From Candidatus Elulimicrobium sp. (GTDB lineage: Bacteria > Patescibacteriota > Minisyncoccia > Phycocordibacterales > UBA918), in contig DZBU01000009.1 of the NCBI GenBank assembly GCA_022730015.1, positions 1-38,392 on the forward strand: a stretch of DNA of 38,392 nucleotides. The letters are read 5' to 3'. Both the position numbers and the translations under genes were made by a program. Positions within the stretch are counted from its first letter, which is position 1; the number at the start of each line of letters is the position of its first letter. This document shows positions 1-38,392 of this stretch, in pieces. The notes under the pieces are model-generated. The model ran no database searches, was not told the origin of the DNA, and saw only the letters and a list, made by a program, of their open reading frames with translations.

Positions 1-15
1 GCACAAAACGTTAAG

Positions 16-43
16 AAAAACAGCACCTGCATGCTGTTTTTTA
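16..43 (+). terminator. Intrinsic terminator of an upstream gene outside the window
   Basis: A 10-bp perfect stem (16-25 with 32-41) has a 6-nt loop, and the 3' arm runs into a T tract. It probably ends a gene lying left of the window. Confidence 0.7.
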
Positions 44-300
44 GTTTTGTGAAGCGGAGACATTTTTTTCTCCTCTTCCCTAAGGAGAAAAATAGTCGAG
101 CTGGGGCAGCAAGTACTTATGAACAAAGTGAATTAGTAGCTTGCGCCAGACAAGATTTATTCGTGACCGATTCCTTTTTCGTGTTAAACAAAAACGCATC
201 TCAGCACTTTCACTTACCCCTTACTTTGACACCATTCCCTCCCCTATGGTACCCTCCCTTGTCCTGTTCTTTACAACGTTGTTTTTCAAGGAGGCACTAC
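44..300. other. Non-coding leader/intergenic stretch before the first gene
   Basis: No convincing gene. An open frame runs through it into the first CDS, but it has no start signal and odd composition, so it is not taken as coding. It holds a weak inverted repeat (GGAGA near 55 and TCTCC near 69) and a strong Shine-Dalgarno site at 288-294 for the gene at 301. No confident promoter was identified. Confidence 0.5.
288..294 (+). promoter_or_regulatory. Shine-Dalgarno site (AAGGAGG) fixing the start at 301
   Basis: A full AAGGAGG lies 6 nt before ATG 301. It decides the start against a 90-codon upstream extension of the same frame. Such strong sites are rare in this window. Confidence 0.85.
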
Positions 301-1047
301 ATGGATGGATCTAGAGATTACCCGTACGGCAAATTGGTGTTGAATGATGCGCATTACATCGCAAATGCAGCCAATCAATTCCTCATGGCACTGCAAGAGT
401 TTTCGGAAAGCGGCCTGCGGGAGCAAGAAAACAACCAGCTTGCACAAAAAGGAGTCAAGCTTGGTGATTCGCTACTCCGCACCGCGCAAATACTTACCTC
501 TCGTGGCGTTTTTTCCAAAGAGCGTTACCTGAGTGAAATCCTCATCTACAGTTCAGCGGTGGTCATCGGATGTGAAGTGTGTGCACTTACGCATATCGAC
601 AGCGCCGTGCGCGCAAAAGTTCCCAAGGAGATCACGGAAAGCGTGAATGCGATCGCCCTCTACATTCTGTCGCAGGCCGATGACGATACGTACCTTTTAT
701 TTGATTCGTACGTTACGCACTGGCAGCGATTCGAAGAGTGGCCGTTGCTTGCAGACGACAAAAGAACTAACCTCAAGTTCTACAACCTGGTTGCTCTCCT
801 TATGAGTATGGTGGTTCGCAAACGTCGTTTGCTTCGCTTCCATGCCAAAGAGCTATTCACCAAAACGGATGTCATTCCAGAGGAAATCCTTGAAGTCGCC
901 GGCATCGCACAAGCCATGGGCGGTTTCCCTTCTCGTTGGGAAATTGTCCACGTCTATGATGTCGCCAAACAAATCAGCAGCACCGATGAACTGAGCGATT
1001 CATGGAATAGCCTCTTAGGACTCATTCCCGAACCGCATCACACGTAA
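301..1047 (+). CDS. Unknown soluble protein, 248 aa
   Basis: I do not recognise the family. The protein is predicted soluble and mostly helical, with no signal peptide and no clear membrane segment. It has two close cysteines in the middle (CEVC) and a basic VVRKRR stretch. The start is chosen at 301 because of the perfect Shine-Dalgarno at 288-294; the upstream part of the open frame has poor coding character. It stands alone and ends just before a bidirectional terminator shared with the convergent DUF4105 gene. It is one of a small set of genes here with a strong Shine-Dalgarno, all encoding unrecognised proteins. Confidence 0.75.
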   Translation: MDGSRDYPYGKLVLNDAHYIANAANQFLMALQEFSESGLREQENNQLAQKGVKLGDSLLRTAQILTSRGVFSKERYLSEILIYSSAVVIGCEVCALTHIDSAVRAKVPKEITESVNAIALYILSQADDDTYLLFDSYVTHWQRFEEWPLLADDKRTNLKFYNLVALLMSMVVRKRRLLRFHAKELFTKTDVIPEEILEVAGIAQAMGGFPSRWEIVHVYDVAKQISSTDELSDSWNSLLGLIPEPHHT

Positions 1048-1053
1048 CCTTTC

Positions 1054-1086
1054 AAACACCGCAAAATAACGCGGTGTTTTATTTTT
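1054..1086. terminator. Bidirectional intrinsic terminator
   Basis: A 9-bp stem AAACACCGC (1054-1062) / GCGGTGTTT (1071-1079) is flanked by A and T tracts. It serves the convergent genes at 301-1047 (+) and 1079-1924 (-). The minus-strand stop codon lies in the T tract. Confidence 0.8.
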
Positions 1087-1924
1087 CCAGAGACTCCCTC
1101 ATCTCACGACTGTACGTCGCGCTTTGTTCATCAAGTTCGGTATTGTCGAGCAGGTGCCTCGTTTTGATACTCGCAAAGTCTGCCGACGTATCAATTAGCG
1201 CTAGCTTATAGAGTATCTCATCAAAGTATCCGGGTAGGATGGTCTTCCAGGTAAGCGGGAAGCGTACTTTAGAAATGCGCTCCACTGGGCGGGTAAGCTC
1301 GTTGGTGCAGTTATTGGTGAGGGTATTGTACATGCGCGGACTTTCGTACACGGCGTTGATACTACTGGCAAGCTCGTCAAACAGCCTCCTCGCCTGCTCA
1401 GCGTTGGCCTTAGTTGGGTAGAGGTACACCCGCTCATCACGGTGTCCGGTGCGAACCCCTACGATATCCGCTTCCGAACCAACGACGTAGATGATCTCAA
1501 ACTGTCGGAGTAATCCCAAAAGCGGCGAAAATTCTTCCTCTGGTTCCCGACGGGTTTCTAACGAAACCACTATCTGTTCGCCATCGGTAAAACCAAAACT
1601 GAGAAAGATGTGCGCCAAACCTTCAAACTCATCGAAGTGAGAAATGAACACGTCGACCGAGTCGATCTTAGTGAGGTCAAATGTCCTAGTCTCATATTGT
1701 ACTTCAGCTTGTTTAACATCCGTCCAAATGAAATCACGATAGTTTTCAATAGTGATCTGCGAACTAGTGGCTGAGTAGATAATGTGCGGCAGCTGCTCGT
1801 GGCCAAGCTCCCAGTCACGATCGTGTGATGGCCTAAACAGAATGATCAACAGTACATAGCCAAGCAACCAAATCCCTAAAATGTAGAGGGCGACCTTCCC
1901 CACTCTTCGCCAAGCTTTGTGCAT
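1079..1924 (-). CDS. DUF4105 (Lnb N-terminal periplasmic domain) membrane-anchored protein, 281 aa
   Basis: There is an N-terminal basic stretch and one membrane segment (about residues 10-30), with the rest predicted outside. The middle matches the DUF4105 pattern: a His in AHIFLSFGF (about H105), SLETRRE, FSPLLGLLRQFEIIYVVG, and the LTNNC motif with a conserved Cys (about C206) near the end. The domain is thought to be hydrolase-like, with Cys and His as probable key residues, but its substrate is unknown. ATG 1924 is preferred over an upstream TTG because a -10 box TACAAT (1931-1936) sits 6 nt before the ATG. Family assignment is confident; function is not known. Confidence 0.85.
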   Translation of the reverse strand: MHKAWRRVGKVALYILGIWLLGYVLLIILFRPSHDRDWELGHEQLPHIIYSATSSQITIENYRDFIWTDVKQAEVQYETRTFDLTKIDSVDVFISHFDEFEGLAHIFLSFGFTDGEQIVVSLETRREPEEEFSPLLGLLRQFEIIYVVGSEADIVGVRTGHRDERVYLYPTKANAEQARRLFDELASSINAVYESPRMYNTLTNNCTNELTRPVERISKVRFPLTWKTILPGYFDEILYKLALIDTSADFASIKTRHLLDNTELDEQSATYSREMRESLEK

Positions 1925-1930
1925 TTTTTT

Positions 1931-1936
1931 ATTGTA
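1931..1936 (-). promoter_or_regulatory. -10 box (TACAAT) for a leaderless DUF4105 transcript
   Basis: TACAAT reads on the minus strand with a 6-nt gap to ATG 1924. Transcription would start at or next to the start codon. Confidence 0.55.
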
Positions 1937-2077
1937 CTTCAAGATGACTGCTTCTGCATGTATAAATGGGATAACCTAATGCTCAACCTAGTTAAGAATT
2001 CACTGTACAAGCATATTATTGCTCTCAGGAAATTAAATTTGGCACAGCAAACTGATCGTTCTGATTCACTCTAGTGC

Positions 2078-2083
2078 TATACT
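2078..2083 (+). promoter_or_regulatory. Extended -10 (TGC-TATACT) for the protease gene
   Basis: TATACT is preceded by TGn and followed after 9 nt by ATG 2093. No Shine-Dalgarno fits between them, so the mRNA is probably leaderless. Confidence 0.65.
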
Positions 2084-2092
2084 TTTTAGAAT

Positions 2093-3187
2093 ATGCATTT
2101 TGTGACCGACATTGTCGTTTCAGTACTGACCGGATATTTAGTCTTTACCAATTTTCTTGCCACAGAGATACAATCTTGGTTTATCGACACTTCCGAGACT
2201 TCGGTCATTCTCACAGGAAGCGACGAGGGGATTCCTGGCCTATCATGGCTTCCTAGCTTCATTGGAGACGCAATTCCCGATGTCCTGCTCCAAAGTGCGG
2301 AATATCAACAGGCAGCAGTCAGCGGAGCAGCAGGACTTACCGGTAGCACCACCAACGAACCACTTGAGGCGATCGTGAATATCTTCTGTACTCTTACTAC
2401 AGATGATTACATCCGTACAACAACTGGCACTGGATTCTTTATTGATCCAGATGGTGTCATTATGACCAACGCACATGTTGCTCAATTTCTTTTATTTGAA
2501 GCAACCACGGAAAACGGGGAGACTGACTGTGTGATACGTGGTGGCAATCCAGCCGCCCCGCAATATCAAGCTGAGCTTCTATATATTCCACCAGCTTGGG
2601 TGCAACAAAATGCTGCGGTAATGAGTGCTGCAATACCAATGGGAACAGGTGAGCGTGATTATGCATTGCTCTATGTCAGTAAACGAATCGATGACACCCC
2701 CTTGCCTGCTCGCTTCCCAGCATTAGCTTTTGATGCAGAACTTTTACCAATCTCAATGAGAGGCACAACTGTTATTGCCGCGGGCTATCCAGCAACTGAT
2801 CTACTTACAAACGGGCCAAGTGCAGATCTTCTTCCACAAAAAGCAACGACGACAATCTCCGAGCTCTACACCTTTGGCTCCAATTACGCTGACGTCCTTT
2901 CAATCAGAGGAAGTGTTGTTGGTGCAGAGGGAGCCTCTGGTGGTCCGGTACTTGATCAGAATGGCAACGTGATTGGAATCATTGTGACACGTGGAGATGA
3001 CAGCGTTGATGGACCAGGTAGTCTACGAGCCATCACCCTGTCACACATTGAAAGAACTCTTGAACAAGAAACGGGATTTTCATTAGCACAAAATCTTGGA
3101 GGCAACCTTTCCTTCCGGGCGGAGATATTTGCCAAGACTATGTCTCCTTTTCTGCTAACCATTTTGCAGCAAGCTAACTATCAGTAG
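2093..3187 (+). CDS. Membrane-anchored trypsin-like serine protease, 364 aa
   Basis: An N-terminal hydrophobic segment (about residues 6-25) acts as anchor or uncleaved signal. The chymotrypsin/DegP-type catalytic triad is visible: H128 in TNAHVA, D189 in GERDYALL, and S282 in GASGGPV, followed by the usual GNVIGII. No PDZ domain follows; the C-terminus is a short tail of about 60 residues. It probably acts outside the membrane on envelope proteins. It is a single-gene unit with its own promoter at 2078 and a very strong terminator at 3193. DegP/HtrA relatives normally carry a PDZ domain, so this is better called a trypsin-like peptidase than HtrA. Confidence 0.88.
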   Translation: MHFVTDIVVSVLTGYLVFTNFLATEIQSWFIDTSETSVILTGSDEGIPGLSWLPSFIGDAIPDVLLQSAEYQQAAVSGAAGLTGSTTNEPLEAIVNIFCTLTTDDYIRTTTGTGFFIDPDGVIMTNAHVAQFLLFEATTENGETDCVIRGGNPAAPQYQAELLYIPPAWVQQNAAVMSAAIPMGTGERDYALLYVSKRIDDTPLPARFPALAFDAELLPISMRGTTVIAAGYPATDLLTNGPSADLLPQKATTTISELYTFGSNYADVLSIRGSVVGAEGASGGPVLDQNGNVIGIIVTRGDDSVDGPGSLRAITLSHIERTLEQETGFSLAQNLGGNLSFRAEIFAKTMSPFLLTILQQANYQ

Positions 3188-3192
3188 AAGTA

Positions 3193-3237
3193 CACCAAGA
3201 AGGGGCCCGGCGCAAAGCGCCGGGCCCCTTCTTGGTG
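3193..3237. terminator. Very long GC-rich terminator hairpin
   Basis: A 21-bp perfect stem (3193-3213 with 3217-3237) has a 3-nt loop. It lies between the protease (+) and the DUF5667 gene (-) and probably stops both. It lacks a long T tract. Confidence 0.75.
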
Positions 3238-3274
3238 GAGATTATGACATCAGTCAATTTCCTCTACGCATTTA

Positions 3275-4714
3275 CTAGAGAGGATCAGTTGCCTCTGGGG
3301 AGGTAGTCGAATCAGCTGGGTCTACTTGTTCAGTACTGTTACTCCCCTGCTCAGGCAACTCACTCGTCACAGATCCCTCTTCTGTGTTTTCTGTCTCAGT
3401 AACAAAAGCCTCTTCATTTACCACTGGAACTGGTGTGTGATAGCGCTCCAAAAGAATGAGCATATCCTGAGCTAAAGTATGCGCCTCCTCAGACAAAGCT
3501 ACGAAAGTCTCGTACTCATCAGTTGATGAAGCCATTTTTAATTTCAAATCAAGCACTGTTGTTTGACCTATCTGAACCTTCTCGATAACCGCTTCATCAG
3601 TAACCGTAGCTAGTAATGATTCAATTTGGGTCATCTTGGTTGCAAGGGCTTCGGTTGAACTGGCAATGTTTGCTGACTTTTCTTCACTAGTCAACACAAC
3701 AGGAACAAGAGTATTTATGTCTACTGCCTTAGCAACGACCAATTCATTGATGAACACGATCAATCGCTGTGACCGTTGAAGTACTTCTATCAACGAATGA
3801 CGAGCCGCTTGTTCATCTGTTTCTGCCAAGATAATGACCGATTCAATAGAACGTTCCAAATCTTCAATTCGACGCGTCACACCAGCTTGTTCTTCAGCTG
3901 AAACCACTTCGCCAAGGACACTGCGCAGCTCATAAACACGAGTAGTATTTTGCTCTACTCGAGCCATCAATTTGTCATACGCAGGTAATGTTGAAGATGC
4001 ACTCTGCTCAATCGACTTATCCCGGGATTCATCAATCGCATCTGCAATCAGGCTATTCGTTGTTTTTGAGGAAGCGTCCTCCCCACTGATTATCGACAAG
4101 GCAGTCGTTGTCTCTTCCTCTTCTTTCAAAACAGCCGCTTGTACTTCAAGTGTGGTATCGAGCGCAATGGAAGCAATCGTAGCCTCATCAGCATCCTTAG
4201 TTCGTAACACTTCGATTTCGCGCTTGGCGTTCTCCGTGTGTGTTCGAACAGCAGCAGCTACCTCCGCTTCAACAACTTCAGTAAGTCGCCCCTCACTTGC
4301 CAAAAGACGTGCCTCTGCTAGGCGGCGATTAAGTCGTTCCGTTTCCCACTCTACTTTCTGGAGACTATCAAAAGTAAGCGTACTTCGAAGCTCCTCATTG
4401 AATTGCACTTTTACTGCATACAAAGAATCCCCTGGTATAGCATTTTGGGCCATGAAAGGAAGTGTCACGAAGACAAAAGCAGTAGCTAGAGCTCCATATT
4501 TAAATAGTGCATGAAACGGAACCTTAACCATAGTAAAAGCCTCCGTCACTGTCGGTGCTGCTTGAACAGACTTTTGTTTGGTCCTTAGCTCAGCCGGGAG
4601 TGGGTGATATTCCATGTAGGCAACGACTCGCTCACGAAGCTCACGACGCTCAGCCGCCTGTAGTGTTACAGTCGTAGTGGCTTTTTTGTGAAGTTGTTGG
4701 CTAAATTGTTTCAT
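3275..4714 (-). CDS. DUF5667 domain membrane protein, probable sigma-factor partner, 479 aa
   Basis: A cytoplasmic N-terminus of about 70 residues is followed by one membrane segment (about 72-90). A DUF5667-type domain begins at AIPGDSLYAVK (about 92-102) with FNEELRSTLTF and a helical, Glu/Arg-rich continuation. Long helical stretches run to about residue 430, then a Thr/Ser/Glu/Pro tail. The topology resembles anti-sigma factors, and its start codon overlaps the sigma-factor stop by one base (TAATG), implying translational coupling. I infer that it holds or tunes the sigma factor in response to an envelope signal. No zinc-binding anti-sigma motif (HxxxCxxC) is visible, so that role is a guess from context. 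Confidence 0.8.
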   Translation of the reverse strand: MKQFSQQLHKKATTTVTLQAAERRELRERVVAYMEYHPLPAELRTKQKSVQAAPTVTEAFTMVKVPFHALFKYGALATAFVFVTLPFMAQNAIPGDSLYAVKVQFNEELRSTLTFDSLQKVEWETERLNRRLAEARLLASEGRLTEVVEAEVAAAVRTHTENAKREIEVLRTKDADEATIASIALDTTLEVQAAVLKEEEETTTALSIISGEDASSKTTNSLIADAIDESRDKSIEQSASSTLPAYDKLMARVEQNTTRVYELRSVLGEVVSAEEQAGVTRRIEDLERSIESVIILAETDEQAARHSLIEVLQRSQRLIVFINELVVAKAVDINTLVPVVLTSEEKSANIASSTEALATKMTQIESLLATVTDEAVIEKVQIGQTTVLDLKLKMASSTDEYETFVALSEEAHTLAQDMLILLERYHTPVPVVNEEAFVTETENTEEGSVTSELPEQGSNSTEQVDPADSTTSPEATDPL

Positions 4715-5307
4715 TATGTAATTCGCTTTTGCTTGGCTTTGCGTCGCTCTTCGGCAAATTCATCCCCTGCTTCGATCTTTTGTCGCAGCAGTTTGAGGCC
4801 ACGATGCAGTCTTACCGAAACGACATTCTCACTCTCCTCAATGAGCTCGCTGATCTCTCGTGGACCGAGTTGATCAATGAATCGATAGATGATGACTTCT
4901 CGATACTGCTCAGGCAACTGCTCAAGCAATTCGAAGGCTTTGCGTCCATCAATCGTGGCTGCGAGTCTCTCTACGGTACTCTCCGAAAGATCATCAAACG
5001 ATCCTTCATCAATCCCTTCGATTTCTAAGAGGGCGTCAAGCGAAGTCTCTTTACGCTTGCGATACTCGTCAATAATGAGATTATTGAGCACCTTATATAA
5101 AAACGGTCGAAAAGAATCTATCTTATATCCGTCGCGAATATAAGACCAAACCTTTGTATAGGTATCATGCACCAAATCGATTGCCTTCTCTCGGTTGTTT
5201 ACCCGCAAAAAGGCGTGCCGAAACAGGGCATCATTATACTCATCGAAAGCTTTCAAAAAACGCGTTTCGTGGCCACTTACATTGTCAGCTGATTCCTTCT
5301 CCGCCAT
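4714..5307 (-). CDS. ECF-like sigma-70 family RNA polymerase sigma factor, 197 aa
   Basis: Region 2 is seen in the N-terminal half (FRHAFLRVNN, A-DLVHDTYTKVW, FRPFLYKVLNNLIIDEYRKRK) and region 4 in the C-terminal half (LPEQYREVIIYRFIDQLGPREISEL, then SVRLHRGLKLLR). The short length and absence of regions 1 and 3 fit the ECF group. The ATG at 5307 is preferred to an upstream codon because a perfect TATAAT (5317-5322) lies 9 nt before it. The gene is the first of a two-gene unit with the DUF5667 protein. The target promoters are not evident. Confidence 0.92.
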   Translation of the reverse strand: MAEKESADNVSGHETRFLKAFDEYNDALFRHAFLRVNNREKAIDLVHDTYTKVWSYIRDGYKIDSFRPFLYKVLNNLIIDEYRKRKETSLDALLEIEGIDEGSFDDLSESTVERLAATIDGRKAFELLEQLPEQYREVIIYRFIDQLGPREISELIEESENVVSVRLHRGLKLLRQKIEAGDEFAEERRKAKQKRIT

Positions 5308-5316
5308 GTAAGCACC

Positions 5317-5322
5317 ATTATA
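5317..5322 (-). promoter_or_regulatory. Consensus -10 (TATAAT) for the sigma factor operon
   Basis: TATAAT on the minus strand has a 9-nt gap to ATG 5307. No clear -35 is present. The transcript is probably leaderless. Confidence 0.65.
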
Positions 5323-5375
5323 TACGTAGACGAGCGAACAGGCACTTTCTTTCACGACTCCGGTGGATAAAAGAG

Positions 5376-5399
5376 AAAACCTCCCGCTGGGGAGGTTTT
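5376..5399 (-). terminator. Intrinsic terminator after the small membrane protein gene
   Basis: A 10-bp stem AAAACCTCCC / GGGAGGTTTT has a 4-nt loop and a T-rich run on the minus strand. It separates the 5425-5787 gene from the downstream sigma operon. Confidence 0.8.
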
Positions 5400-5424
5400 G
5401 GGGTACATACAGCCCCTTTATGAG

Positions 5425-5787
5425 TCAAGAAAAGAGGATCTTCCACTTCACCAAGGCATTGTACGATACCAATGATGATGAAATGAGCAACCCTCCCTCG
5501 AATATCCGTGGGAATTCGCTTTGAAAAATGATTCCCAGCACCAAAGGAAAGGCTATATTGATCCAGGCAGCAATGCTCCTTGGTAATGCTCGCGGCGCGA
5601 TAAACAGCAAAATCCATAGCAACCATACTCCTATCACGCACGAAGTAATCAGTCCCAAAGAAAAACCTGCCTGTGGATCGTGGAAAAAGCTATACAAGAG
5701 AGCACTCACTAGAAAAATTGCCAGTGTCGCCATAACCCCCATTACGATGCTTAAAGATACCAAAGCGATATATCTTCCGGTAACCAT
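5425..5787 (-). CDS. Small polytopic membrane protein of unknown function, 120 aa
   Basis: About four hydrophobic segments are predicted (near residues 7-33, 42-65, 72-90 and 95-110), with few charged residues. I do not recognise the family. The start is well fixed: AAAGGAG lies 6 nt upstream of ATG 5787, and a textbook promoter (TTGACT, 17 nt, TATAAA) lies 41 nt upstream. The gene is therefore a stand-alone unit with a leader and ribosome-binding site, unlike its leaderless neighbours. The terminator at 5376 closes it. Confidence 0.8.
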   Translation of the reverse strand: MVTGRYIALVSLSIVMGVMATLAIFLVSALLYSFFHDPQAGFSLGLITSCVIGVWLLWILLFIAPRALPRSIAAWINIAFPLVLGIIFQSEFPRIFEGGLLISSSLVSYNALVKWKILFS

Positions 5788-5793
5788 GATCTA

Positions 5794-5800
5794 CTCCTTT
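5794..5800 (-). promoter_or_regulatory. Shine-Dalgarno site (AAAGGAG) for the 5787 gene
   Basis: AAAGGAG on the minus strand lies 6 nt from ATG 5787. It supports this start. Confidence 0.8.
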
Positions 5801-5827
5801 CTTTAAAGTACGGTTTGTCTGTTCGCT

Positions 5828-5856
5828 TTTATACAGAGCAATTAATCTTTAGTCAA
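5828..5856 (-). promoter_or_regulatory. Sigma-70 type promoter TTGACT-N17-TATAAA
   Basis: The -35 is at 5851-5856 and the -10 at 5828-5833 on the minus strand, with exact 17-nt spacing. It gives a leader of about 35 nt to the gene starting at 5787. Confidence 0.8.
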
Positions 5857-5869
5857 ATACCCCTCCTCC

Positions 5870-6499
5870 CTAAGAGAGACTACCGATGTGTTGCAACAGC
5901 TCTGGAAATTGTTCAATCAGGAAGTGATTCTTGTCTTCAAAAGTCACCAGTTCGGCCTCCGACAGAGCGGATTTGTACTTCAAGGCATGCTCATACGGCA
6001 CTAGGAAGTCGTCTTTGGAGTGGAATATCACTATTTTCCCTACCTTTTTTGCTAACTCTCCTACTCTCTCTGTGTTAAAAGCAAAGTCACCACCATCCTC
6101 ACCCTCGAAGTCAGTTTTCTCAAAGGGCGCTGCCAGCAAAAACAGGGCTTTGATGGTAACTGGTAGTTCATTTTCAGTCAGATACTTAGCCAGAAAATAT
6201 CCCCCCTGTGACCACCCCACCAAGATAACCTCATCGTGTAAGTACTCAAAATACCGCTCAAACCAGATCTTCCACTCCCCGTACTTGGCATTCTGGCTAT
6301 TTGGCATGGCGGGCATGAATACCTCATACGAGTCACCCAGATCGTCTCGAAAAGTACTCGGCCATTTTTTTAGCGTCTCTATCCCTGGTAGATTACGAAG
6401 TTCTTTAGTCCTCAAATGCTCGAGAAAATCTTCATACCGACTATACGCAGTACCACCATGAACATACAATACTTGTTGTTTCTGATCAGAGCCACTCAT
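5870..6499 (-). CDS. RBBP9/YdeN-type alpha/beta serine hydrolase, 209 aa
   Basis: The N-terminus QQVLYVHGG is the usual first strand and oxyanion region of this family. The nucleophile elbow is GWSQGG with S97; the acid is D164 in HSKDD, and H192 lies in EDKNHF near the C-terminus, giving a complete Ser-Asp-His set. The length fits the family. The start at 6499 is chosen because family members begin just before the VHGG strand; an in-frame ATG at 6523 also exists. It overlaps the corA end by 14 nt, so the two are one operon. Substrate unknown; esterases and peptidase-like hydrolases occur in this family. Confidence 0.85.
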   Translation of the reverse strand: MSGSDQKQQVLYVHGGTAYSRYEDFLEHLRTKELRNLPGIETLKKWPSTFRDDLGDSYEVFMPAMPNSQNAKYGEWKIWFERYFEYLHDEVILVGWSQGGYFLAKYLTENELPVTIKALFLLAAPFEKTDFEGEDGGDFAFNTERVGELAKKVGKIVIFHSKDDFLVPYEHALKYKSALSEAELVTFEDKNHFLIEQFPELLQHIGSLS

Positions 6500-7409
6500 G
6501 TTTTTTGAAATACCAAACTCCAATCATTACCAAGCCAATTATAATGGAGATCACAAAAGCAAAGGCGAATGGTTGTTCGGCGAATGGTACTGGTACGTTC
6601 ATACCAAAGAGCGATGAAATAATAGTCGGCACAGTAAGCAAAATAGTAAGTACCGTAAGGGTTTTTATGCGATTGTTCAGACTATTGGCCAAGATTGCTT
6701 CAGAAGCTGTGCGAACGTTTTGAATCGTTTTAAGCAGGGTTCGTGCCGAGTCAACCGCCTGCATATTATCGATCCGAAGGTCCTCCATCACCTCCCTATC
6801 CTCTTCGAAGATTTGAAAATAATGACCGTTCATAACTTGTTGCAATGCAACGTTCGTCGGCAAAAGTGCAGCAACCATGTCATTGAGTCGTTGTTCGTAA
6901 TTCACAAAGCGAAGGATCTCCTTATTTCCTATTTTGCGCAGCTGGACACGATCACGGTGCACCGCCCGTCTGAGTCCAATGAGTTGACGTTCAAACGAGC
7001 GAGTAATGACCTCCATCAACTGAATAAACAGGTTGGTTTTTTGCGTAGTGTGTACCTGTATCTTACTGCTCCAAATAGCCTCAAACTGTGGCACTGGGCG
7101 AAGAGCGACCGTCAGAACAAAGGATTCGCCCATCACCACAAGCAGTGGTGCCGTATCAATATCTTCGGTCTGCTCATTGTAGGGATAGCGAGTGAAGAAA
7201 TACACTAATCCCTCAGAACGTTCAAGACGCGGGACTTCAAAAAAATCTTTTGCGTCTTCGAGAATGCTCGTATCAAGATTCAGTTGTTCTGTAAGCTGTA
7301 GAATCTCTGCCTCTGTTGGTGATTCAGCGTGTATCCACACACCATTTCTCATCCCCTCAATTTTTTTTAACTCGGGATCCTTAACGGTACGAAAGTAATG
7401 CGTTATCAT
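6486..7409 (-). CDS. corA: CorA-family divalent cation (Mg2+/Co2+) transporter, 307 aa
   Basis: A large soluble N-terminal funnel domain is followed by the two C-terminal membrane helices. The signature GMN (about residues 269-271) lies between them, and the basic C-terminus WYFKKHEWL is typical. ATG 7409 is preferred to an upstream GTG/ATG-type extension because TATACT (7417-7422) with TGA in front lies 7 nt before it. It ends in TGA, showing that this organism reads TGA as stop. It should form a pentameric magnesium channel in the cytoplasmic membrane. The hydrolase gene downstream overlaps it. Confidence 0.93.
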   Translation of the reverse strand: MITHYFRTVKDPELKKIEGMRNGVWIHAESPTEAEILQLTEQLNLDTSILEDAKDFFEVPRLERSEGLVYFFTRYPYNEQTEDIDTAPLLVVMGESFVLTVALRPVPQFEAIWSSKIQVHTTQKTNLFIQLMEVITRSFERQLIGLRRAVHRDRVQLRKIGNKEILRFVNYEQRLNDMVAALLPTNVALQQVMNGHYFQIFEEDREVMEDLRIDNMQAVDSARTLLKTIQNVRTASEAILANSLNNRIKTLTVLTILLTVPTIISSLFGMNVPVPFAEQPFAFAFVISIIIGLVMIGVWYFKKHEWL

Positions 7410-7416
7410 GCGTGAA

Positions 7417-7422
7417 AGTATA
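7417..7422 (-). promoter_or_regulatory. Extended -10 (TGA-TATACT) for corA
   Basis: TATACT on the minus strand has a 7-nt gap to ATG 7409 and is preceded by TGn. Leaderless start is likely. Confidence 0.65.
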
Positions 7423-7513
7423 TCATTTATGGTAATACCACTCGCATTTTTTACCAAGAGGTGGTATATTTTGCGGACTCAAATCAAATTTGTGATTGGA
7501 GTCGAAATTGATC

Positions 7514-7535
7514 GGAATGTATTTAAATACATTCC
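7514..7535. repeat. 22-bp perfect palindrome with TATTTAAATA core
   Basis: Arms GGAATG / CATTCC flank TATTTAAATA. It lies between the divergent corA promoter and tRNA-Pro. A second 22-bp palindrome with the same ten-base core but other arms lies at 38268-38289. A second inverted repeat (GATATGTAG 7547-7555 / CTACATATC 7570-7578) follows directly. Operator or cruciform function is inferred only. Confidence 0.6.
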
Positions 7536-7589
7536 CTCTTCGTTCGGATATGTAGGAATGCTACTATTTCTACATATCACTCACTTCAT

Positions 7590-7660
7590 CGGGGTGTAGC
7601 ATAGTGGTAGTGTACGCGGTTTGGGACCGTGTGGTCCGGGTTCGATTCCCGGCTCCCCGA
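7590..7660 (+). tRNA. tRNA-Pro (UGG)
   Basis: Acceptor strands 7590-7596 and 7653-7659 pair, with C1-G72 as typical of bacterial tRNA-Pro and one U6-U67 mismatch. The anticodon stem CGCGG/CCGTG encloses TTTGGGA with anticodon TGG (7622-7624). The T stem CCGGG/CCCGG holds loop TTCGATT. The discriminator is A; CCA is not encoded. Confidence 0.93.
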
Positions 7661-7667
7661 CTAAATG

Positions 7668-7698
7668 GTAAAAGCCTCGATTAAATCGAGGCTTTTAC
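7668..7698 (+). terminator. Terminator of tRNA-Pro
   Basis: A 14-bp perfect stem (7668-7681 / 7685-7698) has a 3-nt loop and TTTT in the 3' arm. It sits directly behind tRNA-Pro. Confidence 0.8.
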
Positions 7699-7824
7699 TT
7701 ATTCAGCAAAGATTGTACTGTTTTCCAGTACAAGAGAGAAAATTTAGAAAGATAAGAAACTATCACTGATTTCACATGAGACAAGAGAGATGGTACAAGC
7801 ACACAAGTGATCCCTGCCTAGATA

Positions 7825-7840
7825 TGTTTCACGTGAAACG
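7825..7840. promoter_or_regulatory. parS site, 15/16 to consensus
   Basis: TGTTTCACGTGAAACG differs from the consensus only in the last base. It lies in the non-coding stretch between tRNA-Pro and yraN. Confidence 0.8.
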
Positions 7841-7923
7841 TTTACTATTCAGTTACACGTGTAACCTCTGCTATGTAGCGAAGATATTACTTCCGCACAC
7901 TTGTGACGTAACGTACAAATGAA

Positions 7924-8337
7924 TCAGCCAATCACCACATTTGGAATGTACTTTGCAGTTGCGTATTTTTCAAGTGGAACTACCCTTATTGCAATCACAT
8001 CAATTTCCCAACCTCCACTGTATCCATGTTCAACAATCCAACTTTCGATAGCACGATTTAATCTACTGATCTTTGTTTTGTGCACATTTTCCTCAGGTCT
8101 CCATGTTCCACATGAAATCGCGTTATCTAGATCCTTCCTTGTTTCATATGAAACTGTTTTTACTTCAATAAATCTAATTACTCCAGTTTCACGTGCAACG
8201 ATATCTATTTCACCCCACTTTCTTAAGTAATTAGTATCAAGTATTTCAAAACCATGCCGCCTTAAGTATGCAGCAGCAATTATTTCACCATATGCGCCGA
8301 TTTGATTTCTTCTCCCTTTCTTCTCTATTTGTTTCAT
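7924..8337 (-). CDS. yraN: YraN/UPF0102 family nuclease-like protein, 137 aa
   Basis: The protein shows the family pattern GAYGEIIAAAYLRRHGFEIL, then WGEIDIVA and FIEVKTV, which form the restriction-endonuclease-like core (E, D, ExK). It is a little longer than the usual 115-125 residues. The ATG at 8337 is used because GxxGE follows at the normal distance. The coding sequence contains at least four parS-like palindromes and more surround it, so its nucleotide sequence seems to carry a second, DNA-binding function. It ends in TGA. YraN proteins are probable DNA-repair nucleases, but their role is poorly known. Confidence 0.88.
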   Translation of the reverse strand: MKQIEKKGRRNQIGAYGEIIAAAYLRRHGFEILDTNYLRKWGEIDIVARETGVIRFIEVKTVSYETRKDLDNAISCGTWRPEENVHKTKISRLNRAIESWIVEHGYSGGWEIDVIAIRVVPLEKYATAKYIPNVVIG

Positions 8338-8359
8338 ATGAAACGTTTCACGTGAAACA
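8330..8359. promoter_or_regulatory. Overlapping pair of parS-like palindromes at the yraN start
   Basis: TGTTTCATATGAAACG (8330-8345) and CGTTTCACGTGAAACA (8344-8359) overlap by two bases. The yraN ATG (8337) is part of the first palindrome. ParB binding here would cover the start of yraN. Confidence 0.75.
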
Positions 8360-8417
8360 TATTAATTTTATAAAGCATTTGCCTCTCAGCATATGGCCTT
8401 AAGTATAGCAATATCTT

Positions 8418-8457
8418 TAAAGGACACAAATACTTTATACCTGTTGATTGTCCTTTA
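8418..8457. repeat. Inverted element TAAAGGACA ... CTGTTGAT-TGTCCTTTA (copy 1)
   Basis: Arms TAAAGGACA (8418-8426) and TGTCCTTTA (8449-8457) are separated by 22 nt ending in CTGTTGAT. A second copy with the same arms and the same CTGTTGAT lies at 11524-11566. It runs into DnaA-box-like TTATCCACC. Confidence 0.6.
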
Positions 8458-8483
8458 TCCACCTATTCACCTGTTTATCCACA
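8455..8483. promoter_or_regulatory. DnaA-box-like pair (TTATCCACC and TTATCCACA)
   Basis: A perfect TTATCCACA (8475-8483) and a one-mismatch TTATCCACC (8455-8463) have the same orientation. Together with the parS cluster and the switch of gene orientation, they suggest an origin of replication nearby. Confidence 0.55.
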
Positions 8484-8495
8484 GTTTTTAGATAC

Positions 8496-8525
8496 AAAAC
8501 AACACCTGTAAACAGGTGTTGTTTT
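8496..8525 (-). terminator. Terminator of tRNA-Gly
   Basis: A 14-bp perfect stem (8496-8509 / 8512-8525) with a 2-nt core loop lies 12 nt past the tRNA-Gly 3' end on the minus strand. Confidence 0.7.
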
Positions 8526-8537
8526 GTTGTGCTGTTG

Positions 8538-8608
8538 TGCGGCCAGGGAGAATCGAACTCCCCACTAATCCTTGGCAAGGACTCATTATACCACTTAACC
8601 ATGGCCGC
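8538..8608 (-). tRNA. tRNA-Gly (GCC)
   Basis: On the minus strand acceptor GCGGCCA (8602-8608) pairs with TGGCCGC (8539-8545). The anticodon loop TTGCCAA carries GCC. The T loop TTCGATT is present and the discriminator is A. CCA is not encoded. It starts only 4 nt behind the HTH/LAGLIDADG-like gene, so the two may share a transcript. Confidence 0.93.
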
Positions 8609-8612
8609 AGCT

Positions 8613-9281
8613 TTATTTTGATAGATTCTTTACCGATAATTCAATCCAACGGTCGAGCTTATGTTTCAAAGCTGTGCTGCCGATTATAGTATTTCCTGTG
8701 CCATTGTGCAATGTTTTCTTTGTTGGTTTACCTAGAATGATCTGATTCTTGTGAAACTGTGCGAAGGGAAGTTTAGTGGCACGTTGCCATTTTTTCATCA
8801 TCATTTCTTCTTTTAGATCACTCGGTAGAAGTAGCCAAAAGCGAATTCTGTTTTTAGGTACGCCAAGATATTCCTGAACAAACAAAATGAATATACCGTG
8901 AGCATTCATTCGCGTGGTTGAGAGGCGAATCACTCCCTTATCTTTCTGATTGCCTAGTGCCATGTAAAGGGTTAGTCCGGCAATGAAAAGAGTGTCCTTT
9001 TTGTAGTGTTTATACTCTGTTTCTGCAGCGCGATCAATCTCAATGTACTGTGTTCTTCGTTCACCACGCCGCGCGTTATTGATTAATTTCAGGCGTTTAG
9101 CATTCTCAGCACCGGCCCGCCTCACATTCTGAGAGGTCACTACCGCTGAAAATGACTTGTCTTTCAGCCATTCTGAGGCTGTCGACTTGGAAATATCACA
9201 ATATTTAGCAATCTCTTGCAACGTAAAACCCCGCTTACGCAAACCGATCGCTTGTTCATATTTCTCCTGATTCCGTACCAT
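8613..9281 (-). CDS. HTH plus LAGLIDADG-like domain protein, 222 aa
   Basis: The N-terminus is a resolvase-type helix-turn-helix (AIGLRKRGFTLQEIAKYC-DISKSTASEWLK, about residues 11-40). A basic linker follows. The C-terminal part resembles degenerate LAGLIDADG homing-endonuclease folds common in archaea and CPR (LYMALGNQKDKG for the usual LYW-EG-K, then IRFWLLLPSDL, and KWQRATKLPFAQFHK). The acidic catalytic residue after LY is not obvious (LYMALG), so nuclease activity is doubtful. An extended -10 (TGA-TATACA, 9288-9293) lies 6 nt before ATG 9281. It sits between two tRNA genes, a common place for mobile genes. It could be a regulator or a domesticated endonuclease. Confidence 0.75.
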   Translation of the reverse strand: MVRNQEKYEQAIGLRKRGFTLQEIAKYCDISKSTASEWLKDKSFSAVVTSQNVRRAGAENAKRLKLINNARRGERRTQYIEIDRAAETEYKHYKKDTLFIAGLTLYMALGNQKDKGVIRLSTTRMNAHGIFILFVQEYLGVPKNRIRFWLLLPSDLKEEMMMKKWQRATKLPFAQFHKNQIILGKPTKKTLHNGTGNTIIGSTALKHKLDRWIELSVKNLSK

Positions 9282-9287
9282 ATGTAA

Positions 9288-9293
9288 TGTATA
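9288..9293 (-). promoter_or_regulatory. Extended -10 (TGA-TATACA) for the HTH gene
   Basis: It lies 6 nt before ATG 9281 on the minus strand, in the same arrangement as other leaderless genes here. Confidence 0.5.
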
Positions 9294-9438
9294 TCATATA
9301 CTACTCACAATGGTTCGATTCATCTGTTGGTAACCTCTCAACACGAGGTCTTTCCCTAGTTAAACTCAAAATTTTTTAATTGAGGTTTTGTTTTTCTTTC
9401 GTTGTCTCTAAGAATCGTCAGTATCAAGCTATTTAACA

Positions 9439-9467
9439 TTGCCAAATAGACGTTTTCGCCGTATGAT
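9439..9467 (+). promoter_or_regulatory. Promoter of tRNA-Arg (TTGCCA-N17-TATGAT)
   Basis: The -35 is at 9439-9444 and the -10 at 9462-9467 with exact 17-nt spacing. The tRNA begins 16 nt downstream. Confidence 0.8.
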
Positions 9468-9483
9468 GATGCCACCTAGAAAT

Positions 9484-9555
9484 GCGCCTATGGTGAAATG
9501 GATATCACAACTGACTTCGGATCAGTCGTTCTGGGTTCGAGTCCTGGTAGGCGCA
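9484..9555 (+). tRNA. tRNA-Arg (UCG)
   Basis: Acceptor GCGCCTA (9484-9490) pairs with TAGGCGC (9548-9554). The anticodon stem ACTGA/TCAGT encloses CTTCGGA with anticodon TCG (9517-9519). The T loop TTCGAGT is present and the discriminator is A. CCA is not encoded. The cca gene follows 29 nt later. Confidence 0.93.
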
Positions 9556-9569
9556 CAATAAATTTCTGG

Positions 9570-9575
9570 TACAAT
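9570..9575 (+). promoter_or_regulatory. Extended -10 (TGG-TACAAT) for cca
   Basis: There is a 9-nt gap to ATG 9585. It sets the start downstream of the longer open frame, which otherwise runs back through tRNA-Arg. Confidence 0.65.
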
Positions 9576-9584
9576 TCACCAGAT

Positions 9585-11057
9585 ATGTCCATTCGTCAGA
9601 TAGACATTCCAATTGAAGTGAGGCAAGTAGCAAATACCTTAGAGAATAAGGGTTTTGAAGCATATATTGTCGGTGGCTGTACTCGTGATCTACTACTAGG
9701 AAAAACCCCAAAAGACTGGGACCTAACAACAAACGCTGAACCAGCGCAAATTCAGGCACTTTTCCCTGAACACTATGCCAACAACGACTACGGCACGATT
9801 GGTATAAAAACAGAATCAGATGACCTAACTCTCAAGATTATCGAGGTTACGCCATACCGCTCGGAAGGTACATACAGCGATGCCAGACGTCCTGACACCG
9901 TCACCTTTGGTGTTTCGCTGGCAGAAGACCTGAAACGGCGTGATTTTACCGTCAATGCTCTAGCTTTTCGTATTTCTACCGGTGAACTCATTGATCTTTT
10001 TGGTGGGGAAGAGGACCTTGCAGCCAAGCGACTGAAGGCTGTTGGAAACTCTGAGGAGCGATTTGCCGAGGATGCACTTCGTATGATGCGAGCTGTCCGC
10101 CTGGCCGCCGAACTTGATTTTGTAATAGAAGGCGAGACCATGGCTGCTATTGTTAAAAATAGTAAGCAATTAAGTCGCATTTCCATCGAACGGGTGGCTA
10201 GCGAGTTTTTGCGTACACTCAATTCTCCTACCCCCATGCAAGGTATTATTTTCATGGAAAAGCTGGGTTTGTTGGATCATTTTTTACCAGAATTACGGCT
10301 TGGTATCGGCGTAGAACAAGGAGGAGCACATGCTTACGATGTCTACGAACACCTTTTGCGCACTATGCAGGCTGCTGCTGACAAGAATTTTTCTCTGAAA
10401 CTCCGTTTAGCGGCACTTTTTCATGACATCGCCAAGCCACAAACGCGTAGAGAGGGAGGTAAAAATAAGCAATATACCTTCTTTGGACATGAAGTAGTAG
10501 GGGCACGAATGACCAAAGAAATACTAGAGCGCTTAAAACTTCCTCGTGAAATGATCGACGAGGTGGTGAATTTGGTTCGCTGGCATATGTTTTTTGCTGA
10601 TCCTGAAGAGGTTACCTTAGCAGCAGTTAGACGAACTATTACTCGGATCGGTGAAGATCACATTGAAGAACTCCTCAATCTCCGTGTTTGTGACCGTATC
10701 GGCATGGGGAGACCAAAGGAACAGCCGTTTCGTTTTCGCAAATATAAGGCTTTGGTTGACCAAGCCCTCCGCGACCCTATTTCCGTAAAAATGCTCAAGA
10801 TTGATGGTACTCGCATCATGGAATTGACCGGGGAAAAACCAGGAAGAATGCTTGGCTATGTATTGCACGCACTGCTTGAAGAAGCACTAGAAGACGCTAA
10901 CAAGAACACAGCAGAGTACATGGAAAGACGGGCACTTGAGCTCATGCAGCTACCCGAAGAGAAACTGATCATACTTGCTGAAGCAGGAAAACAAAAACAG
11001 GCTTCAGAAGAAGCTGCTGCCTTAAAAGACATTGCTCGAGAGCACCACGTAGGATAA
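9585..11057 (+). CDS. cca: CCA tRNA nucleotidyltransferase with HD domain, 490 aa
   Basis: The class II nucleotidyltransferase head has GFEAYIVGGCTRDLLLG (GG at 30-31, RD at 34-35) and the metal-binding D44 and D46 in KDWDL. The RRDFTVNALAF and EDALRMMRAVR motifs for nucleotide and tRNA binding follow. A C-terminal HD domain carries H280-D281 in LAALFHDIAK and a further His in VRWHMF. The protein adds or repairs the 3' CCA of tRNAs; this is needed here because tRNA-Pro, -Gly and -Arg do not encode CCA. The ATG at 9585 is chosen by the -10 box at 9570 and by homology of the N-terminus. Confidence 0.93.
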   Translation: MSIRQIDIPIEVRQVANTLENKGFEAYIVGGCTRDLLLGKTPKDWDLTTNAEPAQIQALFPEHYANNDYGTIGIKTESDDLTLKIIEVTPYRSEGTYSDARRPDTVTFGVSLAEDLKRRDFTVNALAFRISTGELIDLFGGEEDLAAKRLKAVGNSEERFAEDALRMMRAVRLAAELDFVIEGETMAAIVKNSKQLSRISIERVASEFLRTLNSPTPMQGIIFMEKLGLLDHFLPELRLGIGVEQGGAHAYDVYEHLLRTMQAAADKNFSLKLRLAALFHDIAKPQTRREGGKNKQYTFFGHEVVGARMTKEILERLKLPREMIDEVVNLVRWHMFFADPEEVTLAAVRRTITRIGEDHIEELLNLRVCDRIGMGRPKEQPFRFRKYKALVDQALRDPISVKMLKIDGTRIMELTGEKPGRMLGYVLHALLEEALEDANKNTAEYMERRALELMQLPEEKLIILAEAGKQKQASEEAAALKDIAREHHVG

Positions 11058-11070
11058 AAGACAAATTGTA

Positions 11071-11106
11071 AAAAAACGGCTCAATTGAGCCCTTTGGTTT
11101 TTCACC
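11071..11106. terminator. Terminator hairpin after cca
   Basis: GGCTCAATTGAGCC (11078-11091) is a perfect palindrome flanked by an A tract on the left and GGTTTTT on the right. It lies 20 nt after the cca stop. Confidence 0.6.
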
Positions 11107-11111
11107 ATGCA

Positions 11112-11493
11112 ATAAAAAGACCTGAAGGAATCGGGAGCCAATCTGTGATGGTGATTAGCTGCCGGTGCCTTCAGGTCTTATAGTAAACGAGCTTGCTATT
11201 GGAGGATTATGGTAATCCAAGTGGGCGCTTACTAATGAGGCTAACCCGATCCGAAGCTCTACGTTGTTGCGAGAGATGCACGTTTGGTGACTTTGCGCTT
11301 GTAGAGTTGCAATGTCTGTACTCTCTCTAATAGGGTGGGATGTTATGAACGTTTTGAGTAAGAGTCTTTCGACTCTTGGAGGTAATACTCAATTGTGTTT
11401 TGGAAGATCTCTTTAAGGGGTACCTCGAGGGAGTTGGTTGGAAGTGTTTCCACTCAACTCTCTCGAGATGCCTGCTCGCCCTTTCTGGGCCTA
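11112..11493 (-). ncRNA. Candidate structured non-coding RNA, about 380 nt, minus strand
   Basis: The stretch has no convincing ORF. On the minus strand a promoter TTTACA (11522-11527), 17 nt, TACTAT (11499-11504) points into it, and a terminator hairpin with TTTTT ends it (12-bp stem 11117-11128 / 11168-11179). Between them lie several good hairpins: 11478-11490, 11424-11467 (13-bp stem with an inner AGTG-TTTC-CACT), 11360-11377 (AAGAGTC-TTTC-GACTCTT), 11204-11218, and long-range GAGCTT (11189-11194) / AAGCTC (11254-11259). I looked for and did not find the conserved motifs of tmRNA, SRP RNA, 6S RNA or RNase P RNA. It lies between the convergent genes cca and xthA. Confidence 0.5.
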
Positions 11494-11498
11494 CCAAT

Positions 11499-11527
11499 AT
11501 AGTATTCTTACTAAAGGACAGTGTAAA
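11499..11527 (-). promoter_or_regulatory. Promoter TTTACA-N17-TACTAT for the candidate ncRNA
   Basis: The minus-strand -35 (11522-11527) overlaps the TAAAGGACA repeats, so a factor binding these repeats could control this promoter. Confidence 0.55.
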
Positions 11528-11566
11528 GGACAACACTGTGCATAACTGTTGATAATGTGTCCTTTA
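11512..11566. repeat. TAAAGGACA element, copy 2, with an extra half-site
   Basis: Direct TAAAGGACA at 11512-11520 and 11524-11532, and inverted TGTCCTTTA at 11558-11566, with CTGTTGAT at 11546-11553. A DnaA-box-like TGTGCATAA is at 11537-11545. The order matches the copy at 8418-8457. The remaining 11567-11763 holds no gene that I can see. Confidence 0.6.
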
Positions 11567-11763
11567 CAACTTTTCTTGACTAAATTGTGTTTCGTGTTGT
11601 TTTAATATTACAAAATTTGATGTAATTGAAGACCGCTTATGTGTGGAAATAGCGAAACATCCCGCAGACTGACCTAGTTTTCAATGGGGACGTTCAGTAT
11701 GATTATGAAAACGGGAAGGCGAGGACGTTGAGTCTTTGTCGCACAAAAGTGGTTGAAGTGCCC

Positions 11764-12564
11764 TTATAAATCAACACTTAATTCAACAGAGACAGGGCAG
11801 TGGTCAGAGCCCATTACATTTGGATGGATGCGAGCATTCTTGATGAGGGGAATGAGATCCTTTGATGTCATAACATAATCAATGCGCCAACCGACGTTCC
11901 TTTCACGCGCGCCACCGAAGTGCGACCACCAGGTGTAAAGCCCAGATTCATTCGGATGGAAGTGTCGCAGGGTGTCAACGAAACCTTTCGCAAGCATAGC
12001 GTCGATGCCAGCGCGCTCTTCGTCGGTGAAACCTTTCTTGCCACGATTTTCCTTCGGTCGAGCAAGGTCGATTTCTTGGTGAGCAACATTAAAATCACCA
12101 CAAAAGATAACTGGCTTTTCTTGCTGCAAACGATCCATGTACTCAAGAAAGGCTGGGTCCCACTGCTGGCGCATCGGGATTCGTGAAAGGTCATCTTTGG
12201 CATTTGGCGTGTAGACCGTACTAACATAGAAAGGTTCAAATTCCGCTACCATGGCCCTACCTTCTTTAGTAGTATCACCGTAGCTGTCGGCGAGCTGATA
12301 TTTGGCAGCAATATCTTCCGGAAGACCGTTGATCACCTCGATTGGGGAGTGTCTGGTGAAGATGGCCGTGCCAGAATAGCCTTTTTTCTCCGCTGAGCAC
12401 CAATATTCATCATATTCTGGGAAATCAAGATCAATCTGGTCGTGATTTGCCTTGGTTTCTTGAATACAGAGGATATCTGGCTGATGTTCTGTTAAGAAGG
12501 GTTCTAATAGGCCCTTTTTGTGAACCGCCCGGATGCCGTTCATGTTCCATGAGTAGATCTTCAT
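11764..12564 (-). CDS. xthA: Exodeoxyribonuclease III / AP endonuclease, 266 aa
   Basis: The endonuclease/exonuclease/phosphatase fold is clear: SWNMNGIRA (N7), ILCIQETK (E36 metal ligand), GDFNVAH (catalytic Asp and Asn), TWWSHF and WRIDYV, and GSDHCPV with the final Asp-His pair. The length equals that of bacterial ExoIII. It cuts abasic sites in base excision repair and degrades 3' ends. It is a single-gene unit; a weak -10 (TAGACT, 12571-12576) lies 6 nt before the ATG. It is one of few minus-strand genes in the mostly plus-strand block to the right. Confidence 0.95.
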   Translation of the reverse strand: MKIYSWNMNGIRAVHKKGLLEPFLTEHQPDILCIQETKANHDQIDLDFPEYDEYWCSAEKKGYSGTAIFTRHSPIEVINGLPEDIAAKYQLADSYGDTTKEGRAMVAEFEPFYVSTVYTPNAKDDLSRIPMRQQWDPAFLEYMDRLQQEKPVIFCGDFNVAHQEIDLARPKENRGKKGFTDEERAGIDAMLAKGFVDTLRHFHPNESGLYTWWSHFGGARERNVGWRIDYVMTSKDLIPLIKNARIHPNVMGSDHCPVSVELSVDL

Positions 12565-12658
12565 AGTGCTAGTCTACCTGATAATCGGAAACCGTAAAAT
12601 CTATTCTCCCTTCGACAAAACCCACCCTACTACTCTCCCAAAAAATATTCTTTTCAGA

Positions 12659-12664
12659 TAAAAT
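12659..12664 (+). promoter_or_regulatory. Possible -10 (TAAAAT) for the 12671 gene
   Basis: There is a 6-nt gap to ATG 12671. It is weaker than the other leaderless promoters. Confidence 0.35.
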
Positions 12665-12670
12665 TCAGTC

Positions 12671-13597
12671 ATGAAAGAAAAATCACATTTATTGATGATC
12701 GGGGCTCTTCTCTTACTCATTGTTTCTGCAGTTTATTTTTCTTTGCGTGAAAGCTCACAAGAAATGCCCACACCGACTGAGTCTGATGTGGCGAAAGACC
12801 CTTTGCTGCAAAAGGCAGATTCTACACTACAAACATTAGAGAGCGGGGTAGAACTAGGGACTGATGGAATAGTAACTGCCCTAGACCTTTCTGGAGTAGC
12901 GTTTGATGCTCCAGCGCTCATTACTATAAAAACAGATAGTGATTCTCTGTATGCCATCGCCATTCCAACTATGGGCCTACCTCTGTGTGCCGCACAGGAA
13001 AAAATTGCTGACGTATATGAAATCTCACCAGGAGATAAAGTGTCCGTACGAGGAATAACAGACGAAGCAGGACAAATCGTGCCTTGCACCAGTGAAACAC
13101 ATCAATTTATCGTTAGCGGCGTTTACCTCAATACTGACACTGGTCTCGCGTTCGAATATCGAAAAGGACCGGGTGGCTATTCTATGAAAGAGACTAAAGG
13201 GCAACAATTCAGTACGGGCACCACGTTTGTAACCGACATCATGCTCACCAATAAAGCAGATGCAGAAGAGCTACTTTTAAGTGATTTCCCCCGTGAACTA
13301 CCACCAAGTATCAGCCTTCGCGTATATAAAAATTCTGAAAAACTTTTGCCTGTAGAATGGACCAGAACGAAATCAGTTGAATCTAATTACGACTTTGCTG
13401 TGACAGAACCAGTCGAGATATCAGTTGGTGGTAAGAAAGCGGTTGGCTATACCATCGACGGGCTATATGCCGCTGATACTTACGTTGTCGCTTTCGGTGA
13501 CTATATACTGATAATTACTGGCCAATACATCGATTCAGAGTCTGAGATCTATAGAGATCTCGAGAAACTCGTTGATACAGTATCATTCACAAGATAG
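12671..13597 (+). CDS. Membrane-anchored extracytoplasmic protein of unknown function, 308 aa
   Basis: An N-terminal signal anchor (about residues 6-24) follows the basic start MKEK. The remainder is hydrophilic and beta-rich, with two cysteines (in LPLCAAQ and VPCTSE) that may form a disulfide. I do not recognise the family. The C-terminal part (FGDYILIITGQYID...LVDTVSFTR) resembles the ends of small CPR surface proteins that measure or bind something, but no active site is visible. It is probably a single-gene unit; the flavoprotein gene downstream has its own promoter. Confidence 0.75.
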   Translation: MKEKSHLLMIGALLLLIVSAVYFSLRESSQEMPTPTESDVAKDPLLQKADSTLQTLESGVELGTDGIVTALDLSGVAFDAPALITIKTDSDSLYAIAIPTMGLPLCAAQEKIADVYEISPGDKVSVRGITDEAGQIVPCTSETHQFIVSGVYLNTDTGLAFEYRKGPGGYSMKETKGQQFSTGTTFVTDIMLTNKADAEELLLSDFPRELPPSISLRVYKNSEKLLPVEWTRTKSVESNYDFAVTEPVEISVGGKKAVGYTIDGLYAADTYVVAFGDYILIITGQYIDSESEIYRDLEKLVDTVSFTR

Positions 13598-13668
13598 AGG
13601 ATTTGCTGCTTTGCGAAGTGATTAGAAGCAAACAGATCGATACTGTACTTACCTAGTGTATTTTCTCC

Positions 13669-13698
13669 TTGTTAAATATCCACTTTTCGGCGTATAGT
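13669..13698 (+). promoter_or_regulatory. Promoter TTGTTA-N18-TATAGT for the flavoprotein
   Basis: The -35 is at 13669-13674, the -10 at 13693-13698, and ATG follows 7 nt later at 13706. It is the clearest complete leaderless promoter in the window. Confidence 0.75.
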
Positions 13699-13705
13699 GC
13701 AAGAC

Positions 13706-14959
13706 ATGGAATCTCAAGTAGGGAAAATATGGGACGTGGTTGTCATTGGCGGGGGGCCGGCAGGGATGATGGCCGCCGCCCGGGCAGGGGAGCGGGGCCG
13801 TTCGGTGTTGCTCCTCGAGAAGAACGCGCGCCTGGGTGTGAAGCTCTCTATGACGGGCGGCGGCCGATGCAACGTGACTAACAATAAGCCTGACGTGCGC
13901 ACCATGCTCTCGAGCTATAAGGACTCGGGGAAGTTCCTATTTTCTACTTTTATGCAGCACGGGGTCGCCGAAACGATCGAGTGGTTTGTCGCGCGCGGCG
14001 TACCTTTTCATGAGGAAAACGAGGGGCGGCTTTTCCCAGTTACCAACTCGGCCGAGACCATTCGTGAGTCACTTATCACTGAGATGAAGAAACAAGGAGT
14101 TGCTGTGCAGACCAGCGCTGCCGTTGCTGGAGTTTCATTTGATGCCAAGAAGTCTGACTTCATGATCACATTAGCTAGTGGGGAAGTACTCCACAGTAAA
14201 GCCTGCATCGTGGCCACTGGCGGCACCTCTCGCCCAGAGACCGGCTCAACCGGCGAAGGATTTAACTGGCTTGGCCAGCTTGGCCACACCACACAAAAAG
14301 ACTCCCTCGCCTTGGTGCCACTGGCTTTGGAGGACGAGTGGGTGTCGCGGGTAAGTGGCGTGACTCTGGCAGATATTAAGATCTCCCTCTTGGTTGACAG
14401 CAAGAAGCAGCAATCAAAGCTCGGGAAGCTGCTGTTCACTCACGTCGGTGTCAGCGGCCCGACGGTATTAAACATGAGTAGCGAAGTAGCAAATTTTCTC
14501 GAGGGGGGCACTGTCACCTTGGAACTTGACCTGTTTCCAAAGTTCGATGAAGGCGCCTTGCGTGCGCATATAAATGAGCACCTAGCAACTCATTCCAACC
14601 GGAAGCTCCATAACGTACTCGCCGAGTTACTACCCCGAGCGTTTGCGACTATCATTTTAGAACTTCTCGCCATCGACAGTGAAACCCCGAGCCACAGCGT
14701 ACGCAGCGAAGACCGCGCCAAGCTCGTGCAATTCCTTAAACACTTTCCTCTGACTGTGAAGGGACTCCTCGGTTCCGACAAGGCGATCGTCTCCGGCGGC
14801 GGAGTCGCGCTCACTGAAATAGATTTCAAGACCATGGGTTCGAGGCTGGTGCCCCACCTCTACCTGGTCGGTGACATGCTCGATATCGACCGTCCGTCAG
14901 GCGGATACAGCCTGCAATTGTGCTGGAGCACTGGGTACGTGGCCGGTGACCATGCCTAG
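13706..14959 (+). CDS. HI0933/YhiN-family FAD-dependent oxidoreductase, 417 aa
   Basis: The N-terminal dinucleotide-binding motif IGGGPAGMMAAARAGERG is followed by LLEKN-RLGVKLSMTGGGRCNVTN, the family signature. VATGGTSRPETGSTGEGF and, near the end, VSGGGVALTEIDFKTM and GDMLDIDRPSGGYSLQ complete the FAD site. These are NAD(P)/FAD-dependent flavoproteins of uncertain physiological substrate. The first 150 nt are clearly richer in G and C than the rest of the window. An in-frame GTG three codons upstream overlaps the -10 box, so ATG 13706 is preferred. Confidence 0.9.
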   Translation: MESQVGKIWDVVVIGGGPAGMMAAARAGERGRSVLLLEKNARLGVKLSMTGGGRCNVTNNKPDVRTMLSSYKDSGKFLFSTFMQHGVAETIEWFVARGVPFHEENEGRLFPVTNSAETIRESLITEMKKQGVAVQTSAAVAGVSFDAKKSDFMITLASGEVLHSKACIVATGGTSRPETGSTGEGFNWLGQLGHTTQKDSLALVPLALEDEWVSRVSGVTLADIKISLLVDSKKQQSKLGKLLFTHVGVSGPTVLNMSSEVANFLEGGTVTLELDLFPKFDEGALRAHINEHLATHSNRKLHNVLAELLPRAFATIILELLAIDSETPSHSVRSEDRAKLVQFLKHFPLTVKGLLGSDKAIVSGGGVALTEIDFKTMGSRLVPHLYLVGDMLDIDRPSGGYSLQLCWSTGYVAGDHA

Positions 14960-15023
14960 CAAGGAGCTATTTTGTGCACCCCAGCTTCTTGACGAGAATT
15001 CCCAGTCGGGATTAAGCTATATC

Positions 15024-15045
15024 AAGACCGTCTGATTGGTCTTTT
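15024..15045 (+). terminator. Weak hairpin with T tract after the flavoprotein gene
   Basis: AAGACC (15024-15029) pairs with GGTCTT (15038-15043), followed by TT. It is a short stem, possibly a weak terminator or leader element of the gene at 15066. Confidence 0.4.
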
Positions 15046-15065
15046 GATAGAGAAGGAGACGAGCC

Positions 15066-15335
15066 ATGACAACTCTGAATGAAGGTAGGCAGATCATGCT
15101 AGAAGCCTGTGAGTATTCGTCAGATCCGATGTTTCAAAGAAGGATGGCCGACCAAGTATTGACCATTACCACTGGTTCTAACCCGTTCCATGTTTGGGAG
15201 CGGCTTCCACCGAACGAGAAAGAATGTTTTGGTTCCATGGAGCAGCACCCAGAAGGCATGGAATTGTGCATCGAGCAGTGGATCGAGACCGGAGCAGCGA
15301 AGCGTTGGGGTGAAGCATACAAACAAAATTCTTAA
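15066..15335 (+). CDS. Small unknown soluble protein, 89 aa
   Basis: I do not recognise it. It is acidic and helical, with three Cys and several Trp/Met residues, and no signal or membrane segment. A strong Shine-Dalgarno (AAGGAG, 15053-15058) lies 7 nt before the ATG and fixes the start. A terminator follows at 15357, so it is an independent unit. The open frame, ribosome-binding site and flanking signals make it a likely true gene despite its size. Confidence 0.7.
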   Translation: MTTLNEGRQIMLEACEYSSDPMFQRRMADQVLTITTGSNPFHVWERLPPNEKECFGSMEQHPEGMELCIEQWIETGAAKRWGEAYKQNS

Positions 15336-15356
15336 TAACACTACAGTGTCATCATC

Positions 15357-15387
15357 AAAACTGGTAAGCATATGCTCGCCAGTTTTT
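15357..15387 (+). terminator. Intrinsic terminator after the 89-aa gene
   Basis: Stem AAAACTGG / CCAGTTTT encloses the palindrome AGCATATGCT and is followed by TTTATTT. Confidence 0.75.
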
Positions 15388-15393
15388 ATTTGC

Positions 15394-15421
15394 TTGCCGT
15401 TGCCGAGCCAAGTCGTATACT
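15394..15421 (+). promoter_or_regulatory. Promoter TTGCCG-N16-TATACT for prmC
   Basis: The -35 is at 15394-15399 and the -10 at 15416-15421, leaving 16 nt between the -10 and ATG 15438. The leader is very short and has no Shine-Dalgarno. Confidence 0.65.
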
Positions 15422-15437
15422 ACGGCAACTCAAACTT

Positions 15438-16187
15438 ATGACCTATCTTGAAACACAGTGCAAACTGCTTCTTACCGAAAAATATCAGGGAGAAAAGACC
15501 GAGCAATACGGCCCGGACTGTGAACGTCTGCAAAAAGGGGAACCGTACGAGTATGTCCTGGGGTACGTCGATTTTTTGGGTACCAAAATCGATCTTTCTT
15601 TGCGGCCGATGATTCCTCGACTGGAGACCGCCTTTTGGGTGGCGCGCGCTATTGAGGAACTGAGAGGGAGAGGAGGGGAGCTTCGTTTGGCCGACACCTT
15701 TGCAGGGGCGGGCAATGTGGGAGTTGCTCTGCTGAAGCATTTACCGAACGCAACCGTTGATATTTGTGAACTTGACCCTAGATTGAAAGAGCAAATTGAA
15801 AAGAATATTGCACAAAATGACATTGCTCCCGAACGAGCGCATGTCATAAGCAGTTCGACCCTAGAAGGACTGACCGGCCAGTACGACGCTATTTTTGCCG
15901 TACCACCGTATGTGCCCTATGAAGCACTACCAGACCTTGACCCAGAAATGATCGAGTACGAGCCACATTTAGCCTTTTTTGCCCACGAAGGCGGACATGA
16001 ATTTCACCGTGCGCTTATAGCTGGTGCCTGGGATCTACTACTTAAAGAGGGCGGCACCCTCTACATGGAAGCCGACATGGACCATAACGACGCCATCAGG
16101 AAGTTGGTCGAGGGAACAAAATGGTCAAAACTGGAGTTCTGGCCAGACCCGTATGGAGCCACTCCGAATGCGGTACTGCGAAAATAG
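15438..16187 (+). CDS. prmC: HemK/PrmC-like N5-glutamine methyltransferase, 249 aa
   Basis: The order of motifs fits PrmC: EYVLGYVDFLGTKIDLS and PMIPRLETAFWV (the usual IPRPETE region), the SAM-binding DTFAGAGNVGVALLK (about 86-100), VDICELDP, and then AVPPYVPYE (about 154-162) with EYEPHLAFFA. PrmC methylates the GGQ glutamine of release factors. The catalytic NPPY is VPPY here (V155), losing the Asn that normally holds the target amide, and the N-terminal helical domain is short. It may be a diverged PrmC or a related methyltransferase. The start at 15438 follows from the promoter at 15394; an upstream ATG would lie in the terminator. The TAG stop abuts the tRNA-Leu gene. Confidence 0.8.
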   Translation: MTYLETQCKLLLTEKYQGEKTEQYGPDCERLQKGEPYEYVLGYVDFLGTKIDLSLRPMIPRLETAFWVARAIEELRGRGGELRLADTFAGAGNVGVALLKHLPNATVDICELDPRLKEQIEKNIAQNDIAPERAHVISSSTLEGLTGQYDAIFAVPPYVPYEALPDLDPEMIEYEPHLAFFAHEGGHEFHRALIAGAWDLLLKEGGTLYMEADMDHNDAIRKLVEGTKWSKLEFWPDPYGATPNAVLRK

Positions 16188-16274
16188 TGGTGCTGGAGAG
16201 AGGACTTGAACCTCCATGGAGTTGCCCCCACTACGACCTGAACGTAGCGCGTCTACCAATTTCGCCACTCCAGC
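16188..16274 (-). tRNA. tRNA-Leu (CAG) with encoded CCA
   Basis: On the minus strand acceptor GCTGGAG (16268-16274) pairs with CTCCAGC. The anticodon stem CTACG/CGTAG holds TTCAGGT with anticodon CAG. A class II variable arm (GGGG-CAACT-CC type) and the T loop TTCAAGT follow. The 3' end reads ACCA, so CCA (16188-16190) is encoded, unlike the other three tRNAs. It converges on prmC, whose stop codon ends at 16187. Confidence 0.93.
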
Positions 16275-16294
16275 ATACAGAAATGTATGTGGGG

Positions 16295-16323
16295 TATTAA
16301 AGCACGATAATACATAAGTTCAA
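16295..16323 (-). promoter_or_regulatory. Promoter TTGAAC-N17-TTAATA for tRNA-Leu
   Basis: On the minus strand the -35 is at 16318-16323 and the -10 at 16295-16300, about 20 nt before the tRNA 5' end. Confidence 0.55.
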
Positions 16324-16468
16324 ATTACTGATACCTTAGAATCTTTTAGGTCTTGTATTTCTCTACAGCTATGCTTTAATGCTGGTACGAAACGAAGCTC
16401 CTCTGACGTTTTGAAGAAAGACCAGTGTGAAGTGATGTTTTGTTTACAATAATTAGATCTACATATAT

Positions 16469-16666
16469 ATGAAGGGTTCAATCGTACGAAAGCGCACTGA
16501 AGGTTACGGGTTCATCAAGCCAGAAAATGGTGAGAAGGATGTATTCTTCCACGCTTCAGCACTTGTTGATGTCGCTTTTGATGACCTCAACGAAGGTGAT
16601 GTTGTTACATTTGAAGTTGAGCAGGGTCCTAAAGGTCCAGCTGCAGCAAACGTACAGCGCGCGTAA
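16469..16666 (+). CDS. Cold-shock protein, CspA family, 65 aa
   Basis: A single cold-shock (OB-fold) domain spans the whole protein. RNP1 is GYGFIKP and RNP2 is VFFHASAL; the usual KWF before RNP1 is replaced by RKRTEG. The protein should bind single-stranded RNA or DNA and melt RNA structure. A TACAAT about 20 nt upstream (in TTTACAAT) gives a short AU-rich leader without Shine-Dalgarno. The gene is monocistronic, closed by the terminator at 16681. Confidence 0.93.
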   Translation: MKGSIVRKRTEGYGFIKPENGEKDVFFHASALVDVAFDDLNEGDVVTFEVEQGPKGPAAANVQRA

Positions 16667-16680
16667 GTAGCAAAACAAAA

Positions 16681-16713
16681 AGTGGCGCGGGCAAAGCCCC
16701 GCGCCACTTTTTT
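16681..16713 (+). terminator. GC-rich terminator after the cold-shock gene
   Basis: An 11-bp perfect stem (16681-16691 / 16698-16708) is followed by seven T. Confidence 0.85.
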
Positions 16714-16762
16714 GAACCAATCTAACCCCAGCCTAACCTGCCGTGTACTGACTGTTTGTTGG

Positions 16763-16768
16763 TATACT
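16763..16768 (+). promoter_or_regulatory. Extended -10 (TGG-TATACT) for the ClpC-like operon
   Basis: There is a 9-nt gap to ATG 16778. It sets the start of the small membrane protein downstream of the terminator overlap. Confidence 0.65.
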
Positions 16769-16777
16769 AAAGACACC

Positions 16778-17167
16778 ATGCTCTTTCTTTCTATCGTGCA
16801 CCATTACTTACTTTGGCACTACTCCCGTGCCTTCCTGGAAATATTCCATGTCTGGCTTAACTTCCTGTGGTTTGTGGTCCACTTCTTTTCTATTCCACAA
16901 CTCATTCGTTCTTGGCTATCACCATGGAAGCGCATGGTCGAAGACCGTGGTGAAAAATGGAATCTCGAAGACCTCGCCGGCTATATCATAATCGGGCTCA
17001 TCTCTCGCATCATAGGTTCCATTCTTCGGACTATCATCATTGGTATCGGTCTGATTTGTTTACTCTTTACCGTCCTTGCCGGTTTTTCCGTCTATATTTT
17101 TTGGATCGCTGCGCCGTTTGCCATCATTCTTTTATTTGGTTTTGGCATTACCCTCCTAGTAGCATAA
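16778..17167 (+). CDS. Small membrane protein upstream of the ClpC-like ATPase, 129 aa
   Basis: The N-terminal half is amphipathic and aromatic (HHYLLWHYS, FLWFVVHFF), then a charged stretch SPWKRMVEDRGEKWNLED, then two or three hydrophobic helices to the C-terminus. I do not recognise the family. The start follows from the -10 box at 16763. The next gene begins 10 nt after its stop without a promoter, so the two are one operon and probably work together in the membrane. It might be a partner or substrate-presenting subunit of the AAA+ protein; this is inference from position. Confidence 0.75.
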   Translation: MLFLSIVHHYLLWHYSRAFLEIFHVWLNFLWFVVHFFSIPQLIRSWLSPWKRMVEDRGEKWNLEDLAGYIIIGLISRIIGSILRTIIIGIGLICLLFTVLAGFSVYIFWIAAPFAIILLFGFGITLLVA

Positions 17168-17177
17168 GACTTTTATC

Positions 17178-19619
17178 ATGATTACTCTCAACGACAGTAG
17201 CAAACAATACGCACCTGCCATTCGACTCACTGCAGTATTGAGTCGACCTACCTTGTCATTACTACGGGGCGCAAGTTTTTCTGGCATGCTTCTCTGCGGA
17301 GCTGGAGTAGCGACTTCTCAGTATTTCTTTGCTGGACAATTCTCTACCGAATTACTCGGCGGAACGGCAATCTTCAGTGCACTCTGGTTAGAACAAATGC
17401 TCGCGTTCTCCTATCACAATAGCTACTACTTTCGGGGTCTCAATTCACTCATCGGAATCGATGAAGAAGATATCACCGGAGCAACCTACGATGTTGCAGC
17501 GGCTGTATTGAAGCATCCAGATGACGCGATACTTGCTTTTTGCACCTCCAGTTTTGGTTCACAGGTACTAATCAGAACAGGCATCCCAACCGAACAGTTA
17601 GACGCTTTTCTACGTGGCCAAAGACAAAAAATAACTTCCGCCATGGTCGTGCTTCCTGAAAACGAACTGTTTAGTTTGATCGGTCTTGGAAAGTACCTTT
17701 TAATGCACGACACCGGATTTAGATCCTTATTTAGCACAGCTGGTATCACTGAAGAGACTTTCCTTGGAGCTTTGCGCTGGGTGGTTGGTTCATACCATCA
17801 GGAGAAACGTCTCGTGCGTTGGTGGAGTAAGGATAATCTTTCTCGCACCACCGGTATCGGTCGAGAATGGGCGTACGGAACTGCCTATACCCTTGAAAGG
17901 TTCTCTCGAGATATTCGTACGAGTGCAGTCTTCTCAACCTTAAATAAAGATAGTTCTTTCGCAACGGAAAAAGTCCGCGAAATCGAATCTGCACTTGCTC
18001 GAACCAAGGACGCAAATGTACTTATCATTGGTGAAGCAGGGGTCGGAACAATCGATCTTGTAATGGCGGTTGCCGAACGTATGCATACCGGTAAATCGAT
18101 CGATGCGATATCGGGTAAGCAAATCATCGTACTTGATACCAGTCGATTGTTTGCCGTCCACAGGGATAAGCAGGAGCTGGAGCTAACATTGCTTCAAATG
18201 TTTGATGAAGCAATCGTAGCTGGCAATATTATTATTGTAATTGAAAATATCAGCGCTTTTATCAGAGAAGCTGAAGCAATGGGAGTATTCGTTCCAGAAC
18301 TCCTTGATGAATACCTGGCCTTGCCTCAATTACAGTTCGTTGCCACTGATACCCCTGGGGCGTATCACACTCATCTAGAAACGCTTGGTGCTTTTGCTCG
18401 CCGTTTTGTTGAAGTATTGGTCGACAGCCCAGATCTTACTGCGACAACCAGAGTACTCCAGGGCATTGCCCTTCGTATTGAAATGAAGTACCAAGTACTC
18501 TTCACCTACGCTGGACTCCATGCGGTCACTATTGCTGCCGATCGTTATATTGTAGAAGGTGTTATGCCCAGTAAGGCGATCGATCTTCTCGTCGATGTTG
18601 CGACAAAAGCCAGTCAAACCAATACCACCATCATCACTGATGATTTTGTCTATCAAGTAGTAAGTGAAAAAACCAATGTTCCGGCTGGGCCAATACAAGA
18701 CCAAGAGCGAGACTTACTGCTTCATCTGGAGGACCGACTGCACCAACAAGTCATCGGGCAGCAAAATGCTCTCAACGCGATAGCACGAGCCATGCGACGC
18801 GCACGAGCAGGTATTCAGTCTACCGACAAGCCAATCGGATCTTTTCTCTTTCTTGGACCAACTGGTGTTGGAAAGACCGAAACCGCTAAAGCCCTAGCCA
18901 AAGTATTCTTTGGCGGGGAAGATAAAATGCAGCGTCTTGATATGTCAGAATACAGTGGAGAAGATGCTCTCGCACATCTGATCGGTAGAGGGGAAGCACC
19001 CGGTACTCTCCCGACCATGCTACGCGAACACCCCTATTGCGTCTTGCTTCTTGATGAGTTCGAAAAAGCGACTCGGCCCGTCCATGATCTTTTCTTGCAG
19101 ATTCTCGACGAAGGCATGTTCACCGATGCCCGCGGGATGAGAGTAAATGCACGCAACACGATCATCATCGCGACTTCAAATGCTGGCAGTCAGCTTATCC
19201 TTCGAACAGTACAGCAGCGAAAAGAACTTTCAACACTATCTCAGGAGATCATTGATCATATTGTACGAGAAGGTGTCTACCGACCAGAACTCATCAACCG
19301 ATTTGACAGCACCATCATCTTTGAACCGCTCACTCTGGGCGAACAAACAGAAGTCGCTAGCCTCATGCTTGGCGGGCTCTACACACGAGTAAAAGAACGA
19401 GGGTACGAGATTGATGTCAGTGAAGACCTGCTTGCTGTACTGGTGGAAAAAGGATACAACCCCGAGTATGGCGCTCGACCAATGCAGCGAGTGTTGCAAG
19501 ATGTGGTTGAAGAAAAGATTGCACAAAAGATCATTTCTGGTGTGGTGAAGAAGGGAGAGAAGATACCACTTAGAAAATCGGATTTCACTGAAGCCGAATT
19601 AGCCGTACAAGGGACATAA
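17178..19619 (+). CDS. Membrane-tethered ClpC-like AAA+ ATPase with degenerate D1, 813 aa
   Basis: Two hydrophobic segments (about 33-53 and 58-78) precede a Clp-N-like helical region (about 100-210). D1 begins near 265; its Walker A is GEAGVGTI (285-292), with Thr in place of the essential Lys, and Walker B is IIIVIENI (351-358), so D1 should not hydrolyse ATP. D2 is intact: GPTGVGKT (560-567), VLLLDEFEKA (622-631), ATSN (sensor 1) and INRFD (R708). The D2 pore-loop segment that normally reads GYVG is changed (LIGRGEAPGTL, 601-611), and no ClpP-docking IGF/IGL loop is seen near 670-690. Probably a membrane-bound remodelling ATPase not coupled to ClpP. It ends before the terminator at 19661. 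Confidence 0.88.
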   Translation: MITLNDSSKQYAPAIRLTAVLSRPTLSLLRGASFSGMLLCGAGVATSQYFFAGQFSTELLGGTAIFSALWLEQMLAFSYHNSYYFRGLNSLIGIDEEDITGATYDVAAAVLKHPDDAILAFCTSSFGSQVLIRTGIPTEQLDAFLRGQRQKITSAMVVLPENELFSLIGLGKYLLMHDTGFRSLFSTAGITEETFLGALRWVVGSYHQEKRLVRWWSKDNLSRTTGIGREWAYGTAYTLERFSRDIRTSAVFSTLNKDSSFATEKVREIESALARTKDANVLIIGEAGVGTIDLVMAVAERMHTGKSIDAISGKQIIVLDTSRLFAVHRDKQELELTLLQMFDEAIVAGNIIIVIENISAFIREAEAMGVFVPELLDEYLALPQLQFVATDTPGAYHTHLETLGAFARRFVEVLVDSPDLTATTRVLQGIALRIEMKYQVLFTYAGLHAVTIAADRYIVEGVMPSKAIDLLVDVATKASQTNTTIITDDFVYQVVSEKTNVPAGPIQDQERDLLLHLEDRLHQQVIGQQNALNAIARAMRRARAGIQSTDKPIGSFLFLGPTGVGKTETAKALAKVFFGGEDKMQRLDMSEYSGEDALAHLIGRGEAPGTLPTMLREHPYCVLLLDEFEKATRPVHDLFLQILDEGMFTDARGMRVNARNTIIIATSNAGSQLILRTVQQRKELSTLSQEIIDHIVREGVYRPELINRFDSTIIFEPLTLGEQTEVASLMLGGLYTRVKERGYEIDVSEDLLAVLVEKGYNPEYGARPMQRVLQDVVEEKIAQKIISGVVKKGEKIPLRKSDFTEAELAVQGT

Positions 19620-19660
19620 AACAGCTGCTTTAAGCGGGGTCTTATAGCTTAAAGAAAAAA

Positions 19661-19691
19661 CAGGCGGGCCCTTCGGGCCCGCCTGTTTTTA
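19661..19691. terminator. GC-rich bidirectional terminator
   Basis: An 11-bp stem (19661-19671 / 19675-19685) has a TTC loop, with TTTTT to the right and TTTTTT on the minus side. It serves the clp-like operon (+) and the acidic protein gene (-). A further 8-bp hairpin (19628-19635 / 19647-19654) precedes it. Confidence 0.85.
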
Positions 19692-19707
19692 TTTGAAAGC
19701 AACTACC

Positions 19708-20559
19708 TTAGTTACCTTCTTGCAACAACATCTGCTGCTGGAGCAATTGGATCAATACAAGAAGGAGTTCTCGGAGCTGACTCTGAAGTTCCGTTCGGTC
19801 AGTGGTCTTTCCATAATCCTTGTACTTATCCTGAAGACGGTCGCGGTCTCGGTCTTGATCCTGGTCACAATCATCGTCACCGTCACAATCCTGATCGCGA
19901 TCTTGGTCTTGGTCACAAGACTTACCAGGATTGTCTTCGTCACAACCGTCATCATCGTTACCATGACCACGGTTGTTGTCTTCGTCTTCATCCTCGTCAC
20001 TGTCGTCATATTCATCGAAGATACCCTCAGCTAAATCCTTGGCATCATCAGCCAGATCCTTGGCATCACTGTATTCTTCATCCTCAAACTTATCCTTAGC
20101 ATCAGCAAGCAGTTCTTCTGCCTCTGCCAAAGTGCTTGAAGCAGTGTCTAGATCATCTTCATCTTCCTCAGCATCTTCTGCTTCTTCAATTCTTTCAGCG
20201 GCGTCTGCAATTTCTTCCTCAGCATCTTCGATAGCGTCAGAAGCTTCTTCCTCAGCATCTTCATCTTCCATGTTATCGATACCCGCAAGGTCCTCGATCT
20301 CGTCTTCAGTTAGGTCAATATCAAAATCGGCTTTAAGATCATCAACGAGATCTCCAAGGGCTTCCTCGAGGTCAGCATCATCATAGGTATAGTCTTCGCC
20401 TTCATCTCCATACTCCACTTCCACCTCAACTCGATCTGCATACACTTCGATATCGATCTCGAGATCGTCGTATGAAGCGTATGCGGTAAATGCCATGCCG
20501 AAAGCTACCACTAGGGAAGCTGCGAAAATGGCTAGTTTATTAGTAAAAGTTACCTGCAT
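19708..20559 (-). CDS. Secreted Asp/Glu-rich protein, 283 aa
   Basis: A signal peptide (residues 1-28, ending AYAS) is followed by an extremely acidic chain: a short beta-like segment, a helical Glu/Ala/Asp stretch to about 190, a loop with four Cys and Asp-rich DxDxD-type repeats (DQDQDRDQDCDGDDD, about 205-235) resembling calcium-binding repeats, and a Leu/Gln-rich amphipathic C-terminal helix. Function unknown. The Asp-rich repeats suggest calcium or other cation binding at the cell surface. The antisense Ser-rich open frame is a shadow. A leader-peptide-like ORF and terminator lie in its 5' region at 20648-20749. Confidence 0.82.
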   Translation of the reverse strand: MQVTFTNKLAIFAASLVVAFGMAFTAYASYDDLEIDIEVYADRVEVEVEYGDEGEDYTYDDADLEEALGDLVDDLKADFDIDLTEDEIEDLAGIDNMEDEDAEEEASDAIEDAEEEIADAAERIEEAEDAEEDEDDLDTASSTLAEAEELLADAKDKFEDEEYSDAKDLADDAKDLAEGIFDEYDDSDEDEDEDNNRGHGNDDDGCDEDNPGKSCDQDQDRDQDCDGDDDCDQDQDRDRDRLQDKYKDYGKTTDRTELQSQLRELLLVLIQLLQQQMLLQEGN

Positions 20560-20643
20560 ATAAATGAGTGTTTTTTATGTTTCTACTTATAATTCGTTCT
20601 GCTCCGCAGACACTTCTTTAGTGTACTCCTATTTACCAGACAT

Positions 20644-20690
20644 AAAAAGACCCGAAGGCCTCCGAAAATGAAAGGGTGACCTACGGGTCT
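20644..20690 (-). terminator. Terminator/attenuator in front of the acidic protein gene
   Basis: On the minus strand AGACCCGTAGG (20680-20690) pairs with CCTTCGGGTCT (20648-20658, one mismatch) and is followed by TTTT. It lies upstream of the acidic protein gene and contains the stop codon of the short ORF 20681-20749 in its 5' arm. The hairpin resembles that at 11117-11179. Confidence 0.6.
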
Positions 20691-20749
20691 GGTATAGGGT
20701 GTGCAAGCAACGCTTGCGGTGAAGAACAAAAATGAACTAGGTTCACCAT
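20681..20749 (-). CDS. Candidate 22-aa leader peptide
   Basis: ATG 20749 opens a 22-codon ORF with a GGAG 8 nt upstream. Its TAG stop is inside the terminator stem at 20680. A promoter TTGCCA (20809-20814) / TATAAC (20784-20789) precedes it. The peptide (begins MVNLVHFC) has no run of one amino acid that would name a regulating tRNA. The order promoter, short ORF, terminator, structural gene is that of transcription attenuation. It may also be a small protein in its own right. Confidence 0.4.
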   Translation of the reverse strand: MVNLVHFCSSPQALLAHPIPDP

Positions 20750-20783
20750 TGATTCTACTCCAAAAACTTCTTGAAACAATTGA

Positions 20784-20814
20784 GTTATACACATTCATCC
20801 GAGCCTTTTGGCAA
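20784..20814 (-). promoter_or_regulatory. Possible promoter TTGCCA-N19-TATAAC
   Basis: It reads on the minus strand and would drive the leader ORF and acidic protein gene. The spacing of 19 nt is longer than usual. Confidence 0.4.
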
Positions 20815-20844
20815 GCCAGATTGGTCAAGCTAGCTGTATTGACA

Positions 20845-20850
20845 TAGAAT
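20845..20850 (+). promoter_or_regulatory. -10 (TAGAAT) for the M14-like pair
   Basis: There is a 9-nt gap to ATG 20860. A weak -35 (TTGGTC, 20821-20826) lies 18 nt upstream. Confidence 0.55.
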
Positions 20851-20859
20851 ATGTAGTAT

Positions 20860-21756
20860 ATGCAAGCAAAAAACATCATTATTGCCGCGCTCGCGCTGGC
20901 ACTCATTATTGGAATTGGTTTCTTACTATTTAAAAGTGGTGCTGATACGGTCGTTGTAGTTGAGGATACTCCAGACAAAACAACTGTTGCAGAAGTCTTG
21001 CCAGTAGAACCAGATGGTGGCATTGGTGACGGTGCAGAACCATCATCGGACACTACTGACCAACGAGGAGCTGAAAGCCTCATAGGGTATTCGGTAGAAG
21101 GAGAAGAGATTCTGGCCTATCACTTTGGCACTGGAGATCGTGAGATCCTGCTCATTGGCGGTGTGCATGGTGGCTACTCACCAAATACCACTGATCTTGC
21201 CAATGAATTGGTCACTTATTTTAAGGAAAACGGAGACACTATTCCAGAGAATCTTCTCGTAACCGTCATTCCAAACCTCAATCCAGACGGTACAGAAAAG
21301 AGTGGTACCGCCGGTCGTTTCAATGCTAACAATGTGGATTTGAATCGTAACTTTGACTGTGAGTGGTCAGCTACCGCACTCTGGCGCAGCGAAGAAATTA
21401 GTGGTGGTGCGACGGCCTTCTCTGAACAAGAAGCACAAGCCCTTCGTGACTACGTAGTAAAATATGATCCAGCCGCAGCGATCGTTTGGTTTAGTGCTGA
21501 GGGCAAGGTTTATCCATCAGCTTGTGGTGGCACACCGAGCAAGGCCTCGGTCGAGCTAGCTGCCACCTTTGCCTCTGCTGCTGGCTATCCAGCCGCAGCA
21601 GAATTTAATGCGTACGCGATCACTGGTGACATGGTGAACTGGATGGCAAAAGAAGGAATTCCAGCGATCAGTGTCTTGCTTACCAATCACCAAAATACTG
21701 AGTGGAGCAAAAACGAAGCTGGTATCAAAGCTGTTCTCTCTAAATACGCTGAGTAA
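20860..21756 (+). CDS. M14 carboxypeptidase-like protein lacking the zinc site (pseudoenzyme), 298 aa
   Basis: An N-terminal anchor (about 6-24) and a Pro/Asp-rich linker precede an M14 fold. GGVHGG (H103), NPDG, VDLNRNFDC (R163) and the SEQEAQALRDYV helix are kept. Compared with the tandem paralogue downstream, which aligns residue for residue (both 298 aa), it has S107 for E88, F211 for the third zinc ligand H211, and L273 for the catalytic E273. It should therefore not bind zinc or cut peptides, but could still bind peptide or glycan-linked peptide. Its stop overlaps the start of the active paralogue by one base (TAATG). Confidence 0.85.
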   Translation: MQAKNIIIAALALALIIGIGFLLFKSGADTVVVVEDTPDKTTVAEVLPVEPDGGIGDGAEPSSDTTDQRGAESLIGYSVEGEEILAYHFGTGDREILLIGGVHGGYSPNTTDLANELVTYFKENGDTIPENLLVTVIPNLNPDGTEKSGTAGRFNANNVDLNRNFDCEWSATALWRSEEISGGATAFSEQEAQALRDYVVKYDPAAAIVWFSAEGKVYPSACGGTPSKASVELAATFASAAGYPAAAEFNAYAITGDMVNWMAKEGIPAISVLLTNHQNTEWSKNEAGIKAVLSKYAE

Positions 21757-22652
21757 TGAAACGATCACCACTCATTGTCTTTGGAGCGATCCTACTCTTG
21801 CTGCTAGTTGGCGCTTCGTTTCTAGTGTTTCAAGAACCAACCGAACCGATCGCACCGATCGTGCCACCAGCTGAAGAGACTATTGGTGTCCCCTCGGTAC
21901 CAACGAGCACCCAAGTGGTGATTGGCACTTCCGTCGACGGTCGTGCGCTCGAAGCCTATACCTATGGTACCGGCGAGACCGACCTCTTGTTTGTTGGTGG
22001 TATTCACGGTGGCTACGAGTGGAACAGTATCCTCCTCGCGTACGAAATGATCGATCATCTCGCAACTAACCCAACCGTTATTCCTGCCAACGTCACAGTG
22101 CACATTATTCCCAATCTCAACCCAGACGGACTCTTTGCTGCCACTGGGCTAGAAGGGAAATTTGTCGCTACTGACGTGAAGAGTAACGCAATGCACACGA
22201 ACGGCACTGGTCGAATGAACACCCGCGGCGTCGACCTCAACCGGAACTTCGCCTGCAAGTGGGCACCAAAGAGTACCTGGCGTAGTAAAGAAGTAAGTGC
22301 CGGTACCGCAGCTTTTTCTGAACCTGAAGCGGCGGCACTGCGCGATTACGTGGCCACCATCACCCCCACAGCCGCCATCTTCTGGCACAGCCAAGCCAAC
22401 AACGTATACGCTTCTGAGTGTGAAGATGGAGTATTACCAGAGACCCTTACCCTCATGAACACTTACGCCTTAGCCGGCAATTACGGTGCCGTACCAGTCT
22501 TTGACGCATATCCGATCACTGGTGACGCGGAAGGGTGGCTGGCCTCGATCGGCGTTCCGGCTGTGACAGTCGAACTCGAGAGTCGCACGAGCATTGAGTG
22601 GGAGCGCAACTTAGCGGGAGTAGAAGCGGTGTTTGAGTTATATAGGAAATAA
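21756..22652 (+). CDS. M14-family zinc carboxypeptidase, membrane-anchored, 298 aa
   Basis: A signal anchor (about 6-25) and Pro-rich linker are followed by a full M14 set: H84 and E88 in GGIHGGYEWN, NPDG, VDLNRNFAC (N162, R163), H211 in FWHSQANNVY, and E273 in VTVELES. Two cysteines (C167 and C222) may pair. The family removes C-terminal residues from peptides; an extracytoplasmic position suggests peptide scavenging or cell-wall peptide trimming. It is translationally coupled to the degenerate paralogue upstream and ends before a strong terminator. Confidence 0.88.
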   Translation: MKRSPLIVFGAILLLLLVGASFLVFQEPTEPIAPIVPPAEETIGVPSVPTSTQVVIGTSVDGRALEAYTYGTGETDLLFVGGIHGGYEWNSILLAYEMIDHLATNPTVIPANVTVHIIPNLNPDGLFAATGLEGKFVATDVKSNAMHTNGTGRMNTRGVDLNRNFACKWAPKSTWRSKEVSAGTAAFSEPEAAALRDYVATITPTAAIFWHSQANNVYASECEDGVLPETLTLMNTYALAGNYGAVPVFDAYPITGDAEGWLASIGVPAVTVELESRTSIEWERNLAGVEAVFELYRK

Positions 22653-22688
22653 ATCAAGAAGCTGGCTGTTTTATTATGTTTTCAAATT

Positions 22689-22722
22689 AAACCGGCGCGC
22701 CCTTCGGGCGCGCCGGTTTTTT
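22689..22722 (+). terminator. GC-rich terminator after the M14 pair
   Basis: A 14-bp perfect stem (22689-22702 / 22706-22719) has a TTC loop and a T tract. Confidence 0.9.
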
Positions 22723-22743
22723 ATTGTTTATCTACCCGGGTGA

Positions 22744-22749
22744 TACAAT
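22744..22749 (+). promoter_or_regulatory. Extended -10 (TGA-TACAAT) for the DUF4349 gene
   Basis: It leaves a short leader of about 20 nt before ATG 22777 without Shine-Dalgarno. Confidence 0.55.
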
Positions 22750-22776
22750 TAGTTACATCAGCTTAATCACTTTTAT

Positions 22777-23811
22777 ATGCAATCTCTTCTACAAAATAAA
22801 TTCGTTCGCTTTGGTCTATTTGGGATCGGCGGGCTGTTAGCCATTTTCGTTGCTCTGGTGTTGCTCGCGATGCTGAGCAGCACTCGTAGCACTGGGCTTG
22901 AGCAAAGCAGTATTATGGATATGGGTTACGCTCCAGCAGGAATGCCGACTTTTAACAACTCTCTCGGTCGTGACAGTATGATGGTGCAAGATTCTGACGG
23001 CATGATGGAAGCTGAGTCTTCATATTATTATCCTCCAGTACCAGCCCCAGACGGGTACACCAGCGGGCTTGAGTCCTATGAAACATCAAGCTACTCGGTC
23101 ACTGCACGCACGAAGGAATTTGATGCACTCTGCGACACACTCACAACTCTAAAGGAGGACACTCAGATTCATTTTAGAACACTTACTTCATCGACTAACA
23201 ATTGCTACGCGACATTCTTCGTCGCAGAGGAAAAAGTAGAGAGTGTCCTTGCGACTCTTACTGCCTACCGCGGAGTGGAGGTGACACGCGACACTGAATC
23301 GGTCACCAGGCACAAGCAACAACTGGAGAGCCAGACCGTGATTTTGCAACAACAGCTCGCACGTGTTGAATCTTCTCTCACTGCCGCACAGACTCAGCTT
23401 GACCGTCTCAACCAAATCTTCAACTCTAGCGATGATGTGACTAGGCTCTCATCAGAGGTGACGAAGAGTCTACAGTATATCGATCAGCTAACACAACGAA
23501 AGATCAATCTCATCAGCCAGCTCGACACCATCTATCAGCAGTCTGCCGACCTCGCAGAGCGGATGGAAGTCGTACAGTTTGATGTGAACATCATCCGCGC
23601 GATTCCACTCATCACCAATAAATACGAACGTCAGTGGGATCAAGCTTGGGAAGATCTGAAAGATGAATTTACTAACACCCTCATTGGTATCACAGCGTTC
23701 TTTGGTGTCTTCCTTCTGTGGATCCTTCGCTTTGGTCTGTACCTCTTGGTACTTATCGTCGTACTGCGTTGGCTCTGGAAATTTGGAAAAGTAGTGTGGA
23801 AGAAGTGGTAA
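22777..23811 (+). CDS. DUF4349 membrane protein, 344 aa
   Basis: The order is a first membrane segment (about 13-34), a Met/Tyr/Pro-rich linker, and the DUF4349 core. The core holds YSVTARTKEFDALCDTL, a domain with two cysteines, then a coiled coil at about 175-260 with Q/L heptads (KQQLESQTVILQQQLARV). The VVQFDVNI strand and a C-terminal membrane helix with a basic WKFGKVVWKKW tail complete it. The layout matches DUF4349 proteins of many bacteria, which are membrane proteins of unknown function with an extracytoplasmic coiled coil. Single-gene unit closed by the terminator at 23917. Confidence 0.87.
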   Translation: MQSLLQNKFVRFGLFGIGGLLAIFVALVLLAMLSSTRSTGLEQSSIMDMGYAPAGMPTFNNSLGRDSMMVQDSDGMMEAESSYYYPPVPAPDGYTSGLESYETSSYSVTARTKEFDALCDTLTTLKEDTQIHFRTLTSSTNNCYATFFVAEEKVESVLATLTAYRGVEVTRDTESVTRHKQQLESQTVILQQQLARVESSLTAAQTQLDRLNQIFNSSDDVTRLSSEVTKSLQYIDQLTQRKINLISQLDTIYQQSADLAERMEVVQFDVNIIRAIPLITNKYERQWDQAWEDLKDEFTNTLIGITAFFGVFLLWILRFGLYLLVLIVVLRWLWKFGKVVWKKW

Positions 23812-23916
23812 AATGAACAAACGAACATAGCGACTATTAAGAATTTTCGCCAGTAATTTGTGCTATTCCTGGTACAAATTATCGGCGCACTACAACCTTG
23901 ATACCGAATAATTACA

Positions 23917-23955
23917 AAAAGAACGGCCGGGTGCGAAGCACCCGGCCGTTCTTTT
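23917..23955. terminator. GC-rich bidirectional terminator
   Basis: An 18-bp stem (23917-23934 / 23938-23955) has a GAA loop and TTTT ends. It separates the convergent DUF4349 and histidine kinase genes. Confidence 0.9.
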
Positions 23956-23959
23956 CTCA

Positions 23960-25045
23960 CTACTTCTGCACGGTCATTCGATGCTTCGAATAGTCGCGCG
24001 CCACTACTGCGTCGACATCAGAAATTTCTGTCCTCGAACGATTCACTTGTCCGCATGGGATTGCAATGATAACCGTCGTACCTTTTCCTTCCTTGCTCTT
24101 GATACTGATCTTGCCACCATGAAGTTTCACCAGTTCGCTAACGATCGTAAGCCCGAGCCCACTCCCACCTTGCCACTTGGTGCGAGAAGAATCCGCGCGA
24201 TAGAAAGGCTCAAGCACATGCGCAAGAACCTTCTCTTCCATGCCAATACCAGTGTCGGACACACTGAGTTCAATGTGTCCGCGGTAGTCTGGCATCACAT
24301 GTATCTCTACACTTCCGCTTGGCTCGGTAAAAAGAAGAGCATTTTTAGTTACATTAAATACCACCTGTTCGAGTGCGCTGCTATTGCCCCACACTGTCAC
24401 AAACTCCCCTTTGGCTACCGAAAGGTGGACGTTCTTTTCCTTGGCAAAAGCCGCGAGCTTTTCGTCCACTCCTTCCGCCACCACACCCAGATCACAATTT
24501 CCAAATTCGATCTGCTCAGGGTTTTGAAGCGTATTAAAACTGAGTAAATTATTAATGATGTCTGACGTACGATCGAGTTCATCTACATTACCAAGCAGGG
24601 ATTCGCGCACCGATCGATTGAGATATTTATCTAAGAGTGCCACTTCGATGTTGGTCTTCATCACAGAAAGTGGGGTGCGAAGTTCGTGAGCAATGTTTGC
24701 GATAAATTGTTTTTGTGAAGCAAGTGCATCACGTGATGGCTTGAGGGCCAAGTAGACAATGAGATAACCAAAAAGACCCACTGCTGCAATAAAAGCAAAT
24801 CCTACAAGTAAAAGATCAGCCGTTGGTACGGTAACCCACAACTTAGTGAACGCCATTACGAAGGGGAGGGAAGCCTTTCCGAAACCATGCTGCAATACCA
24901 AAACCAAACCGGTGGTAACTCCAAAGAGCAGCAGCAACTCCAACCCGATCACGCGGACCTTGGTCTTGAAATAAATATCGTACCGATACTTATACGCAAA
25001 TTCGGTAGCCAACCCCACGCACCGTTTGGAGAACACCTTCCACAT
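23960..25045 (-). CDS. Two-component sensor histidine kinase, about 361 aa
   Basis: Two membrane helices (near VRVIGLELLLLFGVTTGL and LLLVGFAFIAAVGLFGYLIVYLAL) flank a short outside loop of about 30 residues. No HAMP is seen. The HisKA box IANIAHELRTPLS carries the phospho-accepting His (about H120). The ATP-binding domain shows NVTKNALLF (N box), DTGIGM (G1) and GGSGLGLTIV (G2). The gene overlaps the end of the response regulator gene; ATG 25045 with GGAG nearby is used, but starts further inside (GTG 25018) are possible. The small sensor loop suggests sensing in or at the membrane. Confidence 0.88.
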   Translation of the reverse strand: MWKVFSKRCVGLATEFAYKYRYDIYFKTKVRVIGLELLLLFGVTTGLVLVLQHGFGKASLPFVMAFTKLWVTVPTADLLLVGFAFIAAVGLFGYLIVYLALKPSRDALASQKQFIANIAHELRTPLSVMKTNIEVALLDKYLNRSVRESLLGNVDELDRTSDIINNLLSFNTLQNPEQIEFGNCDLGVVAEGVDEKLAAFAKEKNVHLSVAKGEFVTVWGNSSALEQVVFNVTKNALLFTEPSGSVEIHVMPDYRGHIELSVSDTGIGMEEKVLAHVLEPFYRADSSRTKWQGGSGLGLTIVSELVKLHGGKISIKSKEGKGTTVIIAIPCGQVNRSRTEISDVDAVVARDYSKHRMTVQK

Positions 25046-25664
25046 TTGCTCCAGATAATTTTTTACGGATATTTTTAACATGGACATCAAGTACATTACT
25101 GAAGGAATCAAAGTTATGATCCCATAATTTTGCCAACAATTCTTCTCGACTAACTACCTCTCCCGCGTGACGCAACAGACACTCGAGGACGGCATACTCT
25201 TTTCGTGTGAGCTCAAGAACGGTATCACCTGCAGTCACTACCAGCGTACCTGTGTCTATCATGATACTACCGATTTGTAGTACTTCTGATGAAACTTCTC
25301 TCGGCCGGCGCAGTATTGCCCGCAGTCGCGCCACGAGCTCTGCAAATGCAAATGGTTTGACTAGATAATCGTCAGCGCCAATCGTAAGCAGACTCACTTT
25401 ATTATCGACTGTTTGCTTTGCGGTCAGTACCAGTATCGGTATGATGATACCTCGCTCACGCAAGGCAAGACAGACCTCAGCACCGTCCATTTTAGGAAGC
25501 ATGAGGTCGAGGATTACGATGTCATATTCAGTATGGTGTGCCACAATTCTCTCAAGTGCACTTTGCCCATCGTGCACCATATCGGCCGTGTATCCCGTAA
25601 GGACAAGTCCACGAGCCAACGCAGTAGCCAACTTTACTTCATCTTCAACGATCAGTACTTTCAT
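24990..25664 (-). CDS. OmpR-family response regulator, 224 aa
   Basis: The receiver domain has the acidic pocket VEDE, phospho-acceptor D53 in ILDLMLPKMDG, T81 in VLTAK and K103 in LVKPF. The C-terminal winged helix shows LTRKEYAVLECLLRHAGEVVSREELLAKLWD, then VLDVHVKNIRKKL and VRGVGYRI. It pairs with the overlapping histidine kinase. Targets unknown. No clear Shine-Dalgarno or -10 box was found directly before ATG 25664. Confidence 0.93.
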   Translation of the reverse strand: MKVLIVEDEVKLATALARGLVLTGYTADMVHDGQSALERIVAHHTEYDIVILDLMLPKMDGAEVCLALRERGIIIPILVLTAKQTVDNKVSLLTIGADDYLVKPFAFAELVARLRAILRRPREVSSEVLQIGSIMIDTGTLVVTAGDTVLELTRKEYAVLECLLRHAGEVVSREELLAKLWDHNFDSFSNVLDVHVKNIRKKLSGANVEGVLQTVRGVGYRICV

Positions 25665-25768
25665 AGTCTGTCAGTGCATACAGTTCGACCAGTAGTCATA
25701 ACTACTCTATGGTATGTCTAAACTATAAAAAAGAACATTGACAAGCAAAGTCAGACAGTGCGTGCCAC

Positions 25769-25810
25769 GATAAAAAGAAAGGCCAAACATATCCGAAGAT
25801 ATGTTTGGCC
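25769..25810 (-). terminator. Terminator after the 167-aa gene
   Basis: A 13-bp perfect stem (25781-25793 / 25798-25810) has loop CGAA, followed on the minus strand by TTTCTTTTTAT. Confidence 0.85.
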
Positions 25811-25833
25811 AAAATTTGAGGTCTATTCCTGTT

Positions 25834-26337
25834 TTAAAGCGATCTTTTTTCTTGTACCGCAATGAAGAAGCTACCGTGAGCGATGATAAAGCTCAGACTA
25901 CTAAGATTAAGAAGCACTAAACGGTTGCTGCCGGTTTTGATATCGCTTGTTACTTTGCTATTAGAATCTTTCACAAACGCGACCAGGTAACTTTCGTCAC
26001 GCACTACTTTGAAAGGTCCTTCGCCACAATGACGACGAGCGGGGTGTCTTGGAGAAATAAACTTTTCGTTCCATTTGAGTACGTCACCTGCCACAAAGTA
26101 GCAAGAGGGGAGATCCTTATCGGTCACCTCGTGAAAGGCTACCGCATTGGATATCTCTTCAGCTGCCAGTTCGGGAATTGCGTCTTTGATGCGATTAACT
26201 AAACGTTCTGGCACATCTTCTTCATGATCACTCTGCGAGAGATCTTTCGCTGTTTGGTACTCGTTCATTTGAAATGAATGAGTTGGCGCAAAACTCTCAC
26301 AAATCATCGCTTGTCGAAAAAACATTTCTTGTTCCAT
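25834..26337 (-). CDS. Unknown soluble protein, 167 aa
   Basis: No recognised family. The N-terminal part is acidic and helical (about 25-70). The C-terminal half is beta-rich with aromatic residues (WNEKFISPRHPARRHCGEGPFKVV, VLLNLSSLSFIIAHG) and could be a small barrel domain of KOW/SH3 type, judged only by strand pattern. A strong Shine-Dalgarno GAGGAG (26345-26350) lies 7 nt before the ATG. It forms its own unit with a terminator behind it. Like the genes at 301 and 15066 it combines a strong ribosome-binding site with an unknown product. Confidence 0.72.
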   Translation of the reverse strand: MEQEMFFRQAMICESFAPTHSFQMNEYQTAKDLSQSDHEEDVPERLVNRIKDAIPELAAEEISNAVAFHEVTDKDLPSCYFVAGDVLKWNEKFISPRHPARRHCGEGPFKVVRDESYLVAFVKDSNSKVTSDIKTGSNRLVLLNLSSLSFIIAHGSFFIAVQEKRSL

Positions 26338-26344
26338 GATCTGA

Positions 26345-26350
26345 CTCCTC
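26345..26350 (-). promoter_or_regulatory. Shine-Dalgarno site (GAGGAG) for the 26337 gene
   Basis: It lies 7 nt before ATG 26337 on the minus strand and fixes the start. Confidence 0.75.
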
Positions 26351-26429
26351 TGTTAAAGAACATCTATAGTCGATCATAGTTTTTTGTCCATGAAGATTTC
26401 ATGAAGAAATTTTTAGTAATCCACAGTTT

Positions 26430-26470
26430 GAAAAACCGGACGGCGCCCTTTGGGCGCCGTCCGGTTTTTC
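26430..26470. terminator. GC-rich terminator of the xerC-membrane protein operon
   Basis: A 19-bp perfect stem (26430-26448 / 26452-26470) has a TTT loop; the T tract serves the minus strand. It lies 5 nt behind the stop of the gene at 26475. Confidence 0.9.
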
Positions 26471-26474
26471 ATTG

Positions 26475-27449
26475 CTACACCACCTTCACAAACCCCCGAT
26501 GGGGCGACCCGCGTTTCCACATCACACTCTCGAGATAGTAGTGAATAAAACCAAACGTCATTACGAACGTAAAAAGTAGCTCGGTGTTTGAAATAGTTTC
26601 ACGCAGAATTGCTCCCAGTAATATCGCGATAAGTGGAACGATCACGATGAGCGAAAGCGGCAACAGTGGAATGGCCGTGTACAAAAAATTTCTCACTTGA
26701 TCTTTGTTTCGATTCATCTCATGTGTGATGTAGAACAAAAAAGCAGTCACGTCGTGGATAAATCGTGCGACAAAGATAGCAAGGAAGAAGTACCCAAACC
26801 AGAGCATGGTGTAACTAGTAATCACCATAAGCAAAGTGAGCGCAATGTACGAAATTCCCCAACGTGAGCTAGTCGTGCGGGCAAGGAAACCGCCACTAAT
26901 CAAAGCAGTGACCAGTGTGGCCAAAATGAAAAAGACCAAGTACGAAGCGTCGAGATCTTCAACAAATCTTGGAAGCATGATCGCAACATACATGACCGCG
27001 GTACTAAGTACCAAACCCCAAGTCCACCGTTCATGCCATTTATTTTTCGGCACACCGAACATGAGGGCGATCCCTGTTTGTTGTCGCATGACGTGATACA
27101 TCGTAGCAGCCAAATATACTGCGACTGCAGTCATGAAGTCGGTCCACAGTAAAACGAAGAAACCAACCAACATGAGCGGGAGACCAATCGTGAGATGATT
27201 CCGATAATGTGTAACATACTCTTTGTCCAAAAACCCAATAAAGCTTGCAAAGATATGTGGCATTTCAAAGATCAGTAAATATAGCGGAAGAAAAAGTGAA
27301 GCTGGCCCTAGGTAGGGGAGAAGTCCGCGGTCATTGACCATCATGTCCCAAGACCACACCAGAAGCACAAGTGGCACAATGAGAAAAAGACCGAGCATCC
27401 ATGAGCGGTGGATAGAGTAAAACGACTGCTCGAATTTAATACCATTCAT
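26475..27449 (-). CDS. Polytopic membrane protein, paralogue B, 324 aa
   Basis: About nine or ten membrane helices are predicted. Conserved features shared with the upstream paralogue are a polar FEMPHIFASF segment, a histidine followed by MRQQTGIAL, RFIHDVTAFLFYITHEMNRNK, HYYLESVMWKRGSPHR and the final FVKVV. The repeated His, Arg and acidic residues at membrane borders look catalytic or metal-binding, but I do not recognise the family. It starts 2 nt after the paralogue's stop and is the same length (324 aa). Its last 63 nt are nearly identical to those of the paralogue (60 of 63), while the remainder differs strongly. Confidence 0.82.
   Translation of the reverse strand: MNGIKFEQSFYSIHRSWMLGLFLIVPLVLLVWSWDMMVNDRGLLPYLGPASLFLPLYLLIFEMPHIFASFIGFLDKEYVTHYRNHLTIGLPLMLVGFFVLLWTDFMTAVAVYLAATMYHVMRQQTGIALMFGVPKNKWHERWTWGLVLSTAVMYVAIMLPRFVEDLDASYLVFFILATLVTALISGGFLARTTSSRWGISYIALTLLMVITSYTMLWFGYFFLAIFVARFIHDVTAFLFYITHEMNRNKDQVRNFLYTAIPLLPLSLIVIVPLIAILLGAILRETISNTELLFTFVMTFGFIHYYLESVMWKRGSPHRGFVKVV
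26476..26538. repeat. Direct repeat at the 3' end of paralogue B
   Basis: 63 nt match 27453-27515 with three differences, all C/T changes. They encode the common C-terminus SVMWKRGSPHR-FVKVV. Confidence 0.85.
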
Positions 27450-27451
27450 AC

Positions 27452-28426
27452 TTACACCACCTTCACAAACTCCCGATGGGGCGACCCGCGCTTCCACATT
27501 ACACTCTCGAGATAGAAATGCGACATACAGATGAGGATGATGATACTAAACCCGAATGTCAGTTTTTCTGTCGAGGCGCGTATCAGGTACGCTATCAGGA
27601 TACCGAGGACTGGGGTGAGTAGCATGACACGGATCGGCACTTTCGAGATAAGCGCATAGAGATAATTCAGAGATCCTCCCTTTGCTCGATTGTAGTCATG
27701 TGTCATGTAGAACGAGAAAGCAGTGATGTCATGAATGGAACGGAACGCCAGGATGGATAGGAAAATGTACCCAGTCAAAATGAAGAAGTAACTGAATACG
27801 AACAGCATTGAAACTAAAAAAATGTATAGGCGCACATGGGCCGGTGACACCCACATTTCTGCAATCATGATGAGAAGGATGAGGATCTCGCCAATGAGTA
27901 AGGCTGGGGAAATATAGGGAACAATCGCATCCAGATACGCTGAGGGATGGACGATGTACACGTATGCAACACTTCCCACAAAGAATGGCACGAGTGTCCA
28001 CAGTCGATGCAAGATGCCGGGCTTCGCACCCAAGATAAGTCCGATACCAACCTGCTGTCGTACCCCGTGCCATATGTCATTAAGCAAGAAAAAAACAAGA
28101 CCCCAAACGAAGTTGTAGTACAGCAGCAACGCCGTGCCGGTAAGCAGTAAGGGGAGATACACAAAAAGATGTTTCTTGTAGTACCGCACGTACTGACGAT
28201 CGAAGAAGCTAAAGAAACTCGCAATGATGTGCGGCAAAAGAAATAGAATTATGTAGAAGGGACTGAAGAGTGCTTCCACCCCAAGGTGCGGCAAGAAACG
28301 TGAATCAAGAAGGAACATATCTACCAGAACAATTGTCAGCAAGACCGGCAACACGAGGTATGCGTACAAAAGAACTTTTCGGGAGATCGCCAGTAATTCA
28401 CTTGGAGCTGCAATTTTATTTTCCAT
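27452..28426 (-). CDS. Polytopic membrane protein, paralogue A, 324 aa
   Basis: It is the same kind of protein as the gene behind it: LLPHIIASFFSFFDRQYV, NDIWHGVRQQVGIGL, RSIHDITAFSFYMTHDYNRAK and HFYLESVMWKRGSPHREFVKVV, within about ten membrane helices. The start ATG 28426 overlaps the xerC/D stop by 11 nt, so it is translated from the same mRNA. The longer open frame upstream lies inside xerC/D and is rejected. Possible roles include an integral membrane enzyme acting on lipids or isoprenoids; this is a guess from the His-rich membrane-border motifs. Confidence 0.83.
   Translation of the reverse strand: MENKIAAPSELLAISRKVLLYAYLVLPVLLTIVLVDMFLLDSRFLPHLGVEALFSPFYIILFLLPHIIASFFSFFDRQYVRYYKKHLFVYLPLLLTGTALLLYYNFVWGLVFFLLNDIWHGVRQQVGIGLILGAKPGILHRLWTLVPFFVGSVAYVYIVHPSAYLDAIVPYISPALLIGEILILLIMIAEMWVSPAHVRLYIFLVSMLFVFSYFFILTGYIFLSILAFRSIHDITAFSFYMTHDYNRAKGGSLNYLYALISKVPIRVMLLTPVLGILIAYLIRASTEKLTFGFSIIILICMSHFYLESVMWKRGSPHREFVKVV
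27453..27515. repeat. Direct repeat at the 3' end of paralogue A
   Basis: Partner of 26476-26538 with 60 of 63 identical bases. The upstream parts of the two genes are not similar at this level. Confidence 0.85.
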
Positions 28427-29330
28427 GATATTTTTTATGAACCGCTCGTAAATGCTTATCGGTGACATGAGTATACACCTGAGTCGTACCAATGTTGGCG
28501 TGACCGAGAAGCGCCTGCACACTGCGAAGATCTGCTCCGTTTGAAAGTAGATCAGTTGCAAAACTGTGACGAATAACATGTGGGGTTACTTTGCGAGTAA
28601 TGCCTGCCTGTATCGCATACCGTTTGATGAGTCGTTGTACAGCACGCGGTGCAAGTCGTAGATCACCGCCATCATTCACCTTGCGCCCATACCGAACAAA
28701 CATTGCATCATCCATGTCCTTCCGGTGCTTTAAGTAATCCTGCAAAGTACTACGAGCAGAATCTGAGAGAAAGACTACTCGCACCTTATCACCCTTTCCC
28801 CGAACCGAAAATTCATCGCGGGTGAGGTCGACGTCATCAATAGAAAGTCCGCATAATTCAGAGATGCGAAGACCAGTAGAGAAGAGCAGTTCGAGAATCG
28901 CCTTGTCACGTTTACCTTCAAGTGTCTTTTGGTCAGGTGCGTTCATCAGTCGCTTCAGTTCCGCTGCTGAGATAAGGTCAATCGACCGCTCAGGAACTTT
29001 TGCTAATTCAATGCGCTCGGGCGAAAGTGCTTCGATGCCGCGCTTTCGTAAAAACTTGAGAAACGCACGCAACGCTATGAGGTAATAGTTCTGTGTACGA
29101 CGTTTCATGGGTTCCATTCGTCCGCCCATTTTCGTACCTGGTTGCCGATTGAGATGGATGCGAAACTCTCGCACTTGTTCCTCAGTGAGGTCACCAACCT
29201 TTTTCACCTTCGCAAACGCAAAAAAGCGCTCCAGGTATCGATCATAATTCTCAACTGTCTTAACACTCCTACCCCGCTCGATCTCGAGGTATTCAAGAAA
29301 TTGACGTTTCAGCTCCGCAAGACTGTTCAT
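28416..29330 (-). CDS. XerC/XerD tyrosine recombinase, 304 aa
   Basis: The N-terminal SAM-like domain (about 1-100) has FLEYLEIERGRSVKTVENY. The catalytic domain carries R155 (STGLRISELCG), K179 (VRGKGDKVR), H251 and R254 (HVIRHSF), H277 (LLGHANIGTTQ) and Y286 (VYTHV), so it is complete. Its length equals that of chromosomal Xer recombinases that resolve dimers at dif; a mobile-element integrase is less likely because no attachment sites or phage genes are near. The start at 29330 is set by TATACT 7 nt upstream. It heads a three-gene unit with the two membrane paralogues. Confidence 0.93.
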   Translation of the reverse strand: MNSLAELKRQFLEYLEIERGRSVKTVENYDRYLERFFAFAKVKKVGDLTEEQVREFRIHLNRQPGTKMGGRMEPMKRRTQNYYLIALRAFLKFLRKRGIEALSPERIELAKVPERSIDLISAAELKRLMNAPDQKTLEGKRDKAILELLFSTGLRISELCGLSIDDVDLTRDEFSVRGKGDKVRVVFLSDSARSTLQDYLKHRKDMDDAMFVRYGRKVNDGGDLRLAPRAVQRLIKRYAIQAGITRKVTPHVIRHSFATDLLSNGADLRSVQALLGHANIGTTQVYTHVTDKHLRAVHKKYHGK

Positions 29331-29337
29331 CAGTAGC

Positions 29338-29343
29338 AGTATA
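29338..29343 (-). promoter_or_regulatory. Extended -10 (TGC-TATACT) for xerC/D
   Basis: There is a 7-nt gap to ATG 29330 on the minus strand. Leaderless start is likely. Confidence 0.65.
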
Positions 29344-29573
29344 GCAAGGAGGGGGAATGTTTTGCTACACAAGAGAACACTAAAACCTATTGTTTTTTTC
29401 TAGTGCTGCTCTTGTCTTTTCGCTTACAGCCGCTTCCGGCGAGTGACTAAGAACCTTCATTGGAGCCCTTTCCTCAAAAGGACCAGAAGCTCAGGCTCTA
29501 GAGTTTTGAAAAAACAAGAATGAGATACAGAGTAAGCTGGTTGTGTTTCACAAAAAATACCTGCGGGTGTAGC
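29344..29573. other. Intergenic stretch between xerC/D and rpsO
   Basis: No gene seen. It holds a hairpin-prone segment around 29465-29497 (GAGCC ... GGCTC with an inner CCTTT/AAAGG) and AT-rich flanks. No ORF or tRNA was found. Confidence 0.5.
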
Positions 29574-29601
29574 TTGATTTTTTACAAATTTATGCTACTA
29601 T
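29574..29601 (+). promoter_or_regulatory. Promoter of rpsO (TTGATT-N16-TACTAT)
   Basis: The -35 is at 29574-29579 and the -10 at 29596-29601 (or TATAGT at 29599-29604). It starts a leader of about 145 nt, exceptional in this window. Confidence 0.6.
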
Positions 29602-29607
29602 AGTCAG

Positions 29608-29753
29608 AACCTTCACCCCAGGAGTACTTCCAACGGCTAGCGCCGAAGGGGCGCGCAGGTTGTTATTATTCCGCACCAAGCGGTGCCGCCGATGTTGTGA
29701 AACAGCATACGAGCGGACATCTACACTGCTAGTCGCGTAAACAAATACATACT
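29608..29753 (+). promoter_or_regulatory. Structured rpsO 5' leader, candidate S15 autoregulatory element
   Basis: The leader has hairpins GCGCC (29640-29644) / GGCGC (29650-29654) and GCACC (29673-29677) / GGTGC (29682-29686), plus a TGTTGTGAAACA hairpin near 29693. S15 is known to repress its own mRNA through leader structures that differ between bacterial groups. No Shine-Dalgarno is seen before ATG 29754. Confidence 0.5.
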
Positions 29754-30020
29754 ATGTTATCCAAGCGAGTAAAAGAAAATGAACTGAAGAAGACACAGCG
29801 CCATGATGCTGATACTGGTTCTCCAGAAGCACAGGTTGCATTAATCACTCGTCAGATCGAAGAGTTGTCCAATCATTTGCGCAAGCACAAGAAGGACTTT
29901 CACTCTCGACGTGGTCTCCTCCAAATGGTGGCAGATCGTCGCAAGCACCTGAAGTATCTTCAGAAGAAAGATGAGTCTGCTTACGAGGCTCTCATCAAGA
30001 AGCTCGATCTCAAACGATAA
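29754..30020 (+). CDS. rpsO: 30S ribosomal protein S15, 88 aa
   Basis: The whole protein fits S15: [49 protein letters not shown], with the usual length of 88-89 residues. It binds 16S rRNA in the central domain and helps assemble the small subunit. It has its own promoter and a long structured leader, and a strong terminator 11 nt downstream, so it is not co-transcribed with pnp, which lies 1 kb further on with the NYN gene between. Confidence 0.97.
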
Positions 30021-30030
30021 ATTTTCAGTC

Positions 30031-30067
30031 ACACAAACTCGCTCCCCATGGAGCGAGTTTGTGTTTC
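30031..30067 (+). terminator. Terminator of rpsO
   Basis: A 15-bp perfect stem (30031-30045 / 30050-30064) has a CCAT loop and is followed by TT. The following 30068-30259 holds a possible -10 (TATAGT 30170-30175) but no gene. Confidence 0.85.
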
Positions 30068-30259
30068 GCGGTATAGTGTAACTAAGTCGTTTTGCAAAAG
30101 TCGACAAGACACTGCCTCCATCGACTCTCGACCCACTCGCTTCCTGCGTGCCCCAACCAAACCCGCGCGTATAGTCTAGGTTCGCTGAGTGCCGAGGAGG
30201 TCAGTGTAAGTGTTTTACATAATCAAAGAACTTTTTTAAGAAACTAATTTTATTTTTAT

Positions 30260-30868
30260 ATGGGAGTAATCAGACACCCTGATCAACGAGTAGCCATTCT
30301 CATTGATACACAGAACCTTTATCACAGTGCAAAGAATCTTTACAAATCAAAAGTGAGTTTTGGTGACGTAGTTGAAGCAGCTCTTGGTGACCGCAAGCTC
30401 ATCCGCGCGGTTTCGTATGTCGTGAATACTGAGAGCGGTGAAGAGATGCCTTTTTTCGAAGCACTCGAAAAGCTTGGTATCGAGATCAAGACCAAAGACC
30501 TTCAGATTTTTTACGGCGGCGCAAAGAAAGCTGACTGGGATGTTGGACTCGCGGTTGACGCGATCAAGCTCGCACACAAAGTTGACGCGATCGTACTGGT
30601 AACTGGGGACGGCGACTTTATTCCCCTCGTCGAATACGTAAAAAGTCAGGGTTGCCAGGTTGAAGCGATCACCTTCGGGCGCTCTGCTTCCTCTGGACTA
30701 AAAGCAGCAGTCGACGATTTCATCGACATGGACGATGATCCGAATCGGTTCTTGATCGGATACCGACCAGTGCGTAAGGGAGCTGCCCGGAACAGACAAG
30801 CGCGTCGTTCATCCAACACCAAGGAAACAACGAAGGTCGTGGGTGCAGATACTGATGGACTATTGTAA
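30260..30868 (+). CDS. NYN-domain (LabA/DUF88) protein, putative RNase, 202 aa
   Basis: The PIN-like NYN domain fills residues 8-150: VAILIDTQNLY (D16, N19), ADWDVGLAVDAI (D94, D100) and LVTGDGDFIPLV (D117, D119), the four acidic positions expected to hold Mg2+. The C-terminus after residue 165 is basic and disordered (RKGAARNRQARRSS), which would suit RNA binding. NYN proteins are RNases acting on tRNA or mRNA; here it lies between rpsO and pnp, which also fits RNA metabolism. No Shine-Dalgarno; a -10 is possible about 85 nt upstream. The start is set by the conserved first strand. Confidence 0.9.
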   Translation: MGVIRHPDQRVAILIDTQNLYHSAKNLYKSKVSFGDVVEAALGDRKLIRAVSYVVNTESGEEMPFFEALEKLGIEIKTKDLQIFYGGAKKADWDVGLAVDAIKLAHKVDAIVLVTGDGDFIPLVEYVKSQGCQVEAITFGRSASSGLKAAVDDFIDMDDDPNRFLIGYRPVRKGAARNRQARRSSNTKETTKVVGADTDGLL

Positions 30869-30876
30869 AAGATTTG

Positions 30877-30918
30877 AAAAATTGCCGGCGCCCCCTTTTG
30901 GGGGCGCCGGCAATTTTT
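30877..30918 (+). terminator. GC-rich terminator after the NYN gene
   Basis: A 19-bp perfect stem (30877-30895 / 30900-30918) has a TTTT loop and ends in a T tract. Confidence 0.9.
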
Positions 30919-31043
30919 ATTGAGTGGTAGTTTCTTTCTGATTTTGCTATCGTGTGTGCGTTACCACTCTGAGGTGAGCATGACTAGATATTTGTACCCC
31001 GGGTCAAATGTCTCATCATACTCATCTCATTAAATATTCACAC

Positions 31044-33191
31044 ATGAAATCACGATCGTTTTCTTTAGACCTCGCCGGCAAAACACTCACTGCGGAATTT
31101 TCTGATCTCACCATTCACGCGAATGGCTCAGTACTCCTTCGCTATGGAGAGACCGCTATTCTTGTTACCGCAGTAATGGGCGAGAAAGAAAATCTTGGCA
31201 TGAATTATTTCCCACTTTCAGTTGAATTTGAGGAAAAATTTTACGCGGCTGGTGCGATTCTCGGTAGTCGCTTCCAGCGTCGAGAGGGTCGCCCCAGTGA
31301 TGAAGCGGTACTCTCTGCACGAATAGTCGATCGAACGATCCGACCACTATTCAACCAACACATCCGAAATGAAGTGCAGGTAGTTGTAACTGTACTCGCA
31401 ATCGGTGAGGATGATCCGGACGTACTCGGCGTGATCGGAGCATCACTTGCACTCAGTGTTTCAGATATTCCCTGGCGCGGACCAGTCGGTGCGGTGCGAA
31501 TCGGCCGCAGCAAGGAAGCTAGAGACATCATTCTCAACCCAACCTACAACGAACGAAAGGAAGGTCTACTTGATTTTGAAGTGCTTGCTTGTGGAAAGGA
31601 TCAGACCATCAACATGATCGAGACTGCCGCCAACGAAGTTTCTGAGAGTGACATCATATCCGTACTTGAAGCAGCGGTAACGATTCATCAACAACTTGAA
31701 GCGTGGCAAAAAGAAATTGTTAGCACGATTGGTAAGGCCAAGCGCGCCGAACCAGTTCGAGAACTACCCAATGAACTCGTCACTTTGTTCGAAACGACAT
31801 TCAAGGAAAAGCTTTCAGCAACACTCTTTTCTAACCTCGCCGGAAAATCACATATATATGAACTGAAAGATGAATTTATGAGTGCAGTTCGAGCCAATGA
31901 AACTGTTATCAATGAAACCCTTGCTAGTGATTTCTTTGAAACGGCGATCGATACCGAACTACACCGTGGCGCCATCGAAGAAGGCAAACGTGCCGATGGA
32001 CGTGCAATGGATGAAATTCGCGAGCTCTACGCACAAGCGGGACGTATCTCTCCAGTTCTTCATGGTTCAGGTATTTTTTATCGAGGAGGAACACACATAT
32101 TTAGCGCACTCACACTTGGTGGTCCAGAGGCAGCTCAAATGATAGACACGATTGAATCCTCAGACACCAAGAAGCGTTTCATGCACCACTACAATTTTCC
32201 ACCCTTCTCAGTTGGAGAAACTGGTCGCTTTGGTGGCTACAACCGCCGCATGATCGGACACGGCGCGCTTGCTGAAAAAGCACTCATTCCCGTCATTCCT
32301 TCACAACAGGAATTTCCGTACACGATCCGCTTGGTCTCGGAGACGCTTTCGAGTAATGGCTCAAGCTCAATGGGTTCGGTCTGTGCTTCGACCCTCGCAC
32401 TTATGGATGGAGGAGTCCCAATCATTCGACCTGTTGCAGGTATCGCATCAGGCGTGATGATCAGCGGTGATGAATATGTACTCCTTACTGACATACAAGG
32501 ACCTGAAGATGAGTTTGGTGATATGGACTTCAAAGTCGCTGGCACGACCGAAGGCGTGACCGCTATTCAAATGGACGTAAAAGTGGATGGCGTACCGCTT
32601 CATATATTAGAAGGAGCCTTGGAAAAGGCTCGGCTAGCACGACTACGGATCATCGATGTTATCAAAACTGAAATCGACTCACCACGCGCCACCATCTCAT
32701 CACGCGCACCAGAAATCGTCGTCGTGCAGATCCTCCCAGAGCAGATTGGCCTAGTAATCGGCAGTGGTGGCAAGACGATCAACAGTATCAAGAACGACAC
32801 GAACGTAGAAGAAATCACCATCGAAGAAGATGGAACCGTGTTCATCACTGGCAAGAATAGGACCGCCCATACAGCAGCTGATCGAATTCGCGCGCTTACC
32901 AAAGTGTATGAAATAGGGGAGCGCCTTAATGCCACAGTAACGAGACTGGCGACCTTTGGCGCCTTTGCTAAACTCGACTCATTTAATGAAGGGCTTATAC
33001 ATATCTCTGAGATAGCTCCGTTTAGATTAGAAACTATGGAAGGAATACTCAAAGAGGGAGAGATTGTTCCTGTTGTTGTCAGCAAGGTAGAAAATGGTAA
33101 GATTGGCCTCTCAATCAAGCAAGCAGATCCGGATTTTGCCCAAAAACGAGGACTTCTCCCCCAAAATAAGCCTGAAAAGGCCACAGAGTAG
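31044..33191 (+). CDS. pnp: Polyribonucleotide nucleotidyltransferase (PNPase), 715 aa
   Basis: Domains in order: first RNase PH domain (ETAILVTAVMG, FQRREGRPSDEAVLSARIVDRTIRPLF), helical linker, second RNase PH domain (EEGKRADGRAMDEIREL, the phosphate-binding SSNGSSSMGS, then FGDMDFKVAGT), KH (ILPEQIGLVIGSGGKTINSI) and S1 (GAFAKLDSFNEGLIHISEIA). All catalytic motifs are present. PNPase degrades RNA 3' to 5' by phosphorolysis and acts as trimer. Start 31044 is taken because homologues begin near MKSRSFSLDLAGK; a weak TAAATA lies 7 nt upstream, and an upstream ATG at 31008 remains possible. Confidence 0.95.
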   Translation: MKSRSFSLDLAGKTLTAEFSDLTIHANGSVLLRYGETAILVTAVMGEKENLGMNYFPLSVEFEEKFYAAGAILGSRFQRREGRPSDEAVLSARIVDRTIRPLFNQHIRNEVQVVVTVLAIGEDDPDVLGVIGASLALSVSDIPWRGPVGAVRIGRSKEARDIILNPTYNERKEGLLDFEVLACGKDQTINMIETAANEVSESDIISVLEAAVTIHQQLEAWQKEIVSTIGKAKRAEPVRELPNELVTLFETTFKEKLSATLFSNLAGKSHIYELKDEFMSAVRANETVINETLASDFFETAIDTELHRGAIEEGKRADGRAMDEIRELYAQAGRISPVLHGSGIFYRGGTHIFSALTLGGPEAAQMIDTIESSDTKKRFMHHYNFPPFSVGETGRFGGYNRRMIGHGALAEKALIPVIPSQQEFPYTIRLVSETLSSNGSSSMGSVCASTLALMDGGVPIIRPVAGIASGVMISGDEYVLLTDIQGPEDEFGDMDFKVAGTTEGVTAIQMDVKVDGVPLHILEGALEKARLARLRIIDVIKTEIDSPRATISSRAPEIVVVQILPEQIGLVIGSGGKTINSIKNDTNVEEITIEEDGTVFITGKNRTAHTAADRIRALTKVYEIGERLNATVTRLATFGAFAKLDSFNEGLIHISEIAPFRLETMEGILKEGEIVPVVVSKVENGKIGLSIKQADPDFAQKRGLLPQNKPEKATE

Positions 33192-33225
33192 TGAAAAACT
33201 CACTCCCAATTCTCTAGAACCATGC

Positions 33226-33231
33226 GATACT
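33226..33231 (+). promoter_or_regulatory. Extended -10 (TGC-GATACT) for the 33239 gene
   Basis: There is a 7-nt gap to ATG 33239. Leaderless start is likely. Confidence 0.5.
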
Positions 33232-33238
33232 AGAGACA

Positions 33239-34981
33239 ATGTCCAATATTGCTAATCGCCAACCAGTACGATTGCGCACTTACGCGGCTGATTTGGAAGC
33301 AAAAAAGAATGAGTTGGCGCATGCTGAGTCATTAGCAACCGCCGCACCCTCGACAGCAGAAAAAAGGGGGGCTGTTCCCTCTGAGGCCGTAGAAAAAACA
33401 AGCACTCCTAACCGCTCGACGGATGTAGCTCATACCGTACTAAAATCATCGCAACATCCAAAAACAGAGAAACCTGCTGTAGTTCCTTCAATCAACGACA
33501 CTGCTACGCATGTTTCTCCGACCAAAATACCAGCCTTCCACGAGCTTAAAAAGAATGTTAAATCAATTCAAGAAAACATTGTCATTGACTCAAAAAAAGA
33601 AGTTGGGCACGCTAAAAAATCGACCCAAAAAAACCTCCGGGCGGCACGTTCAAACATTGGCTATGATGCTGCGGTTATTACTGATACGAAAAGTGATCGG
33701 TTCAAGCTATTCCCATCGATCATTGCTTCCATTCGTTCTTGGTTGAAAAGACTAGCCGAGGAAAAAAAGCGGAAAAATATTCCTAAGTACACCGTGGCCG
33801 AAGCAGATCGACGAAAGGGAGTGATCCAACAGGCGACCTCAAAAACTGGCACTATCTTTTCTGCTGATAATGAAACTATCCGGGAACAGATCAGACGACG
33901 TCAACTTCAAAATGAAGCGGAGAATGACGAAGCAGAAACAGTTTGGACACCCTTCACAGAAACTGGCTTTTCGCTTTTGAGAGCACCTGAGATCACACCG
34001 GTCGTTACGCAGAATGTAGTCGTTTCTTACAAAAAACCCGTATCCGCTGGAGCAGTTATTGTTGCTCAGACTGATTCACAACCTGAAACTGCTGATACTT
34101 TCAAATCAACAGAAGCTTCGCATGGGAGGGAACATTCTGATGCTGACACTCTTGCTGAGGAACGATGGAATGCCGCTCGTGAAAATGACACAAATCAAAC
34201 CCAAGTCCATTCTGAAAACGTTGAGAAGGAAATTCAAACTCTTGCAACAAAACCAGAGGCAACCACGGTGTCGAAAATACCAACTACACAGCAGTCGAGA
34301 AATCTCCTGGCAATATTTGATACGAACACATTAACCGTTCTACTGCTCATTGTTGTCATTTGTGCTGTTGCAATCATTTTTGCAACACGAATGCTTATTG
34401 ACAAGTTTGACCAACACAGCACGTCCTCACTTGAGATAAACACGACAACTAAACCAGTGCTGGTAACAGAAAACCTTATAAACATAACTCTATCTGTGCA
34501 AGATCTAAACCAAATTCCTGCTCTTCTTGATTCTACTATTGCTTCTCAGGCTTCACCTGAACTCACGGAGTACGCGCTCGTATCAGGAGTGGGTGATGAG
34601 GTTGGTGCTTCATATCTATTTGAATTGCTCGGCTTCAATACTATGCCGATCCTTCGCCAATCACTCACCGCTGTTCGCTTTGCTTCCATTAATCAATCAA
34701 GACCAGCTGTAATACTTTCTTTCGTAAATGAGGATGCGGTTCGTGGTGGACTTTTGAACTGGGAAATTACTATGCCAACAGATCTACGTGTACTCTATGA
34801 TATTCCATCAACAGTAACATCATCACTAACTGATGAGCAGATTGATGGATTTGACGTTCGCGTACTTCGTCATAATGACGTTATCGTCCTTGTGTATGGC
34901 ATTGTAAACAGTAACACTGCAATCATCGCCGCAACTGGGGAAGACTTTGCACAGATCGTAGAAAACGGTCTTTCTGAGTAA
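33239..34981 (+). CDS. Single-pass membrane protein with long cytoplasmic tail, 580 aa
   Basis: Residues 1 to about 355 are hydrophilic, charged and repetitive in composition (Lys/Glu/Thr/Ser), probably disordered. A single membrane helix (about 363-383) leads to an outside domain of about 190 residues with alternating strands and no cysteines. I do not recognise the family. Similar layouts, with a disordered inside arm and a compact outside domain after one helix, are frequent among CPR cell-surface proteins. The unit is probably monocistronic; the next gene's -10 box begins 3 nt after its stop. Confidence 0.75.
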   Translation: MSNIANRQPVRLRTYAADLEAKKNELAHAESLATAAPSTAEKRGAVPSEAVEKTSTPNRSTDVAHTVLKSSQHPKTEKPAVVPSINDTATHVSPTKIPAFHELKKNVKSIQENIVIDSKKEVGHAKKSTQKNLRAARSNIGYDAAVITDTKSDRFKLFPSIIASIRSWLKRLAEEKKRKNIPKYTVAEADRRKGVIQQATSKTGTIFSADNETIREQIRRRQLQNEAENDEAETVWTPFTETGFSLLRAPEITPVVTQNVVVSYKKPVSAGAVIVAQTDSQPETADTFKSTEASHGREHSDADTLAEERWNAARENDTNQTQVHSENVEKEIQTLATKPEATTVSKIPTTQQSRNLLAIFDTNTLTVLLLIVVICAVAIIFATRMLIDKFDQHSTSSLEINTTTKPVLVTENLINITLSVQDLNQIPALLDSTIASQASPELTEYALVSGVGDEVGASYLFELLGFNTMPILRQSLTAVRFASINQSRPAVILSFVNEDAVRGGLLNWEITMPTDLRVLYDIPSTVTSSLTDEQIDGFDVRVLRHNDVIVLVYGIVNSNTAIIAATGEDFAQIVENGLSE

Positions 34982-34983
34982 GC

Positions 34984-34989
34984 TATACT
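34984..34989 (+). promoter_or_regulatory. -10 (TATACT) for the TraR/DksA-like gene
   Basis: There is a 7-nt gap to ATG 34997. It lies directly behind the preceding stop codon. Confidence 0.65.
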
Positions 34990-34996
34990 GGGTTAT

Positions 34997-35368
34997 ATGC
35001 AACATGACGAATTTCGTACCAAGCTACAAGCAGAGCTTGAGAAGCTAACCGTAGAACTAACACAAATCGGAACACAAGATAAAACCACCGGTGACTGGGA
35101 AGCTATTCCAAACGCTGAAGAGCTTGGTAATGCTGACGAAAATATTGAAGCTGACGCGACTGAGGCGTGGGGTACCAATCGGGCGATTGTAACAGAATTA
35201 GAAACCCGATACCGTAACATCAAGCGTGCCTTACAAAAAATTGAAGACGGTACCTATGGAATTTGTGAGATCAGTGGCGAGCCGATTGAGCCAGAGCGAC
35301 TTGCTGTAAATCCAGCAGCTCGTACCGATATCACAAATCGAGACCGAGAAAGGGAACTTCCTCTCTAA
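34997..35368 (+). CDS. TraR/DksA-like protein with lost zinc finger, 123 aa
   Basis: A helical N-terminal hairpin with a coiled-coil pattern (about 5-25 and 62-84) is followed by DGTYGICEISGEPIEPERLAVNPAART. This is the TraR/DksA C4-type finger region (YGxCxxCGxxIxxxRLxxxPxAxxCxxC). Only C90 remains: S93, D111 and N114 stand where the other cysteines should be, so zinc is not expected. Proteins of this family bind the secondary channel of RNA polymerase; zinc-free DksA variants exist elsewhere. Followed after 1 nt by comM, likely one transcript. Confidence 0.85.
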   Translation: MQHDEFRTKLQAELEKLTVELTQIGTQDKTTGDWEAIPNAEELGNADENIEADATEAWGTNRAIVTELETRYRNIKRALQKIEDGTYGICEISGEPIEPERLAVNPAARTDITNRDRERELPL

Positions 35369-35369
35369 C

Positions 35370-36884
35370 ATGTCTATTGCGTGCGTGTATACGGTACAGC
35401 CGGATGTGCTTCGTGGTACGGTTGTGACAATTGAAGCTGATATTTCTCGTGGTCTTCATGCTTTTTCCGTAGTGGGATTAGCAGGGAAAGCAGTTGATGA
35501 AGCAAAAGATCGAGTGGGGAGCGCAATTAAACATTCTGGATTTACCTCACCAAAAAGCAAGAATCAGAAGGTGGTGATATCACTTTCACCCGCTGACCTA
35601 AAAAAGGAAGGACCACTCTTTGATCTTCCAATCGCAATTGCTTACCTGCTCGCAGCTGAAGAAATAACAGCAGGCGCTGTGCGCCGAGCCTTTGTGGGTG
35701 AACTCGGACTCGATGGAACATTGCGTCCAGTGAAAGGGATCCTTAATTCCGTCGCGAGCGCTCAAGCTGCAGGATTTAGTGAGATCATCATACCGGTGGA
35801 AAATGCCCAAGAAGCAGCCTTGATCGAAGGAATTACCATACTGCCAGCACGTAATCTACGTGAAGTAATCGACCATATTGCACCAAGAGAAATTTCCTCT
35901 TTTTCACTTCCGCAACAACCGACTACAGTTATTGCGGGTGACTGGTACGAGAGCAGTGTGGGATTGGAAGATATCAAAGGACAGGAAAGTGCGAAGCGTG
36001 GCTTGATCATTGCGGCGGCTGGCCGACACAATGTCCTTATGGTTGGTCCACCAGGTACGGGCAAGACCATGCTTGCGCGAGCCCTTCGCTCACTCTTGCC
36101 ACCCCTTTCTCGTGAGGAAGCGTTGACTGTAACCGCAATCCATTCCTTGGTGAGCAAAGATTTTAGTGTCAGTACTCGACCACCTTTTCGTAGCCCCCAT
36201 CACACGGCTAGTCACACTAGTTTAGTAGGGGGTGGGGTACATCCGCGGCCAGGAGAGGTGACACTGGCTCATCATGGCGTGCTATTTATGGATGAATTCC
36301 CAGAGTTTGAACGACGTTCTATTGACGCTTTGCGTCAGCCACTGGAAGATCGAGTTGTTTCTATATCACGCGTACAAGGGAGCGCTGAATTTCCAGCTGA
36401 TTTTATGCTGGTAGCCGCTCTCAATCCATATCGTGGAAGTGAGGATGGTACTACCGATCTAGCCCGAGCCATGTCAGAAACTTATAAAAATAAGGTGTCT
36501 GGACCAATTCTCGATCGCATCGATCTATGGCTTGAAGTGCCTCATGTACCATATGAGACACTTACCACACTGACGAAGCAATTGGGCGAAACAGAAAGGG
36601 CACGTCAACAAATACTAGCTGCTCGAACAAAACAAAACCATCGGCTTAAACACGCAAAGACCAACACCAATTCTGGCATGACCGCTCGTGACATCGAAAC
36701 ACACATCGAACTCAGTGAGGAAGTAAAAGATCTATTGAAGATATCTAGCGCTAAGCTAAACCTTTCTCCGCGAAGCTACCATCGACTAATTAAAGTTGCT
36801 CGTACGATCGCAGATCTTGAAGACAGTGACCATATCGAAACCAGTCATGTCCTCGAGGCGCTCCAGTATCGAGTGAATCTATAG
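35370..36884 (+). CDS. comM: YifB/ComM-family Mg-chelatase-like AAA+ ATPase, 504 aa
   Basis: An N-terminal Lon-protease-like fold domain (residues 1-170: VEADIS-GL-AFSVVGLAGKAVDEAKDRV) is followed by the ATPase core with GPPGTGKT (226-233) and GVLFMDEFPEF (303-313). The C-terminal Mg_chelatase_C part includes NPYRGSEDGTTDLARAMS and LSPRSYHRLIKVARTIADLE. ComM is a helicase that aids branch migration when transformed DNA is integrated; CPR bacteria often keep natural-competence genes. It follows the TraR/DksA-like gene by 1 nt. Its stop codon is part of the terminator stem. Confidence 0.95.
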   Translation: MSIACVYTVQPDVLRGTVVTIEADISRGLHAFSVVGLAGKAVDEAKDRVGSAIKHSGFTSPKSKNQKVVISLSPADLKKEGPLFDLPIAIAYLLAAEEITAGAVRRAFVGELGLDGTLRPVKGILNSVASAQAAGFSEIIIPVENAQEAALIEGITILPARNLREVIDHIAPREISSFSLPQQPTTVIAGDWYESSVGLEDIKGQESAKRGLIIAAAGRHNVLMVGPPGTGKTMLARALRSLLPPLSREEALTVTAIHSLVSKDFSVSTRPPFRSPHHTASHTSLVGGGVHPRPGEVTLAHHGVLFMDEFPEFERRSIDALRQPLEDRVVSISRVQGSAEFPADFMLVAALNPYRGSEDGTTDLARAMSETYKNKVSGPILDRIDLWLEVPHVPYETLTTLTKQLGETERARQQILAARTKQNHRLKHAKTNTNSGMTARDIETHIELSEEVKDLLKISSAKLNLSPRSYHRLIKVARTIADLEDSDHIETSHVLEALQYRVNL

Positions 36885-36934
36885 GGAAGAAAAAAGGGCG
36901 GGTCGCAAAAAGCGACCCGCCCTTTTTTCTTCCC
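36884..36934. terminator. 23-bp perfect bidirectional terminator
   Basis: Arms 36884-36906 and 36912-36934 have loop AAAAA. T tracts lie in both directions. It separates comM (+) and the M23 peptidase gene (-) and is the longest perfect stem in the window. Confidence 0.92.
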
Positions 36935-36935
36935 T

Positions 36936-38132
36936 CTAAAATGGATTACTGCCCCCACGAACCTCAAAGTGTAGGTGTGTTCCGGTAGATTTACCAGTGT
37001 TGCCCATGCCACCGATTACCTGACCTTGCGTAACGTATGCACCAATCCCAACATCATTACGCATAAGGTGTGCGTACAGTGTTTGTGTACCGTTTGCGTG
37101 TCTGACAACGATATATTGCCCGTACCCACCGTTCCATCCAGAACTCTTAGAAACGATCACTTCACCGGCTGCAGCAGCTCGAATTGATGAACCGCCACTT
37201 CCAGCCAAGTCCACAGCGTTATATCCGTGAATACCCTGCGTTTTGACTGATCCTGGTGCTGGGTGTGTGAATCCAGCCGCTGAACCACTACCCGAGCCTG
37301 AAACTTTTACCGGCGCAGCATTAGCAACCTTTACCGGCGCAGTATGCATAGCGCCACCTGGAATAATGAGAGTGTTTCCAACCGAAAGGTCACTGGCTGA
37401 AGCGAGCTGGTTATAGGAAAGGATCTCATCAACATCTCCTTCATATTTCTTAGCAATAGAACCAATCGTGTCACCACTCTTTACTATATGTCGCACTCCA
37501 GCAATTGGTAAGATGACCAGCGTATCTCCAGGTTGGATGGCACTCGCTTTAGTGAGATCATTAGCCCACATGATGGTGTTGGTAGTGACACCAAACATAT
37601 CAGCAATTTGTGACAGGGAATCACCGACTCGCACCGTGTACACACGAATCTCTCCCATACCATTTTTCTGTTCAGCAATCTCATCCTCGCCGACTGGACC
37701 AGTCGAAACCAAAGTATTTTCCTCCACTACTATCTCCGCGCCACCACGAGCACCCATTGGATTAGGGTTTTGCAAGGCAGTTAAGAGCGGCACATCAGTT
37801 GCAGACACAGCTTCAGGAGTGACAGCATTAACAGGAATAGTAACTTCTGGTTCTGTAAATAACTTACTGAGAAGCCCAGCGTTAACTGAAAACGGTACAG
37901 CTACTATCAGTAGCAGTATCATGAACTCAGCTGCCAATCGAGTACGTGAAATTAACCGAATATGAGTTATATATGTCGACCGATGAATCCGTGCATCAGA
38001 ATTTTCATCGATGTCTTGTTTTTTAGGTTGTATAGGCTTTTTGTTAGGTCTCGCCGCAGTTTCTGTCGTTACTCCCGTGCGTAGTAGTAGAAATGAAAAA
38101 GAGCAATTACATGCTCTCTTCTGTACCGACAA
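36936..38132 (-). CDS. LysM/M23 peptidoglycan endopeptidase, about 398 aa
   Basis: A basic cytoplasmic N-terminus, one membrane segment (AAEFMILLLIVAVPFSVNAG), a spacer, two LysM domains (YTVRVGDSLSQIADMFGV...PGDTLVILP and HIVKSGDTIGSIAKKY...GNTLIIPGG), a Gly/Ser linker and a C-terminal M23 domain. M23 motifs are GIHGYNAVDLA (His and Asp separated by five residues, not the common three) and THLHFEVR. It should bind and cut peptidoglycan during growth or division. The in-frame TTG 38132 is used because a promoter (TTGCCT 38170-38175, TACAAT 38148-38153) overlaps the longer frame's start; no ATG occurs before the membrane helix, so the start is uncertain. Confidence 0.87.
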   Translation of the reverse strand: MSVQKRACNCSFSFLLLRTGVTTETAARPNKKPIQPKKQDIDENSDARIHRSTYITHIRLISRTRLAAEFMILLLIVAVPFSVNAGLLSKLFTEPEVTIPVNAVTPEAVSATDVPLLTALQNPNPMGARGGAEIVVEENTLVSTGPVGEDEIAEQKNGMGEIRVYTVRVGDSLSQIADMFGVTTNTIMWANDLTKASAIQPGDTLVILPIAGVRHIVKSGDTIGSIAKKYEGDVDEILSYNQLASASDLSVGNTLIIPGGAMHTAPVKVANAAPVKVSGSGSGSAAGFTHPAPGSVKTQGIHGYNAVDLAGSGGSSIRAAAAGEVIVSKSSGWNGGYGQYIVVRHANGTQTLYAHLMRNDVGIGAYVTQGQVIGGMGNTGKSTGTHLHFEVRGGSNPF

Positions 38133-38147
38133 CTTGGTACGCCTGTT

Positions 38148-38175
38148 ATTGTACAAAAGCTAAGCGGGAAGGCAA
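38148..38175 (-). promoter_or_regulatory. Promoter TTGCCT-N16-TACAAT for the M23 gene
   Basis: On the minus strand, -35 at 38170-38175 and -10 at 38148-38153. A small hairpin with T tract (38101-38116, GAGCA/TGCTC) follows downstream in the transcript and could attenuate it. Confidence 0.55.
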
Positions 38176-38267
38176 TTGACGTAATGCACTTTTCTAGGTC
38201 ACCCACAAAATTGAAAAAATAGCCTTGTCTTTAGCCCTGTAATTTCTGTTGACACTGAGTGTTACTT

Positions 38268-38289
38268 GTAGGCTATTTAAATAGCCTAC
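38268..38289. repeat. 22-bp perfect palindrome with TATTTAAATA core (second copy)
   Basis: Arms GTAGGC / GCCTAC flank the same TATTTAAATA as in 7514-7535. It lies 51 nt before the helicase start at 38340 and 92 nt upstream of the M23 promoter. Confidence 0.6.
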
Positions 38290-38324
38290 CTTCATTCTTA
38301 GGTAAGCACTTATCTACTCCATGG

Positions 38325-38330
38325 TATGAT
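38325..38330 (+). promoter_or_regulatory. Extended -10 (TGG-TATGAT) for the helicase gene
   Basis: There is a 9-nt gap to ATG 38340, the same leaderless geometry as elsewhere. Confidence 0.6.
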
Positions 38331-38339
38331 GTGCGACAC

Positions 38340-38392
38340 ATGTCCGAACATATCTCATACTTAACCGGCCTCAATGATCCCCAAAAAGAAGC
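38340..38392 (+). CDS. Start of a UvrD/PcrA-like helicase (partial)
   Basis: Only 17 complete codons are present. They end in YLTGLNDPQKEA, which matches the Q-motif region (LN-PQREAV) at the start of UvrD/PcrA/Rep superfamily 1 helicases. The gene runs out of the window. The call rests on this short motif and on the -10 box at 38325. Confidence 0.65.
   Translation, partial: MSEHISYLTGLNDPQKE

Follow-up and report, generated by a model that had tools for sequence, protein, structure and literature searches.

The window, the whole 38,392-nucleotide stretch of DNA analysed here, contains between cca (9498-11057; PolyA_pol/HD in Pfam) and xthA (11764-12564; Exo_endo_phos in Pfam) a minus-strand gene which, judged from its sequence and its homologues, is that of a real structured noncoding RNA absent from Rfam. 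This RNA, designated RNA1, has the following features:

About 11112-11494, minus strand: RNA1 gene, ~380 nt, whose homologues share the conserved start GGCCCAGARAGGGC and the terminator
11527-11499, minus strand: sigma-70-like promoter TTTACA-17-TACTAT
11512-11520 (minus strand), 11524-11532 (minus strand) and 11558-11566 (plus strand): AAAGGACA (TGTCCTTTA) elements overlapping or flanking the promoter, in a conserved layout
11537-11555, minus strand: two tandem DnaA-box-like 9-mers lying upstream of the promoter (TTATCAACA and TTATGCACA), recognised from the sequence and the homologues
11478-11490, minus strand: P1 (helix 1), the 5'-terminal hairpin GCCC(AGAAA)GGGC
11415-11477, minus strand: P2 (helices 2 and 3), a long hairpin closed by GAG/CUU and followed by AAAGAG
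11354-11392, minus strand: P3, hairpin UUGAGUA/UACUCAA presenting the near-invariant UACCUCC
11378-11387, minus strand: pairing segment 5'-UAUUACCUCC-3', the complement of the RNA2 loop GGAGGUAAUA
11334-11353, minus strand: AACGUUCAUAACAUCCCACC, conserved in homologues and predicted to be single-stranded
About 11114-11179, minus strand: intrinsic terminator, a long hairpin with conserved internal loops and a TTTTT end

The original prediction placed here a structured RNA of about 380 nt, transcribed from a promoter with 17-nt spacing, ending at a terminator with TTTTT and lying in a region without coding signs, and comparison with homologues upholds it in each of these respects. The promoter hexamers agree with the consensus at 9 of 12 positions, a match which by itself hardly exceeds chance (2 occurrences, with 1.3 expected from shuffled sequences) and which is convincing because the block is conserved in 39/39 homologues. 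From the -10 box the 5' end is inferred to lie ~6-9 nt downstream, and the 3' end is the T-run at 11118-11114. Homologues keep the terminator hairpin and the T-run with paired changes; a simple terminator scan does not report it, probably owing to the stem and loop limits of the scan. The minus strand between 11500 and 11112 folds with -121.6 kcal/mol (z = -7.4, equalled by 0 shuffles). The plus strand of the locus also folds well (z = -6.45), as is expected for hairpin-rich DNA, and the assignment of the strand therefore rests on the promoter, the terminator and the homologues. A plus-strand or protein-coding gene was considered and rejected, as the open reading frames inside the locus, none longer than 69 aa, lack conservation and the homologues carry indels of any length. 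Between cca and RNA1, the palindrome GGCTCAATTGAGCC with T-runs on both strands (11078-11091) is a possible bidirectional terminator. Elsewhere in the window, two adjacent membrane-protein genes (26475-28579) are apparently paralogous, their products sharing the C-terminal sequence LESVMWKRGSPHR.FVKVV.

RNA1 folds in the order P1, P2, P3, a variable 3' domain and the terminator hairpin, and covariance analysis of the homologues reveals compensatory changes that strongly back the 5' helices. Across 39 sequences 93% of cells in these helices are paired, and 142 cells are changed on both sides compared with 33.5 in shuffles. The alignment was guided by the model structure and is biased in its favour, but the same pairs are found in a MAFFT-based fold. 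Sliding the helix partner by 1-3 bases reduces pairing to 52% or less. Helix 1 is nearly invariant with 100% of cells paired, and in P2 changes on both sides are seen for 14 of the 16 pairs, the closing GAG/CUU being swapped for GCG/CGU, AGG/CCU or GGG/CCU; in some homologues P2 is reduced to a few base pairs. P3 retains its stem although the stem sequences are unrelated (UUGAGU/ACUCAA, ACUAGUU/AACUAGU, GCGAUU/AAUCGC, GUUAG/CUAAC), and the stem scores 5.70, compared with 4.82 (maximum 5.21) when 3' sides are swapped. The near-invariant UACCUCC is placed in the P3 loop or in an internal loop, with the exception of G016, which has UUCUCC.

Searches against Rfam 15 return 0 families at gathering score for RNA1, and relaxing the threshold to E = 10 in the window adds chance-level miRNA and snoRNA matches and one RAGATH-8 match (12 bits compared with the required 86.7). 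The absence of a strong match to tmRNA, SRP RNA, 6S RNA or RNase P RNA, as first reported from inspection, is hence confirmed with Rfam models at gathering and relaxed thresholds. Neither 6S RNA (RF00013) nor SRP RNA (RF00169 and relatives) is matched by RNA1 in the window (E up to 10) or by its homologues (E up to 1); the fold consists of multiple hairpins rather than the single long hairpin with central bubble of the 6S type, and the SRP helix-8 motif is not seen in it. RNase P RNA (RF00010) and tmRNA (RF00023) are encoded elsewhere in the same genome, at G000:C9:20662-21072 and G000:C11:50-445, and RNA1 matches neither model. The suggestion that RNA1 might be a highly diverged known RNA is thus unlikely to hold for RNase P RNA and tmRNA, and finds no support for 6S or SRP RNA. 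The 6S (RF00013) and small SRP RNA (RF00169) models match nothing in 48 genomes of the family, and the true SRP RNA of the family may be very diverged. A search of a limited literature collection found nothing on RNA1.

BLASTN matches RNA1 in 25/49 genomes of the GTDB family (Paceibacterota/Kaiserbacteria). A covariance model, R1, built from the first ~160 nt of RNA1 recovers more copies, giving 39/49 family genomes with an intact RNA1 of about 320 to 540 nt and one further genome, G032, with the 3' end only, at a contig edge. RNA1 was not found in G028, G043, G018 and G045, of which nearby stretches were searched. In 397 genomes of the order, R1 matched 11, all within the family, under strict filters that may miss distant copies, and RNA1 was not found in the about 380 sampled genomes that belong to other families of the order. 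The named records holding homologues are likewise Paceibacterota/Kaiserbacteria, and no phage relatives were found. Matches to GGCCCAG...GGGC in Phycisphaerae, Solirubrobacterales and Bacteroidetes (L036, L041, L053) have neither the promoter nor the downstream motifs and are regarded as chance. This distribution fits the CPR-specific RNA that had been envisaged as one possibility.

Beyond what the original prediction described, the RNA1 promoter is embedded in a group of elements that recur at a second site of the window, where a predicted, probable origin of replication lies:

8330-8490: probable oriC in the gap between yraN and tRNA-Gly, with parS-like GTTTCACGTGAAACA, TAAAGGACA at 8418-8426, TGTCCTTTA at 8449-8457 and DnaA box TTATCCACA at 8475-8483

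Upstream of nearly all RNA1 copies the layout comprises TAAAGGACA, DnaA-box-like 9-mers, TGTCCTTTA and a second AAAGGACA element, direct or inverted, which abuts the -10 region. A DnaA-box-like site (at most 1 mismatch to TTATCCACA) occurs at 39/39 RNA1 promoters compared with 2.4% of background windows; counts of AAAGGACA at these promoters are partly given by construction, as possession of part of this motif was a criterion for accepting a copy. The whole 775-kb genome contains 11 copies of TGTCCTTTA, of which 3 are located at the RNA1 promoter and 2 at 8418-8457 of the window; the remaining copies are single or within a gene, and a pair at G000:C6 was rejected as a further site as it lies inside a umuC-like gene. 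Copies of AAAGGACA are also seen within the transcribed RNA1 of G001 (L098; in the terminator hairpin) and of G020 (L166). L098 2650-2932, near the RNA1 of G001, scores 36.7 bits against the cspA thermoregulator model, below the gathering score of 78 (E = 2e-6).

RNA1 and the probable oriC, which adjoins yraN (UPF0102 in Pfam), thus have AAAGGACA and DnaA-box elements in common and are ~3 kb apart in the window. RNA1 is located 3-10 kb from the probable oriC and oriented towards it in 7/7 genomes checked, and in G014, G020, G019 and G034 the densest DnaA-box cluster of the examined stretch is at or near the corresponding spot; the stretch of G001 that was read has no such origin-like spot. A similar arrangement of parS-like, AAAGGACA and DnaA-box elements adjoins yraN in several relatives. 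The GC skew of G019 has its turn within a broad zone, 65-140 kb, in which the origin-like spot (at 93 kb), RNA1 (at 99 kb) and dnaA (at 131 kb) all lie. The oriC stays a prediction because this zone is broad and also contains dnaA, which has DnaA boxes of its own. The link between RNA1 and replication is suggestive, and RNA1 may help to locate the origin region in genomes of this lineage.

A candidate partner, RNA2, likewise absent from the original prediction, was discovered by seeking complements of the invariant RNA1 loop in two genomes, where it adjoins the gene for HU. In the genome to which the window belongs it is the following:

G000:C18, L103 291-391, minus strand: RNA2, ~100 nt, beside the HU gene

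The RNA2 gene has a canonical -10 box; its product begins with the hairpin UAGCG(GAGGUAAUA)CGCUA, after which come another hairpin, CCCACCACA and the terminator. RNAalifold applied to the RNA2 model pairs GGAGGUA with UAUUUCC in place of H1, and a switch between H1 and this pairing is possible. RNA2 is recognised in 32/49 family genomes by HU synteny or covariance model, usually encoded beside the HU gene and often followed by tRNA-Gly(TCC), and has no match above gathering threshold in Rfam 15. The CCCACC motif within the conserved single-stranded segment of RNA1 is also present in RNA2. The two genes lie on separate contigs in the window's genome (G000:C25 for RNA1); in G019, G034 and other genomes they share a contig, at a distance of ~10-30 kb. 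Several genomes with RNA1, including G001, G013, G014, G016 and G020, yielded no RNA2; sites of predicted complementarity in G001 and the G013/G014/G016/G020 clade proved to be the reverse strand of RNA1 itself and chance sites. This would imply that the pair is not obligatory or that RNA2 has diverged in these genomes. The RNA2 pattern was also sought in 17 genomes of other families, where its two matches are chance-like and were rejected.

The RNA1 loop with UACCUCC has 10-nt complementarity to the RNA2 loop, and in G019 the RNA2 loop GGAGGUAAUA pairs with RNA1 at 10/10 positions. Complementarity was used to choose RNA2 in the first two genomes only, and the remaining genomes are a fair test of the pairing. 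The four variable loop bases beside a fixed hexamer pair fully in 23/27 genomes, the exceptions being a G-U pair in G038 and mismatches in G031, G048 and G046 (one mismatch in G046). In 26 genomes these bases form 100/104 Watson-Crick pairs (permutation mean 80.8) and pairing is complete in 23/26 (mean 9.6), a level reached by 0/100,000 permutations, which ignore phylogeny. Five different matching combinations of the two loops are found, and on a tree of HU and XthA ~4 coordinated, complementary changes are placed (UAAU/AUUA-UAUU/AAUA, GAUU/AAUC, AUAU/AUAU, AAAU/AUUU), compared with three one-sided changes at tips that each disrupt a pair and a fourth that preserves a wobble. Cognate duplexes are predicted at -18.2 kcal/mol and non-cognate duplexes at -15.9 kcal/mol. 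In G024 the covarying RNA2 base sits in a stem, and another constraint on this base is therefore possible. Base pairing of RNA1 with RNA2 is the simplest account of the loop coevolution and is well supported; with complementary, coevolving hairpin loops of the kind that define a kissing RNA pair, the contact is probably loop-loop.

It is proposed, as the reading that we consider probable, that RNA1 is a regulatory RNA linked to replication, which acts in trans and joins RNA2 in a loop-loop complex. Sequence comparison backs the conserved noncoding RNA, its helices, the promoter motifs and the coevolution of the loops, from which we infer the loop-loop geometry, control by DnaA and a regulatory output. 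RNA1 would be transcribed from a promoter whose DnaA-box and AAAGGACA elements recur at the probable oriC, and because of this match its synthesis is probably tied to DnaA and the replication state. Its P3 loop UACCUCC would then form ~10 bp with the Shine-Dalgarno-like loop of RNA2 (GGAGGUAAUA, GGAGGUAUUA and variants). The likely consequence is mutual titration, in which RNA1 covers the SD-like loop of RNA2 or RNA2 covers the anti-SD-like loop of RNA1, and the replication-linked level of one RNA would thereby set the free amount of the other. A more far-reaching version, which is doubtful, envisages a chromosomal two-RNA replication switch in the CPR: DnaA and a predicted AAAGGACA-binding factor would set RNA1 transcription beside oriC, and the RNA1-RNA2 kissing balance would gate initiation or early cell-cycle genes. 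If true, such a switch would be the chromosomal counterpart of plasmid copy-number RNA pairs.

The prevalence of RNA1 in most family genomes and the strong conservation of its single-stranded segments would also suit a housekeeping ribonucleoprotein RNA. Such an RNA might be an SRP or 6S RNA that has diverged greatly, or a scaffold peculiar to the CPR, and RNA2 would be its second RNA subunit; the CCCACC motif common to both RNAs and the lack of matches to the 6S and small SRP RNA models in 48 genomes of the family point the same way. This is unlikely, as the relaxed searches of the window and the homologues give no SRP or 6S match, neither the 6S-type hairpin with central bubble nor the SRP helix-8 motif is visible, P2 is only a few base pairs long in some homologues and DnaA sites of origin type would be unusual at the promoter of such an RNA. 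We give equally little credence to a general anti-Shine-Dalgarno function, in which the UACCUCC loop represses many mRNAs as S. aureus RNAIII does and RNA2 is a decoy or sponge. The near-invariant, loop-displayed UACCUCC is what such a function would predict, and there are precedents in the masking of Shine-Dalgarno sequences by RNAIII (PMC2837412) and in the C-rich loop of CcnA (PMC8959179). However, the covariation with RNA2 is specific and extends to bases beyond the anti-SD hexamer, and by a crude count an SD-like sequence precedes the first ATG in 1/38 long open reading frames of the window.

The placement of RNA1, aimed at the probable oriC from 3-10 kb away in all seven genomes checked, raises a further explanation, in which RNA1 acts in cis at the origin, for example through transcription that aids opening or priming, like RNAII of ColE1, and RNA2 is the counter-RNA, given that an RNAI/RNAII pair controls ColE1-type replication (PMC9458437). 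The strong conserved terminator stops RNA1 before the origin, cca intervenes between the two in the window, their distance varies among genomes and the conserved structure points to a role for the RNA product, all of which make an action in cis highly improbable. To the sparse knowledge of RNA-based regulation in the Candidate Phyla Radiation, RNA1 and RNA2 add a base-pairing partnership that is visible by coevolution, and the promoter elements common to RNA1 and the probable oriC suggest a testable link between RNA and replication in bacteria with few known regulators.

Among known systems the nearest in logic is CcnA of Caulobacter crescentus, which the available part of its description presents as a 182-nt, origin-encoded, presumably CtrA-activated noncoding RNA whose targets are the ctrA and gcrA 5' UTRs (PMC8959179). 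CcnA has DnaA boxes at its gene and a C-rich loop that pairs with G-rich sequence in its partner; RNA1, also noncoding, lies near a predicted origin, has DnaA-box-like sites at its promoter and would pair through a C-rich loop with the G-rich loop of RNA2. For CcnA, which belongs to an unrelated lineage, the same part of that source mentions no partner that is itself a small RNA and whose hairpin loop covaries (PMC8959179). The likeness would be one of working and not of membership. The RNAI and RNAII of ColE1 recognise each other by loop-loop contacts. This pair, which controls the replication of ColE1-type plasmids, resembles RNA1 and RNA2 in the proposed recognition between two RNAs and its link to replication (PMC9458437). 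RNAI and RNAII are sense and antisense transcripts from opposite strands of one locus, whereas the genes of RNA1 and RNA2 occupy different chromosomal loci and the two RNAs have ~10 nt of complementarity only. RNAIII of S. aureus is about 514 nt long and encodes a peptide. Like RNA1 it is a large multi-hairpin RNA, and it uses loop-loop pairing, as proposed for RNA1, and masks Shine-Dalgarno sequence (PMC2837412). RNAIII is a quorum-sensing effector, however, and Rfam scans indicate no homology to RNA1. With 6S, SRP, tmRNA and RNase P RNAs, RNA1 has in common that it is a stable structured bacterial RNA in the range of 100-400 nt, but it does not match their models. RNA1 and RNA2 represent two undescribed RNA families that would work through a kissing-pair mechanism which itself belongs to a known class.
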